64,000 nucleotides of DNA, taken from contig OX336350.1 in NCBI GenBank assembly GCA_946902875.1, positions 19,148,048 through 19,212,047 on the forward strand, written 5' to 3'. The stretch is from Nematopogon swammerdamellus (lineage: Eukaryota; Arthropoda; Insecta; Lepidoptera; Adelidae). Within the stretch, counting starts at the first letter, position 1; the number at the start of each line of letters is the position of its first letter. Shown here piece by piece: positions 1 to 64,000 of this stretch. Below the pieces are notes generated by a model. That model was not told the DNA's origin. It did no database searches and saw only the letters and a program-made list of their open reading frames with translations. Made by a program: the position numbers and the translations under genes.

Positions 1-198
1 AAAGTCTGTTTCGCTATGACTATAAATAAAGCTCAGGGGCAAACGCTGCAGATGGCCGGAGTGGACTTAAGATAGGACTGCTTTTCTCACGGACAGTTTT
101 ATGTGGCATGTTCGAGAGTCAGTTCCGCAAGCAATCTGGTGATATTCGCAGATGAGAGCCGTACCACAAATGTAGTATACAAAGAGGTTCTTAATTAG
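1..198 (+). pseudogene. Helitron Pif1-like helicase, C-terminal remnant
   Basis: Frame 1 reads FAMTINKAQGQTL, then after a stop (73-75) FSHGQFYVACSRV, and ends at a stop at 196-198. These are the last motifs of the Pif1-family helicase of Helitron Rep/helicase proteins (the INKAQGQT box and the SHGQLYVALSRV box). The in-frame stop and small size mark it as dead. It sits directly upstream of the Helitron-type tail that ends at 2166, so both probably belong to one element whose 5' part is outside the window. Confidence 0.85.
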
Positions 199-230
199 TT
201 TACTATACTTAAATATTACTTACTTTCTTC

Positions 231-2125
231 GAAAAGGTTTATCCTCTTCTTGAACGCAGCTCGGCCTTCGGCCTCGCCTATAGTTACTTACTGTCTTTGA
301 AAATTTTTATCCTCTTCCTGAACGCAGGTTGGCCTACGGCCTCGCCCTTAATTACTTACTTTCTTAGAGATGGTTTATCGTCTTCCTGAACGCAGCTCAG
401 CTTTCGGCCTCGCCCTTAATTACTTACTTTCTTCGAGAAGGTTTATTGGCTTCCCGAACGCAGCCCGGCCTTCGGCCTCACCCTTTGTTACTTACTTTCT
501 TTGAAAATGTTTATCCTCTTCCTGAACGCAGCTCGGCCTTCGGCCTCGCCCTTAATTACTTACTTTCTTAGAGATGGTTTATTGTTTTCCTGAACGCAGC
601 TCGGCCTTCGGCCTCGCCCTTAATTACATACTTTCTTAGAGATGGTTTGTCGTCTTCCTGAATACAGCTTGGCCTTCGGCCTCGCCCTTAATTACTTACT
701 TTCTTAGAGAGTGTTTATCGTCTTCCTGAACGCAGCTCGGCCTTCGGCCTCGCCCTCAGTTACTTACTATTTTCGAGAAGGTTTATGGTCTTCCCGAACG
801 CAGCTCAGCCTTCGGCCTCGCCCTTTGTTACTTACTTTCTTCGAAAAGGTTTATCCTCTTCCTGACGTAGCTCGGCCTTCGGCCTCGCCCTTAATTACAT
901 ACTTTCTTAGAGATGATTTGTCGTCTTCCTGAACGCATCTCGGCCTTCGGCCTCGCCCTCAGTTACTTACTTTCTTCGAGAAGGTTTATGGTCTTCCCGA
1001 ACGCAGCTCGGCCTTCGGCCTCGCCCTTTGTTACTTACTATCTTTGAAAATGTTTATCCTCTTCCTGAACGCAGCTCGGCCTTCGGCCTCGCCCTTAATT
1101 ACTTACTTTCTTAGAGATGGTTTATTGTTTTCCTGAACACAGCTCGGCCTTCGGCCTCGCCCTTAATTACATACTTTCTTAGAGTTCGTTTGTCGTCTTC
1201 GTGAACGCAGCTCGGCCTTCGGCCTCGCCCTCACTTACTTACTTTCTTCGAGAAGGGTTGTCGTCTTCCTGAACGCAGCTCGGCCTTCGGCCTCGCCCTC
1301 AGTTACTTACTATTTTCGAAAAGGTTTATGGTCTTCCCGAACGCAGCTCGGCCTTCGGCCTCGCTCTTTGTTACTTACTTTCTTCGAAAAGGTTTATCCT
1401 TTTCCTGAACGCAGCTCGGCCTTCGGCCTCGCCCTTAATTACATACTTTCTTAGAGATGGTTGTCGTCTTCCTGAACGCAGCTCGGCCTTCGGCCTCGCC
1501 CTCAGTTACTTACTTTCTTCGAGAAGGTTTATGGCCTTCCTGAACGCAGCTCGGCCTTCGGCCTCGCCCTTAATTACATACTTTCTTAGAGATGGTTGTC
1601 GTCTTCCTGAACGCAGCTCGGCTTTCGGCCTCGCCCTCAGTTACTTACTATCTTCGAGAAGGTTTATGGTCTTCTTGAACGCAGCTCGGCCTTCGGCCTC
1701 GCCCTTAATTACATACTTTCTTAGAGATGGTTTGTCGTCTTCCTGAACGCAGCTCGGCCTTCGGCCTCGCCCTCGGTTACTTACTTTCTTCAAGAAGGTT
1801 TATGGTCCTCCTGAACGCAGCTCGGCCTTCGGCCTCGCCCTCAGTTACTTACTTTCTTTTAGACGGTTTATGGTCTTCCCGACCGCAGCTCGGCCTTCGG
1901 CCTCGCCCTTTGTTACTTACTTTCTTCGAAAAGGTTTATTCCTGAACGCAGCTCGGCCTTCGGCCTCGCCCTCAGTTACTTACTTTCTTCGAGACGGTTT
2001 ATGGTCTTCCCGAACGCAACTCCGCCTTCGGCCTCGCCTTTAGTTACCCACTTTCTTCGAGAAGGTTTATCACTTACCTGAACCCAGCTCGGCCGTCGGC
2101 CCCGCCCTTAGTCACTCTTCTTTGA
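231..2125 (+). repeat. About 70-bp tandem array in a Helitron 3' tail
   Basis: Roughly 27 head-to-tail copies of a unit of about 70 bp. Each unit carries the small hairpin core CTCGGCCTTCGGCCTCGCCC, then a TTACTTACTTTCTT stretch, a GAGAAGGTTTAT stretch and TCTTCCTGAACGCAG. Units vary by point changes (AGTTACTTAC or AATTACTTAC). The same unit recurs at 23.1-24.3 kb and 48.8-49.65 kb, each time ending in the same Helitron 3' terminus, so the array is part of the element and not host satellite. Short open frames in it are artefacts of the repeat. Confidence 0.85.
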
Positions 2126-2166
2126 AATACGAATTTCACGCGAGCGAAGCCGCGGGCAACAGCTAG
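2126..2166 (+). mobile_element. Helitron 3' terminus (hairpin plus CTAG)
   Basis: Sequence runs GAAATACGAATTTCACGCG, then AGCGAAGCCGCGGGC, then AACAGCTAG with a T following. A GC-rich subterminal hairpin close to a CTRR end (here CTAG, 2163-2166) and insertion before T are the family signature of Helitrons. The same end is seen near 24321, 34523 and 49708, and inverted near 48706. Confidence 0.85.
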
Positions 2167-2361
2167 TTGTTTTATATGCTTCATTTTTCATTTTCGATCC
2201 CTTTTTGGAATTGCTTTGTAGGGCCCCCCCTCTAATTCGATACACCAAGCTCCCCCCCCTCCCCCCTCCGCCGCCACCCAGTATCTAAACAAATTTTAAA
2301 ACGTATCAATTTCCACCCTTTTCCTCCACTATCTCTAACATAATTCACTAACTTGCTCCAG
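2167..2361 (+). other. Upstream intron of the receptor, C-rich
   Basis: Non-coding stretch between the Helitron end and the first visible receptor exon. It contains runs of C around 2224-2275 and ends in a usable acceptor (CTTGCTCCAG, AG at 2360-2361). No other feature is seen. Confidence 0.6.
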
Positions 2362-2520
2362 GTATGCGTGTTCGGAAGCCTCGCTAACGTCCTGAACGTA
2401 GCCGTGCTGACGCGGCGCGACATGGCCACCGCTCCCATCAACCGACTGCTCAAGTGGCTCGCGGTCGCCGACGTCTTCGTCATGCTGGAGTACGTGCCCT
2501 TCGCCGCCTACAAGTACTTC
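2362..2520 (+). CDS. Peptide GPCR, exon coding end of TM1, ICL1 and TM2
   Basis: Internal exon of 159 nt, phase 0 on both sides, between acceptor CTTGCTCCAG and donor GTACGTAC. It encodes 53 residues: end of TM1 with the class A asparagine (GSLANVLNVAVL), a basic ICL1 (TRRDM) and TM2 with the conserved aspartate (WLAVADVFVMLEYVPF). The LxxADxxVMLEYxPF pattern is typical of the myosuppressin/FMRFamide (DMSR) and sex-peptide-receptor-like peptide GPCRs of insects. The receptor should sit in the plasma membrane and couple to G proteins; its ligand cannot be told from the sequence. The N-terminal exon(s) lie upstream of the window. The 3' half of this exon with its donor is tandemly duplicated just downstream. 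Confidence 0.9.
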
Positions 2521-2733
2521 GTACGTACACGCCGCTCTGTACAATATACAACACTGTGCCACTATTCAATACGCACGGTCACCGCTCCCATCGACCGACT
2601 GCTCAAGCGGCTCGCGGTCGCCGACGTCTTCGTCATGCTGGAGTACGTGCCCTTCGCCGCCTACAAGTACTTCGTACGTACACGCCGCTCTGTACAATAT
2701 ACAACACTGTGCCACTATTCAATACGCACGGTC
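2428..2733 (+). repeat. 153-bp tandem duplication of exon end plus donor
   Basis: Copy 1 is 2428-2580 and copy 2 is 2581-2733, followed by a few bases of a third start. Each copy holds 93 nt of exon (TM2) and 60 nt of intron, with the donor at 2521 or 2674. Within the exon part I see two differences, both changing amino acids in copy 2 (AAC to GAC, TGG to CGG). The unit is 51 codons, and the frame stays open from exon 1 through both copies, stopping near 2754. Copy 2 has no acceptor of its own, so it can be used only by skipping the first donor. Confidence 0.9.
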
Positions 2734-2740
2734 ACCGCAC

Positions 2741-2857
2741 CGCTAGTAAGGTAAGAAGGGAAGGGACCTACAGTTTAACGTGGAATCCGAACTACGGTCA
2801 GCATCCAACGATCGAGCGTTCACCCGACCAAGTACTGACCGCGCCACTGAGGCTGAC
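2741..2857 (-). mobile_element. Fragment of tRNA/5S-type SINE in intron 1
   Basis: Starts at the CTAGTAAGGTAAGAAGGGAA stretch and ends in CACTGAGGCTGA. This matches the promoter half of the SINE family seen complete at 29817-30209 and 60016-60367, on the opposite strand to the gene. It lies 26 bp from the next exon. Confidence 0.75.
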
Positions 2858-2882
2858 ACTAATTGTGTGATCTCTCTGACAG

Positions 2883-3019
2883 ATCTGGCCTGGCGCGAGG
2901 GACTTCCAGTACTCTTGGGCGGTGTACCTGCTGTTCCACATGCACTACACTCAAATCCTGCACACGTCATCTATATGCCTCACGCTCTCTCTCGCCGTCT
3001 GGAGATATCTAGCCATTAA
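2883..3019 (+). CDS. Peptide GPCR, exon coding ECL1 and TM3
   Basis: Exon of 137 nt from acceptor CTCTCTGACAG to donor GTAAGT (3020). It enters in phase 0 and leaves with two bases (AA) of a lysine codon. It encodes IWPGARDFQYSWAVYLLFHM, TM3 (HYTQILHTSSICLTLSLAV) and WRYLAIK. The class A D/ERY triplet is replaced by WRY, as in the DMSR/myosuppressin receptor group. There is no cysteine at the outer end of TM3, where most class A receptors have one for the ECL2 disulfide. The neighbouring introns are full of SINE fragments. Confidence 0.9.
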
Positions 3020-3124
3020 GTAAGTGGTACGACTTTCTATTTTATTTATTTATTGTATGCGTGTTCGTTTGTTCCCTTCACATATCCTAAACTACTAAAC
3101 CGAGGTCAACATATTTTTTAAATG

Positions 3125-3520
3125 TAATCCGGTATGGGTGGCTGAGTCGGAGGGCCAAAGCGCATGCTCCGACCAGCCAATATCACCGCCCAGAGCTAGG
3201 TGCCATACCGGAGACTTCCCTGGATTGCTGGCTATACTAACTAGAGGAGAACACAACCGAGGCTGCTATGCGGCCATCTTACATCCAATACGGCGGTACC
3301 AACCCAGTCGGCTACAATTTGAGCCTACCACCTAGTGAGGGGCAAGGGAAGGGACCTACAGTTTTACACCGGTTCCGAACGGTGAAGCAGCAGGTGTAGG
3401 TATGCACGTAATTTTTTTCGTCAAGAAAAACTCATTGGTTTGGTACACACCGACCGGATTCGAACCTCGGACCTCTCGCATGAGAAGCCGATGTCCAAAC
3501 CACTCAGCCACCCGCCGCTA
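3125..3520 (-). mobile_element. tRNA-derived SINE
   Basis: Read on the minus strand, it starts with a tRNA-like head: GTGGCTGAGTGG as A box, GGTTCGAATCC as B box, and a TCTCATGCGAGAGG arm between. It ends with the ATACCGGATTA tail at the left. The body (AACCCAGTCGGCTACAATTT and GGAGAACACAACCGAGGCTG segments) recurs at 24327-24475 plus 25970-26218, at 26458-26520 and at 37050-37284. Pol III promoter boxes are recognisable, but no intact tRNA is claimed. Confidence 0.75.
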
Positions 3521-3671
3521 TTATAAAAAATTATTTTCAATTTAGAAAAAAATGTGTTTTTTCAATCAAACCACATCGAGAAGGATATGATTGCCAAGAG
3601 CTTGAAAAGGCGATTTTAAAAACAAAATCAAAAAGAATTCAATAAAAATTTTATATTTTCTTTTATAAAAT

Positions 3672-3834
3672 CCAACGACGAAAAATTAAAGAAATAGCAA
3701 GGAAAGTTGATCGAAAATGCTGTAGTCGGGCGTGTATCGTGGGCGTGTAGAATGATTCGAATCGACAGATAGTCCGACTACAGCATTTTGGATCAACTTT
3801 TCTTATTATTTCCTTCTTTTTTCGTAGTCGGGTT
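3672..3834. mobile_element. MITE-like inverted-repeat element
   Basis: Imperfect inverted repeats of about 50 bp (GAAAATGCTGTAGTCGG on the left; CCGACTACAGCATTTTGG on the right, followed by matching TTCCTT/AAGGAA tracts) flank a centre of about 45 bp. No coding capacity. The superfamily and target duplication are not clear. Confidence 0.55.
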
Positions 3835-4640
3835 TAAAAAAATATATACAATTTCGTGGAAATAAACATTCGGTTTTTATAGCTGAAAATCAGCGCTCCA
3901 TTTCTCGTCAGGGATCTGCAGCATCAAAGCTGAGCCGAACCTTTTATTTTCAAAATGGTTTTCTTTCTCTCTATGTTATATTATTATTTTTTATACCTAT
4001 TATACATTTATTTCTTCTTTCTTACTGAAAGAATTTTTTTATTTTGAAATTTAAATAAAAGCAACTCGATATTTTTGGTCAAAATATGTTGATCATAATC
4101 GCATATTTTTCTCTGAATTTCTGATACAAAAATATTTATGTTCCTTTTAGTTTGTTGATTAAGATAAACTAAAATTCGTCCTCGTGCTTCGATAGTTAAG
4201 AAAGATAAAACTATCGTTTTATTTAGGTAGTTATATTTCTTTACTAAAATCCTAGAACTGTTCTATCGAATTTTATCAATAAAAATGTTTTTTTGTGAAA
4301 AGGGCCCATTTGTGTCACCAGAAAAAATATATTTCTAAGCGAACTCGTAAACAGAATTTCTATTAATCCCATCTAAGTGGATTTATGGTACTTGTACATA
4401 TTAATATGTCCTTTCCTCTCGAAAACCCCTAAAGGTTTGCCTACTCAGGCACTGTAGGAGGATTGCCGGGTTTTGTAAAAGTAGGTTCTGTTCCTTTAGA
4501 GTGTATGTGTGTATTAGCGCCCACACTGCTTCAAGCGGCTTAAGCTGGTGATCCAGTCACGGGGGGACGAAGACGCTGACAGGGTAGCGGAAACTGATGT
4601 CGTCAATCGACACACCGTTCAAGCATAATATACGTAATAT
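3835..4640. other. AT-rich intron, no recognisable feature
   Basis: AT-rich sequence with no convincing reading frame or repeat. It includes a stretch around 4430-4600 with a different, more GC-rich composition that may be an old repeat fragment. Confidence 0.5.
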
Positions 4641-4642
4641 GT

Positions 4643-5128
4643 ATATACAACGTGTCCCAAAACTCAACGTCAAGCGGGAACCAGGGAGTAGGCCAGTTTA
4701 TGTCCAAGGGCATCGTTAGACACCTACTTGTAGGTGACACGATGCCACATGTCGCGCTATCGATAAAAAAAACACCAGGGAAAAATAAGGAAAAAAAAAT
4801 CGGAGTCATTTGTTTTTTATGATATGAGCATTTTTTGAAATTTTACTTAATATTTTTTTATGATAAAACTCTGGGCATCTTGGTTTTATTTGGGATACTG
4901 ATCAATATCAGAGTTATTTAGGCTACCAATAAAAAAATATTCACAAAATTATATTTGCAAATTTATAGTCGTAGTAGGTACCTAAGAATGTTGTAAGAAA
5001 TGTTATTCAAAAAATGCTCATATCATAAAAAACAAATGACTCCGATTTTTTTTTTCTTATTTTTCCCTGGGTAGTCATAAACTGGCCTACTCCCTGGTTC
5101 CCGCTTGACGTTGAGTTTTGGGACATGT
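4643..5128. mobile_element. MITE with long inverted repeats, interrupted by a LINE tail
   Basis: The left arm starts GTGTCCCAAAACTCAACGTC and is mirrored on the right by GACGTTGAGTTTTGGGAC. A second matched block (AAATCGGAGTCATTTG with CAAATGACTCCGATTT) lies inside. The left arm is interrupted at about 4701-4778 by a LINE 3' end (GGGCATCGTTAGACACCTAC ... CGATAAAAAAAAC); the right arm shows the uninterrupted site. The order of events is therefore MITE first, LINE second. Confidence 0.7.
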
Positions 5129-5136
5129 TACATATG

Positions 5137-5420
5137 TAAATTTCTGACAAAGGCTCTATACACGTGATTTTATTTTTATTTTTACATTTACTTTTAATAG
5201 TATGTGGTCAGAATGATCAAGCTTAAATTATAGTTATTCTTGCTCTCAGACAGTATCTTAACACTGTAAGCGGTTTCTATTGTGTTATCACAATGTATTG
5301 TAAACGCAGACGTGAAAAAAACCCCCTGCGAAGTTTCTTGCCGGCTCTTCTTTGGATTAAGAACCGGATTTTAAAAACTAAACATGACAAATTCCAGCGT
5401 AGTGTACATACGAATGATGA
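5137..5420 (+). mobile_element. LINE 3'-UTR-type fragment
   Basis: Contains TGACAAAGGCTCT, then CCCTGCGAAGTTTCTTGCCG and GCTCTTCT, a recurrent untranslated tail of lepidopteran non-LTR elements. Similar pieces lie near 32545 and 45165-45370. No RT residues are visible here. Confidence 0.5.
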
Positions 5421-5773
5421 ATAAAGAATATAGAATATCACTAGTGTCATGGGAACTCCTCGTATAGAAGCACTGGAAAGAACACTGAATCTGTGTTTAC
5501 GTGAAAATTTCCTTAAATGTTTTTCCAACACTATTGTAAAGCACCTATTCATAAGATTATACTAAAGGTGACGTAATTTTTAGGGGAGGGGGGCTTCAAT
5601 AGACCATGACGAAATGTGATAAAGGGTGACGAGGAGGGGGGGGGGGGGGGGGGTTAAAATGGTGAAAGGGGCCATAGGGGTTGGCGCCTTACCATAATAA
5701 TTCTGGATTGCTTCGATACCACGTACATATTTTTTTTATTCGACTTACTTATCATGTGCAATATTTTTGGCAG
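5421..5773 (+). other. Intron 2 end with an 18-G run
   Basis: Non-coding. It holds a run of 18 G at 5636-5653 and ends in the acceptor TATTTTTGGCAG (AG at 5772-5773) before the TM4 exon. Confidence 0.6.
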
Positions 5774-5876
5774 ATACTCAGACAAAAGTCACATCCTGTG
5801 CACCGAGCGGCGCTGCAGCCTCGCGATAGTCAGCAGCTTCCTACTCCCGCCGGTGCTCTGCATCCCCACCTTCATG
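5774..5876 (+). CDS. Peptide GPCR, exon coding TM4
   Basis: Exon of 103 nt from acceptor TTTTTGGCAG to donor GTACGTAT (5877). Its first base completes the lysine codon left open by the previous exon (AA|A), and it ends in phase 0 with ATG. It encodes YSDKSHILCTERRC, then TM4 (SLAIVSSFLLPPVLCIPTFM), with no TM4 tryptophan. Joined to exon 35784 it gives CIPTFM|VFDIHTTVVYEN, a natural TM4/ECL2 junction, so the exon assignment is strong even though the next exon is 29.9 kb away. The last 21 nt of the exon plus the first 14 nt of the intron are the unit of the large minisatellite that follows. Confidence 0.88.
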
Positions 5877-6613
5877 GTACGTATACCGCGCTCTGCATCC
5901 CCACCTTCATGGTACTTATGCAGCGCTCTGCATCCCCACCTTCATGGTACTTATGCATCGCTCTGCATCCCCACCTTCATGGTACGTATGCAGCGCTCGG
6001 CATCCCCACCTTCATGGTACTTGTGCATCGCTCTGCATCCCCACCTTCATGGTACGTATGAAGCGCTCTGCATCCCCACCTTCATGGTACTTATGCATCG
6101 CTCTGCATCCCCACCTTCATTATCCGTGTGCAGCGCTCTGCATCTCCACCTTCATGGTACTTATGCATCGCTCTGCATCCCCACCTTCATGGTACGTATG
6201 CAGCGCTCTGCATCCCCACCTTCATGGTACTTATGCATCGCTCTGCATCCCCACCTTAATGGTACGTATGCAGCGCTCTGCATCCCACCTTCATGGTATG
6301 TATGCAGCGCTCTGAATCCCCACCTTCATGGTATGTATGCAGCGCTCTGAATCCCCACCTTCATGGTATATATGCAGCGCTCTGAATCCCCACCTTCATG
6401 GTATGTGTGCAGCGCTCTGCATCCCCACCTTCATGGTATGTATGCAGCGCTCTGAATCCCCACCTTCATGGTATGTATGCAGCGCTCTGAATCCCCACCT
6501 TCATGGTATATATGCAGCGCTCTGAATCCCCACCTTCATCGTATGTGTGCAGCGCTTTGCATCCCCACCTTCATGGTATGTATGCAGCGCTCTGAATCCC
6601 CACCTTCATGATA

Positions 6614-6910
6614 CAGTCCGCGCGCGAGCTCCAAGGAATCGGGGGCTGGGGAAGCGGGCGGGTGTGCGCCCCTCCCGACCGTCGCTTCACACCCCGCGCG
6701 CTCCCGGTGCGAGTGTTGGCCTTGACGCGAGAGCACGCTTATCGATGCCGTATTCGTAATACCTATGCGCGCGTATTAGTCAATCGCGTGTTAATTCGTT
6801 ACTCTTTTTATTTTTATTAAGCGACTTCATTTTGTGTGTACAAATAGCGATTCAATATGGATGAAGAAGAAATTGCCAGCACGAGCAATAACTTCCTCGC
6901 GCGCGGTCTG
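6614..6910. mobile_element. TA-flanked MITE, copy 1
   Basis: 297 bp bounded by 15-bp terminal inverted repeats CAGTCCGCGCGCGAG / CTCGCGCGCGGTCTG (one mismatch). TA lies on both sides (6612-6613, 6911-6912); removing the element with one TA restores a normal unit apart from one base. TA target sites and a CAGT end fit the Tc1/mariner group, but no transposase domain confirms this. Near the right end, 6857 starts ATGGATGAAGAAGAAATTG (MDEEEIASTSNNFLARGL), which runs through the TIR into the minisatellite. It may be the remnant of a transposase start. Confidence 0.8.
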
Positions 6911-7681
6911 TATGTATGCAGCGCTCTGAATCCCCACCTTCATGGTATGTGTGTAGCGCTCTGCATCCCCACCTTCATGGTATGTATGCAGCGCTCTGCA
7001 TCCCCACCTTCATGGTACTTATGCATCGCTCTGCATCCCCACCTTCATGGTACGTATGCAGCGCTCGGCATCCCCACCTTCATGGTACTTGTGCATCGCT
7101 CTGCATCCCCACCTTCATGGTACGTATGAAGCGCTCTGCATCCCCACCTTCATGGTACTTATGCATCGCTCTGCATCCCCACCTTCATTATCCGTGTGCA
7201 GCGCTCTGCATCTCCACCTTCATGGTACTTATGCATCGCTCTGCATCCCCACCTTCATGGTACGTATGCAGCGCTCTGCATCCCCACCTTCATGGTACTT
7301 ATGCATCGCTCTGCATCCCCACCTTAATGGTACGTATGCAGCGCTCTGCATCCCACCTTCATGGTATGTATGCAGCGCTCTGAATCCCCACCTTCATGGT
7401 ATGTATGCAGCGCTCTGAATCCCCACCTTCATGGTATATATGCAGCGCTCTGAATCCCCACCTTCATGGTATGTGTGCAGCGCTCTGCATCCCCACCTTC
7501 ATGGTATGTATGCAGCGCTCTGAATCCCCACCTTCATGGTATGTATGCAGCGCTCTGAATCCCCACCTTCATGGTATATATGCAGCGCTCTGAATCCCCA
7601 CCTTCATCGTATGTGTGCAGCGCTTTGCATCCCCACCTTCATGGTATGTATGCAGCGCTCTGAATCCCCACCTTCATGATA

Positions 7682-7978
7682 CAGTCCGCGCGCGAGCTCC
7701 AAGGAATCGGGGGCTGGGGAAGCGGGCGGGTGTGCGCCCCTCCCGACCGTCGCTTCACACCCCGCGCGCTCCCGGTGCGAGTGTTGGCCTTGACGCGAGA
7801 GCACGCTTATCGATGCCGTATTCGTAATACCTATGCGCGCGTATTAGTCAATCGCGTGTTAATTCGTTACTCTTTTTATTTTTATTAAGCGACTTCATTT
7901 TGTGTGTACAAATAGCGATTCAATATGGATGAAGAAGAAATTGCCAGCACGAGCAATAACTTCCTCGCGCGCGGTCTG
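7682..7978. mobile_element. TA-flanked MITE, copy 2
   Basis: Same element as 6614-6910 at an offset of 1,068 bp, in the same position relative to the flanking units. It arose by block duplication, not by a new insertion. Confidence 0.8.
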
Positions 7979-9096
7979 TATGTATGCAGCGCTCTGAATC
8001 CCCACCTTCATGGTATGTGTGTAGCGCTCTGCATCCCCACCTTCATGGTATGTATGCAGCGCTCTGAATCCCCACCTTCATGGTACTTATGCAGCGCTCT
8101 GAATCAACACCTTCATGGTACTTATGCATCGCTCTGCACCTTCACCTTCATGGTATGTATGCAGCGCTCTGAATCCCCACCTTCACGGTATATGCAGCGC
8201 TCTGAATCCCCACCTTCATGGTATGTGTGTAGCGCTCTGCATCCCCACTTTCATGGTATATATGCAGCGCTCTGAATCCCCACCTCCATGGTATGTGTGG
8301 AGCGCTCTGCATCCCCACCTTCATGGTATGTATGCAGCGCTCTGCATACCCACATTCATGGTATGTATGCAGCATTCTGAATCCCCACCTTCATGGTATA
8401 TATGCAGCGCTCTGAATCCCCACCTCCATGGTATGTATGCAGCGCTCTGAATCCCAACTTTCATGGTATGTATGCAGTACTCTGAATCCCAACCTTCATG
8501 GTATATATGCAGCGCTCTGCATCCCCACCTTCATGGTATGTATGCAGCGCTCTGAATGCCAACCTTCATGGTATGTATGCAGCACTCTGAAACCCACCTT
8601 CATGGTATATATGCAGCGCTCTGAATCCCCACCTTCATGGTATGTGTGCATCGCTCTGCATCCCCACCTTCATGGTATGTATGCAGCGCTCTGAATCCCC
8701 ACCTTCATGGTACTTATGCAGCGCTATGAATCAACACCTTCATGGTACTTATGCATCGCTCTGCACCCCACCTTCATGGTATGTATGCAGCGCTCTGAAT
8801 CCCCACCTTCATGGTATGTATGCAGCGCTCTGAATCCCCACCTTCATGGTATATATGCAGCGCTCTGAATCCCCACCTTCATGGTATGTGTGCAGCGCTC
8901 TGCATCCCCACCTTCATGGTATGTATGCAGCGCTCTGAATCCCCACCTTCATGGTATGTATGCAGCGCTCTGAATCCCCACCTTCATGGTATATATGCAG
9001 CGCTCTGAATCCCCACCTTCATCGTATGTGTGCAGCGCTTTGCATCCCCACCTTCATGGTATGTATGCAGCGCTCTGAATCCCCACCTTCATGATA

Positions 9097-9393
9097 CAGT
9101 CCGCGCGCGAGCTCCAAGGAATCGGGGGCTGGGGAAGCGGGCGGGTGTGCGCCCCTCCCGACCGTCGCTTCACACCCCGCGCGCTCCCGGTGCGAGTGTT
9201 GGCCTTGACGCGAGAGCACGCTTATCGATGCCGTATTCGTAATACCTATGCGCGCGTATTAGTCAATCGCGTGTTAATTCGTTACTCTTTTGATTTTTAT
9301 TAAGCGACTTCATTTTGTGTGTACAAATAGCGATTCAATATGGATGAAGAAGAAATTGCCAGCACGAGCAATAACTTCCTCGCGCGCGGTCTG
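9097..9393. mobile_element. TA-flanked MITE, copy 3
   Basis: Offset of 1,415 bp from copy 2. One difference is visible (TTTTGATTTTT at about 9290 in place of TTTTTATTTTT). Confidence 0.8.
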
Positions 9394-9885
9394 TATGTAT
9401 GCAGCGCTCTGAATCCCCACCTTCATCGTATGTGTGCAGCGCTTTGCATCCCCACCTTCATGGTATGTATGCAGCGCTCTGAATCCCCACCTTCATGGTA
9501 TATATGCAGCGCTCTGAATCCCCACCTCCATGGTATGTGTGCAGCGCTCTGAATCCCAACCTTCATGGTATGTATGCAGTACTCTGAATCCCAACCTTCA
9601 TGGTATGTATGCAGCGCTCTGCATCCCCACCTTCATGGTATGTATGCAGCGCTCTGAATGCCAACCTTCATGGTATGTATGCAGCACTCTGAATCCCCAC
9701 CTTCATGGTATGTATGCAGCGCTCTGAATCCCAACCTTCATGGTATGTATGCAGCGCTCTGAATCCCAACCTTCATGGTATATATGCAGCGCTCTGAATC
9801 CCCACCTTCATCGTATGTGTGCAGCGCTTTGCATCCCCACCTTCATGGTATGTATGCAGCGCTCTGAATCCCCACCTTCATGATA

Positions 9886-10182
9886 CAGTCCGCGCGCGAG
9901 CTCCAAGGAATCGGGGGCTGGGGAAGCGGGCGGGTGTGCGCCCCTCCCGACCGTCGCTTCACACCCCGCGCGCTCCCGGTGCGAGTGTTGGCCTTGACGC
10001 GAGAGCACGCTTATCGATGCCGTATTCGTAATACCTATGCGCGCGTATTAGTCAATCGCGTGTTAATTCGTTACTCTTTTTATTTTTATTAAGCGACTTC
10101 ATTTTGTGTGTACAAATAGCGATTCAATATGGATGAAGAAGAAATTGCCAGCACGAGCAATAACTTCCTCGCGCGCGGTCTG
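9886..10182. mobile_element. TA-flanked MITE, copy 4
   Basis: Offset of 789 bp from copy 3, within the 789-bp higher-order pair. The flanking minisatellite units to the right of copies 3 and 4 carry the same variants in the same order. Confidence 0.8.
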
Positions 10183-10734
10183 TATGTATGCAGCGCTCTG
10201 AATCCCCACCTTCATCGTATGTGTGCAGCGCTTTGCATCCCCACCTTCATGGTATGTATGCAGCGCTCTGAATCCCCACCTTCATGGTATATATGCAGCG
10301 CTCTGAATCCCCACCTCCATGGTATGTGTGCAGCGCTCTGAATCCCAACCTTCATGGTATGTATGCAGTACTCTGAATCCCAACCTTCATGGTATGTATG
10401 CAGCGCTCTGCATCCCCACCTTCATGGTATGTATGCAGCGCTCTGAATGCCAACCTTCATGGTATGTATGCAGCACTCTGAATCCCCACCTTCATGGTAT
10501 GTATGCAGCGCTCTGAATCCCAACCTTCATGGTATGTATGCAGCGCTCTGAATCCCAACCTTCATGGTATGTATGCAGCGCTCTGAATCCCAACCTTCAT
10601 GGTATGTATGCAGCGCTCTGAATCCCAACTTTCATGGTATGTATGCAGCGCTTTGTATCCCCACCTTCATGGTATGTATGCAGCGCTCTGCATCCCCACC
10701 TTCGTGGTATTTGTGCAGCGCCACTACAGTATCT

Positions 10735-11010
10735 CTACTTCGAAGCGCTGAACAATTCAGTTTGCATGAGAGCTACATCTTACCGTAACCGGGACTGAAT
10801 TTTCGCCCATCCTGCGTCTCGTATAGCCAGATGTGCTTGTACTAAGTTTCGTCGAATTCGGATGATCGGTTTAAGAGTTATGGAGGAAGATACATACAGG
10901 AAAGATTTCTAAAAATCGTCAATTTAGTTTTAGTATCATACATAGAGTCTACAAACGCAGTATCTCATAAAACAAAGTAACTTACTCCATGACCATCCCT
11001 TACAGATTTA
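10735..11010. mobile_element. Interspersed repeat, also present inverted near 33.5-34.0 kb
   Basis: Contains CATCCTGCGTCTCGTATAGC, AAATTTAGTTTTAGTATCAT-like and CTCCATGACCATCCCTTAC stretches. These recur in reverse orientation at about 33505-33535 and 33845-34015, and partly near 48575-48620. Probably an old non-autonomous element; the class is not clear. Confidence 0.5.
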
Positions 11011-11294
11011 TTATTACTATTGATTTGACTTGGCTAAGTTTATTAACGTACCAAATAGATCAATAAAGGAAACGAATGGAATTGAATTACAAACCCAATG
11101 TTAGCTGAAAATAAGCGCGGAACCGGGCGCGGGGGCGGGGGCGGGCTTGCGTAAACAATTTCGTATTTATTTCGAGTTAGCGCCGAAATCAAAATATATT
11201 CATTGCCTCAACTTGAGGTTCAGGTGCTGTCTACGGCTGTGTGCCAGTTTCAATTATTGGTGCTATTGTGTGCGCATACAATAACACCAAGAGA

Positions 11295-11355
11295 ATACGT
11301 GCCGTACACACAGAGAGAATACGTACCGTACACACAGAGAGAATACGTACCGCAG
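11295..11355 (+). repeat. Three copies of a 22-bp unit
   Basis: AGAGAATACGTACCGTACAC-type unit repeated three times head to tail. Its neighbourhood (11100-11520) is otherwise anonymous, with a short G-rich tract at 11130-11145. Confidence 0.7.
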
Positions 11356-11526
11356 AAAAGCCATTTGCCGGAATGCACACAATTTCGTCTGCTCTATCAA
11401 TGGAACCAGCGGAACTTTTTATAGAGAACTGAAATTGGTGGTTTTGCCCCAACCAGTCAGTCGAATGAAGACAGTCAGACGCAGACAATAGCACCTACCT
11501 CCTCGCGAAACCAAGCTAAGTTAAAC

Positions 11527-11907
11527 TTAAAATCTAAAATTAATACAAAAACAAATGGAGTTTCCACCACCGGCGGCGGGGCGAGCCCAAGCTACCGATG
11601 GTCGGGTCCCAAAGAGAGGAACCTCCGGACGATGCGTGCAGTGTCGAGCAGGGCTGCCTTCTGGATCTGGCCCTTGACCCAACCACTCAGCGATCGTCGA
11701 GTCGACGGGCCACATTTTGGTAACCTCATGCTGCAGATCCAGATATTTTAACATCTTCTCTGCTTCCTTACTGACGAGGTTACCATCGTGCGGCACGGCG
11801 ATATCGACGAGCGTTGCGCGCCTTGCCTCCCGGTCTACTATCACAATATCAGGCCTGTTCGCGAGAATAGTCCTGTCTGTGATAATGGACCGGTCCCAGT
11901 AGAGTGT
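11527..11907 (-). pseudogene. Non-LTR retrotransposon, C-terminal fragment
   Basis: Minus-strand reading gives YWDRSIITDRTILANRPDIV, then IVDREARRATLVDIAVPHDG, then VSKEAEKMLKYLDLQHEV. This is a conserved C-terminal segment of lepidopteran LINE ORF2 proteins, downstream of the RT. It is 5' truncated, and the usual continuation after the VDSTI residues is replaced by a degenerate, proline-rich tail ending near 11527. Confidence 0.7.
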
Positions 11908-12740
11908 GATTATTATTATTAATTATTATATATTCAACTCTCACACTCAAGTCTTCTGCTACTACATACTTACATTTCACTATATTTATCATCAAATCCA
12001 AAGGTCGGTGGAAGAAATCTCTCTAATCTAAGGGATCAGCCCGCCTTTACACTTTAGTCCATAGACGTATAAAGAAAGGTATGATAATTTCGATTTAGAT
12101 TTTACAAGGTATGAATAGTTGATTTAAAAGCTCTTGTGAAGAAACAATTCTTTAAAAAAAGTAAATCTAATTCGTTGAACTTGATAAATAACAAAATTTG
12201 CTTGACAAAATAAGGTCATTCGAAAGCACATTATAATTAAATTATATAAACGGAATATTTTCATGTGAAAATTAACATGTATCGCGTAGTAACACTGTTA
12301 CGTAAGCATCACTTTCCCCCCCCACACCCCGCAAAACTGACCGCACCTTATTTAGAGTATTTTGACGGTTTCGCTCTCTCTATCCCCCCGTATATTATTT
12401 TTTATATATGCTTTAGTGTAATGTGCTTATTTTTGTAAACACTTCTTGAGCAATCAAGTATTTGATATCTATCTTTCTTTCCTTTCTTCTCGAGCACGTA
12501 TCTTTCACATCTTTTTACAAATTCACATGCCCGTACTGTCCTTTTAAATGTTTTGTTGCGAATTTCAAACCAAAAAAATAATTTATTACAGACACGTCGA
12601 AAAGATCGGTATAATCTACCTTTATGGCAGGTAACGGCTGTTATGAGATTTCAACATTATTTTTTAGCCCGATTTAAAATTTGTGCTGAATTACAAATGT
12701 TCCAAATTCAAATATTCGCATAATGTTGCCAACGCCGCAA
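11908..12740. other. AT-rich intron with one LINE-tail remnant
   Basis: Mostly anonymous AT-rich DNA. Positions 11990-12065 (AGAAATCTCTCTAATCTAAG, then GCCCGCCTTTACAC) resemble the untranslated tail of lepidopteran LINEs that lies at 15000-15240 on the other strand. No coding region seen. Confidence 0.45.
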
Positions 12741-12749
12741 AAATAAATT

Positions 12750-13135
12750 GGGCGTTTTGAACACAAGTACGGGACCCTATTACTAAGCCTACGCCGTCTG
12801 TCTGTTTGTCTGTCTATCCGTCCGTCCGTCCGTCTGTCTGTCCGAGGGCTGTACCTCTTGAACCGTAATAGGTAGCCCGTTGAAATTTTCACAAAATACT
12901 CGTATGTGTTATTTATTATGGCCGACATGACAACAAATAATAAAAATAGGAAAACGTAAAAAATCACGGGGTTCCCATAGAAGAAACCAAAAAGTGTATG
13001 CGCGCGCGCCATCTACCGAATAGAGTGTGAAGCATTTTAACTAATCATGACATTTAACTATTATGAAGCATTTCATAACACGCCATATATTATGGCGTGA
13101 GTGGCGCTAACCATGACATGGCGATACGGAACCCG
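12750..13135 (-). repeat. AAACCGGCC-family interspersed repeat
   Basis: Minus-strand copy: GTACGGGACCCTATTACTAA at the left, a (GTCT/GTCC)n tract, then the GGCGCGCGCATAC and CGCCATGTCATGGTTAGCG segments. The head with the family name motif is missing. At least ten copies or fragments of this family lie in the window. Confidence 0.75.
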
Positions 13136-13400
13136 GATTCCACGGACGGATTTTAAACGAAACTCGACTTCCGGAACGCATTCATCCATGAATCAAAACA
13201 GAAACTGAGCAAAGAGAAAGCAAAATATAAACGGGCTGCATTTTATTCCCCTTTTTCCTCGTAAATATTTATTTAGGCCTTCTCATTTATGAATCTGCTG
13301 CAATGCGGGTTATATTTTGGCCAAATATTTATTAGTCTTTTCATTAGGTTTCATTAACTTATTTACCTCGTACAATTTCCTCGTACACTTCTTTATATTA

Positions 13401-13827
13401 AAAACCGGCCAAGTGCGAGTCGAACTCGCGCACCGAGGGTTCCGTATCGCCATGTCATGGTTAGCGCCACTCACGCCATCTATGGCGTTTTATGAAATGC
13501 TTCATATTAGTTAAAATTCATGATTAGTTAAAATGCTTCTTGGTCTATTCAGTAGATGGCGCGCGCGCATACAACATTTTGGTTTCTTCTATGGGAACCC
13601 CCTGAATTTTTGACTTTTTCTTATTTTTATTATTTGTTGTTATATCGGCCATAATAACACAAATTCTGTGAAAATTTCAGCGGGCTACCTATTACGGTTC
13701 AAGAGATACAGCTCTCGGACAGGCAGACGGACGGACGGACGGACGGACGGACGGACAGAGACAGACAGACAGACAGACGACGTAGGCTTAGTAATAGGGT
13801 CCCGTACCGGATACGGAACCCTAAAAA
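13401..13827 (+). repeat. AAACCGGCC-family repeat, full length
   Basis: Runs from AAAACCGGCCAAGTGCGAG to TACGGAACCCTAAAAA. It includes GGGTTCCGTATCGCCATGTC near the head and (GGAC/ACAG)n before the tail. The head GGGTTCCGTA and tail TACGGAACCC are mirror pieces. No coding capacity. The family is common in Lepidoptera to my knowledge, but I give it no class name. Confidence 0.8.
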
Positions 13828-14277
13828 TTACTTCCGCCATTTTAACGTTATTAAATTAATTGTCTATTGATGTGTTGATTGAAGTGAATGACGCGCATTT
13901 TAGACGTGCGACGCTAGCGAGGCCGGAGGCCGGGCTCGAGTCAAAACGGAAGCTAGGGTTGAATATGTAATCAAGCTATTCCAAGTTATCCCATTATTCG
14001 CCTGTATGGCAATTTTATACACTGCCACGGCACCTAGCTCCGACAGAAACGAGGTTTAATGCCCTAACGCTACACGTGTGCAGTAGGTAACCAAACGAGT
14101 CCGTGGCGAAACATGTCTGGTTCTTTAAAAAGCTTTTATGAATTCTTTGTTAATATCAGTCCCACAGTACTCATCTTCTCCATCCTTTTCTAAGGGATAG
14201 AGAACGCTCCACGAAATTCAACACAATTACTTAATCCCTCTCACTTGGGTTCGCCAACAGTTTATGTATACTAAAAA
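13828..14277. other. Unassigned stretch
   Basis: No convincing gene. 13900-14110 is more GC-rich and contains CACCTAGCTCCGACAGAAAC; it may be an old repeat, but nothing identifies it. Confidence 0.4.
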
Positions 14278-14468
14278 CTATTTAAAAAAATATAAAAACC
14301 GCCTTCAAAAATGTATAAAATAAAAAAATAAAAATCGAACCCTAGAGTTGAAGGCGGTCGGTTATTTTTGCTTGCTTTAGCACCACCGCCTTCAACTCTA
14401 GGGTTCGATTTTTATTTTTTTATTTCATACATTTTTGAAGGCGGTTTTTATATTTTTTTAAATAGTTT
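14278..14468. mobile_element. Palindromic MITE, copy 1
   Basis: Two arms of about 80 bp (AAACCGCCTTCAAAAATGTA on the left; TACATTTTTGAAGGCGGTTT on the right, with CGAACCCTAGAGTTGAAGGC inside) around a centre of about 27 bp (CGGTTATTTTTGCTTGC...). A second copy lies at 45967-46135 with its centre in the opposite orientation. Confidence 0.8.
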
Positions 14469-14514
14469 TTTATTTCACAGTTTTTTTAGTAATTTTTATT
14501 TGCTATTAATGTAC

Positions 14515-14735
14515 TCGGCGGAATCGCTCGGCCTTCGGCCTCGCGATTCCGCCTGGCTTTCCAATCCGATCTTGACCAAAAAAAATGGGACCACCTTGGA
14601 GCTAGACAGAACCGAACACAAAAAGAATCATCGAAATCGGTTCACAATTGGGGAAGATATTGCTGAACATACATAAAAAAAATACATACAGCCGAACATA
14701 GAACCTCCTCCTTTTTTGAAGTCGGTTAAAAAACA
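14515..14735 (+). repeat. Lepidopteran repeat with a strong GC hairpin
   Basis: Starts with a near-perfect hairpin (GGCGGAATCGC / GCGATTCCGCC) whose loop is the same CGGCCTTCGGCC core as the Helitron tails. It ends with CCTCCTCCTTTTTTGAAGTC, then GGTTAAAAA, a repeat end I know from many lepidopteran loci. ATACATACAGCCGAACAT lies between. Confidence 0.6.
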
Positions 14736-14789
14736 AATTTAGTCTGTCCCAGTGATATTATATAAGTCAATGGTATGTCCACCCTAAGT

Positions 14790-14905
14790 GACGTCTGCAT
14801 TTCCCTCCGTTATTCTTCGTTCTGGACCACACTCCATCAGAAAATGGTACATGTCATCCTCCTTGTTACACCACCGATCACAATTTGGAAAATCATGTTA
14901 AATAT
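14790..14905 (-). pseudogene. R1/I-type LINE C-terminal zinc-knuckle fragment
   Basis: Minus-strand reading gives HDFPNCDRWCNKEDDMYHFL, then MECGPERRITEG. The CxxxCx(6-8)HxxxxC pattern near the end of ORF2 is typical of R1/I-clade and related LINEs. Only the end survives. Confidence 0.65.
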
Positions 14906-14999
14906 AATAGTTATAAAATAAATAATCGTACCAAGGTGATTATAATATTGTGAGAGTAGGTCAACGAATATATTATCTTTTCACTTGTTATGTATGACT

Positions 15000-15260
15000 A
15001 ATTTATTAAATATATCTTTATTTTTCAAACTAAACATATTGATAGATAGATAGATAGAAATATGTACTTGATTGCTCCAAAAAAATATTTTACATAAACA
15101 GACAATAAGTAATTTACATGAGGGGCAAAGGCGGACTTATCCCTTAACAGGGATTTCTCCCAGTCAACCTTTGGATGTTTGAGAGTCGTATATTGTGAGA
15201 TATAAGTATGTAGTAGCAAAAGACTTGAGTGTGGGAATGTAAAATATAATATAAGGAAAA
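15000..15260 (-). mobile_element. LINE 3'-UTR fragment
   Basis: Contains GGGGCAAAGGCGGACTTATC and GGGATTTCTCCCAGTCAACC, an untranslated tail seen on many lepidopteran LINEs, plus a (GATA)n tract at 15040-15058. It lies just outside the (TTTA)n end of the large LINE at 15371. Confidence 0.55.
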
Positions 15261-15902
15261 TAACTATGATAAACTATAATATACGTACTAGTTAATTAAA
15301 CATATAAATTACTATTTATAAATTACATTAAATACATATGAATTACAATTTATATAATACATAATACCTAAATTTATTTATTTATTTATTTATTTATTAT
15401 AGAATCAACATCTTTACAGTTACAATCAATTAAGTAGTAAAAACTTGTACAATATTAAAGACAATAACAGATTCAAGCAATATTGATATAGTATGGTTTA
15501 AACCACAGTATAGACGGAGAACATTTGAGTTGCATTGCAAGAAAGAGAGATATGTAATTATAATGCTAGATTGGTGGTGAAAAATAACAATCTAATGCAA
15601 TGATTAAGTAAAGGAGCACTAAGCAATGCGTAGATATCTTATAGATTAAGCAAGTCCACAATTCACTTCATTTAGGTAAAAAACGCATTAAAATTTTTAG
15701 GTTTATAATAAACCAGTGTTAAAGCTAAAGTTAAAGTTCGAGTTCGCTCTTCACAGCACTGCCATCGTAAGTATAAATAATTTTACAAAAGTATGGTAAT
15801 ACGTAATAGGTAGAATAATTTGTATGACTTTATATCTAAATAGAAAAAATGTGTGGGAGATATTGAGGAATACGGTATTATATGTGTATATGTCTAATCT
15901 AT

Positions 15903-18902
15903 CTATAAAGTGTTTAGTGTTGTTTTGATTTGGTTTCTATATGCTGTTCTGCTTAGATGGAAGATGTCCACATCTCGAAATAAGTTGTTAAATGTGTGCG
16001 TTAGTCTAGGCAAGATAGAATTTTGAGCATAGTTTGTGCGATGCGCGGGCTCGCGGAACAGCGGAGTATGGCGGGTGCGGCGTGGCGGAACATTCAGTGC
16101 CACTTCCCCCAGCAGCTCTGCACTGTCTACGCGCCCGCGCATCACGTCAAATAAAAATGTCATGTCCGCCAGGCGTCTTCTTTCTTCTAACGAAAGTAGA
16201 TTGAAATGTTTGCAGCTTGAGTTATAGTCACAACGACCTCTGTTGTCAGTGTAGTTTAAATGTTTTATTAGAGTTTTTTGTATTCTTTCAATACGATTTA
16301 TTTGAATGCCGTACCTAGGGGACCAAATGGAACTGGCAAATTCCAGAGTGCTTCTGACGTACGCGCAGTAAACTGTCTTAATACACTGTGTGCTTTTTAG
16401 CGGTTTGCATATCCTGAGAATAAAACCGAGATTTTTGTATGCTTTAGCGGTGATAGCTTCTACGTGTGAAGTAAAGGTCAGTTTGCTATCTAATTTCACT
16501 CCGAGATCGCGTACGAGATCTGTTTTAGGAATTGCAACACCATTTAATGTATAGTTGAAGAGAACAGGTCTTCTTTTCCTGGTGAATGTAATACTTTCGC
16601 ACTTACCAGTATTCACAGATATTCTGTTTATTCTGTAATATTCGCTCAGTCTGTTCAAGTCGTCCTGCATTAGTTTGCAGTCAATGTCGTTTGTAACTTT
16701 TATCGCGATTTTCTTATCATCTGCATACATCCAGTGTTTGCAATTCCTAAAACATGTATAAATGTCATATAAGTAGACCAAATAAAACAAGGGTCCGAGG
16801 TGCGATCCCTGGGGAACTCCTGAGGGAATAGTTACGGCACTAGAGTGACAGTTACCTATTGCAACAACTTGTGAACGATTGGTAAGGTAAGATTCGATCC
16901 ACCTCAGTAAGTTACCTCGTATGCCTAGTTTGTTGAGTTTGGCCAGCAGGATCACGTGATCCACACGGTCGAAGGCTTTCTCGAAGTCCGTGTAGACCAC
17001 GTCAACCTGCCCGCCAGACTCAATATTATTTATTGTAAAGTTTGTAAACGAGGCTAAGTTCGTTACAGCTGACCGCGACTTCATGAAACCATGCTGAGAG
17101 TTCGAGATACACGTAGCCAGATGTGGGTAAATGTGCTCATAGACAACTTTTTCGAAGATTTTGCTGAATGTGTTCAGTATTGATATGGGCCGGTAATTTT
17201 CTATTTTAATTTTAGATCCTTTCTTGTGTATGGGTATAATATTGGCTTCTTTCCAAATAGAAGGAAACACACCTTCATATAGGGAGCGATAAAAGATTAT
17301 AGATAATGGATGCACCAAGGTAGTAGCACAGTGTTTAATAAATATGGGGGGTATTTTATCTTTGCCTGCGCCCTTGGCAGTATCTAGAGACGAGAGAAGT
17401 TTTAGTATTTTTTTTTTAATAATAATAGGACTGGTTATTGGAACAGAGTCACAGTTTTGAGGCGGAGGTAAGTCATAAATATTGTATTCTGAAGACGGCT
17501 TTCTAAACACACTCTCAAAGAAGGAACTAAAACCTTCACACATGTCTATGCCATTTGACAAAGTAGTATTACCTGATTTCATTAATTTTGGATATTCGGA
17601 ACTACCACGTTTAGACTTCACATAGGACCAGAAATTCTTCGGATTTATGCCAATCGAGTTTTTAATATTGTTGCTGTGTTGTTTTTCGCATTCTTTTTGT
17701 ATACGGTGTTGTCTGGCTCTAAGCAGTGAGAACTCATCATAGTCACGTGGATTCTTTGATTTTTTCCACCGTTTATGTGCTTTTGTTTTTTCGCGCATTA
17801 TTTTAATTAATGGCCTGCTGAACCAAACTGGGTACTGACTAGCGCTAGCACTTTTTTTTGGAACATGTTCATCGATCGACGAGTATATTATTTTATAAAA
17901 TGTGTCAACAGCATCATCTATCGATCCAATAAGAAGTTCCTCTGACCATGGAAATTCTAATATAAGTGCATTAATTCTGTCGTAGTTTGCTTTATGAAAT
18001 CTAAACTTAGTTGTTTTGTGTAATTTAAGTGGAGGTATAAGTAGGTCAGTCATCTCAATCAGAAGTGGTGGGTGGTGAGTGTCTTCTTTTATTATTGGAG
18101 AGTCGTGTCTAGTTAATTCAATAGACGAGTTACAGAATACTAGGTCGAGAATGTTTCCGTGTGCATTAGGTATGAGGTTAAATTGATTGAATCCATGAAA
18201 TTGAAATTGTTCAGTTAATTTTAAAGCCGCTTCTTGAGTTTCTACAGGACCCTTTCGTGTGTGGAGTGGACCGTCGGTGGACCACTTAATTGCAGGTAGA
18301 TTAAAGTCACCAACTATTAAGAACTTGTCTTGATTTTGTCTCGAAACAATTTGCGAAACTGAACTGAGTAAGCTATCTATGTGACGAGGAAGTGGCCGGT
18401 CGCGGTGGTGTGGTGGTACATAAATGACGGCAATGTATAGGTCGTTTGTGCGTGTGGTAGTGTTGGTTGCGCGTGAGCGTGACTCGGTCGTGCTGGTGGT
18501 GGCAGCGGTGGGGGCGGAGGCAGAGGGGAAAGAGGTATTTGCGTGAAGCCTAGCTGCCGCGTCTACAATCGCCGGTATTCGGATCCAAATCATTTCAGTG
18601 GGGTGGTTATAAAGATCTTCACAAATTTGTGCACCTAGTTCACGACGTATGCAAATCATTACGCCGCCACCCGTGGTTCTATTAGAGGCATCTAAGTCCC
18701 TATCCAGGCGGAAAATGTCGTAGCGGCTGCGGTCGCAGAGCTCCGCATCATTTATCCCGTCGTGTGTCCAAGTTTCCGTCGCTATGATTAGATCGAAGTT
18801 ATTCCCAAGTACGCCTTGGTAAAATTCATTACATTTTGTTCTTAAGCCGCGAACGTTTTGGTAATATATTGTCAGTGGGCTAAATATCAGCTCTGTTAGC
18901 GT
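15903..18902 (-). CDS. LINE ORF2: APE endonuclease and reverse transcriptase
   Basis: Open for 999 codons from just after a TAA (18903-18905); the first ATG is only at 18659, inside the endonuclease domain. Upstream of that ATG the frame encodes the first APE motifs LTIYYQNVRGLRTK and IIATETW; further on are IAVIYVPP, IVGDFNLP and the HH-containing end motif (KEDTHHPPL, in place of SDHHPL). RT motifs follow: ANIIPIHKKGSKIKIENYRP, DFEKAFDRVDH, PSGVPQGSHLGPLF, and the catalytic box MYADDKKI. A C-terminal domain (EFASSIWSPRYGIQINRIER) follows. The protein nicks target DNA and reverse-transcribes the element RNA. It is intact except for the missing start codon, so activity depends on how ORF2 is initiated. 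Confidence 0.92.
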   Translation of the reverse strand, partial: TLTELIFSPLTIYYQNVRGLRTKCNEFYQGVLGNNFDLIIATETWTHDGINDAELCDRSRYDIFRLDRDLDASNRTTGGGVMICIRRELGAQICEDLYNHPTEMIWIRIPAIVDAAARLHANTSFPSASAPTAATTSTTESRSRATNTTTRTNDLYIAVIYVPPHHRDRPLPRHIDSLLSSVSQIVSRQNQDKFLIVGDFNLPAIKWSTDGPLHTRKGPVETQEAALKLTEQFQFHGFNQFNLIPNAHGNILDLVFCNSSIELTRHDSPIIKEDTHHPPLLIEMTDLLIPPLKLHKTTKFRFHKANYDRINALILEFPWSEELLIGSIDDAVDTFYKIIYSSIDEHVPKKSASASQYPVWFSRPLIKIMREKTKAHKRWKKSKNPRDYDEFSLLRARQHRIQKECEKQHSNNIKNSIGINPKNFWSYVKSKRGSSEYPKLMKSGNTTLSNGIDMCEGFSSFFESVFRKPSSEYNIYDLPPPQNCDSVPITSPIIIKKKILKLLSSLDTAKGAGKDKIPPIFIKHCATTLVHPLSIIFYRSLYEGVFPSIWKEANIIPIHKKGSKIKIENYRPISILNTFSKIFEKVVYEHIYPHLATCISNSQHGFMKSRSAVTNLASFTNFTINNIESGGQVDVVYTDFEKAFDRVDHVILLAKLNKLGIRGNLLRWIESYLTNRSQVVAIGNCHSSAVTIPSGVPQGSHLGPLFYLVYLYDIYTCFRNCKHWMYADDKKIAIKVTNDIDCKLMQDDLNRLSEYYRINRISVNTGKCESITFTRKRRPVLFNYTLNGVAIPKTDLVRDLGVKLDSKLTFTSHVEAITAKAYKNLGFILRICKPLKSTQCIKTVYCAYVRSTLEFASSIWSPRYGIQINRIERIQKTLIKHLNYTDNRGRCDYNSSCKHFNLLSLEERRRLADMTFLFDVMRGRVDSAELLGEVALNVPPRRTRHTPLFREPAHRTNYAQNSILPRLTHTFNNLFRDVDIFHLSRTAYRNQIKTTLNTL

Positions 18903-20047
18903 TTAATAAAGCTGTGATATTAAGACATGTGCGAATAATGTTTGAGTGTGAATAGCAAGGTGGCAATATGGTTACAGTCATAAATAGTTGTAGACGACGA
19001 GTTCTGCGCTCATAGCATGTTATTGTTGAATTTAATGTAGCATGTTTAGTCTCATAAAAAAATTCAACACAGCAGAATGGGCATTTGTAGTCTTTGCAGG
19101 CTTTAGGAAAGTAACAACAGAAGATTACGTGATAAAGAACAAATAGTAAGTGTGCTATAATGTTTGAGGTCAGATTGAGTTGCAAACATACTCGTATTTG
19201 TAGCGGATGGTGATAAAAGTGGTTGAAAGTAAAACAATAGGTAATAGTAATAAGATAAGAAGTAGAATGTCGTTTATTTTCGCGTTGCAGATGCATATTA
19301 GTAATATGTAATAATATTGGTATAATGTGTGGATGGTCGATTATGGAAGTTATATAAAATATACTAGTTGAGATTAGTGGGTACGCAGAAGATTTCATTT
19401 CATAGCATGAGTAACAGTATTAGTAGGCGCCGCACATATGAACGTCTGTGTTGGTGAGGTGATAAGATGTGAGAAGCGGGATTTCACGCATGGAGTTGCA
19501 ATAAGTGTGTGTGAGTGTTGTAGCCGTGAGGTGTCAGTGTATCTGTGTGTGCAATTTGATTTTTGTTGGTAAATATTAACTCTCTGCGTTATACGCAAGT
19601 TGGTAACTAAAGTTATTTCGAAAGGAAAAATAAGTGTAATATGGTTGTTGTATTTCAATGAAAAAAAGTGATTGTGGCCTAGTAAACTAGTTTTTCTACG
19701 AGTAGCTGTGTTATGTGTGCGATTAGTGTGGGCGCGTGTGTGTGAGTGATGGCAGTAATGGCAGCATTGAAGGTGTGGGTGAGAGTGTGTAGCGGGGATC
19801 GAGAGTGCAGTATGCTTAGTCAGAGTGCAAGAGGCAGTAAGTGCAAAACTCCAAGGTGCAAAACGAGTGATAGTTTGATAGTGCAGTGAAGTACTTAGTA
19901 TAGTTATATAGAAATGGTAGTGCTGCGAAGAGAAAAAGATGAAAGCGTGAGAAATTAAATAAAAAGGTAGGCATAAGCGGTTTTTAGCGCATGTGATAAT
20001 TCTTATTATGTCGGAATCCAGTGAACGTATGAGAGATATTAAATATA
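18903..20047 (-). other. Long spacer between LINE ORF1 and ORF2
   Basis: About 1.1 kb without domain-bearing sequence. The two open frames here (about 172 and 248 residues) are low-complexity, rich in H, T, S and I, and the larger overlaps the ORF1 end in another frame. I treat them as chance. ORF1 and ORF2 of related LINEs usually lie close together, so the spacer is unusual. Confidence 0.6.
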
Positions 20048-21100
20048 TCATATCAGTTTCTTTAGATCCTCGGTACTCCTTATGTTGATGACGTGGGAAT
20101 TCTCGTTCCGACGGGCGTAGATGCGGCAGTTTTTTATCCATATGTAAGTATAGCCTTTTTGCTTTCCAATCTGCCTGCAGGATTTATATAACGTCTTGTA
20201 CTCGGGGATAAGATGTTCGTTGACATACAGTCTTTTCGATTCGCCTTGTATTCCAATGTCCATAGTAGTGACTCCACGGGTTTTACGTAAGCCAGATAGC
20301 ACATTGTCCTTTAACGCCTGATTACGTAGCTTAACCACGATGTTACGAGGACGATCAGGATTAGGGTTAAGTGGCTGAATGCGAGTGATATTCTCCATGT
20401 CACTTTCCGTGAGTTGAATGCCGGTGTGCTTAGCGATTGAGATAATGATTTGAGGGAGATTCTCATTTCTTGATTCTGGCACCCCTGATACTTCTAGATT
20501 CCGGATTCTCGCGTATTGCGCCTGTTGTCGGTTGGATTCTTGCAAGACGTTTAATTGAGATCGCAAGTCCTCAATTGTAGTGACGTCTAGGGCAACGATG
20601 CGCTCGTTTATGGAGTCGTATTGATTGCTGACGAATTTTACTGATGATTGCAGTTCGGTGACGCTGTTCTGGATGGCGTTTTGTTTTTTACTTAAGCCGT
20701 CTACAGTGTTATTCAGACGTTGATTGTCGATGCGTACAGTTGCAAGATCAGCTTTTATTTCAGCTGTTGTGATGTTTAGGGACTTCAAATCAGTATTTAT
20801 GAGGGAGATACTCTCATTTAGTTTATTCATGGTTTCATGTTGATCTCTTTTAAATGCAGTAAGGCCGCTTAGGACTTCAGTCTTGATAGAATTTATGGTT
20901 TCGAGCAGGGACGCGAACGCGATGTCAGATTCCGGGTGCTTTCGCTTCCTGAATGCGAGGTTGGAGCCACTGTGAGTCGCTGGCAATGCTGCGGTTGGGT
21001 TGGGCGTTGATTTCAAGTCTTCCATTTGAGAGGTATTCAGATCTGGGTTAGAGCCGTAGGCTCTTTGTGGAGTAGTGTTAGGAGAACGAGACATAGGCAT
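20048..21100 (-). CDS. LINE ORF1: coiled-coil RNA-binding protein with baculovirus-FP-like domain
   Basis: 350 residues if it starts at the ATG at 21100 (MPMSRSPNTT). The frame is open further upstream, but that part is repetitive leader-like sequence (SHTHTLLHTH). Residues about 60-190 form a long coiled coil (heptads such as SITEL..NTDLKSL and INERIVALD). Residues about 195-345 (RNLEVSGVPESRNENLPQII, RNIVVKLRNQALKDNVLSGL, YTYIWIKNCRIYARRNE) match the fold seen in baculovirus FP (25K) proteins and in ORF1p of insect LINEs. Expected role: coats element RNA as a multimer in the ribonucleoprotein particle. Confidence 0.85.
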   Translation of the reverse strand: MPMSRSPNTTPQRAYGSNPDLNTSQMEDLKSTPNPTAALPATHSGSNLAFRKRKHPESDIAFASLLETINSIKTEVLSGLTAFKRDQHETMNKLNESISLINTDLKSLNITTAEIKADLATVRIDNQRLNNTVDGLSKKQNAIQNSVTELQSSVKFVSNQYDSINERIVALDVTTIEDLRSQLNVLQESNRQQAQYARIRNLEVSGVPESRNENLPQIIISIAKHTGIQLTESDMENITRIQPLNPNPDRPRNIVVKLRNQALKDNVLSGLRKTRGVTTMDIGIQGESKRLYVNEHLIPEYKTLYKSCRQIGKQKGYTYIWIKNCRIYARRNENSHVINIRSTEDLKKLI

Positions 21101-21540
21101 CTTGGAATGTGAGATTTTCGATACGTCTTTCTGTAGCGTAGCCCTGGCGGTGCTGTGTTTTGTGTGCGCCGACCGCGTGCGTCGTCGCTCGCCGCTAGGT
21201 GCGCGCGAGAGTGTCGTAGATCGTAGATGAGTGTGGAGAAGAGTGTGTGTGTGCGATAGGTACTCACACGCACGATGCAACGATGACACCACACACACAC
21301 GCGAATGCGAAAAAGACACAATCTGCGAGCGTGCGACTGCGGAGTGATTGACAGAGCGAGCAAAACACGTCCGGTCCGTCCTGCGGTCGAGAGCAAAAAT
21401 GTATGTAAATATATACATACATGTTCATTCAGACTTAAAGGATTTTTTTGCTTTTGACTTAACATTGACGGAGATAGTACAACTTTAAGTGTTTTTGAAT
21501 AACGGAAGCGACTTGCAGTGCCGTATCCAGTATTATTCAT

Positions 21541-22150
21541 ATTACTGTACTGTACATGGTACTGCAGTCAACACAGAACCGAAGCGACGATTTCCGAGAG
21601 CTAGACACCGTCAGCAATTTCTGTAGGTCCGAAGAGGCAAGGAACGCAGCGAATCCTGAAATCATACCCACCCACCACTACAATTTGAGAAGCAGGCGGG
21701 CTCCTTAGCTAGCACGTCCTCTTGAGAACGGGTCCCATAGAGGACTCGAAACGTCGAGCTGCAGCGATGCGCTCGCCCTAATCGCACCGGTAAGCCGATA
21801 TCATTAATTAATTATTCATATTGTTCATTATTACAAAACTAAAAATCTATAACCTACATTATATAAAACCTAATTACCCTCCTCCATGTGGGACGATGCA
21901 GGCACTATTATTGTAGGTAAACTTCATCGGTACCTGTGAACACGTTCTCGAATTAGTTAAGTTGCAAGCTTAATTTCGTTCATTCATTCATGCGAATGCT
22001 AGTCGATCGTTATTATTTGTCGATCTATTGAAGTCCAAAGTTCGCCTTGTGTCAATGTTACCTTTTGATGTTGCCTTTAATCTGTTATTAGCACCAAAAC
22101 AAATAGTTACGTAGAGACGGCTTCGAGACACGTTGCATGATCCTTCCTTA
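21541..22150. other. Unassigned region beyond the LINE 5' end
   Basis: 21560-21800 is moderately GC-rich (ACTCGAAACGTCGAGCTGCA) and is bracketed by ATTATTCATATT at 21532 and 21815, possibly a target duplication. No protein match recognised. Confidence 0.35.
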
Positions 22151-22154
22151 CCTT

Positions 22155-22260
22155 TAATAAAATCCAACGTCTGCTTTCTGTCTGTATGTCTGTCTGTCTG
22201 TCCGCTTATAACTCGAGAACCACTGAACCGATTTTAATAAAACAAAATTCTACGGATAGC
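22155..22260 (+). repeat. Short lepidopteran repeat, copy A
   Basis: AATAAAATCCAACGTCTGCT, a GTCTGTCTGT tract and CTCGAGAACCACTGAACCG. The first part recurs at 22558-22630. Such ends flank many lepidopteran repeats. Confidence 0.5.
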
Positions 22261-22434
22261 TTGATTCTTCCCATCAACTATAGGCTACTTACTATCACGC
22301 TAAATGGCTTATGAGGGTAGCAGTGAAGTGAAATATGAGAGCACTTGGCAATATTTGTATGTAACGGACACGGAATAATTCACCCGAGTAAGAACCGATG
22401 ACATTACAATATTCTGAAGGGGGAGGGGAGTGGA

Positions 22435-22453
22435 GGGGGGGGGGGGGGGGGGG
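22435..22453 (+). repeat. 19-G homopolymer
   Basis: Run of 19 G inside a wider G-rich tract (22400-22510). No gene here. Confidence 0.9.
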
Positions 22454-22679
22454 TAAGTAGAGTCATATAGGGAGGGGGGTGAGGGAAGGGCGGGAGGGGA
22501 GGTGGAGGTAGAGCGATGGAATCCCCCTTATCCTTATCCTTTCCTTTCTTCCTTACCTTTAATAAAATGCAACGTCTGCTTTCTGTCTGTCTGTATGTAT
22601 GTCTGTATGTCTGTCTGTTTACCATCTTTGGGGTTGCCATATTTACTCCAAGTATCGATGATGGCCAGACTCAACGGAA

Positions 22680-23012
22680 GGGAGGGAGAGGCTAGGGAGA
22701 TGGAGGGAGAGGGAGAGGGAGAGGGAGAGGGAGAGGGAGAGGGAGAGGGAGAGGGAGAGGGAGAGGGAGAGGGAGAGGGAGAGGGAGAGGGAGAGGGAGA
22801 GGGAGAGGGAGAGGGAGAGGGAGAGGGAGAGGGAGAGGGAGAGGGAGAGGGAGAGGGAGAGGGAGAGGGAGAGGGAGAGGGAGAGGGAGAGGGAGAGGGA
22901 GAGGGAGAGGGAGAGGGAGAGGGAGAGGGAGAGGGAGAGGGAGAGGGAGAGGGAGAGGGAGAGGGAGAGGGAGAGGGAGAGGGAGAGGGAGAGGGAGAGG
23001 GAGAGGGAGAAA
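22680..23012 (+). repeat. (GGGAGA)n hexanucleotide array
   Basis: About 52 near-perfect GGGAGA hexamers. The open frame through it (EGEGEG...) is a repeat artefact. It ends abruptly at AACGGAAACGG. A second array of the same hexamer lies at 48018-48436. Confidence 0.95.
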
Positions 23013-23127
23013 CGGAAACGGAGTGTTAAAGATTGTATGGGAATATCGGTTTTTTTAAAGGAAAATCATAATTATAGCTACTCAAAACAAATAAATGGGG
23101 GGGGGGGGGGGGGGAGGAGGGATGGGT

Positions 23128-24321
23128 GTGACGGTGGCCTCGCCCTTAGTTACTTACTTTCTTCGTGGAGGTTTATTGTATTCCAGAATGCAGCTTAGCC
23201 TGAAGCCTCGCCGTTAGTTACTTACTTTATTTAAGAAGTTATATCGTTTATCTAAATGCCATTACTTTCATCGAGAAATCGAGAAGGTTTATCGTCTTCC
23301 AGAATACAGCTCGGCCTTCGGCCTCGCCCATAGTTACTTACTTTCATCAAGAAGGTTAATCCTCTTCCTTAACGCAGCTCGGCCTTCGGCCTGACCCATG
23401 GTTTATCCTCTTCCTAAACGGAGCTCGGCCTTCGGCCTCGCCCTCAGTTACTTACTTTCTTCGAGAAGTGTTATAGTCTTCCTAAACGCAGCTCGGCCTT
23501 CAGCCTCGCTCTTTGTTACTTACTTTCATCGAAAAAGTTTATCCTCTTCCTGAACGCAGCTCGGCCTTCGGCCTCGCCCTTAATTACTTTCTTTCTTAGA
23601 GATGGTTTATCGTCTTCCTGAACACAGCTCGGCCTTCGGCCTCGCCCTCAGTTACTTACTTTCTTCGAGAAGGTTTATGGTCTTCCTGAACGCAGCTCGG
23701 CCTTGGGCCTCGCCCTCAGTTACTTACTTTCTTCGAGAAGGTTTATCCTCTTCCTGAACGCAGCTCGGCCTTCGGCTTCGCCCATAGTTACTTACTGTCT
23801 TCGAGAATGTTTATCGTCTTCCTGAACGCAGCTCAGCCTTCGGCTTCGCCGTTTGTTACTTGCTTTCTTCGAGAAGGTTTATAGTCTTCCTGAATGTAGC
23901 TCGGCCTTCGGCCTCGCCCTTAATGACTTACTTTCTTATAAGGTTTATCGTCTTCCTGAACGCAGCTCGGCCTTCGGCCTCGCCCTTTGTTACTTACTTT
24001 CTTCAAGAAGGTTTATAGTCTTATTGAACGAAGCTCGGCCTTCGGCCTCGCTCTTTGTTACTTACTTTCTTCGGGAAGGTTTATAGTTTTCCTGAACGCA
24101 GCTCGGCCTTCGGCCTCGCCCTTAATTACTTACTTTCTTAGATAAGGTTTATCATCTTCCTGAACGGAGCTCGGCCTTCGGCCTCGCCCTTAGTTACTTA
24201 CTTTCTTCGAGAAGGTTTATAGTCTTCCTGAACGCAGCTCGGCCTTCGGCCTCGCCCTCAGTTACTTACTGTCTTCTTTGAAATACGAATTTCACGCGAG
24301 CGGAGCCGCGGGCTCAGCTAG
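23128..24321 (+). mobile_element. Helitron tail: tandem array plus 3' terminus
   Basis: About 15 diverged copies of the 70-bp unit of 231-2125, then GAAATACGAATTTCACGCG, AGCGGAGCCGCGGGC and CAGCTAG (CTAG 24318-24321) with T following. No helicase remnant upstream: the array starts next to an 18-G run (23097-23114). Confidence 0.8.
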
Positions 24322-24326
24322 TTTTT

Positions 24327-24475
24327 TATATAATCCGATAAGGGTGGCTGTGTCGGAGGGGCCAAAGCACATGCCGACCAGCCAATATCACCTCCAAGAA
24401 GGTAGGTGCGATACCGGAGACTTCTCTGGATTGCTGACTATGCTGGAATAGAGGAGAACACAACCGAGGCTGCTA
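24327..24475 (-). mobile_element. SINE, 3' part (split copy)
   Basis: Same family as 3125-3520. It breaks off at GAGGCTGCTAT, and the rest resumes at 25970 (ATGCGGCAATCTTACATCC), so the LINE and mariner between are later insertions. Confidence 0.75.
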
Positions 24476-24477
24476 TA

Positions 24478-25030
24478 TTGAGTAAGACCGGTGATGGAAT
24501 ATTGCAGTCATCTTTGGGAGGGTTCCCCTGAGTACCTTCTTTCAGCCTTGGATTCTATCCAACGACGAGCCATTCGCCTCATTGGCGACTCTGTACTCAC
24601 AAAGGACCTTCAACCTCTAAAACACAGACGTATCGTTGGGTCATTGAGCCTGTTTTATCGTTACTACTATGGCCGCTGCTCTGACGAAATTGCTTCCCTT
24701 ATCCCTCCTCCTCCTGTTCGCCTTCGCCAAACCCGCCATACTCTCGCGGAACACCCCTTTGTAGTGGACAGACGAGTACTTCGAACGGCACGATTCTCTA
24801 AATCGTTCTTGTGCCGCACTGCAAATGTGTGGAACGGGCTTCCGGGGAATATCTTTCCCCACTCCTACAATCCACGGATCTTCAAATCGCGGGTAAATAG
24901 CCTTTCCCCAGCGACATTAGTCCACCTCCAAGCCGGACTGACACCTCCTCGGGGGTGATATTGGCTGCGCCTGAGGCTTCGACCTCGGACACAGCCAGCT
25001 AGTTAGGAAACAATAAAAAAAATATATATA
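24478..25030 (+). pseudogene. 5'-truncated LINE, ORF2 C-terminus and tail
   Basis: The frame 24491-24958 encodes VMEYCSHLWEGSPEYLLSAL, DSIQRRAIRLIGDS and ANVWNGLPGNIFPHSYNP, the C-terminal domain of a CR1/Jockey-type RT. It ends normally with a stop and an AATAAAAAAAATATATATAT tail. 5' truncation is the usual outcome of LINE insertion. Relatives: 32660-32757 and 45795-45925, both minus. Confidence 0.8.
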
Positions 25031-25034
25031 TATA

Positions 25035-25967
25035 TACATAGGCTGTTCCGAAAATTGTTAGTGAAATGAAAAATAGTTAGAATATGAAAAAAATTTATTT
25101 ACAGCTTTTCAAAATATTTCCCTCCAATCCCTATGCACTTATGCATTCGGGTGAACCAGGTTTCAAAACATTTAAAAAACGTATCTTGCGGGAGGTCGAA
25201 AAATAACAGCCGAAATTCTTCGACGGCCTCGTCTGCAGTGTTAAATTTTCGCCCGCGAAGCATTTTTTTTACCGTTGGAAATTAAAAAAAATCGCATGGA
25301 GCTAAATCTGGGCTGTACGGAGGATGGGATAACCTTTGTACCCCCGAAGTTGTCAAATAGTCCATGTTTTTACCGGTGTGTGAGCGGGCGCGTTATCTTG
25401 GTGAAAAAGAATGCCACGGACGCCGCTCCTTGGGCGCTCGCTATTCAACTCCCCGAAAGCTTGAGGCAGACAAACTTCGCAATACCAATCTTCAGTTCAG
25501 CCTGAATCTCCCGATGTGTAATGTGTCTATTCTCCCGCAATAGCCACTCTACCCTATGACGTTTTAATGAGTGACTGCAGTTGATGGTCGGCCGGGTCTG
25601 GGGTCATCGTTTAGGTTCTCTCGACCACGTTTAAATTCACGAAACCAATAAGTAACTGTTGCTAACGCAAGAGCAGACCCCCCAAAAGCAGCTTGCAAAT
25701 TTTCGTGAGATTCCTTGAAGGTTAACCCTAGTTTATAAGCATAGAAAATCATAACACGAAAAGCTTCTCGCGAGACGTCCATTGTTGCAAATAAAATATG
25801 AGTGACGGATAACCGTTAAAAATATTTAAAAAAAGAACTACACGTAGGTGGCTAATAATTTTCATCAAGGAGATTTGTATTTAAATTAGCCGTCAAATCA
25901 AAATAGTTTCAGGAAAAAAAAAATTGTATTTATTCTGTGGCTAACAATTTTCGGAACAGCCCACGTA
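25035..25967 (-). mobile_element. Defective mariner transposon
   Basis: Terminal inverted repeats GGCTGTTCCGAAAATTGTTA / TAACAATTTTCGGAACAGCC with a few further matched bases outside, in a TA-rich site (the LINE tail). The minus strand encodes the transposase N-terminus (25564-25782); the rest of the coding region is frameshifted and too short for the DDD catalytic domain. It can only move if a helper transposase is supplied. Confidence 0.85.
25564..25782 (-). pseudogene. Mariner transposase N-terminal DNA-binding part
   Basis: 72 residues, MDVSREAFRVMIFYAYKLGL ... ATVTYWFREFKRGRENLNDD, PRPGRP. This is the paired helix-turn-helix and linker of mariner transposases (WFxxFKxGxxxxxDxxRxGRP). 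It ends in a stop, and the catalytic domain is missing. Confidence 0.85.
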
Positions 25968-25969
25968 TA

Positions 25970-26218
25970 TATATGCGGCAATCTTACATCCAGTACGGTG
26001 GCACCAACCCGGTCGGCTACAAATTTGAGCCTTCCACCACCTAGTAAGAGGCAAGGGAAGAGACCTACAGTTTTACACTGGTTCCGAACAGTGAAGCAAC
26101 AGGTGTAGCACGTAATTTTTTTCGTTAGAAAAAACTCATTGGTACACGCCGACCGGATTCGAACCTCGGACCTCCGCACGAGAAGCCGGCCCCCAGACCA
26201 CTCGGCCACCCGCCACTT
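25970..26218 (-). mobile_element. SINE, promoter part (split copy)
   Basis: Continuation of 24327-24475. It ends on the right with the tRNA-like head (minus: GTGGCCGAGTGGTCTGGGGG, GGTTCGAATCCGGTCGGCG). Confidence 0.75.
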
Positions 26219-26239
26219 AGGTGAATGATGGAAATTTAT

Positions 26240-26430
26240 TAGGGTTTCGTAACGTACGGGTGCGTAAGTCAAATTTATTACTAAACCTACAAAGTCCGTC
26301 TGTCTGTCCGTCTAAACCACAGAGGGTCTAAACTTTAAAGGGCTGTATGTTTGGACCGTAATAGGTAGCCGGTTATCATTTTCACCGAACGTGTTTTATG
26401 GCGGATATCCAAGAAATAAAAAAAACTAAA
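26240..26430 (-). repeat. AAACCGGCC-family fragment
   Basis: Contains GGGTTTCGTAACGTACGGG, a GTCTGTCTGTCCGTC tract and ACCGTAATAGGTAGCCGG. Diverged minus-strand copy, truncated. Confidence 0.55.
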
Positions 26431-26457
26431 CGTTAAAAATTAAGTGTTATATTGTTA

Positions 26458-26520
26458 TATTGGCTGGCATGAGCATGTGCTTTGGCCCCTCCAATTCATC
26501 CACGCATACCGGATTATAAC
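26458..26520 (+). mobile_element. SINE tail fragment
   Basis: ATTGGCTGGCATGAGCATGT, then GCTTTGGCCCCTCC and CATACCGGATTATAA, the tail of the 3125-3520 SINE family on the + strand. Confidence 0.6.
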
Positions 26521-26522
26521 GC

Positions 26523-26682
26523 TACCAAAACTTGTAGACCAATGGCATTAGTCTTAGTGATAATATGTACAAGTGTACGCGCTGAGTGCATCTATTAGTG
26601 TGCCGAGCACCGCAGCGCAGTGGCGTTCACGCACACTAACTCACTAACTAACACTAATGCCATTGGTCTAAAAGTTTTGGTA
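26523..26682. mobile_element. 160-bp MITE
   Basis: Inverted repeats of about 30 bp: TACCAAAACTTGTAGACCAA and TTGGTCTAAAAGTTTTGGTA, continuing through TGGCATTAGT / ACTAATGCCA. No coding capacity. Confidence 0.7.
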
Positions 26683-26689
26683 GGGTAGT

Positions 26690-27125
26690 ACATAAAAAAA
26701 TCAAAGATCGCATGCATTACATGACCTTCGGGTAAATTGAAAATGGCTTTTAGAGCGTATTCAAATATAAGCGTATAGTGAGCCGCCGACTGTGAGCATG
26801 CGGACTGTGAGCTATAAAAAGCGATTAGTCGGCCTCTGGTCAGTGAGCTAAAAATGCATATGTATTGTGTAATTACATTGTAACGTGTCTGAGGTAGTCA
26901 GAGATAGTGATACTGACTGGCGGCTCACTGGCGCTGTGCGCGTGCGAGTGAGCGGCTTTTACGCCTTCAGTGTGCGCCGTCGGGCATACTGTACGCCTAT
27001 TATGAATATTAACCCTTTGGCTCTGGAAGCATTAACCAAAACAATCCTACATCAACACAACACAATCTGGGGGTAGGAATCACTTCGCACTCCTGCCGCT
27101 GTTCTTAAAGTGGAATCACTATCAG
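26690..27125. other. Unassigned stretch
   Basis: No gene or family recognised. Short internal echoes such as GTGAGC at 26780-26860 are present. Confidence 0.4.
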
Positions 27126-27129
27126 TTGT

Positions 27130-27390
27130 CCCAGCACAAGATCCGAGATATGGCTGTTTTAATTTTGACAGCTGTCATCCGAAATGAAGATCTCGACGAG
27201 ATTTATCATTCGTTCCATCACACGAGTAGGGTAGTCTAGGATCGGTAATTTCCGAGATATCGCCCTTTTAATCTTGACAGCTGTCATCCGAAATGAAGAT
27301 CTCGATGAGATCTATCATTTGTCCCAGCACACAAGTAGTCTAGGATCGGTAGCTTCCGAGATATAGCCCTTTTAATTTTGGCATATCACA
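27130..27390 (+). repeat. Two and a half copies of a 103-109-bp tandem unit
   Basis: CCGAGATA recurs at 27143, 27252 and 27355. The unit contains TTTTGACAGCTGTCATCCG and AAATGAAGATCTCGA. The central GACAGCTGTC is a 10-bp palindrome. Confidence 0.8.
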
Positions 27391-27399
27391 TATTTCATA

Positions 27400-28360
27400 C
27401 TGAAATCCTTATCACATATTTAATAGGTCTCTCAAATTGACATATTTGATATAAAAATTTGTCAATTTTGAAAATAATTCAAAAATAAAAATAATATTAT
27501 TTTTTTTCATTTGACACCCCAAATATTTACGTAGCCTTAAATCGGGGACTATACTAAAGCGATCGAAAAGACATTTCCAATGTCAAAACCGTGTAAGTAT
27601 AACAGCAACCCGAACCCTTCTCTCGATTCCCACGTGTCGTCTCGTCACTTCCCCGCACTCGCCTGGTGAGTACGGTCGAGAATCACCGCAACGTATGCAC
27701 GGTTATAGTTAGGTTTCCGTGCCACGTACAGAAACTTCTTACGGACCTTCTGTCTTTTTTATTTCTTTGGTTAACCATTTTCCAAAGTTTTCGTTCATGA
27801 AACGGTGATCCTAATTTCAGGCTGGCATTGTTATTTCTGGTCCAAATTGTTTTGAGTCCACCGTGAATTAATTAATGACGATGGAATTGAAAATAATTAT
27901 TCGTTTATTTACTTGAAACTTAATCAATATTAATAAGACTGTTATTTTGACGTAAATATTTAAAGTTATTTCTTTATTGGTTTCAACTTGAGTATAATTA
28001 ACACAATTATGTACAAATAACAAAACAATTCTTCACGGAAAACCTGTTACTCTAAGCTTAGAGTCACACTTGGCGTCATTTCTACCGCGTCAATTTCAAA
28101 CAAATACGAATTTCTGCTTCGCGGCACACCGTGCGTAAAATATGTCGTAACGTCAACGTAAATTTTTTTTTTTTACGCGACGCAATTCACGCGGCAATAA
28201 TAAAATTACGCCAAGTGAGGAGCTGAACTTAAGGTCCCGTAGGCACCTATGAGAGCAAGAGGAGACAGACTTAACTGCCGTAGCAAGTAAGACATATCAA
28301 CTCTATACTGAGTGCCCATAAATTTCTACTGTCACAATAAAGAGTGCGCGAAAAATTTGA
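27400..28360. other. Unassigned intron; possible MITE at 28057-28225
   Basis: Mostly anonymous. At 28057-28225 imperfect mirror pieces CACTTGGCGTCATTT and AATTACGCCAAGTGAGG, plus CCGCGTCAATT / AATTCACGCGG, suggest a small inverted-repeat element (weak). Confidence 0.35.
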
Positions 28361-28364
28361 TGTT

Positions 28365-28520
28365 TTATACTTTTTCAGAAATTTGGAACGCACTCCCTGC
28401 CCATCTATTTCCTCCCAAGTACAGCCTGGGGCATCACAGAATGTCCAGCGGCATCGTTAGACACCTACTTGTAGGTGAAACGATGGCACATGTCCAGCTA
28501 TCCATAAAAAATTTTTTTTG
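28365..28520 (+). mobile_element. LINE 3' end
   Basis: Reads EIWNALPAHLFPPKYSLG, then the tail GTTAGACACCTACTTGTAGG and CTATCCATAAAAAATTTTTTT. Same LINE family as 61330-61545, 54770-55320 (minus) and the insertion at 4701-4778. Confidence 0.7.
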
Positions 28521-29816
28521 CTAGATGTGATAGTTTCACTCAAAATTGTGATATCTTGAAAGTTAAAAATTGTTGTCTAAAGCTGTTTGTGCGATTTTTT
28601 TTTTGTTCTGTGTTCCTAAAAGATGTTGAAAAATATGTTCCATATAGAATTTATAATGTCCCCTTCCTTATTTATTAATGTTCCTTCCTTTGTATTTTTT
28701 CATGGCGCGGGCAACTTCTGTTTCTATCTCTAAATTGAACTACGGGCGCGATGTTCACGCGAGTGAAAAACAAAAGCAAGTTCTTAACAAAATCAACACA
28801 GTGTAATAGGTAACAATTCCAAATTCAAAATGAGCTCATTCCACGCCGCGTAAAGGATACCATTATGCACGGAAGTCACCCTAGACTAGGACTGCCATAA
28901 TTCGAGTGTCATCGGTACGCGGTCGAAAAAGGGAATCGATGCAACTTGTGTACATAGGTGTAACTATGGTGTAACCTTTGAATTGCGTTCTACTGTACCT
29001 ATTTATTAATTAGGATACATTTTATAATGTTAACTATAATATGTGCGTGTGCGGTGTAGGAAGGCAGTATGGTAACGGGATAGCCTATCAGGATATCTAG
29101 AGTGGCATTTAGGACGTCGCTTCGCCGTCGTCGTGAGATGAGAACTCATAACGGTGCCGCTGAGTAAAATTGGCTACGAAAAGTTCTTTAAATTAAACCA
29201 AACGGTTTGGCAAAATGTAATCAAATAATACCAAATAATGAGCCTAGGTGGCAACTCGGGCACAAGAAATCTGGGCAGATTCCGTGTTTACTACTTTAAA
29301 AATTCGATGGCGTCTTTTCGGCCGAAAGTCTATGCTCGTTTGGCCGAGTTTACACCTACCAAAAATTGTACAGCTAAATACCGAACGTTGAGTTATTATT
29401 ATTTCTCAGTGATGATATGTCCCGACATGTCCCGCCGTGTCGCGACGTACGTATGGAAGCCCTACACTAGACATGTGCGCTACAGCAATTTCTCAATAAC
29501 CTACAATTAAATCTGACATTAATTCTTGTAAGGAACGTCAAAGCGTTATTATACTTATTACACAAGTACACCCGAAACACTTGCCAGAGGCACTCGAGGG
29601 AGAGAGAGCAATTACTTATATTCGTCCATTCCTAAATGCAGTTAGTTCCCAGAATGTTTAGAAAGCTGGTAATGAATACAACCTAGGTCTCCTATCTGGG
29701 AAAGCAATCAAATAGTTGTTTTCATTTAGTTTCAATTACTAAATATAAACTAAACTAGATTAAAGGCCTTAGGCGCTGTTTTCGTTTTAGGGCTGAAGCG
29801 GTATCAGCAAATTTGT
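28521..29816. other. Unassigned intron
   Basis: No recognisable gene or repeat. Reading frames up to 90 residues lack any family feature. Confidence 0.4.
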
Positions 29817-30209
29817 CAGCCTCGATAGCCCAGTGGTGCAGACAGTCAAATGTCGCTATTGAATCTTAAGCAACGCTGGGTGCGGTCAGTACTTGGATGG
29901 GTGACCGCTGACCGTTGGAGGCTGACCGAGGTTCGGATTCCTCGTAAAACTGTAGGTCCCTTCCCTCCTAATCTTACTTGGTGGTAGGGTTTAACCCGCC
30001 CGGGTTGGTACCACCGCACTGAATGAAACGTCGGTCCAAAAACGGCTATGTAAATAGTTTGTGTTTTCCGACCAGTTCAGTGTAGCCGGCACGATCAAAG
30101 GGGGAAGCACTGACATGGCACCTAGTTCACCCGGTGTTATGGGCTGACATCACGGACGTTGTAGGTGATGTAGCCAACCGTGTCAGTTTCCATAAAAAAA
30201 AAAAAAAAA
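29817..30209 (+). mobile_element. Composite tRNA/5S SINE, full length with poly(A)
   Basis: Head GCCTCGATAGCCCAGTGGTG resembles a tRNA A-box arm. 29875-29925 (TTAAGCAACGCTGGGTGCGG, TCAGTACTTGGATGGGTGAC, CGC) matches the 3' half and internal promoter of insect 5S rRNA. CCGAGGTTCGGATTCC is B-box-like. A body with GGTTGGTACCACCGCACTGA and GTTCACCCGGTGTTATGGGC follows, then poly(A) of about 25 at the 3' end. Seven or more copies lie in the window, mostly on the minus strand. Confidence 0.8.
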
Positions 30210-31427
30210 AAAAAAAAAATGGCATTATTATTGTACGTAGTCAAAATAATGTAGGTACCTAACTACGATTATGTTTGTCGCGATCCCGCCGCCCCCTTTC
30301 CACCTCCGCACACCACGCACTGTAGGCGAGGCGAGACTGAGACTGTAGGTATGGTAATATTTAGAGCTGTATATTGAATGAATATTTTGAAGGAAATTTT
30401 CTCGAAATTTGGGGTTGCCACGAAACAAAAAAAAAATTAATTCGACCAAAATCATAAAATTTTGTTCGCCAGCTAATCATTTAGGAAATCGACTTAGACT
30501 GTCGAGCTCCGGTTCGCATTTTTTTATATTATGTATTGATTGATGATTATTTAGCATGGAATCTATAAAACCATTTAAAAGTTAATAAAAAATTCAACAT
30601 TAAAACAATAAAAATATGTTTGATATATGGAAAGTGACACATCTTTTCAACTGGTCGGCTTTTAGATGCATAATTTTTTTTTAATCATGGCTACAACAAT
30701 AATTTGTACCCTTCGATCATCGTCTACCCTATATTTCCGAAAAATCTAAAACAATTTTCTCAAAAACACGGAAAGAAAGAAAAAAAGTTTTTTTTTATTA
30801 TTTATTACATTCACGAACCGGCCGTCCCATCCCATGGATTATATGACTGGCACAGCCTCAGCTTTGTTGAAGTCCCCAGTTGACGAATGCAGCTCTAGTT
30901 TTCAGGCAGCCCCCATTGGTTCTATAACTAAAACGTAGAAAAGACGTCAAACAAATTTAAATTACATTGAAAAGTGCATAAATCGGTTTTAAAATTGCCG
31001 TGGTTGTTAGACATTATTTTAACGGAGTTTTCTCGGAGTGGAACCATGAGTAAAGCTGATTGATTTCAAATAAGGTGCATAAATCCTTTAAAAGTATTGA
31101 AAGTACAGCAAAACAGGTAGATTAATCATATTTCGGACAGTGCGCGTGCATATTGGCAGAATGCCACTTGCGAGATATTTGGCAACCAACACTGCGCGCC
31201 ATCTCACAAATTTACGAAAGCTCTCACAGACTTGGCTAACCGGTGGAATCACAAATCCCATTCCTCACCTTTGCACGACACAAAGGTTCATAAACATGTA
31301 TGATTTGTGGAGCAGAGTCCCTTTTCAAACTCAAAAGTTTTGAAAGAGGTTATATTTTCTCTTCAATTGTTTATGTCTGGTCTGTCGCACGTAGAGTGTT
31401 TGATATATATATATAGATCAATAAAAA
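30210..31427. other. Unassigned intron
   Basis: AT-rich, no gene seen. The open frame at 31140-31343 has no recognisable motif. Confidence 0.4.
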
Positions 31428-32062
31428 AACCGGCCAAGTGCGAGTGGGACCCGCGAAAAGAGGTTTCGGCACCATAAAAAAAATAAAAACAAAAACCAGT
31501 AAACTCACTTCCATGTTTCTTGTTCCCCTTAATTTTTCACCTTTTCAATTTTTAATTATTATTTGTTATGTCCGCCAAAATAACACATATTCTGTGAAAA
31601 TTTCAACGGGCTAGCTAGCTACGGTTCCAAAGATACAGCCATCGGACGGACGGACGGACTGACAGACAGACAGTGGCGAGGCATGAACTTAATTTGATGT
31701 GGGCAAGATACATTTTGCGAGGCCCTATTAATTTTGCCAATACTCAATACATTCAACAACATCATCAAATCGCAATTTTCGCTGCCTCTGTCCTGATTTC
31801 CCATCTTGTGTCTGATAAAGTTTTTATAGCAAGGTTTAGTTTGCCTTTTATTAAGTCTAAACATGTTTCTCGGGGTCTCTTTTAATAGATCTAGCTGAAT
31901 GTTTTTCATGAATCAAAGCTGCATGAACTTTCGAGGCGCGAGGCCCCTCGGGCCGCGAGGCCGTGGGCGGTCGCCCACGTCGCCCACGCCTTGCGCCGCC
32001 TCTGCAGACAGACAGTTTGTATGCTTAGTAATAGGCTTCCGTACGAGGGCACGGAAATTGAA
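31428..32062 (+). repeat. AAACCGGCC-family repeat split by an insertion
   Basis: The head (AAACCGGCCAAGTGCGAGTG) runs to the GACAGACAG tract at 31675. The family resumes at 32004 with CAGACAGACAGT and TGCTTAGTAATAGGCTTCCG. The stretch between is foreign to the family. Confidence 0.7.
31676..32003 (-). mobile_element. Insertion flanked by CAGACAGACAGT
   Basis: About 328 bp flanked on both sides by CAGACAGACAGT (12 bp), which fits a retroposon-type target duplication, although the site is itself repetitive. The right end is GC-rich with a perfect hairpin GTGGGCGGTCGCCCAC. On the minus strand a frame of up to 96 residues has no recognised domain. Class unknown. Confidence 0.5.
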
Positions 32063-32539
32063 GCGGAAGCTAAGTGGGTTATCAGGATATGTTCCGTGAT
32101 CATCAATATCAGAAAGTAAGGTAAGTCGATTCGCTGAAAACGGTGTCAAATCTCCGTTAAGAAAGGGACTCTGAGAGAAGATTTAAAAAAAATATCACTT
32201 TGTCATGCACGCACATGCGTGTCTAGGCAGTGGCAAACATTTTTGTAAAGTAGACTAAGTGCACATTGAAAATCGGGGTGTGGCTGTCTCGTGGACACGG
32301 CCTTGTGTTTAACGTGAATACATGTGCGTAACGGGTAATATTTTCCTAGAGCGTATTACGTAACGAATTCTTTGATCCTTTAGCTATCGAGTGGTGTAAT
32401 TAAATTTTGGATGTAGATGATAGAATATATGAAGCTGCAACACCAAAACTGTATCCCCCGATTTTGTTATCATCAGTTTTCTGGATTGGCTCCCACTATG
32501 GAAGCAAATTTAAAGACGTATTCACGCCAAAGAGATTCG

Positions 32540-32757
32540 AATGAAGTTTCTTGTCAGTTCTTCTTCGCTGTGATAGATACATCGTCTGGCGGAATGTTAC
32601 AATGTAAATATAACAAATCTGAGCGCAGTGTACTGCCAAGATATGATAAATAAACAATAAAAGAGAAGAACGGCTCTTCGCTGAATAGAATCCAAGGCTG
32701 AAACAAGGTACTCAGGGGAAACCTTCCAAACAAGCTTCCAAAGATGACTCAATTATA
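32540..32757. mobile_element. LINE debris
   Basis: 32545-32570 (GAAGTTTCTTGTCAGTTCTT) matches the LINE tail at 5310. 32660-32757 on the minus strand reads like the HLWEGSPEYLLSALDSIQRR segment of the LINE at 24491, with frame damage. Confidence 0.5.
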
Positions 32758-32768
32758 TAGACCTACAC

Positions 32769-33141
32769 AGTGCGACAAGGCTTGAAATGAACGTGGCTGA
32801 CAGCGGAACTAACGCCGCCACAGTGTTGCCAGATGGCCCTCTCGCGTTTCACCCGTTCACGCGTACGCTTACGTTAGTATCTCTTCTTAGTCTGTGGTGT
32901 TGTTAGCAGAAATCAAAGTCTATCTGTTATTTTATTAGTGAGCAAGTCTTCCTAAAATTCAATAAATAAAATAAATAAAAATAAGTAAGTACCTACCTAC
33001 CTTATAGGTACTATACATACATTTTCTTTTGCAGCGATATTTTCCCCTAGTGTAAGGAAATTTTCAAAATTGACAACACTAATGCTGCAGCAGCGCCCTC
33101 GCACAAACGTCATCCACGTTCATTTCAAGCCTTGTCGCACT
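32769..33141. mobile_element. 373-bp MITE with 28-bp perfect inverted repeats
   Basis: Ends AGTGCGACAAGGCTTGAAAT + GAACGTGG, mirrored by CCACGTTC + ATTTCAAGCCTTGTCGCACT. ACCTACA occurs on both flanks (32761 and 33145), close to but not abutting the ends. No coding capacity. Confidence 0.75.
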
Positions 33142-33504
33142 TATACCTACATGAAATCCGAACCGTGAAGAGATTCGTTTTCATAACGGAAATGCGCTTA
33201 TCAACTCGAAATGAGAAAGAACGTGGTGCATGTCAACGGGCGTCGTACACACTGCCACTAGCAAACGTTGCGAGACCTCTACCACCAAACCACGAGTCGT
33301 TCAAAATTTTCTTTAACAACGCAATGGATCAATATTAGCCAGCCCTCTACATTATTTTCAAAGCGAAGTGAGGGTGCTTAGACATTTTAACATTAATTAG
33401 GCCTGATTGGCCCTTAATGGCCGACCTAAATACCAGTTTCGAGACGAGAAGTATTTTTAATTCGAGCAGGATGCCAAAGATTTTTTTTTATTAAACTAAT
33501 AATA
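33142..33504. other. Unassigned stretch
   Basis: No recognised gene. A 68-residue open frame (33132-33338) overlaps the MITE end and has no family features. Confidence 0.4.
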
Positions 33505-33569
33505 AATACGTAAGGGATGGTCATGGAGTGAGTTCCGCCGTAAGTACGTAAATTCGCTGACGCACCAAA

Positions 33570-33835
33570 GTAGTCGATATTGGACACCGGGTGGCTAAGC
33601 TCAAGTGGCAGTGGGCTGGGCATGTTAGCCGAAGAGACGATGACCGCTGGAGTAACAGTGCCCTACACTGGCGGTCGTGGACAGGAAAACGGAGTGTGGG
33701 AAGACCACCCGCCAGGTGGGACGACGACATCAAGTACGTCGGCGGAAAGCAGTGGTTCTGTATCGCTGAAGGCCGGGAGGACTGGAGGAAAATTGGAGAT
33801 GCGTATGTCTAGCAGTGGACGCTTACACGCTGACT
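33570..33835 (+). pseudogene. RTE-clade LINE, C-terminal fragment
   Basis: The frame 33591-33812 reads MAKLKWQWAGHVSRRDDDRW, TGKRSVGRPPARWDDDIK and EDWRKIGDAYV, the conserved C-terminus of RTE-type ORF2 (KWxWAGHxxRR ... RxGRPxxRWxDD). It ends with a stop and a (TGAC)n tail, as RTE elements do. It is flanked by inverted pieces of the 10735-11010 repeat (33505-33535 and 33845-34015). A minus-strand tail of the same type is at 58455-58540. Confidence 0.75.
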
Positions 33836-34295
33836 GACTGACTGATATTGAGTAAGTTGCATACCTTGTTTTATGAGATATTGCGTTTGTACACTCTATG
33901 TATGATACTAAAACTAAATTGACGATTTTTAGAAATGCTTTCTGTATGTACCTATGTATGTTTCTCCATAACTCTAACTGAAATTATGATGAAAAAAACT
34001 AAATTCCCTTTCTAGCTGACTAATATTATCAGGATGTGTGCACACATTGTTGCGCCCTTCGGACGTGTGTCGTTCATCACAGGCTCTGCGTTTGGCGTGA
34101 GTGACGTCACGTGGATACATCATCGTTAGCAGATGATGCATTAGCGCTGGGGGGAAAAGTACTATAAAGGTCCATAGTAATTTTCCCCCAGCATTTAATC
34201 AACATTTAATATTCAACTGCCTTATTTTTAGGATTCCGTTTCCATACGAAAGCCTATTATAAATTTATAATATACTCTGTTATATATAATACTAA

Positions 34296-34523
34296 ATTTT
34301 GCTCGTGGCTTCGCTCGCGCGAAAGCCGTCTTTACAAAGAAGAAAGCAAGCAAGCCCGTTACCTTACATTTATTTCGGCGCGCGGAACAATTCGGTTTGT
34401 ATGAGAGAGCTCATACAAACCGAATTGTTCCGCGCGCCGAAATAAAGATACGGTAGCGGGTTTACTTACTTTCTTCTTTTTAAATACGAATTTCACGCGA
34501 GCGAAGCCGCCGGCACGCTCTAG
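34296..34523. mobile_element. Palindromic pair of Helitron 3' ends
   Basis: The right end has AATACGAATTTCACGCGAGC, GAAGCCGCCGGC and CTCTAG. The left end has the inverted hairpin GGCTTCGCTCGCGCGAAAGC, then AGAAGAAAGCAAGCAAG mirroring TTACTTACTTTCTTCTT. In the middle are perfect 36-bp arms (34369-34404 and 34411-34446; GGCGCGCGGAACAATTCGG core) with a 6-bp loop. Confidence 0.75.
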
Positions 34524-34929
34524 TTTATTAATAAAACCCTTAAAATTATTATTTCCCGTTTTGCTAATTCAGCACATGATTGCGCTCCGTAGACTTGGCT
34601 CCCTTGGTAGGATCATCCATCAATGGATCGAAGTGGACTTTCTAGTGCACTTGAATCCCTTGTGGAAGGATTCTGCGATAATGGATTATAAAACACTAGC
34701 TAGTCCACTTGGATCCCTTAAGTAAGTTAGGGGTATGTATGGTACAAAACGCTTAAATATAAAAATAATATTTAGAGACAATGTTTTTTTTAATAATTTA
34801 ATAAATATAATATATACTAATTTAGTAACAGGGCTCATTGCTGTGAAAATCGATATGTGAGGTTCCATGTGGTCTCTGAATAAGAATCCATGATAAAAAT
34901 AAAAATAAATTGCCGCCATTTTGAACTTT
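34524..34929. other. Unassigned, short internal echoes
   Basis: GACTTGGCTCCCTTGGTAGG, GTGCACTTGAATCCCTTGTG and GTCCACTTGGATCCCTTAAG at 34590-34725 look like three diverged short repeats. No gene. Confidence 0.4.
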
Positions 34930-35071
34930 TTACCACGCGGGCCCTTAGATATCGATTATGAAAGTAATCGGTCCAGTAATTGCAAAAAGATAGAGCACTC
35001 GGACGGACAGACAGACCGACAGACAGACGTAGGCTTAGTAATAGGCTTCCGTATGTATACGGAACCCTAAA
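34930..35071 (+). repeat. AAACCGGCC-family 3' fragment
   Basis: Diverged left part, then GGACGGACAGACAGACC, GGCTTAGTAATAGGCTTCCG and TACGGAACCCTAAAAA. Confidence 0.65.
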
Positions 35072-35384
35072 AACTAGAGACAAAATTAAGCCAGATTCGT
35101 TTTCGTATGTACCCTTTTAATAAACATTATTTTAAGTCAAACATTAAGGGTAATAATAAAGTTTGTAGTTCGAACGACCCGCGCCGCACCGCCAGCAGGG
35201 TTCAAATACCCGTATTTACAAAACTTTAATTCTAGTTAAAACGAAGCAATTAAAGAGACAATTTCCAACAGCTTGCCGCCCTGGCCACAATCTGTTTAGG
35301 TCTCATGTTTCGTAGGCTTTAATCTCATGAATGTTAAACTTATAACACCCCTCTTTTTGGGTCGAGTGTTTTATTTTTATTTTT

Positions 35385-35627
35385 ATGGAAACTGACACGG
35401 TTGGCTACCTCCGTTTCGACCGACGTTTCGTTCAGTGCGGTGGTACCAACCCGGCCGGGATAAACCCTACCACCTAGTAAGGTAAGAAGGGAAGGGACCT
35501 ACAGTTTACCGTGGAATCCGAACCACGGTCTGCCTCCAACGGTCGAGCGGTCACCCGCCAAGGACTGACCGCACTCAGCGTTGCTTAACAACAGTCGTCT
35601 GACCACTGAGCTACCGAGGCTGACGAA
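35385..35627 (-). mobile_element. tRNA/5S SINE, internally deleted
   Basis: Minus copy from TTTTATGGAAACTGACACGG to ACTGAGCTACCGAGGCTGA. The middle (between GGCTACCTCC and GTTTCGACCG) is missing relative to the copy at 36527. The 5S-like segment GCGGTCACCCGCCAAGGACT is visible. Confidence 0.75.
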
Positions 35628-35720
35628 TTTCCTTATCCCTTAGTCGACTTTTACGACATGCGACGGGGAGAGATGCAGTGGGGCTATTCTTTTTAAGTAC
35701 CGACCCCACACGGTACAAGT
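35628..35720 (-). repeat. Lepidopteran repeat fragment next to the SINE
   Basis: CTTATCCCTTAGTCGACTTT, TACGACATGCGACGGGGAG, TTTTTAAGTACCG. The same piece follows the SINE at 36894-36975, and relatives lie at 44940-45120, 51780-51950 and 53320-53930. Confidence 0.6.
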
Positions 35721-35783
35721 TGTGTTAAAAACGAACGCTGTATAATTCGATAGTTCAATACATAATCTAAATTATGCGTGCAG

Positions 35784-36404
35784 GTGTTCGACATCCACAC
35801 GACTGTGGTGTACGAGAACAGCATCCCGGCTCTCCTCTACCACGTGGACTCCGACTACGAGGGACAGCTCTACCAGCTCAACTTCTGGGTACACGCGGTC
35901 GCGGTCAAGCTCCTACCCTGCGCCATACTCACCGTCATCAGCATATGGCTCATCAGAGCTCTCTACAGCGCCAACAGACGCCAGAAGAACCTCAGGGCGT
36001 ACAGCGCGTGCCCAGCCGGCGACAAGAAGCCGCAGATCAAATCCGAAGTAGCCATCAGGAGACAGCACAAGGCCGACAAACGTACAGACAGAACTACAAA
36101 AATGCTCCTGGCCGTTCTGCTGCTCTTCTTAGTCACCGAGTTGCCGCAAGGAATCCTCGGACTTCTCAGCGGTGTCCTAGGAAGGTGTTTCTTCAAGTGC
36201 TGCTACGATCTGTTCGGAGAGTTAATGGATATCCTGGCGCTGTTGAACGGCGCGATCAACTTTGTGCTATACTGTTCGATGTCGAGGCAATTTCGACTGA
36301 CGTTCGGTATGATGCTGCGGCCCCGAATGGGGAAGTGGTCGCAGCCGCTGGCGCCGCTGCAGCCGCTGGCCTCGCACTCGGATGTCCAGAACACGTACGT
36401 ATGA
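35784..36404 (+). CDS. Peptide GPCR, last visible exon (ECL2, TM5-TM7, C-tail)
   Basis: Starts at acceptor ATTATGCGTGCAG in phase 0 and encodes 206 residues to TGA. ECL2 (VFDIHTTVVYENSIPALLYH) has no cysteine. TM5 (FWVHAVAVKLLPCAILTVIS), a basic ICL3 (RRQHKADKRTDRTTKM) and TM6 (LLAVLLLFLVTELPQGILGL) follow; the class A CWxP is replaced by ELPQG. TM7 reads LMDILALLNGAINFVLYCSM, with NFxxY-like NFVLY for NPxxY, then SRQFRLTF and a short tail ending NTYV, a possible class I PDZ ligand. These replacements are what DMSR/FMRFamide-type receptors show. A consensus donor GTACGT lies at 36395-36400, just before the stop, so a further coding exon is possible. Ligand and exact orthology are not established. 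Confidence 0.92.
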   Translation: MFDIHTTVVYENSIPALLYHVDSDYEGQLYQLNFWVHAVAVKLLPCAILTVISIWLIRALYSANRRQKNLRAYSACPAGDKKPQIKSEVAIRRQHKADKRTDRTTKMLLAVLLLFLVTELPQGILGLLSGVLGRCFFKCCYDLFGELMDILALLNGAINFVLYCSMSRQFRLTFGMMLRPRMGKWSQPLAPLQPLASHSDVQNTYV

Positions 36405-36526
36405 TGTCCGGCAAGCGAGCCGCTGTTCGTCGGGCTGTCGCTTCTGTGAGCGGGGTAAACTGTCACATCGCTTTGTGCATGCCGTAGGAATCAGTGTACG
36501 ACGCATCGCTTTACGCTTTTTATGTT
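36405..36526 (+). other. Possible 3' UTR start of the receptor
   Basis: 122 bp between the stop and the next SINE, with no AATAAA. If the donor at 36395 is used this is intron. Confidence 0.4.
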
Positions 36527-36893
36527 TTTTTTTATGGAAACTGACATGGTTGGCTGCCTCACCTACTAACTCCGTGATGTCAGACCATAACACCGGGTAA
36601 ACTAGGTGCCATGTCAGTGCTTCCCTTCATTTCATGTCGGCTGCACTGAACTGGACGGAAAACGCGAACTATTTACATAGCCGTTTCGACCGACGTTTCG
36701 TTCAGTGCGGTGGTACCAACCCGGCCGGGATAAACCCTACCACCTAGTAAGGTAAGAAAGGAAGGGACCTACTATTTTACGTGGAATCCGAACCGCGGTC
36801 TGCCTCCAACGGTCGAGTGGTCACCCGCCAAGGACTGACCGCACTCAGCGTTGCTTAACAGTCGACTGACCGCACCACTGAGCTACCGAGGCT
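36527..36893 (-). mobile_element. tRNA/5S SINE, near full length
   Basis: Minus copy: TTTTTTTTATGGAAACTGAC at the poly(A) side to ACTGAGCTACCGAGGCTGA at the head. Followed by the same repeat fragment as the copy upstream of the exon (36894-36975). Confidence 0.8.
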
Positions 36894-37049
36894 GACGAAT
36901 TTCCTTATCCCTTAGTCGACTTTTACAACATGCGACGGGGAGAGATGCAGTGGGGCTATTCTTTTTAAGTACCGGGGTACAATGTGTAAATATCTACCGG
37001 GACCCCGAGGATATTTCGTCGCTGGAGCGAATTGCGATTTCGTGACAGC

Positions 37050-37284
37050 GTTAGCCCCTTGCCCCTTACTAGGTGGTAGGCTCAAATTGTAGCCGACTGG
37101 GTTGGTACCACCGTACTGGATGTAAGATGGCCGCATAGCAGCCTCGCTTGTGTTCTCCTCTAGTCCAGTATAGCCAGCAATCCAGGGAAGTCTCCGGTAT
37201 GGCACTTACCTTCTCGGAGGTGATATTGGCTGGTCAAAGCATGTGCTTTGGCCCCTCTGACTCAGCCAATCATACCGGATAACA
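37050..37284 (+). mobile_element. SINE of the 3125-3520 family, head truncated
   Basis: CCCCTTACTAGGTGGTAGGC to CAATCATACCGGATAACAT on the + strand; the tRNA-like head is missing. Confidence 0.7.
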
Positions 37285-37299
37285 TAAAAAATTCCCCGA

Positions 37300-37445
37300 C
37301 ACTTTTTTATGAAATTTGATACGGCTGGCTACATCACCACTTCACGCATGATGACACTTTTGTGAACTAGGTGCCGTGTCAGTGCTTCCCTTTGGGCGTG
37401 CCGGCTACAATGAACTGGACGGAGAACACGAACTTTTTTTCATAG
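37300..37445 (-). mobile_element. tRNA/5S SINE, tail half
   Basis: ATGAAATTTGATACGGCTGG, GAACTAGGTGCCGTGTCAGT, GGCTACAATGAACTGGACGG. Diverged minus-strand tail part. Confidence 0.6.
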
Positions 37446-37894
37446 CCGTTTCAACCGGCGAAAGACTTAATCGATTAAAGGGCGTTATATTTCAGGCAAA
37501 CGCTCTAATTTTCGTAAATGTTTCACTACTTAGTATGAATCCTCAATATTATCTGCTGTCTATCTATCTATGTGTGTACGTTCACTTTTAAATCGAGAAA
37601 GGTTCAACCGATTTGCTTGTGGTTTCACGATTTCAATTTACATACATACATTCGGGTTTTTTGTATAATTCTCCATACATTTTGGTGGCCGGTGTGGTCA
37701 TGCTCCATGCACTTTTAAAAACTTTCTTTATAATTTTTTTTTCTCAATAAGTTATTAGTAATGTCTTTTAAATTCTACACGTAGTTAAATTTTAAATTCT
37801 ACTTTTCGATTCGTTCTAGTATTATTCAATTGGTAGTAGTAATTACAAAATTAGTTAATTACATAATTTTATCTATTTTATTGTAGGTAGCAGT
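37446..37894. other. Unassigned AT-rich stretch
   Basis: Anonymous sequence up to the left edge of the large palindrome. Confidence 0.4.
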
Positions 37895-38384
37895 CTTCGA
37901 TCATAAAAAATATTAAGATTCCGCATGTCAGTGCGATTCGTGCCCCACCAAAAATACGTGCAATTCAAATAATACGTGCATCGCCCGCTCATTCTGCCAT
38001 CGACCGCCAGCGCGAGAGCAGTTGCTTCAGCGTCTTCAATATTACACAAATGCCGGCTTCAAGCCTCTGCATAGCATACGAGAGCATCTGGCATTATATT
38101 TCAAGAGTGAAAACCCCTTCAAATACAATATTTTATAAGAAATAGTAAAAATTTTTACTTCATACATTTAATGTGTTTGGATAAAGTGGAGATGGCTTCT
38201 TTAAAATTATATTTTCTTACGTACACCACCTTTGAAAACGGTATCACCGGATTCCCAAAAGAATTAATTTATAATATATATTTCTTACTATATTAGATGG
38301 CAATTGGAAAAGCTACAATAAAATCAACAAAATACCAGAACTCTTAAACATAATTTTTATTTACAGATTTTTGCTTGTGTTTTT

Positions 38385-38780
38385 TTTTTTTTTATTGAAA
38401 GCGCGACATGTGGCGCCGAAGCACCCATAAGATGTCTAAAGACGCCCATGGACATCTGGTCGTATGCGGGACAGGTGCCTATTCACGCCCCTCTTGAAGG
38501 ACCTGAGACTGTACTTGGGGGGGGGGGGGGGGGGGGGGAAATATATAGACGGGAGAGCGTCCCAGAGTGTACCGGTTCTATAGAGGTAAAATCTGCAGAA
38601 GAGGTTGGTACGCGTTGGTAGAGGTTGGTAAGTCCAGCGTGTGGGGATGCAATCCTTTTTAACAAATTCCTCTTTTCACATAATTTCCCTTTTAAAAGCT
38701 GATATTTGGCAGAGCCATCCCACAGGTACTCCAAGCATGACCTGGTCTGCGATTTGTGCAAAAGGACTCACGTGCACAAG
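38385..38780 (-). pseudogene. LINE 3' end in the left palindrome arm
   Basis: Minus strand: QTRSCLEYLWDGSAKYQLLK, then PSTVSGPSRGA and the tail with GGCGCCACATGTCGCGC. A 22-G run (38517-38538) has expanded out of a short C/G tract; the right-arm copy has only TTTCCTCCCAAG there. Confidence 0.75.
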
Positions 38781-39119
38781 AAATTTACGTGTTTCTTTCT
38801 TGGTTGGTTCTTGTTTGATTCTTACAGATTTTAAATATAATATTTATTTGCTTTATGAAAGGTATATGACAAAGTTGTTCAAAAAAGTTAACTTCAAAGG
38901 GAGGAATACGAAAATATGAAAAACTGGTCTCGTTTAAATAGTTAGTGAGAAATTATTATTTAGGTTGACCGCAAAATTAAATTTGTAATATATTTATGTA
39001 TCACAAGATTAATCTTGAGATGAACTTAATTTACATTATGGGTGTGGCTTTGAAGTGGGAGGTGAGAAATGTTATTATCTTTATAACCAGTTTGGTGGTT
39101 TAAAAAAATTTATCAGGGT

Positions 39120-39170
39120 TAATTTATAGAAGATGCGTCACTACGCTCCGCGTCTTCTATAAATTAACCG
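39120..39170. repeat. Hairpin inside the left palindrome arm
   Basis: GTTAATTTATAGAAGATGCG ... CGCGTCTTCTATAAATTAAC: arms of about 20 bp. Its mirror is at 42295-42345, and a relative lies at 52250-52290 (GGGTTAAATTAAAGAAGATG). Confidence 0.75.
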
Positions 39171-39599
39171 TAACCTAATAGGGACCATGTCGAGGCAGCT
39201 CGTGTCGTTTTTGCATACATGTCTATTCAAAATCAATGTTTTTGTTCCACTTCAAAGCCACGCCCCCATCGTATTTGTGCGGAACCCTCGGTTTGTGGGT
39301 TCGACTCGACTTGGTCTGTGTTTAGTAGTAACATATTGGCTTTATTTCTAGTAGCCACTTCACACTACTAAAGCTACAATTTATATTATTGTCATTTTGA
39401 GGAAGAAAGACAGGAGATGAACGAATTATTTAAAATCTTAATTTAAGCATATCTGTCAAATTTTAGGTGATTTTAGTTGCAAGTGACTTATGACACGTCT
39501 AAACTCTAAACTCGGAAAAAATTGACAAATGCGTTGTCACCGCACCGCAAAAAAGGCAAGAATTCCACCGCCGCTCCGCCGCGCTCTAAACCTGAAGAA

Positions 39600-40336
39600 C
39601 TGAATATATCTTCGCGGTATCCACCCCGGAATCTGGTCAGTGGCTAAACGTCGTTCCATCTCCACATACAGGCACACTGCTCGATGATACAACCATGAGG
39701 CTCTCGGTTGCTCTTCGGCTTGGTTGCGACGTGTGCCAACCGCATGTTTGTGCCTGCGGCGCTGCCGTCGACTCGAAGGGACGTCATGGACTGAGCTGCA
39801 CTAAAAGTGCTGGGAGATTTTCTAGACACGCCACGCTTAATTCCATAATAAAAAGGGCACTCAGTTCCATCGATGTTCCTTGTATCCTGGAACCAGTCGG
39901 TTTATTTAGAGACGACGGTAAGCGCCCAGATGGGATGACGTTGATCCCATGGGCCAAGGGCAGGTCTCTCGTGTGGGACGCCACCTGCGTCGACACCATG
40001 GCAGCTTCATATTTGAGCCAAACATGTAAGATGCCTGGTGCCGCCGCGGAGGCTGCCGCGCGGAACAAACACAGTAAATATTCAGAAATTAAAAAATCTT
40101 ACGAATTTTTGGCTTTCTCCGTCGAAACTTTAGGCCCCTGGAGTAAGGAAGTAAAAAATCTTGTGCACACTTTAGGCTCAAAATTAAAAATTATATCGGG
40201 CGACCCTCGTTCAGGAGTTTATCTCAAACAGAGGGTCAGCATCGCCATCCAGCGTGGGAATGCAGCGAGTATGCTGGGAACACTCAGCTCCATCCCCAGG
40301 CAAAATTTCAGTGAAATATTTTATATAGTTATGTAA
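39600..40336 (+). pseudogene. C-terminal domain of an RT-associated protein with nuclease-like motifs
   Basis: Open from upstream of the first ATG (39695); the reading starts near RTEYIFAVSTPESGQWLNVV and continues RLGCDVCQPHVCACGA, RHGLSC, SAGRFSRHATLN, EPVGLFRDDGKRPDGMTLIP, LVWDATCVDT, ETLGPWSKE and QRVSIAIQRGNAAS to a stop at 40336. This C-terminal module is known to me from many invertebrate transposon-like RT proteins. The Cys/His cluster followed by E, PDG and W-D-x-T resembles a PD-(D/E)XK nuclease core (inference). No RT domain is present here, so it is a 5'-truncated copy. It is confined to the left arm of the palindrome. Confidence 0.7.
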
Positions 40337-41411
40337 GTAGTTTGTTTAGCATTTTAATTTTGTATTCATTGTATATCAAATAAATCTCTATATATTGATG
40401 CGTTTGAATATTTTATAAAATAATTCACTCATCGTCCATAGGTTTACTTACACAAATAAACGAAAAAAAATCCAATAAATGTTTTTCATAATAAAAAGTA
40501 AAAAGCCACCTCCATAGTTTTGAGCCGTTGAAGCAAGCGGCAATTTATCGATCGACTACGTGCGACATTCCCTTGTTTTGGAACACGTAAATGTTTGCGT
40601 GGAGCGTGCAGGCAAGCGATACGGGATTACTGCGCGTGGAAAAAGGATGACACAATATCGCTGCGATCTCTTGAGATGGTCGGTCCTGTATTACGCGATA
40701 CGCACACTACCATAACCACGGTGTCTCGTTTTAGTAATAATTGAAGTATGAAGTGCGGAGTCCAGAACTATTTTTTCCGTCTACGGTAGCAGTAGTATAT
40801 CCTATTACTTTAAGTGAGCTAAACTTGTATATAATATGTATATGTACAATTGGTTTCTCGGAAACGGCTCTAATGATTTGGATGAAATTCCTATTACTTT
40901 AAGTGAGCTAAACTTGTATATATGTATATATACAATTGGTTTCTCGGAAACGGATATAACGATTTGGATGAAATTTAGTATTTAGATCAAATAATGTTAT
41001 TTTTTATAAGTTGATCTAGATAGGTGTAGACGCCAAGCGATGCTCGGTCGCCCAGGTACTAGTACTTTTAAACCGTAGACAGAAAAAATAGTTCTGGACT
41101 CCGCACTTCATACTTCAATTATTACTAAAACGAGACACCGTGGTTATGGTAGTGTGCGTATCGCGTAATACAGGACCGACCATCTCAAGAGATCGCAGTG
41201 ATATTGTGTCATCCTTTTTCCACGCGCAGTAATCCCGTATCGCTTGCCTGCACGCTCCACGCAAACATTTACGTGTTCCAAAACAAGCGAATGTCGCACG
41301 TAGTCGATCGATAAATTGCCGCTTGCTTCATCGGCTCAAAACTATGGAGGTGGCTTTTTACTTCTTATTATTAAATTATTTATTAAAAACATTTATTGCA
41401 ATTTTTTTCGT

Positions 41412-41672
41412 TTATTTTTTTTTATGGAAACTGACACGGTTGGCTACATCACCTACAACGTCCGTGATGTCAGCCCATAACACCGGGTGAACTAGGTGCC
41501 ATGTCAGTGCTTTCCCCTTTGATCGTGCCGGCTACACTGAACTGGTCGGAAAACACAAACTATTTACATAGCCGTTTCAACCGACGTTTCATTCAGTGCG
41601 GTGGTACCAACCCGGGCGGGTTAAACCCTACCACCAAGTAAGATTAGGAGGGAAGGGACCTACAGTTTTACG
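41412..41672 (-). mobile_element. tRNA/5S SINE in the right palindrome arm
   Basis: TTTTTTTATGGAAACTGACA to GAAGGGACCTACAGTTTTAC. The promoter part is missing. The left arm reads through this point without it, so it arrived after the palindrome formed. Confidence 0.75.
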
Positions 41673-42659
41673 ATTTACATTTATTTGTGAAAGAAAACCT
41701 ATGGACGATGAGTGAATTATTTTATAAAAATTTCAAACGGATTTGTCAATTTATGTCGACTTTAGACGTGTCTTATATCACTTGCAACTAAAATCACCTA
41801 AAATTTGACAGACGTGCTTAAATTAAGATTATTAAATCATTCGTTCATCTCCTGTCTTTCTTTCTCAAAATGACAATAATGACAGGAATATCAAAATTTT
41901 TGCTTTAATAGTGTGAAGTGTCTACTAGAAATAAAGCCAATATGTTACTAACATTAAAAACACAGACCAAGTTGACCAACCCACAAACCGAGGGTTCCGC
42001 ACAAATACGACGGGGGCGTGGCTTTGAAGTGGGGAAGTTTGCTAGCAAATTGCTAGTAAGCTTATTGTGTAGACTGAAGTTAAAAAATAAATTTTAGTGA
42101 AATAATGTTTTGCCGGACGCGTAGTTTATTTAGTTTACTTAAAAGAAGAAACAGGTTTCCATACAACTTTTAATTTTTAATCTTTCATGCAAAATTAAAA
42201 CTTTACTTTTTTTAACTACAAAAACATTGATTTTGAATAGACATGTATGCACAAACGACACGGGCTGCCTCGACATGGTCCCTATTAGGTTACGGTTAAT
42301 TTATAGAAGATGCGGAGCGTAGTGACGCATCTTTTATAAATTAACCTTGATAATTTTTTTTGAACCACCAAACTGGTTATAATAAGAAAAACATTTCTCA
42401 CCTCCACTCATCACCTTTTTGATACATAAATATATTACAAACAAACTTAATTTTGCAGTCAACCTAAATAATAATTTCTCACTAACTATTTAAACGAGAA
42501 CAGTTTTAATATTTTCGTATTCCTCCCTTTGATGTTAACTTTTTTGAACCACTTTGTCATATACGTTTCATAAAGCAAATAAATATGTTATTCAAAATCT
42601 GTAAGAATCAAAAAAGAACCAACCAAGAAAGAAACACGTAAATTTCTTGTGCACCTAAG

Positions 42660-43060
42660 TCCTTTTGCACAAATCGCAGATCAGGTCATGCTTGGAGTAC
42701 TGCTTGCACCTGTGGGATGGCTCTGCCAAATATCAGCTTTTAAAAGTGAAATTGTTTGAAAAGAGGAATTTGTTAAAAAGGATTGCATTCCCACACGCTG
42801 GACTTACCGTGGATGCGTACCAACCTCTTCTGCAGATTTTTCCTCTATAGAACCGGTAAACTCTGGGACGTTCTCCTCTCTATATATTTCCTCCCAAGTA
42901 CAGTCTCGGGTCCTTCAAGAGGGGCATGAACAGGCACCTGTCGGGCCGGCATGGCATTCGCAACCCCCGCATACGACCAAATGTCCATGGGCGTCCTTAG
43001 ACATCTCATGGGTGCCTCGGCGCCACAGGTCGCGCTTTCAATAAAAAAAAAACACAAAGA
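42660..43060 (+). pseudogene. LINE 3' end in the right palindrome arm
   Basis: Mirror of 38385-38780: SQIRSCLEYCLHLWDGSAKY, QLLKVKLFEKRNLLKRIAF, then a tail with GACATCTCATGGGTGCCTCG and CAATAAAAAAAAAAC. This copy retains the CLHLWDGS reading better than the left arm. Confidence 0.75.
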
Positions 43061-43669
43061 AAACACAAGCAAAAATCTGTAAATAAAAATCATGTAAGGG
43101 TTCTGGTATTTTGTTGATTTTATTGTAGCTTTTCAAATTGCCATCTAATATAGTAAAATATATATATTATAAAAGAATTCTTTTGGGAATCCAGTGTTAC
43201 CGTTTTCAAAGGTGGTGACGTAAAAAAATTTAATTTTAAAGAAGCCATCTCCACTTAATCCATACACATTAAATGTATGAAGTGAAAATTTTTACTTTTT
43301 CTTATAAAACATTGTATTTGAAGGGATTTTCACTCTTGAAATATAATGCCAGATGCTCTCGTATACTACGCAGAGGCCTGAAGCCGGCATTTGTGTAATA
43401 TTGAAGACGCTGAAGCAAGTGCTCTCGCGCTGGCGGTCGATGGCAGAATGAGCGGGCGATGCACGTAATATTTGAATTGCACGTATTTTTGGTGGGGCAC
43501 GAATCGCCCTGACATGCGGAATCTTAATATTTTTTATGATCGAAGTTTTAAACTATGAATAAATAAAATTATTATTATTCGTAACTTTAAAATAATACAA
43601 TTTTAATCTTGCTACGTCCATCATTCTTTTACTTTTGACATTTTCAAACGAATATCTATAGCAAAGAGA

Positions 43670-43990
43670 TTTTTTTTTTTTTTGTTGTTTTATCCCTTTT
43701 TTGGGATAGGCAAAGGTATTATACCATGCAGCCTTGTCTGTTGTTATTCTGTTATTATTTATATATCGCCAATTGTTGAAATAATGAAATCGTAAATGGA
43801 TGGAAAACAGTCTGTGTTGGCAAGTAAATCTTGAGTGACGCGCGGCATATTGTCAGGTGTTTTATAAATTTTCATTAATCTATCTATTAGCGAAAGTCGT
43901 TGAAGGTCAAAAGTCGGGCATTCAAAAAACAAGTGATCCAGAGTCTCATTCATATTATCTCCTTGATTTTGTACGTCGACATCATTAGAA
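43670..43990 (-). pseudogene. R1/I-type LINE C-terminal fragment
   Basis: Minus strand: NVDVQNQGDNMNETLDHLFF, then ECPTFDLQRLSLIDRLMK. The ETxxHLFFEC zinc-knuckle end is typical of this LINE group. A poly(A) tract lies at its 3' end (43671-43683 as T on the + strand). Confidence 0.7.
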
Positions 43991-44046
43991 AGAGATTTAA
44001 ATATTTAATAGATTATAGAGTGGGCATTGTGAATATTGTCATACAA

Positions 44047-44077
44047 AAACTTTAATCTAGATTCTAGATTAAAGTTT
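44047..44077. repeat. Perfect 15-bp palindrome arms, 1-nt loop
   Basis: AAACTTTAATCTAGA, T, TCTAGATTAAAGTTT. No associated element recognised. Confidence 0.85.
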
Positions 44078-44935
44078 AAGTGTCTAGAACGTCAGGCGGG
44101 CGTGATACATTTGTATGAGTGACTTGTTACCTAGGTAACAACTAGTAGACTCCGATTTTGTTCGCTTTGTCCGGTCTATCGCTAGTTTGAATGTCTTTGT
44201 TTTATAGTGTTCATACAGACATGATTTGCATTTTTTTGAAGTGATAACGTCTTATAAATTGATGAACACCGGCTGCACGCACGAAAAAGTGTCACGTTCC
44301 ATCTGAGCCTGTGTGTGCAAGCGAGAGCGCGTAACAAGCGAAGCGATATAGAGGCACAATCGGCCCAAGCAGCAGTGTTGCCAAACGTACGGTAATTGCC
44401 GTATCGTACGGTAATCGAGGCTAGAAATCGACAAATGTACGGCGTACGGCAGCGATAGGGGTGCCGTACGAAAAAATACGGTAATTCTTATAGCTGTGTT
44501 TCTTTATGACGTTATCACGTAAAACTATCGTCCATAAACCGACATTACAGACAACCAATATTTTTTTTTCTCTTGATAAAACTAAAACGATAGACAAGAA
44601 AATGCACCCTTCTACTCCCACATGGAGCGTAATTTCAGTATAAACAAGACTGAATAACGAGTATTGATGGATCGATCGATTGAGGCGGGATATTCGAATT
44701 TGTGCGGGAGCGCGCGCGCCAAAATTTCGCGTTTTTGAGCGCCGCTAAAAGGGCCTGGGAGCCAAGTTATTTTGAATCAAAGGGAGTCAAACTAAAAAAA
44801 ATTTTTTACGCTTTATTTATTTAGTATTATTGTATTTTATTACTTTTTTTTCACAGACTATGGTTTGTCTAATTTATATTTTATTATAAATTTTAAATAT
44901 TAATATCGATTTAATGTAATAGATGTAAAAATTAT
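44078..44935. other. Unassigned; GTACGGTAAT echoes at 44385-44490
   Basis: TACGGTAATTGCCGTATCGT, TACGGTAATCGAGG, TACGGCGTACGGCAG and ATACGGTAATTC cluster within about 100 bp. 44640-44750 is GC-rich near GGGAGCGCGCGCGCC. No gene. Confidence 0.4.
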
Positions 44936-45120
44936 ATTAAAATCTGAGGTGATTTTTTTCACTCTCTCCCCGTGCATGGCGTAAAAGGCGACGAATTGTT
45001 AAGGACAAGATGCCGTGCTAAAGGGCGACGGGTTAGCTACCTTTCACCTTGGCACGGTCCTTCCACCGAGTCATGCACCAGGTGAGGCACCACCATACTT
45101 GCTGCTTGATAGTTATCTTG
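44936..45120 (+). repeat. Lepidopteran repeat (AAGGCGACGAATTG family)
   Basis: CTCCCCGTGCATGGCGTAAA, AGATGCCGTGCTAAAGGGCG, ACCTTGGCACGGTCCTTCC. Relatives at 51780-51950, 53320-53600 and 53740-53930. Confidence 0.6.
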
Positions 45121-45790
45121 TCCGAATATACTAACTTAATTGTGTCGATACAAATTACGTATCAAAGTTTGACAAAGGCTCTTTACATCTGATTCACTTA
45201 ATTAATAAGTCTTTGTAGTCAGAACTCTCAGAAAAATTTTTAATCTTGCCCTCAAGTTGTGTTTTCGATAGACTATGGGCGGTGTTATTATGTGGCTACT
45301 GCTAGTCACTAAATACTTGTGAAAATATGTATAAAAAAATACCCTGCGAAGTTTGTTGTTGGTTCTTCTCCGTGGGTGTTATTTTTTACAATACAACAAT
45401 TACTTCGCCAAACATTGTGGTCTGTGTTGTGCTGTAATTTATAAGAGTCCTTGCAGCACACAACACCGATTACTCTACTCACTAATTTGTGTATGTAAAC
45501 TAATCATGAAATTTGCACCGGCAGGGCCCGAACGTCAGTGCCGTGAGGGAGGATTGTACAAGAGAAACGTCTCGACATCTGCCAGAGTTACCTGTAGGCC
45601 GGACACGGAACCCCGCACCACCAACGTCTGGAGACTCCGCCCGACCGACCGACTCATCTGTGTCTCTATTGGCTTCGATTTTTTTTTTGTGCCAGTCGTT
45701 TTTTTTTGTTCCTCGGTCAAATTATTGCTTGCAAGCTAGGATCGGGCTACACGATTGGGGCTAACGAAAAGTAGGAGGCAAAACGATATT
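45121..45790. other. LINE-tail-like stretch, then unassigned sequence
   Basis: 45165-45370 resembles the LINE tail at 5137-5420 (TTTGACAAAGGCTCTTTACA, CCTGCGAAGTTTGTTG). 45370-45790 has open frames up to 128 residues without recognisable features. Confidence 0.4.
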
Positions 45791-45794
45791 TTGT

Positions 45795-45925
45795 TTTTTT
45801 TTTATTACTTCCGAACTGGGTGGCTCTGCCCGAGGTCGAAGCCTCAGGCGCAGCCAATTTTACCGCCAAGGAGGTGGACTAATGTCGCTGGGGAAAGGCT
45901 TACCGAATTTGAAGATCCGTATAGC
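45795..45925 (-). pseudogene. LINE C-terminal remnant
   Basis: On the minus strand matches the last part of the LINE at 24478-25030 (FKFGKPFPSDISPPPW-like reading, then GGCTGCGCCTGAGGCTTCGA). Confidence 0.65.
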
Positions 45926-45966
45926 AAAAAACTACTAAAAAACTGTGAAATAAAAAATTATTGAAA

Positions 45967-46135
45967 AAAATTTAAAAACCGCCTTCAAAAATGTATGAAA
46001 TAAAAAAAATCTAACCCTAGAGTTGAAGGCGGTGGTGCTAAAGCAAGCAAAAATAACCGACCGCCTTCTACTCTAGGGTTCGATTTTTTTATTTCATACA
46101 TTTTTGAAGGCGGTTTTTATATTTTTGAAATAGTT
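45967..46135. mobile_element. Palindromic MITE, copy 2
   Basis: Same arms as 14278-14468 (AAACCGCCTTCAAAAATGTA ... TACATTTTTGAAGGCGGTTT), with the central 27 bp reversed (TGGTGCTAAAGCAAGCAAAA). Confidence 0.8.
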
Positions 46136-46139
46136 TTTT

Positions 46140-47250
46140 TTTAGACGGCAACACTGTGTGAGCGAGAGGGAAATAGGGACGCCGCCAATTTCAATTCCTT
46201 TCATTAAATAACCAGGTAGTATGCGTCACGTTTCGATTTAACGGTATTTCGTCGCACAACTATGATTAATACGCATGCACTTGTTTTTTTTTTATATATA
46301 AATAAAATTAATGAAATGTGTGCGGTGCTGGTTTGCGCAGAAAAAAGTGCTTAGTTAATTTTTATCGCTCTTTAGAGAATTTAAAAATATTTTACCATTT
46401 TAGATATAAATATTTTTACAAGCATCTAGTATAAAAAAAATTTACTTCTCAGAATTTTAAAATCAATAATATAATTTTAAATAAATTATTATTATGATAT
46501 TCCTTCTATATTTTATGTAGGTACATTTGGAATATAACAGAAAAAAAAATCCTACAATTCGCACATACAGTTAAAATATTGAATAGTAAGGTTTGCAAAA
46601 CCGTTTAAAATTCTGGTCAATTGTAGTAGGTACTAGTGCTAGTACAACCGTGCTTGCAGCTAGCAGTGTAAATAGTATATTGGACACAGATTTAAAAGGT
46701 TTCTCTTGTACTTCGACTAAGCCTATGTACTTGTACATATTTATTACATAATGTATTGTGATCTATGTGAAAATGTGATGTTTTTATGTTAATGACAAAG
46801 TCATTTATTGTGTTTAAGATGTTGTATTTTGTATAACGAAAAAATTTATGACCTAGAATGTTTGTTGAGGGTGATTCTTGTAAAATATATTATTTGGTTC
46901 GCAAAGTTGGTTGACTAAAAAAAACTAAATACAATTTTGTGGTTTTTTGTGACACCGGACACGGTTGACCTTTTGCCGAAACTAAATAGCATGTTGGTGC
47001 TTCTCTTCAGGCTTGTCGGTTAAACTAAACTGACTGGTTAAACAATAAATTTGTAAAATTTGATACCAAAGAACAAGAAAACGTTCGGTTCGCTTGCAAA
47101 TTCATAACGCCCAGTAGATTAAGCTTCAAAAGTGAATGCACAACTGCTGAAATACTTTTGTTAGTTATTCGAACTTGTTCAAATTTACAAAGTTCACTTT
47201 CATACCTAGTCATTTTAACTTGTAAGAATATCTCACTAATATCATAAATG
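46140..47250. other. AT-rich intergenic sequence
   Basis: No gene. 46945-47045 (ACACCGGACACGGTTGACC, GTTGGTGCTTCTCTTCAGGC) is an old tRNA/5S-SINE tail remnant. Confidence 0.45.
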
Positions 47251-47255
47251 TGAAA

Positions 47256-47302
47256 GTATGTTTGTTTGTTTGTTTGTTTGTTTGTTTGTTTGTTTGTTTG
47301 TT
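47256..47302 (+). repeat. (GTTT)n microsatellite
   Basis: About 11 GTTT units followed by CACGCCTTAACGGCTGGACG, the usual lepidopteran repeat context. Confidence 0.85.
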
Positions 47303-47392
47303 CCTCTTTCACGCCTTAACGGCTGGACGGATTTTGACGAAACTTCGTATAGGGGTAGTGTATATCCCGGAGTAACATAATTTTTAAAAAAA

Positions 47393-48010
47393 GTGGTCAA
47401 GTTCGAGTCGACCTCGCGTAAAGAGGGTTCCGTACCATCGCATTTTCTGTGAGAACTAGAAGGATTGGGATTTTCTTTTATGTTTTCCTGTAAATTAAGT
47501 ACATATCACACGGTAACATAATTAAAAAAAAAATTGTGGTCAAGTTCGAGTCGGGGTCGCGTAAACAGGGTTCCGTACCATCGCGTTTTCTGTGAGAACT
47601 AGAAGGATTGGGATTTTCTTTTATGTTTTCCTGTAAATTAAGTGTATATCCCACGGTAACATAATTTTTTTTTAAATTGTGGTCAAGTTCGAGTCGGGGT
47701 CGCGTAAAGAGGGTTCCGTACCATCGCGTTTTTTGTGAGAACTAGAAGGATTGGGATTTTCTTTTAAGTTTTCCTGTAAATTAAGTGTATATCCCATGAT
47801 AACATAATTTTTTTTAAAGTGGACAAGTTCGAGTCGATCTCGCGTAAAAAGGGTTCCGTACCATCGCGTTTTCTGTGAGAACTAGAAGGCTTAGGATTTT
47901 CGTTTAGGTTTTCCTGTAAATTAAGTGTATATTACATGGTAACATATTTAAAAAAAAAGTGGTCAAGTTCGAGTCGGGCTCGCGTTAAGAGGGTTCCGTA
48001 CCATCCCGTT
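47393..48010 (+). repeat. 140-143-bp tandem array
   Basis: GTGGTCAAGTTCGAGTCG starts units at 47393, 47536, 47679, 47819 and 47959 (GTGGACAAG in the fourth). Each unit holds GAGGGTTCCGTACCATCGC and AGAACTAGAAGGATTGGG. The unit start resembles the head of the AAACCGGCC family (CCAAGTGCGAGTCG ... GAGGGTTCCGTA). The fifth unit breaks into the (GGGAGA)n array. Confidence 0.9.
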
Positions 48011-48017
48011 TGCTGTA

Positions 48018-48436
48018 AAGGGGGAGGGAGAGGGGAGGGGGAAGGGGAGGGGGAGGGGAGGGGGAGGGGAGGGAGAGGACGAGGGACAGGGAGAGGGAGA
48101 GGGAGAGGGGGAGGGGGAGGGAGAGGGGGAGGGAGAGGGAGAGGGAGAGGGAGAGGGAGAGGGAGAGGGAGAGGGAGAGGGAGAGGGAGAGGGAGAGGGA
48201 GAGGGAGAGGGAGAGGGAGAGGGAGAGGGAGAGGGAGAGGGAGAGGGAGAGGGAGAGGGAGAGGGAGAGGGAGAGGGAGAGGGAGAGGGAGAGGGAGAGG
48301 GAGAGGGAGAGGGAGAGGGAGAGGGAGAGGGAGAGGGAGAGGGAGAGGGAGAGGGAGAGGGAGAGGGAGAGGGAGAGGGAGAGGGAGAGGGAGAGGGAGA
48401 GGGAGAGGGAGAGGGAGAGGGACAGGGAGAGGGAGA
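48018..48436 (+). repeat. (GGGAGA)n hexanucleotide array
   Basis: Begins with irregular GGGGAGGG variants (48018-48130), then becomes nearly perfect GGGAGA up to 48436. Open frames on both strands (GRGRGR, PLPLPL, SPSPSP) are repeat artefacts. Confidence 0.95.
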
Positions 48437-48705
48437 ATATAAGATAAACGATAGTTTATTATCATATTTGCGTTTAAATCGAATTTGGTTGTTTCTCTTA
48501 AATAGTTCTAAAAAAAGTCCTCCATACAATTTAAGCCGATCATCTAAATTCGATTAAAATTAGTACACGCACATTTAGCTATACGAGACACAGGATAGGC
48601 CAAATAAAATTCAGTTCCGGTTACGCTAACAAGTGGAGTATTTTACTTAGTTAGGTATCTAAAGTATTTGATTTATTTTAAGTGAAGTTTCTTATTTAAA
48701 TATCG

Positions 48706-49708
48706 ATAGCTTTTTCCCGCGGATTCGCTCGCGTGAAATTCGTATTTCAAAAGAAGAAAGTAAGTAAATTAGGCCGGGGCCGGAGGGTGAACTGGATTTA
48801 GATGAACAATAAACATTCTCAAAGAAAGTAAGTAACATACTAAAGGCGAGGCCGAAGGCCGGCTGCGTTCAGGAAGAATATAAACCTTTTTAATGAAAGT
48901 AAGTAACAGAGGGCGAGGCCGAAGGCCGAGCTGCGTTCAGGAAGACCATAAACCTTCTCGAAGAAAGTAAGTAACTGAGGGTGAGGCCTAAGGTCGAGCT
49001 GCGTTCAGAAAGTCTATAATCCTTCTCGAAGAAAGTAAGTAACTAAGGGCGTGGCCGAAGGCCGAGCTGTATCCTGGAAGACGCTAAACCTTCTCGATGA
49101 CAGTAAGTAACTATGGGCGATAGTTACTTACTTTCTTCAAGACGGTTTATAGTCTTCCTGAACGCAGCTCGGCCTTCGGCCTCGCCCTTAGTTACTTACT
49201 TTCTTCGAGAAGTTTTATGGTCTTCCTGAACGCAGCTCGGCCTTCGGCCTCGCCCTCTGTTACATACTTTCATTAAAAAGGTTTATATTCTTCCTGAACG
49301 CAGCTCGGCCTTTGGCCTCGCCCTCAATGACTTCATTTCTTCGAGAAGGTTTTCCTGAACGCAGCTCGGCCTTCGGCCTCGCCCTTAGTTACTTACTTTC
49401 TTCGAAAAGGTTATCGTCTTCCTGAACGCAGCTCGGCCTTCGGCCTCGCCCTCAGTTACTTACTTTCTTCAAGAAGGTTTATAGTCTTCCTGAACGCAGC
49501 TCGGCCTTCGGCCTCGCCCTTAGTTACTTACTTTCTTCGAGAAGGTTTATTGTCTTCCAGAATGCAGCTCAGCCTGAAGCTTCGCCGTTAGTTACTTACT
49601 TTAGTTGAGAAGGTTTATCGTTTACCTGATCCCAGCTCGCCCTTAGTTACTTACTTTCTTCCTTTGAAATACGAATTTCACGCGAGCGAAGCCGCGGGCA
49701 AAAGCTAG
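48706..49708. mobile_element. Head-to-head inverted Helitron tails
   Basis: The left end is an inverted 3' terminus (CCGCGGATTCGCTCGCGTG) followed by minus-strand 70-bp units (GAGGCCGAAGGCCGAGCTGC) to about 49120. The orientation flips at AGTAACTATGGGCGATAGTT, and + strand units run to the normal 3' terminus with CTAG at 49705-49708. The two ends thus face outward around a short palindromic centre. Confidence 0.85.
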
Positions 49709-49774
49709 TAAATAATAATTTTATACAAAATGTGTATTATTTTCCCATCCTATACCTATGTAAATACTCTAGAG

Positions 49775-50999
49775 CAGGGTTGTTGCGAACATCAGCATCC
49801 GCGGAACTTCAGCATCATTTTCAACATCAGCATCGCATCAGCATCCGCATTGATATTAATGCTGATGTTCGAGTCGTGACAAACCTTCTCGGAACACACT
49901 CGAAGCCGAAAAAACAGCAAATAGAGTTCAAAATAGTTCCAAAGTTCCATCCAATACTAATAATTTAATTGCTAAGATAATTACTAAACCGGAACTGGTA
50001 TCAGATTGATTCTTTTTTTTTATTAAATGTCACAAAGTAATCAAAACACAATCTTTTATTTCAATACCAACCAAAACTTTGGATATAAATTTCATATAGT
50101 TCAGTATTTTCCCTTTTTTCAAAGAAAATAATTAAAATCAGCATCAGCATCAGCATCCGCTGATGTCAATTGTAAAATATCAGCATCAGCATCAGCATCC
50201 GCTGATGTCAATTGTAAAATATCAGCATCAGCATCCGCTGATGTCAATTGTAAAATATCAGCATCAGCATCAGCATCCGCTGATGTCAATTGTAAAATAT
50301 CAGCATCAGCATCAGCATCCGCTGATGTCAATTGTAAAATATCAGCATCAGCATCCGCTGATGTCAATTGTAAAATATCAGCATCAGCATCAGCATCCGC
50401 TGATGTCAATTGTAAAATATCAGCATCAGCATCAGCATCCGCTGATGTCAATTGTAAAATATCAGCATCAGCATCCGCTGATGTCAATTGTAAAATATCA
50501 GCATCAGCATCAGCATCCGCTGATGTCAATTGTAAAATATCAGCATCAGCATCCGCTGATGTCAATTGTAAAATATCAGCATCAGCATCAGCATCCGCTG
50601 ATGTCAATTGTAAAATATCAGCATCAGCATCAGCATCCGCTGATGTCAATTGTAAAATATCAGCATCAGCATCCGCTGATGTCAATTGTAAAATATCAGC
50701 ATCAGCATCAGCATCCGCTGATGTCAATTGTAAAATATCAGCATCAGCATCAGCATCCGCTGATGTCAATTGTAAAATATCAGCATCAGCATCCGCTGAT
50801 GTCAATTGTAAAATATCAGCATCAGCATCAGCATCCGCTGATGTCAATTGTAAAATATCAGCATCAGCATCCGCTGATGTCAATTGTAAAATATCAGCAT
50901 CAGCATCAGCATCCGCTGATGTCAATGGTAAAATATCAGCATCAGCATCAGCATCCGCATCAGCTGACGTGAAAAAAAATTCCATCAGCAACAACCCTG
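49775..50999. mobile_element. Non-autonomous hAT element with minisatellite body
   Basis: Ends CAGGGTTGTTGC / GCAACAACCCTG, flanked by a perfect 8-bp duplication CTCTAGAG (49767-49774 and 51000-51007). Both are hAT signatures. It has no transposase. The subterminal GAACATCAGCATCCGCGGAA motif is related to the internal array at 50139-50960. Confidence 0.9.
50139..50965. repeat. 36/42-bp minisatellite inside the hAT element
   Basis: About 21 units of ATCAGC (two or three copies), ATCCGC, TGATGTCAATTGTAAAAT. Long (42 bp) and short (36 bp) units alternate mostly as long-long-short. All units are multiples of 3, so one minus-strand frame of 355 codons is open through it (SADADADADILQLT repeat). 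It has no start context or other protein feature, and I do not call it a gene. Confidence 0.92.
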
Positions 51000-51007
51000 C
51001 TCTAGAG

Positions 51008-51117
51008 TAGTGGTTCCCAAATAGCGGTACGCGTACCCCCAGGGGTACGTAGGCTCGAGAGAAGGAGTACGCGTGGGCGCACTTTATGGCCATACCTCTA
51101 CATTCTAAAGTGAAGAA
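51008..51117. repeat. Short repeat abutting the hAT element
   Basis: TAGTGGTTCCCAAATAGCGG, TACGCGTACCCCCAGGGGTA. A related piece is at 62678-62710 (AGCGATTCCCAAATAGGGGT). Possibly an older hAT end. Confidence 0.45.
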
Positions 51118-51312
51118 AAACCGGCCAAGTTCGAGTCGAACTCGCGCACCGAGGGTTCCGTATCGCCATGTCATGGTTAGCGCCACTCACGCCATCTGTG
51201 GCGTGTTATTAAATGCTTCATATTAGTTAAATGTCATGATTTGTTAAAACGCTTCATATTCTATTCGGTAGATGGCGCGGCGCGCATACACTTTTTCGTT
51301 TCTTCTATGGGC
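51118..51312 (+). repeat. AAACCGGCC-family head
   Basis: AAACCGGCCAAGTTCGAGTC to TTCGTTTCTTCTATGGG; then broken by a SINE fragment. Confidence 0.75.
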
Positions 51313-51562
51313 TTCTCTTCATTTCATGTCGGCTACACTGAACTCGACGGAAAACACAAACTATTTGCATAGCCGTTTCGACGACGACGTTTCTTTCAGT
51401 GCGGTGATACCAACCCGGGCGGGATAAACCCTACCACCTAGTAACTTAAGAAGGGAAGGGACCCACAGTTTTACGTGGAATCCGAACCCCGGTCTGCCTC
51501 CAACGGTCGAGCAGTCACCCATCCAAGATCTGACCGCACCACTGAGCGCCGAGGTTGACATT
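51313..51562 (-). mobile_element. tRNA/5S SINE, tail truncated
   Basis: CTTCATTTCATGTCGGCTAC to CACTGAGCGCCGAGGTTGA on the + strand; minus-strand element with the promoter half present. Confidence 0.7.
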
Positions 51563-51749
51563 TTTAAACATTATTTAGACATATTTAAACATTCTACTCA
51601 GGGGTACTTGTAACAGAAAATTCGCCAAGAGATACGGATTAAAATGGTTAATGGCATAAAATGTCAGAAACAACCATGGGGAGTATAATTGCTTGAATCA
51701 TCAATACTCAACTAGGAACAAGTAAGTAACACTCAAGTACTCTGGTAAA

Positions 51750-51950
51750 TTACAGCACAACACCGACCACCACGTTTAGCAAAGTATTCAGAAAAGATAA
51801 ATATCAGGCTGCAAGTAAGGCACGAAGGCACACCTGCTGCATGAGTCGGCGGAAGTACCGTGCCAAGGTGAGAGGTGGCGAGCCTGTCGCCCATTAGCAC
51901 GGCATCTCTTCCTTATCCCTCAGTTGCCTTTTACGACATGCATGCATAAG
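51750..51950. repeat. Lepidopteran repeat (same family as 44936)
   Basis: AAATTACAGCACAACACCGA, GGCACGAAGGCACACCTGC, CGTGCCAAGGTGAGAGGTGG. Confidence 0.55.
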
Positions 51951-51961
51951 AAAAACTGTTT

Positions 51962-52168
51962 TTGAAATTACTAAATTATGAAGCAAACGTGAGTGGAAGA
52001 GTCGGGAAGGGTCGCCCTAGACGCACGTACCTGGTCCAGATCGGGCATGTGCTCAAAAAGGGTCAAGTGCGTAGTACCCGTAACCGAATGGGAGTGAAAG
52101 AGGCGGCAGAGGTGTGTCAGGATCGTGGCACTTGGAGATACGATTCCTTCATCGCAGGAGAGCTTTGA
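51962..52168 (+). pseudogene. LINE C-terminal fragment (GRPRRTY type)
   Basis: Reads GKGRPRRTYLVQIGHVLKKG, QVRSTRNRMGVKEAAEVCQD, then RGTWRYDSF to a stop. This is the C-terminus of an RTE-like LINE ORF2 (GKGRPRRTYxDQI ... VxxDRxxWR). Nothing upstream survives. Confidence 0.7.
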
Positions 52169-52811
52169 CACAGCTGCTGTGGTAGCAGCCAAACTGCACT
52201 ATGGGAGTTTAACAAAAACGACATGCTCCGCCTAAACATTAGGTTAGGGTTAAATTAAAGAAGATGCGTCGCTTCTGTAATTTAACCCTGGTTTTTTTTT
52301 AACCACCAAAACAGGTTAATAATCTCTGTTTGGGGAGAAAACTCGCATAGTGCCGTCCGTCACAGCTGAAGCAAAACTCTCCTGCGATGAAGGACTCGTC
52401 TTGGAGATCCGTTGTCTCTGCCTACGCCACCGTGAAACAGGTGTGACGCTATGTATGTATTTATGTACCAAAATATGGTAAATAATTTATAAACATATTT
52501 GAAAGAAAAAAGATTCAGCTCATGAAACCTATATAAACTAACTTTATAAGAGAAAAAAGTAATTTACCTCGTGAAAAGAAAACAAGAAATAAAAATGTTA
52601 ATTTCTTCATAATTTCTACTTCCGTTGTAATTTCCTTTATGCTCGCTTTCATTCTTGGAATAGCGCCAATTATTACAAGTATACAAATAGCTATTTTCAA
52701 GTTATAAAAAACTTCGAGGAAATTCAGCTTTACCTCATAGCCGGCGGGTAATTGTTCGAGTTTACACAATATCTTAATCGAAATAATACATATTGACATT
52801 AGAAACAAAAA
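52169..52811. other. Unassigned, one palindrome-related fragment
   Basis: 52244-52320 (GGGTTAAATTAAAGAAGATG, AACCACCAAAACAGGTTAAT) resembles 39095-39170 of the large palindrome. The minus-strand open frame 52515-52844 is I/F/L-rich and not recognised. Confidence 0.4.
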
Positions 52812-53196
52812 AAAACCTGCCAAGTGCGAGTCGAACTCGCGCACCGACAGTTCCGTATCGCCATGTCATGGTCAGCGCCACTCACGCCATCTATTGTATT
52901 AGTTAAAATGCTTCTTACTCTTTCCGGTAGATGGCGCGCATACACCTTTTAGTTTCTTGTATACCTTTTTCTTTTCTTGTAATTCACGGGGTCCCCCGTG
53001 AATTTTTTACTTTTTCTTATTTGTATTATTTGTTGTTATATCGGCCATAATAACACATATTCTGTGAAAATTTCAACGGGCTACTATTACGGTTTCAAGA
53101 GATGCAGCCCTCGGACAGACAGATGGACAGACAGACAGACAGACGGCGTAGGCTTAGTAATAGGGTCCCGTACGACGGACACGGAACCCTAAAAAT
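52812..53196 (+). repeat. AAACCGGCC-family repeat
   Basis: AACCTGCCAAGTGCGAGTCG to GACACGGAACCCTAAAAA, including the TCGGACAGACAGATGGACAG tract. Confidence 0.8.
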
Positions 53197-53319
53197 GAAG
53201 ACAATTGTACTTCTGTTTACTTTTTATAGGCAGGTAATAATTTAATATATTATATTGCATATTAAACATTCACAATGTAAATGAAAAAAATACATACATA
53301 TACATACATACTACACGCT

Positions 53320-53928
53320 ATATCCCGGCAATCCGGGTAAGCTGAATGATCGGCGTTGTGCTGCAAGTACTCTTGTAAATTACAGCGCAACACCGCCCAT
53401 CACGTTTCGTAAAATATTCGGTGAAGATATTCTATCAAGCGGCAAGGTACTGGCTAAGGTAAGGCACGAAGACCCACCTGCTGCATGAATCGGTGATAGG
53501 ACCGTGCCAAAGTGAGAGGTGGCTATCCTGTCGCCATTTAACATAGCATCATGCCCTTTTCCCTTAGTCTCCCTTTAAGACATGCACGAGATGATACAGT
53601 GGGGCAAATTTTTTTATGTACCAGCCCCATCATACGGTCTGGGGCCACTGCCCCACACGGTATGATACGGTATGACTACAAAAGCCTTAGTAAAATACGC
53701 CATTCAGGTATCAGGATAAACCCATACCCAGTACCGTGTGAGGCCGGTACTTAAAAAGAATAGCCCCACTGCATCTCTCCCCGTGCGTGTCTTAAAAGGC
53801 GACTAAGGGATAAGGATAAGATGTCGTGCTGAAGGGCGACAGGATAGCCACCTCTCACTTTGGATCCATCCTTCCACCGAGTCATGCAGCGGGTGTGTCT
53901 TCGTACCTTACTTGCTGCTTGATTGCTT
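53320..53928. repeat. Inverted and nested copies of the 44936 repeat family
   Basis: 53330-53630 runs in one orientation (AAGTACTCTTGTAAATTACA, CCGTGCCAAAGTGAGAGGTG) and 53735-53928 in the other (CCCCGTGCGTGTCTTAAAAG, CCACCTCTCACTTTGGA). Confidence 0.6.
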
Positions 53929-54635
53929 GATAAACCCATAGTGCTTCCCATTTCATTTCCCAACAAACCAAAGTGCTAGCAGGTGTAGAATTTCCCACTG
54001 CACGATTTTGTCCGAATACTTGGCTAAACGTGGTGGTCGGCGTTGTGCTGTTATTTGCAAGAGTACCTGCAGCACAAATCCAATTACTCTGCTTACCCCG
54101 ATTGTCGGGATACAACGTGTGTTATGTATGTATGTATGATAAACCCATAATGCTTCCCATTTCATTTCCCAACAAACCAAAGTGCTAGCAGGTGTAGAAT
54201 TTCCCACTGCACGATTTTGTCCGAATACTTGGCTAAACGTGGTGCTCGGCGTTGTGCTGTTATTTGCAAGAGTACCTGCAGCACAAATCCAATTACTCTG
54301 CTTACCCGATTGTCGGGATACAACGTGTGTTATGTATGTATGTATGATAAACCCATAGTGCTTCCCATTTCATTTCCCAACAAACCAAAGTGCTAGCAGG
54401 TGTAGAATTTCCCACTGCACGATTTTGTCCGAATACTTGGCTAAACGTGGTGCTCGGCGTTGTGCTGTTATTTGCAAGAGTACCTGCAGCACAAATCCAA
54501 TTACTCTGCTTACCCGATTGTCGGGATACAACGTGTGTTATGTATGTATGTATGATAAACCCATAGTGCTTCCCATTTCATTTCCCAACAAACCAAAGTG
54601 CTAGCAGGTGTAGAATTTCCCACTGCACGATTTTC
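53929..54635 (+). repeat. 208-bp tandem array, 3.4 copies
   Basis: GATAAACCCATAGTGCTTCC starts units at 53929, 54138, 54346 and 54554 (periods 209, 208, 208). Units are nearly identical (one visible change each, for example GTGGTCGGCG to GTGCTCGGCG) and end in (TATG)n. The unit includes GTACCTGCAGCACAAATCC, a piece of the neighbouring repeat family. Confidence 0.92.
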
Positions 54636-54769
54636 ATTAGGTGTTATATTGATTTTACTCTCGAAAAGCCCACGTTGTCTCCTTGCAACACTACGGTGAA
54701 CAAAGCTTCAGTTAGAGTCTGACTCGTGCATCTTGGCGCAGCTTCACCTTACAACCGAACAAGTAAGTG

Positions 54770-55320
54770 TCTAACGATGCCCATGGACATTCTGTGATGC
54801 AAGAACGTTGAACCTATTCAACGTTCTTGGCGAATGCCATGCTGGCCGGACAGGAGCCTTTTCACGTCCATTTTGAAAACCCACAGGCAATACTTGGGAG
54901 GAAAAGGTAGGCAGGGAGTGCGTTCCACATTTTCCCGGTTCTATGAATAAAAGACCAACAGAACCGGTTGGTGCGCATCAGTGGTAGGTCAGTTGTATAG
55001 GGGTGCATCTCCTGCCCAGTAGGTGTAGTGCGGAGGTGGAATGTGGACGGCGGAATCGCTTTAAATTGCTCCTCCGACCACTCTCTGTGAAATAGACGAT
55101 AGAACACATTTAGGCAGCTTACGTCCCTACGGAGTTGCAGCGGTTCTAATTCGCGGGACACCACAAGGTCATCCACAAGTTGCACGGCACGACGCTTGAT
55201 TGAGTCTAGCGGCGCAAGCTGGTATTTAGCTGAGCCATCAGTACTCGTGCGAGCAGTACTCCAAGCAAGATCTAACCTGTCAGTTTTTAGCCCGGCTTGA
55301 GGTAGGTACTGCCACACCTT
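54770..55320 (-). pseudogene. LINE ORF2 C-terminus and tail
   Basis: Minus strand: DGSAKYQLAPLDSIKRRAVQ, FYRLFHREWSEEQFKAIPPS, FIHRTGKMWNALPAYLFLPS, then a frame break and the tail GGGCATCGTTAGACACTTAC. Same LINE family as 28365 and 61330. 5' truncated. Confidence 0.8.
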
Positions 55321-55551
55321 GTTGAGATAGGTATATTTAACTGCTTCGCTTCAGTGAGAGTATCTACTAGAGGCATCGCTACGAAGAGAAATACATAGAA
55401 ATTATGTCCCAACAGCTGAGGTACTTTCTGAATCAGGAAAGGTGAGTCTAATGATACTGAATGAGTTTAAATAGGAAAATTACATCTTTCAATTGTCGTC
55501 TATCTTCGAGTTATAGTAAATTTACCGTTCGTTTATCGGTTTCTATATAAT

Positions 55552-55735
55552 ACTAGCTGTGCCCGCGACTTCGTCCGCGTGGACTTATCATCTACCTACC
55601 GGGTTCAATTGTATTTTCAAACCATCCAAGGACCTACTCAAATATACACACAACATTTCATCCAAATCGGTCCAGCCGTTTAGGAGGAGTTAGGTGACAA
55701 ACACACGTACAGAAGAATGTACATTTATTAAATCT
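55552..55735 (-). mobile_element. Helitron-like 3' end (inverted) with lepidopteran tail
   Basis: ACTAGCTGTGCCCGCGACTT, CGTCCGCGTGGAC on the + strand is the inverse of a Helitron-type hairpin and CTAG end. It is followed by ATTTCATCCAAATCGGTCCA and TTTAGGAGGAGTTAGGTGAC, a very common lepidopteran association. Confidence 0.6.
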
Positions 55736-56340
55736 TTGTGGAGCTATAAACAATTAATAGGTATATATCTATGTCAAGCAAGACGTAAGTATTAAGTAAT
55801 TATATATGCCGCGACCAATGATATTATATGTTAAAAAGGAGGTAGATAGGTTATACGAGCTCCCAAAGCGGCATATTAAATACAAGACCACAGTCCTATT
55901 TGAAGTTAGTCGCGCACCAACTACGCACGCGTTCAGACGTGCGTCGTCCTTCCTAAGTAGTTATCAGTTATACAAACAGCCACATAACTTGAATTCCTTC
56001 CCTTAATAATTGGAATAAGATAATTCGAGTCTGCGCATCACTTTATAGTTCTTTCTGTCAACGTTTCAAGTTCGTGCCGTGTGTGAGCACCGAATGTCGT
56101 ATAGACAACGTATCTTTCTTAAAATATCATTGGCCGCGACGCAGATGTTAGAGAGAGCTCGTACGTAAGTCAGTTTAAAGGCCCTGTCTCCTTCGACAAC
56201 TACATGATTCGATCGCATAGAGTGATAAATAATGTAAACGGCAAAACGGCTATACGGGAAGCGCGGTGATGGGGCCCTATATAACATGGGGACATTTTGG
56301 CAATTTAGTAAAGAAATTCTGACTGAACGCAGAGTCCTCA
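55736..56340. other. Unassigned sequence
   Basis: Open frames of 66 residues (+) and 120 residues (-) have no recognisable motif. No repeat identified. Confidence 0.4.
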
Positions 56341-56344
56341 AACA

Positions 56345-56892
56345 CAAACAAAACACAACAAAATACAAACGAGTCGAACTCGCGCAGCGAAGGTTCCGTA
56401 TCCCCTTGTCATGGCTAGCACCGCTCACGCCATCTATGGCGTGTTATGAAATGCTTCATATTAGTTAAATGTCATGATTAGTTAAAATGCTTCATCATAA
56501 TCTATTCGGTAGATGGCGCGCGCGCCAACACTTTTTGGTTTTTCTATGGGAACCCCCGTGAATTTTTTACTTTTTATTATTTTATTTATTTATTGTTATA
56601 TCGGCCATAATAACACATATTCTATGAAAATTTCAACGAGCTACCTATTACGGTTCAAGAGATACAGCCCTCGGACGGACAGACAGACAGACAGACAGAT
56701 GGCGTAGGCTTACTGTTTCTTCTGTAAATTGGAGGAGATAAGTAGCGTTTAAGTAATGAATGAATGACAAGTTAGATTTAAGAAAATTGTATAAGTGCGT
56801 ATGTAAATCTTGTTTTCGGTACAATAAATAAGTTTTTGTTTTGTTTTGTTTAGTAATAGGGTCCCGTACGACGGATACGGAAACCTAAAAAC
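56345..56892 (+). repeat. AAACCGGCC-family repeat with a 3' insertion
   Basis: From the GAGTCGAACTCGCGCAGCGA head to GATACGGAAACCTAAAAA. At 56712-56850 it is split by a short insert ending TTTTGTTTTGTTTTG (ACAATAAATAAG just before), which looks like the 3' end of a retroposon. Confidence 0.7.
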
Positions 56893-57283
56893 TGTAGCCG
56901 CAAAAAGGCGATTTGCACAATAAAAGTAAAGAAATTATAGTGTTAGATGTTATTTAAACGTTCCCTTTAAGTTTGGATCAAGTTCTTGGACACGAAAGAA
57001 AAACAAACATATCAAAAACAACGGAAACTTTATTACTGTTGTTGAAACATTTGGGACATGTTTGTTTTTCAAAAAAATTTTTTTTTGAAAAATGGGTACG
57101 TACACAGTTTATATTGCTCGTTTTACGTTCCTATTTGTACATACAACAAAATTCAATAATTCTTCGATCAGGTGAAAGTGTGTGTTCGTTTGTGATCGTG
57201 ACTGCTTGGGCCACAAACCAAACTGACGTATGTAGTACTTTATGCGACTTTGGTACCATCACCCGACTTCTATTATTTTTTTC
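56893..57283. other. Unassigned AT-rich sequence
   Basis: No gene recognised. Confidence 0.4.
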
Positions 57284-57291
57284 CTTGAAGC

Positions 57292-57579
57292 CACAGAGCA
57301 TGGAATACCGCGCGCCGCGCCTCCTAAAGACGCCCTGAGCGCGATTTCCCTACAACGCCGTTGAAGCCTGTGGGCGTGGCCTATGACTTAAATATGTGTG
57401 TTGTGCGTATGCATTTGTTTTGTGCGTGTGCCTAACTTGCTCCTCTTTGTGTGTAGTGTCGATACTAACACACACACACATACGAAGCGCTAGCAGCTCT
57501 GCGTACGATTATTGGGTTTCAAATATTATCGCTTAGGGCGTCTCTAGGAGGGGGCGCGCGCGGTATTCCATGCTCTGTG
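57292..57579. mobile_element. 288-bp hAT-type MITE
   Basis: Inverted ends CACAGAGCATGGAATACCGC / GCGGTATTCCATGCTCTGTG with a perfect 8-bp duplication CTTGAAGC (57284-57291 and 57580-57587). GC-rich subterminal parts, (CA)n in the middle, no coding. Confidence 0.85.
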
Positions 57580-57821
57580 CTTGAAGCTTTAAATAAACAA
57601 AATTTTCAGAAGGAAACTAAATGTATGATGAAATTTATGATGAAATTAAATGAAATATTCGTTCTTGTTAAACATAAAGAGTTGTGAAAAGACAGACTTA
57701 ATGCACAAACTTTATATATACCAGTCATAACTGGAATCATGGACATTAATATTATACCTACTTTAGATATTGTTGGAGACGAATTAAATTTAATGGAACA
57801 TTACAATAACAGTTGGTTTTT

Positions 57822-58440
57822 AGTGTTCCGCATCCGTAGTACGGGACCCTATTACTAAGCCTACGCCGTCTGTCTGTCTGTCTGAGGGCTGTATCTCTTG
57901 AACCCTAATAGGTAGCCCGTTGAAATGTTCACAGAATATGTGTTATTATCAGTGATCGGAAAAAGCGGCGCTAATTTACCTACAGTGGAAGAACATAGAC
58001 AAAATAAACCCTAACAATGGAGACTTCCTTAGTCCTTATAAAATCATATCACATCCCATATCATTGGGAAAGGTCTGTGCAAATCAGTGGGACATTAAAA
58101 AAAGGGCTGTTAAAAAATATAACTTCATTTTATAAGGACTAAGGAAGTCTCCAATGTTAGGGTTTATTTTGTCTATGTTCTTCCACTGTAGGTAAATTTG
58201 CGCCCCTTTTTTCCGATCACTGGTTATTATGGCCGATATAACAACAAACAATAAAAATAATAAAAGGTAAAAAATTCACGAGGGTTCCCATACAAGAAAC
58301 TAAAAAGTGTATGCGCGTCATCTACCGAAAGCAGTATGAAGCATTTTAACTAATACATAGATGGTGTGAGTGGCTCTGACCATGACATGGCGAGCGCGAA
58401 CCCTCGGTGCGCGAGTTCGACTCGCACTTGGCCGGTTTTT
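57822..58440 (-). repeat. AAACCGGCC-family repeat carrying a MITE
   Basis: Minus copy from GTTCCGCATCCGTAGTACGG to GAGTTCGACTCGCACTTGGC, CGGTTTTT; interrupted by the MITE at 57950-58222. Confidence 0.8.
57950..58222. mobile_element. 273-bp hAT-type MITE
   Basis: Inverted repeats of about 100 bp starting CAGTGATCGGAAAAA, flanked by a perfect 8-bp duplication GTTATTAT (57942-57949 and 58223-58230). Removal restores the host repeat (GTGTTATTATGGCCG). Confidence 0.9.
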
Positions 58441-58454
58441 GTTTTCTCTTTTTC

Positions 58455-58540
58455 TAGTCAGTCAGTCAGTCAGCGTGTAAGCGTCCACTGCTGGACATAC
58501 GCCTCTCCAATTTTCCTCCAGTCCTCCCGGCATTTCTAGG
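58455..58540 (-). mobile_element. RTE-type LINE tail
   Basis: (AGTC)n followed by GCGTGTAAGCGTCCACTGCT and TCCTCCAGTCCTCCCGG, the reverse of the end of the RTE fragment at 33570-33835. Confidence 0.65.
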
Positions 58541-58886
58541 TAATTTTAAAATTAATTTTTAGTTTATAACGTAAATCATACACTTGACTTCTCATCAAAT
58601 AAAAGATATTTATCGTTCATATACCATATCAATAGCAGCTCTGTAATTTTAATTTCAATGTATGTATGTAAGTCAGTTTAAAAGCCTTCCCCGCGTGAAG
58701 GTTCGATCCTGCATAAGCCTGCCCATTACCCGTTCGCTCAATTGCTATTACTCGTACACGCGGTCTAGCTAGCTAGGGACTCGACCGCAAATATGTGGAA
58801 CTATTTCGGACACACATGTTGTATCTACAATTTAAATTGGATGAAAACTTAGTCAGTGCGAAGGCGCAATGTAAAATATATTTAGA

Positions 58887-59132
58887 AAAAAAACCGACCA
58901 AGTGCGAGCCGGGCTCGCGTACCGAAGTATCCGCACCCCCGCAGCACACGAAAAAAAAGTGTTTTTATTATATCCGCCAAAATCTGTGAAAATTTCAACC
59001 GGCTAGCTATTAACGATTCCAAAGCTACAGCCATCGGACGGACGGAAGGACGGACAGACAGACAGACAGGCGGACAGACAGACGTTGTAGGCTTCGTAAT
59101 AGCCTTCCGTACGGGGTACGGAAACCTAAAAA
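58887..59132 (+). repeat. AAACCGGCC-family repeat, diverged
   Basis: AAACCGACCAAGTGCGAGCC to GTACGGAAACCTAAAAA, with a GACAGACAGACAGACAGG tract. Confidence 0.7.
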
Positions 59133-59149
59133 TTGCTGAGACTTTGGAT

Positions 59150-59350
59150 TTTTTTATGTAACGTAATATTTTTGGCTACATCGTTATACCAGCGTGACTT
59201 CAGCGCGTCGCTCCTCGGTAAACTAGGTGCCATGGCAGTGCTGGCCCCTTATGGTCGTGTCGGCTACACTGAACTGGACGGAGACACGAACTATTTTCAT
59301 AGACGCTCCGACCGACCTTCATTCCGTCCGATGGTATCATATTTCAGAAT
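59150..59350 (-). mobile_element. tRNA/5S SINE tail, diverged
   Basis: TGGCTACATCGTTATACCAG, AACTAGGTGCCATGGCAGTG, CGGCTACACTGAACTGGACG. Confidence 0.55.
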
Positions 59351-59454
59351 AGCATTTTTAGGTTTCCGTAGCCAGCGTTTCTCGCAGGGACACTTATGAA
59401 ATCTGTTAGTTGTCTGTCCGTCCGTCCGTCCTGCCAGCGTCGCTGGCTACAGAA

Positions 59455-59680
59455 AATTAAATTACAAATTTTAAAACATCCGACCCCTAAAAAGTCAAAA
59501 ATAATTTCCGTTTACTTACTTAAAGGAGTCGGGGGACCTCTAAGCAAATACCCGCGTAGCTCTGAGTTTTTATATTTTATTTACTTAACGGTCCCCCGAC
59601 TCCTTTAAGTAAGTACCTAAGCGGAAATTATTTTTGACTTTTTAAGGGTCGGGGCTTTTTGTAATTTAAGTTTCATTTCA
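59455..59680. mobile_element. Inverted-repeat element (MITE-like)
   Basis: Arms of about 85 bp: AAAGTCAAAAATAATTTCCG and AAAGGAGTCGGGGGACC on the left; GGTCCCCCGACTCCTTT and CGGAAATTATTTTTGACTTT on the right, around a 50-bp centre. Confidence 0.75.
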
Positions 59681-60015
59681 AGCTTTTAAAAAAAAAAACC
59701 CCGTCCGAATCGGTCCATCCGTGAGACGTAATTTTTGTATTACTTCATAATTACTTGATTACAAACATAGCTAAGAACCATCCCGATGAAATCAGCTTTC
59801 TAATAAAAAAAAAACCCGCATTCAAATCGGTAAATCCGGTTTCCGGGAGCTACGATGCCACAGTCAGACACACCCTTATACACATACACACATACACGTT
59901 AAACTTATATATAATAACACCCCTCTTTTTGTGTCGGGGGTTAAAAAGGTAGCCGGGAGTGCATGGATGAGAACATCGGAAGACCTCGTATGGTGGCTTG
60001 CCTTGGGAGGGCTAT

Positions 60016-60367
60016 TTTTTTTATGGAACTGACACGGTTGGCTACATCACCTATAACATCCGTGATGTCAGCCCATAACACCGCGGTGAACTTGGTGCCA
60101 CGTCAGTGCTTCCCTTCATTTCATGTCCGCTACACTGAGCTGGACAGAAAACACGAACTATTCACATAGCCGTTTCGACCGACGGGTTGAACCCTACCAC
60201 CTAGTAAGGTAAGAAGGGAAGGGACCTATTGTTTTACGTGCAATCGGAACCACGGTCAGCCTCCAACGGTCGAGCGGTCACCCATCCAAGTACTGACCGG
60301 CCCAGCGTTGCTTAGCAATCAATAGCGACAGTAGACTGTCTGCACTACTGAGCTATCGAAGCTGACA
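60016..60367 (-). mobile_element. tRNA/5S SINE, nearly complete
   Basis: TTTTTTTTATGGAACTGACA to CTGAGCTATCGAAGCTGAC. The 5S-like segment (GGTCACCCATCCAAGTACTG, ACCGGCCCAGCGTTGCTTAG) is clear. Confidence 0.8.
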
Positions 60368-61010
60368 TATGTCCAGCAGTAGACGGATACGGGCAGGCGA
60401 CTAAGTGAGAGCAAGCTATTAGATTTCCACATTCTTAATACGATTTCAGTCAATGTTCAGTTTATCTTGTGGATTTTCCATTGCTCTACCAAATAGCAAT
60501 GTCAGCGCTTCCGGACAAAAAGTAAGTAAGTAAGTAAATTGGACCAATTTCGGGGGAGTTTCTAGCTGAGCAGGCGCTGCGTGACCGGAGCACTAGTCAG
60601 GATATCGTTAACTAAGCTAGCGAGAGTTAACTCTAACAGTATATAAGTACAACTGGGCGCGGTCAGTTGATGGATGTGTGACCGCTCGATCCAAGAAAAG
60701 TGTTGTTAACGGTAGGTAATGCATACTAACGTGAAACTTAGTGTGATTAAAGTGCAAACTCTGAGGTTAAACAAAAATAATAAAAACCGACCAATTACGT
60801 GGTGATACCGAACCCGTTTATCAATTCCTATGGAATAGTACTAACATATTATCAACATAAAATATTATTAAAACCTCAAGTCAACTTCTAGTGTCCGATG
60901 CCAAATACGACTTTGGTGACGACAGCATAAGGTTTAACGTTGAACCGTGCAACCTTTCGCAAAAATTATGCGACATCATGAAGGTGCAACAGAGCGAGAA
61001 TTTGGAGATC
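60368..61010. other. Unassigned sequence
   Basis: No gene recognised. Open frame 60891-61124 runs through the tRNA-like stretch and is not called. Confidence 0.4.
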
Positions 61011-61014
61011 TGGA

Positions 61015-61088
61015 GGTCCGGTGGCGTAGTTGGTTATCACGTTGGCGGCTCAAGCCAGAGACCCAGGTTGGAATCCTGGCCGGGATGT
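61015..61088 (+). pseudogene. tRNA-like pseudogene or SINE head
   Basis: GTGGCGTAGTTGGTTATCAC fits a D arm and A box. TTGGC/GCCAG forms an anticodon stem with loop GGCTCAA, which lacks U33. CCAGGTTGGAATCCTGG forms a T arm with one change from TTCGAAT. The acceptor stem is poor. So not a functional tRNA. Confidence 0.5.
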
Positions 61089-61329
61089 ATTATTTCCAAT
61101 GATTTTCGCTTTGCAGTTTTTTAATACAAATATATATAAAACAAGTAGGTACGTGCTTAGTACTAACATATAAACAAAAAATAATAATTCCTGTGGAAGT
61201 TTGTTCCAGTCGTTCACCACTCTATTTGTTGTAAAATGTGTGCGATAATAGTGTTATGCTGTGGCATAGAAGATACACGTTTCGGTTGACCTACCACTAA
61301 TGCGCCCACCTGGTTTTGTAGGTGTTATA

Positions 61330-61545
61330 TTTGCAGAACCGGTAAAATTTGGAACGCACTCCTTGCCCATCTATTTCCTCCCAAGTACAGCCTGGGGGTT
61401 TTCAAAAGGGGCGTAAAATGGCTGCTGTCAGGCCGGCATGGCATTCGCAATCCCCGTGCAATCCACAGAATGTCCATGGTCATCGTTAGATACCTAGTTG
61501 TAGGTGAAACAATGCCACATGTCGCGCTATGGATAAAAAAAATGT
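61330..61545 (+). pseudogene. LINE 3' end
   Basis: Reads RTGKIWNALLAHLFPPKYSL, then GGTTTTCAAAAGGGGCGTAA and tail GTTAGATACCTAGTTGTAGG, CTATGGATAAAAAAAATG. 5' truncated. Confidence 0.75.
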
Positions 61546-61599
61546 GAACATTTAGGTCAGCTCAGGGCTAATTATGTACACCCCTATTACGTCCGCTCT

Positions 61600-61770
61600 C
61601 TAGCTTCGAGCTTCGAGGGCAGCTTTAGCGCTTTGAGTCGTAAGTCGTAACTAAGATGTCGTAGCTCCCGTGGGATCTTCGTGAATCTTCTTTGCAATCG
61701 TTCTAGCTGTTGAAAGTCCATCGAGGAGTACGGCTGTCAGATCTGAAACCTATATTCCAGTACAAGCGAA
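61600..61770 (-). pseudogene. LINE C-terminal fragment (QRRFTK type)
   Basis: Minus strand: SSMDFQQLERLQRRFTKIPR, ELRHLSYDLRLKALKLPSKL. This segment (LERVQRRFTKLI..LRHLSYEERLKAL) follows the RT in CR1-like LINEs. An in-frame stop lies just before it. Confidence 0.7.
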
Positions 61771-62854
61771 AAAAAGTCAAGTCAGGCTCGCACAAATTAT
61801 GATTCCGTACTAAAAAAAAAAGTTTTTTCCACGAAAATATTACATTGTCGAAAAAACCTGCAGTTTTTCTTTTAATCTATGGCTTAACTAACCATATGAA
61901 AGTCAACATTTTAGCTTTAGAAACCTATGAGAACGGGGAACGGTCATTTTTTGCACATTTTTAGCTATATCATAAGACGACTGAACTTAAAATTGTACAG
62001 AAATAATTTAGAATCCTTACAGTTAGCTCTTTAAAATAATACCCCACACGATACGTTAGTTTAAATAAATTTTTTATTTGTATCAAATTCGCCCCCCCAT
62101 ATTAATGTAAATTAAAATTTTATCTAGTTTTTGACGAGTGATATATGAGCGCGTCATCAAGATCTATCATTATGCCGAATTTCAAGTTTCTACGTTACTT
62201 CTGTGAGTACTAATATCTGCGACAGACGGATGGACACGGGAGTGATGTTATAATGGTTCCGCTTTTTCTTTTCAGTTAAAAATTAAACTATCGATTTAAT
62301 AGTTTCGCAGTTATCGATAACACGACTGGCCACACTTGAAAGTTAGATAAAACAGTAGAATATCTCCCACACGCGTTGTTCTCGACTGAATCAGATCGAA
62401 TCTAAAATTCAGATTGAATTGAGATCACGTGATTGGTTTCAGGAAGTGTCCGCACCCTCTGTGGGTAACGGTTCGGTCTAGTCTGTAGGTAGTAACCTCT
62501 ATAGTCCCCGTTTTCTGCTGACCAATTATTTTTTTTAGTCGTCTTTCATTTCTTCAAAGGATTCAACATTCGACTCTCGAGTTTAAATTGGCTATTGATA
62601 CGAATGATATGGAAGGAATGAAAGAAAAAATTGCTTGTCCCTATTCAAGCATTTTTTTTCTCCTTCCCCATATACCAGCGATTCCCAAATAGGGGTACGC
62701 AGGGTCAAGGTCATATCTCTGCAATCCTAAGTAAAGAGAATGGGGCCCACTTATGGCTCATTAGTGAAAATGATCTCGAATGATGAATGGTTGATTGGGA
62801 CCTATTCCGTATTATATAAGGTCTTTCATTAGTAGGTAACTTTACGCTAAGGGG
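61771..62854. other. Unassigned sequence
   Basis: 61780-61830 is a worn AAACCGGCC-type scrap (AAGTCAGGCTCGCACAAATT). The remainder has no recognised gene or repeat apart from the 62678-62710 hAT-like scrap. Confidence 0.4.
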
Positions 62855-63033
62855 TATATGTGTATCAGATACTGATCACTTTCCCATACCCATAAATTTT
62901 TTTTACTATATCAAATACCTACCCATGCTATGAAATAATTGTTCAATAAACTATTATTTTAGTAGGATGGGTAGGTATGTGATATCGTAAAAAAAAGGGT
63001 ATGGGAACCTGATCAGTATCTGATACACATACA
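62855..63033. mobile_element. MITE with inverted repeats of about 70 bp
   Basis: ATGTGTATCAGATACTGATC, TTCCCATACCC, AATACCTACCCAT on the left; ATGGGTAGGTAT, GGGTATGGGAA, GATCAGTATCTGATACACAT on the right. Confidence 0.8.
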
Positions 63034-63041
63034 CCAATTAT

Positions 63042-63402
63042 AAAACCGGCCAAGTGCGAGTCGAACTCGCGCACAGAGGGTTCCGTATCGCCATGTCATA
63101 GTCAGCGCCACTCACGCCATCTATGGTTTTATGAAATGCTTCATATTAGTTAAAATTCATGATTAGTTAATAATGGCGCGCGCACACTTTTTAGTTTCCT
63201 GTATGGGGACCCCCGTGAATTTTTTACTTTTTTCTTATTTTTATTACTTGTTGTTATGTCGGCCATAATACCACATATTCTGTGAAAATTTCAACGGGCT
63301 ACCTATTACGGTTCAACAGATACAGCCCTCGGACAGACAGACAGACAGACGGCGTTAGGCTTATTAATAGGGTCTCGTACGACGGATACGGAACGCTAAA
63401 AA
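63042..63402 (+). repeat. AAACCGGCC-family repeat
   Basis: AAACCGGCCAAGTGCGAGTC to GATACGGAACGCTAAAAA; follows the MITE at 62855 by a few bases. Confidence 0.8.
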
Positions 63403-64000
63403 ATAAAAAAATATAAAAAATAAATTACAAGGCGACCTACATAAAAAACTTGCATTTAAAATTGTGATTATTTTTTTCCTACCTTCCTAGATACAATTAA
63501 TTCAGTTTTAAATTAGTTGTAAGATACGTGCTATGCATAAATTGCAATCAATCAAAATCATGCTCATATTGAACCGACTTCATTACCTATGATGAACCTT
63601 AAGTCCTTATTTTTAATTATGTAGTCAAAAGGTCAACTTTAAACGAAATTATTGAGCTATTGTTAAAGATAAAAAATCTGTAAAAAATATATGTTATGTA
63701 TTGATCTTTAATTAACAAACATAGCGAAAAAAAAATATTTTACTACTTTGAAAAGGTGTTAAATAAATCTCCAAAAAATAACAAAAAGTACGAAAATTGT
63801 ACATTCAAGTTAAATTATCTTGAGAAGCATAAATTGTTTAAATACAAGACCCTCATAGAAATATAGATAATATTTTTCCCTACAATCGTAGCGAAATAAA
63901 TATTTTGTTCCATCTTTCCAACACGTGAAATTTAATATATAGTGTGATTTTCGCGCAAACGTTCATCGTCGGCGCGACCTATCAGCCACCGCACGAGTAG
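63403..64000. other. AT-rich sequence
   Basis: No gene or repeat recognised up to the window end. Confidence 0.45.

Follow-up and report, generated by a model that had tools for sequence, protein, structure and literature searches.

A candidate splice-donor minisatellite grown from an exon-intron boundary in a dmsr-1-like receptor gene of the moth Nematopogon swammerdamellus

The window analysed here, meaning the whole stretch of DNA under study, comprises 64,000 nt of Nematopogon swammerdamellus (assembly GCA_946902875.1, contig OX336350.1, positions 19,148,048-19,212,047, forward strand) and carries what appears to be an intact lepidopteran gene for a dmsr-1-like (Srw) neuropeptide receptor. 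Its coding exons were placed by tblastn and splice signals as follows.

2362..2520, plus strand: receptor coding exon for TM1-TM2, with donor GTACGTAC at 2521
2883..3019, plus strand: receptor coding exon for TM3, with donor GTAAGT at 3020
5774..5876, plus strand: receptor TM4 exon, with acceptor GCAG at 5770-5773, exon end GCTCTGCATCCCCACCTTCATG and donor 1, GTACGTAT, at 5877
35784..36405, plus strand: last receptor coding exon, covering ECL2-TM7 and the tail, with acceptor GTGCAG and the stop codon inside

The predicted receptor matches the profiles Srw (PF10324, E 5.8e-29) and 7tm_1 (PF00001, E 2.1e-19), and the TM1-TM2 exon alone matches four related insect receptors at 75-83% in tblastn. 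In the tree, rooted at the midpoint, the receptor branches beside two lepidopteran clades, with support of 99/95 for all three together. The N-terminal part lies outside the window, and both intactness and tree position are judged on the remainder. Only 2 of the 127 columns that are invariant among 22 relatives are changed, compared with 0-4 in each relative by the same measure, so that a pseudogene was rejected and the gene appears to be still functional. None of the 120 protein matches listed was marked as the window's own, and a Pfam scan of a minus-strand frame at 11527-11922 gave no match.

The end of the TM4 exon runs directly into a tandem array, which is interrupted by four copies of a 297-bp element rather than being pure.

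5855..10721, plus strand: 35-bp minisatellite of 105 full units plus a stub, with 43 distinct unit sequences (TRF and unit parse)
6614..6910, unstranded: MITE-like element, copy 1, 297 bp
7682..7978, unstranded: MITE-like element, copy 2, identical to copy 1
9097..9393, unstranded: MITE-like element, copy 3, with one substitution
9886..10182, unstranded: MITE-like element, copy 4, identical to copy 1

The unit count comes from a wrap-around parse that excludes the four elements, and it bears out the roughly 100 units of the original prediction. TRF scores of 3131-3472 leave chance as no serious alternative. Exon boundary and array are in register base by base: unit 1 overlaps the exon by 22 nt, which are the coding exon end, and its remaining 13 nt are the intron start, confirming that the exon end and its donor form the first unit. 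The seven residues encoded there, LCIPTFM, are matched exactly by 8 of 22 aligned relatives, and the remaining 14 have an altered version at this position; this supports an origin of the array in the exon end and its donor. The converse, an exon arising from the array, was rejected, since all 22 relatives have the end of the exon's protein sequence in this position. The exact 22 exon bases recur in 24 of the 105 units, unit 1 counted, and the exon-derived letters resemble the real exon less the farther a unit lies from it (Spearman 0.52, units 2-105, a value obtained from units that block copying makes non-independent).

Later units retain donor-like sites: 99 of the 105 units have GT where the donor would lie, 69 have GTAYGT, and 71 have the acceptor-like TATGCAG; these motifs had been attributed to every later unit, which overstates their spread. 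The unit-internal GTATGTATGCAG was considered as a 12-nt intron and rejected, as introns of 12 nt are below the length that can be spliced. Across the 43 distinct units, the mean minor fraction is 0.12 at donor positions +1 to +6 and 0.066 in the exon copy, and 86% of random six-column sets are as low as or lower than the donor columns, which thus show no greater conservation than the other columns of the unit.

As predicted, the reading frame runs without a stop from 5774 until the TGA at 6348-6350. This openness was rejected as coding evidence, because units of the type found in units 1-12 can be read in all three phases without meeting a stop codon. The expectation that every third donor is in frame follows correctly from the spacing (35 bp, 2 mod 3), but it applies only at the start of the array: unit 13 is 34 bp long and shifts the phase, after which the TGA ends the frame, so that a stop-free receptor results only from donors 1, 4, 7 and 10. 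Donor 4, the next in-frame site, has the same 9-mer and the same computed U1 pairing energy (-7.5) as donor 1, and GTATGT donors further along pair a little more strongly (-7.9); no feature of the sites themselves therefore singles out donor 1. Donors 2 and 3 are weaker (-4.1). Use of the donor at 5877 as the real exon donor is nevertheless suggested by the conserved protein junction, CIPTFM/VFD or variants of it, at which none of the 22 aligned relatives carries an insertion.

These frame relations raise the possibility of a working multi-donor device, in which use of donors 4, 7 and 10 would yield isoforms lengthened between TM4 and ECL2 by 35, 70 or 105 residues, with LCIPTFM at the end of every insert. 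The frame is indeed complete and open with donors 1, 4, 7 and 10, donors 4 and 10 share the 9-mer of donor 1, and no phase-2 unit within the first 12 (units 2, 5, 8 and 11) has a strong donor, with 5 strong donors in these 12 units. In human IFI6, two downstream repeat units serve as donors and give three mRNAs (PMC4526556), a precedent for such an arrangement. However, just three isoforms would be possible, donor 7 is weak, strong out-of-frame donors are present in units 6 and 12, and the phase pattern (4 of 4 phase-2 units not strong) is itself weak, with a chance of ~0.07 by hand count. Protein searches, which covered annotated and predicted proteins in a length range, returned no match at E<=10 to the array peptide, either for residues 134-238 of a predicted 444-residue read-through isoform (6057 candidate proteins) or for residues 36-191 of the exon-plus-array frame (1387 candidate proteins). 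Together with the uninterrupted junction in the relatives, the lack of insert-like proteins and the unconserved donor columns argue against a selected device, which we regard as decidedly unlikely.

The abundance of donor-like sites bears on a second possibility, namely a length-dependent brake in which competing donors, U1 binding and missplicing would cut the amount of correct mRNA and allele length would set the receptor level. ATG/GTAYGT, with the slash marking the boundary, is present in 63 of 105 units, and sites matching at least 7/9 with a G at +5 reach 13.0 per kb in the array versus 1.7 per kb in the rest of the window, about eightfold, in a fixed-register count. Sites scoring >7 number 23 elsewhere in the window and none in the array. 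In the human ABCA7 intron-18 VNTR, length is negatively correlated with expression, and the second-unit donor causes a frameshift, but retention of one unit was independent of length, decay was unaffected by length, and use of the second donor is not the authors' explanation for the reduced expression (PMC5954066). Skipping of exon 19 did rise with length in ABCA7, where a skippable exon follows the VNTR, whereas the exon after the moth array is the last coding exon. Leakage to phase-2 donors would place a stop ~88 residues into that exon, so decay of the classical junction-dependent type would not be expected; only donors from 15 onward give a stop that lies upstream of the exon junction. The array may disturb splicing, although a brake of this kind seems unlikely to us.

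The inserted elements help to trace how the array may have grown. Their inverted ends, CAG(T/A)CCGCGCGCGAG, pair at 14 of 15 positions, though much of this repeat is CG-alternating and hence partly self-complementary. Each element is flanked by TA on both sides and sits at the donor position of a unit that differs there by one base, ATGATA instead of ATGGTA. Terminal inverted repeats and a TA target duplication point to a TA-inserting MITE of Tc1/mariner-like type. No further copies beyond the four were found within the 64-kb window, and searches of viral contigs with one element pattern and one array pattern each gave 0 matches. The element lies within a block that is repeated without a mismatch.

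5917..6998, plus strand: 1,082-bp block, element included, with its second copy at 6985-8066 (offset 1068)

Further perfect repeats within the array measure 525, 489 and 447 bp. The perfect 1,082-bp repeat, found in the single haplotype analysed, supports recent growth of the array, and recent growth in turn makes it probable that array length varies between individuals. A mis-join would also produce a perfect repeat of 1,082 bp, and element copies 1-2, like copies 3-4, have neighbouring units in common, as might be seen if the assembly had inflated or scrambled an array that is in truth shorter or otherwise organised. Against such an artefact, the units that lie outside the blocks show ordered differences, the elements have two kinds of right-hand neighbour (one at copies 1-2, the other at copies 3-4), copy 3 has its own substitution, and the window is free of any N. 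We consider misassembly highly improbable.

A second donor of the same gene has also been tandemly duplicated, as detected by TRF and BLAST.

2427..2579, plus strand: first copy of a 153-bp tandem duplication, comprising exon end, donor and intron start
2580..2732, plus strand: second copy, downstream, with two changes relative to copy 1

Two exons of the receptor gene thus have their end and donor in tandem duplication. The changes in the second copy, 2440A>G and 2455T>C in copy-1 coordinates, correspond to N27D and W32R and hit one invariant and one nearly invariant residue; the frame is open, and the donor at 2674, if used, would add 51 residues. Introns 1 and 3 start with a nearly identical 19-nt sequence.

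We think it likely that the array arose when an exon-intron boundary underwent recent tandem expansion, either neutral or slightly costly, with donor 1 as the main splice site and leakage that is mostly frameshifting. A segment made up of the final 22 nt of the TM4 exon and the initial 13 nt of the intron after it would have been duplicated in tandem, and the array enlarged through unequal exchange or slippage. A short TA-inserting transposon would have landed once, in the donor of one unit, and block-wise re-amplification would then have multiplied the array together with the inserted element. The sequence itself shows the repeats and the element, whereas we infer the order and mechanism of these steps. 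Donor 1 presumably stays the main site, because the resulting exon length gives the junction found in the relatives. Some mRNAs probably leak to downstream donors, where donors 2 and 3 would cause a frameshift and donor 4 would add 35 residues after TM4.

The minisatellite of human IFI6 (6-16, G1P3) has a unit of 12 bp, and its isoforms remain in frame, whereas most shifts by the 35-bp moth unit are out of frame. According to papers citing the original description, the IFI6 repeat provides several donors (Turri, Cuin & Porter 1995). The original prediction had known of no described case; IFI6 and the ABCA7 VNTR are such cases, and they were the two splice-donor minisatellites found in the literature, both human. 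As described by De Roeck et al. (2018, PMC5954066), the ABCA7 VNTR has a 25-bp unit in ~12 to 427 copies, its first GT serves as the canonical donor, and the donor of the next unit is usable and adds one unit, which shifts the frame because 25 bp is not divisible by 3. Alzheimer's disease is associated with expanded ABCA7 alleles. The moth array likewise starts at the exon's donor and has a unit length not divisible by 3. However, GT is given as the start of the ABCA7 repeat, which leaves the exon bases outside the unit, whereas the moth unit holds 22 coding bases; the moth array has also co-amplified a transposon-like element, of which the portion of the ABCA7 account cited here makes no mention. 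In potato RdRp (PMC4974935) and in Drosophila (PMC2891723), tandem duplication of a segment bearing splice sites is described as a route of intron gain or change, and, as in the moth, duplication across or near an exon-intron boundary copies splice signals. Those are single duplications that make a new intron, whereas the moth has 105 copies, known as an array only.

On its sequence, the insect GPCR-gene array is a splice-donor minisatellite of the ABCA7 and IFI6 kind. A more far-reaching proposal is that a donor array of variable length serves to tune a neuropeptide receptor within a population of the moth, with donor number setting the amount of correct receptor, donor 4 giving a 35-residue insert that rebuilds the TM4 end, and the gene repeatedly duplicating across its donors, perhaps owing to the similar starts of introns 1 and 3; we hold this to be a long shot. 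The insect case is set apart by its 105 units, the coding bases within the unit and the transposon-like element that marks block growth. The natural array would permit testing of donor choice among near-identical sites, and it illustrates how a minisatellite can develop from an exon boundary in a gene that seems to have survived the change.

The window contains a dmsr-1-like (Srw) neuropeptide receptor gene without its N-terminal part, and the four joined coding exons encode 339 residues with Pfam matches to Srw (E 5.8e-29) and 7tm_1 (E 2.1e-19). A protein search with this receptor returned 996 proteins; among the best 120 listed, many are named dmsr-1-like, neuropeptide receptor A or sex peptide receptor-like, the top matches are ~75% identical to the window receptor, and the first 79 rows comprise 73 lepidopteran names, one caddisfly and five nameless entries. 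A midpoint-rooted tree combined the window protein with 79 of the 120 listed matches (82 picked, three of 350 residues or fewer dropped). There the window protein, with an end branch of 0.27, adjoins the union of two lepidopteran clades, one of 20 and one of 26 rows (support 99/92 for the union and 99/95 with the window protein). An early-branching moth lineage and a third paralogue would both fit this position. At columns invariant in 22 relatives, the window protein differs at 2/127, compared with 0-4 for each relative by the same measure, and in all 22 aligned relatives the TM4|ECL2 junction is free of insertions. We conclude that the receptor gene is probably functional. The seven residues LCIPTFM are unchanged in 8/22 aligned relatives.

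The TM4 exon (5774-5876) has an AG acceptor upstream and the donor GTACGTAT downstream, and encodes, following a split codon, the peptide YSDKSHILCTERRCSLAIVSSFLLPPVLCIPTFM. Its final 22 bases open a 35-bp tandem array (5855-10721), comprising 105 full units and a stub in a wrap-around parse that excludes four inserted elements, with 43 distinct sequences among the 105 units. The original prediction that the exon end and its donor begin the array holds, whereas GTAYGT and TATGCAG, which it placed in every later unit, occur in 69/105 and 71/105 units, respectively; the donor position carries GT in 99/105. Exon-derived letters diverge more from the real exon with increasing distance from it (Spearman 0.52 across units 2-105, which are not independent). 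A first unit type (CTGCAT with a donor C) makes up units 1-12 and recurs as units 25-34, and a second type (CTGAAT or CTGCAT with a donor T) accounts for most of the others. Perfect internal repeats of 1,082 bp (offset 1068), 525 bp (offsets 2483 and 1415), 489 bp (offset 789) and 447 bp (offsets 3272 and 2204) point to recent growth of the array in blocks.

Repeated features of the receptor locus
6614-6910, 7682-7978, 9097-9393 and 9886-10182: four copies of a 297-bp MITE-like element
2427-2579 and 2580-2732: tandem duplication (153-bp unit) of the TM1-TM2 exon end, donor and intron start

The four element copies share one setting, ACCTTCATGATA[...]TATGTATGCAG; copies 1, 2 and 4 are identical, whereas copy 3 carries a single substitution. 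The termini form inverted repeats (14/15 paired), although these CG-alternating ends are partly self-complementary regardless, and TA flanks both ends, as in TA-inserting DNA transposons. The simplest reading is that a single element inserted into one unit's donor and was then amplified together with the array. A short open frame beginning MDEEEIASTSNNFLARGL lies near one end of the element and may represent the start of a gene or transposase.

The 153-bp copies upstream differ at two mismatches, and the downstream copy loses the invariant N27 and the nearly invariant W32. The duplication (2427-2732), which spans the TM1-TM2 exon donor, is in frame and open. The first 19 nt of introns 1 and 3 are also alike (2521-2539 vs 5877-5895), a resemblance spotted after the fact, with 16 identical, compared with 14 at the next-best place on either strand of the 64-kb window (the array and the duplicate at 2674 excepted). 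Elsewhere, a 68-bp repeat forms arrays at 216-2116, 23286-24276 and 48753-49644, the last in both orientations, and two long hexanucleotide arrays, GAGGGA (22703-23010; 308 bp, 100% matches) and AGGGAG (48019-48436), each lie within ~320 bp of a 68-bp array. In addition, 53928-54634 holds 3.4 copies of a 208-bp unit (99% matches), and a minus-strand open frame (11527-11922) presumably resembles part of a non-LTR retrotransposon protein; a Pfam scan of this frame gave no match.

When the donor of every unit was computationally joined to the acceptor at 35784, which opens the last coding exon, only donors 1, 4, 7 and 10 gave a stop-free receptor. After ~88 residues of the last exon, phase-2 donors (2, 5, 8, 11, 13) would meet a stop. 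Phase-1 donors (3, 6, 9, 12, 14) would read that exon in another frame without an internal stop, and from donor 15 onward a TGA at 6348 would terminate the protein upstream of the junction. For pairing with U1, the computed energy is -7.5 at donors 1, 4, 6, 10 and 12, -4.1 where a donor reads GTACTT and -7.9 where it reads GTATGT, with -2.9 and -6.7 at the receptor's exon 1 and exon 2 donors. Sites scoring at least 7/9 with +5G are dense in the array (13.0 per kb vs 1.7 per kb elsewhere in the window), whereas those scoring above 7/9 number none in the array and 23 elsewhere. The donor columns are no less variable than other unit columns, which disfavours selection for many working donors, and protein searches found no protein carrying an array-encoded insert at E<=10. 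The readings that the array may provide regulated isoforms or may act as a brake are so far unsupported.

The original prediction knew of no described case; however, two human genes provide one. As described in PMC5954066, the ABCA7 intron-18 VNTR has 25-bp units, starts with the exon 18 splice donor and occurs in alleles of ~12 to 427 units. When the donor of the second unit is used, 25 bp are retained and the frame shifts. Longer alleles are associated with reduced expression and increased skipping of exon 19; unit retention and decay are unaffected by length. The IFI6 minisatellite, by the title of Turri et al. 1995 (cited in PMC2572611, PMC3618361, PMC2915984 and PMC4526556), "provides multiple splice donor sites", and a passage in PMC4526556 states that two downstream repeat units act as donors. 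Listings from searches of an open-licence library showed no insect splice-donor minisatellite.

Collectively, the locus is a real case of an exon boundary that has become a minisatellite, young and 105 units long, which harbours a transposon-like element; a sister duplication lies two exons upstream. The array is an additional member of an already known kind, and most likely has no function, although it may slightly impair correct splicing.
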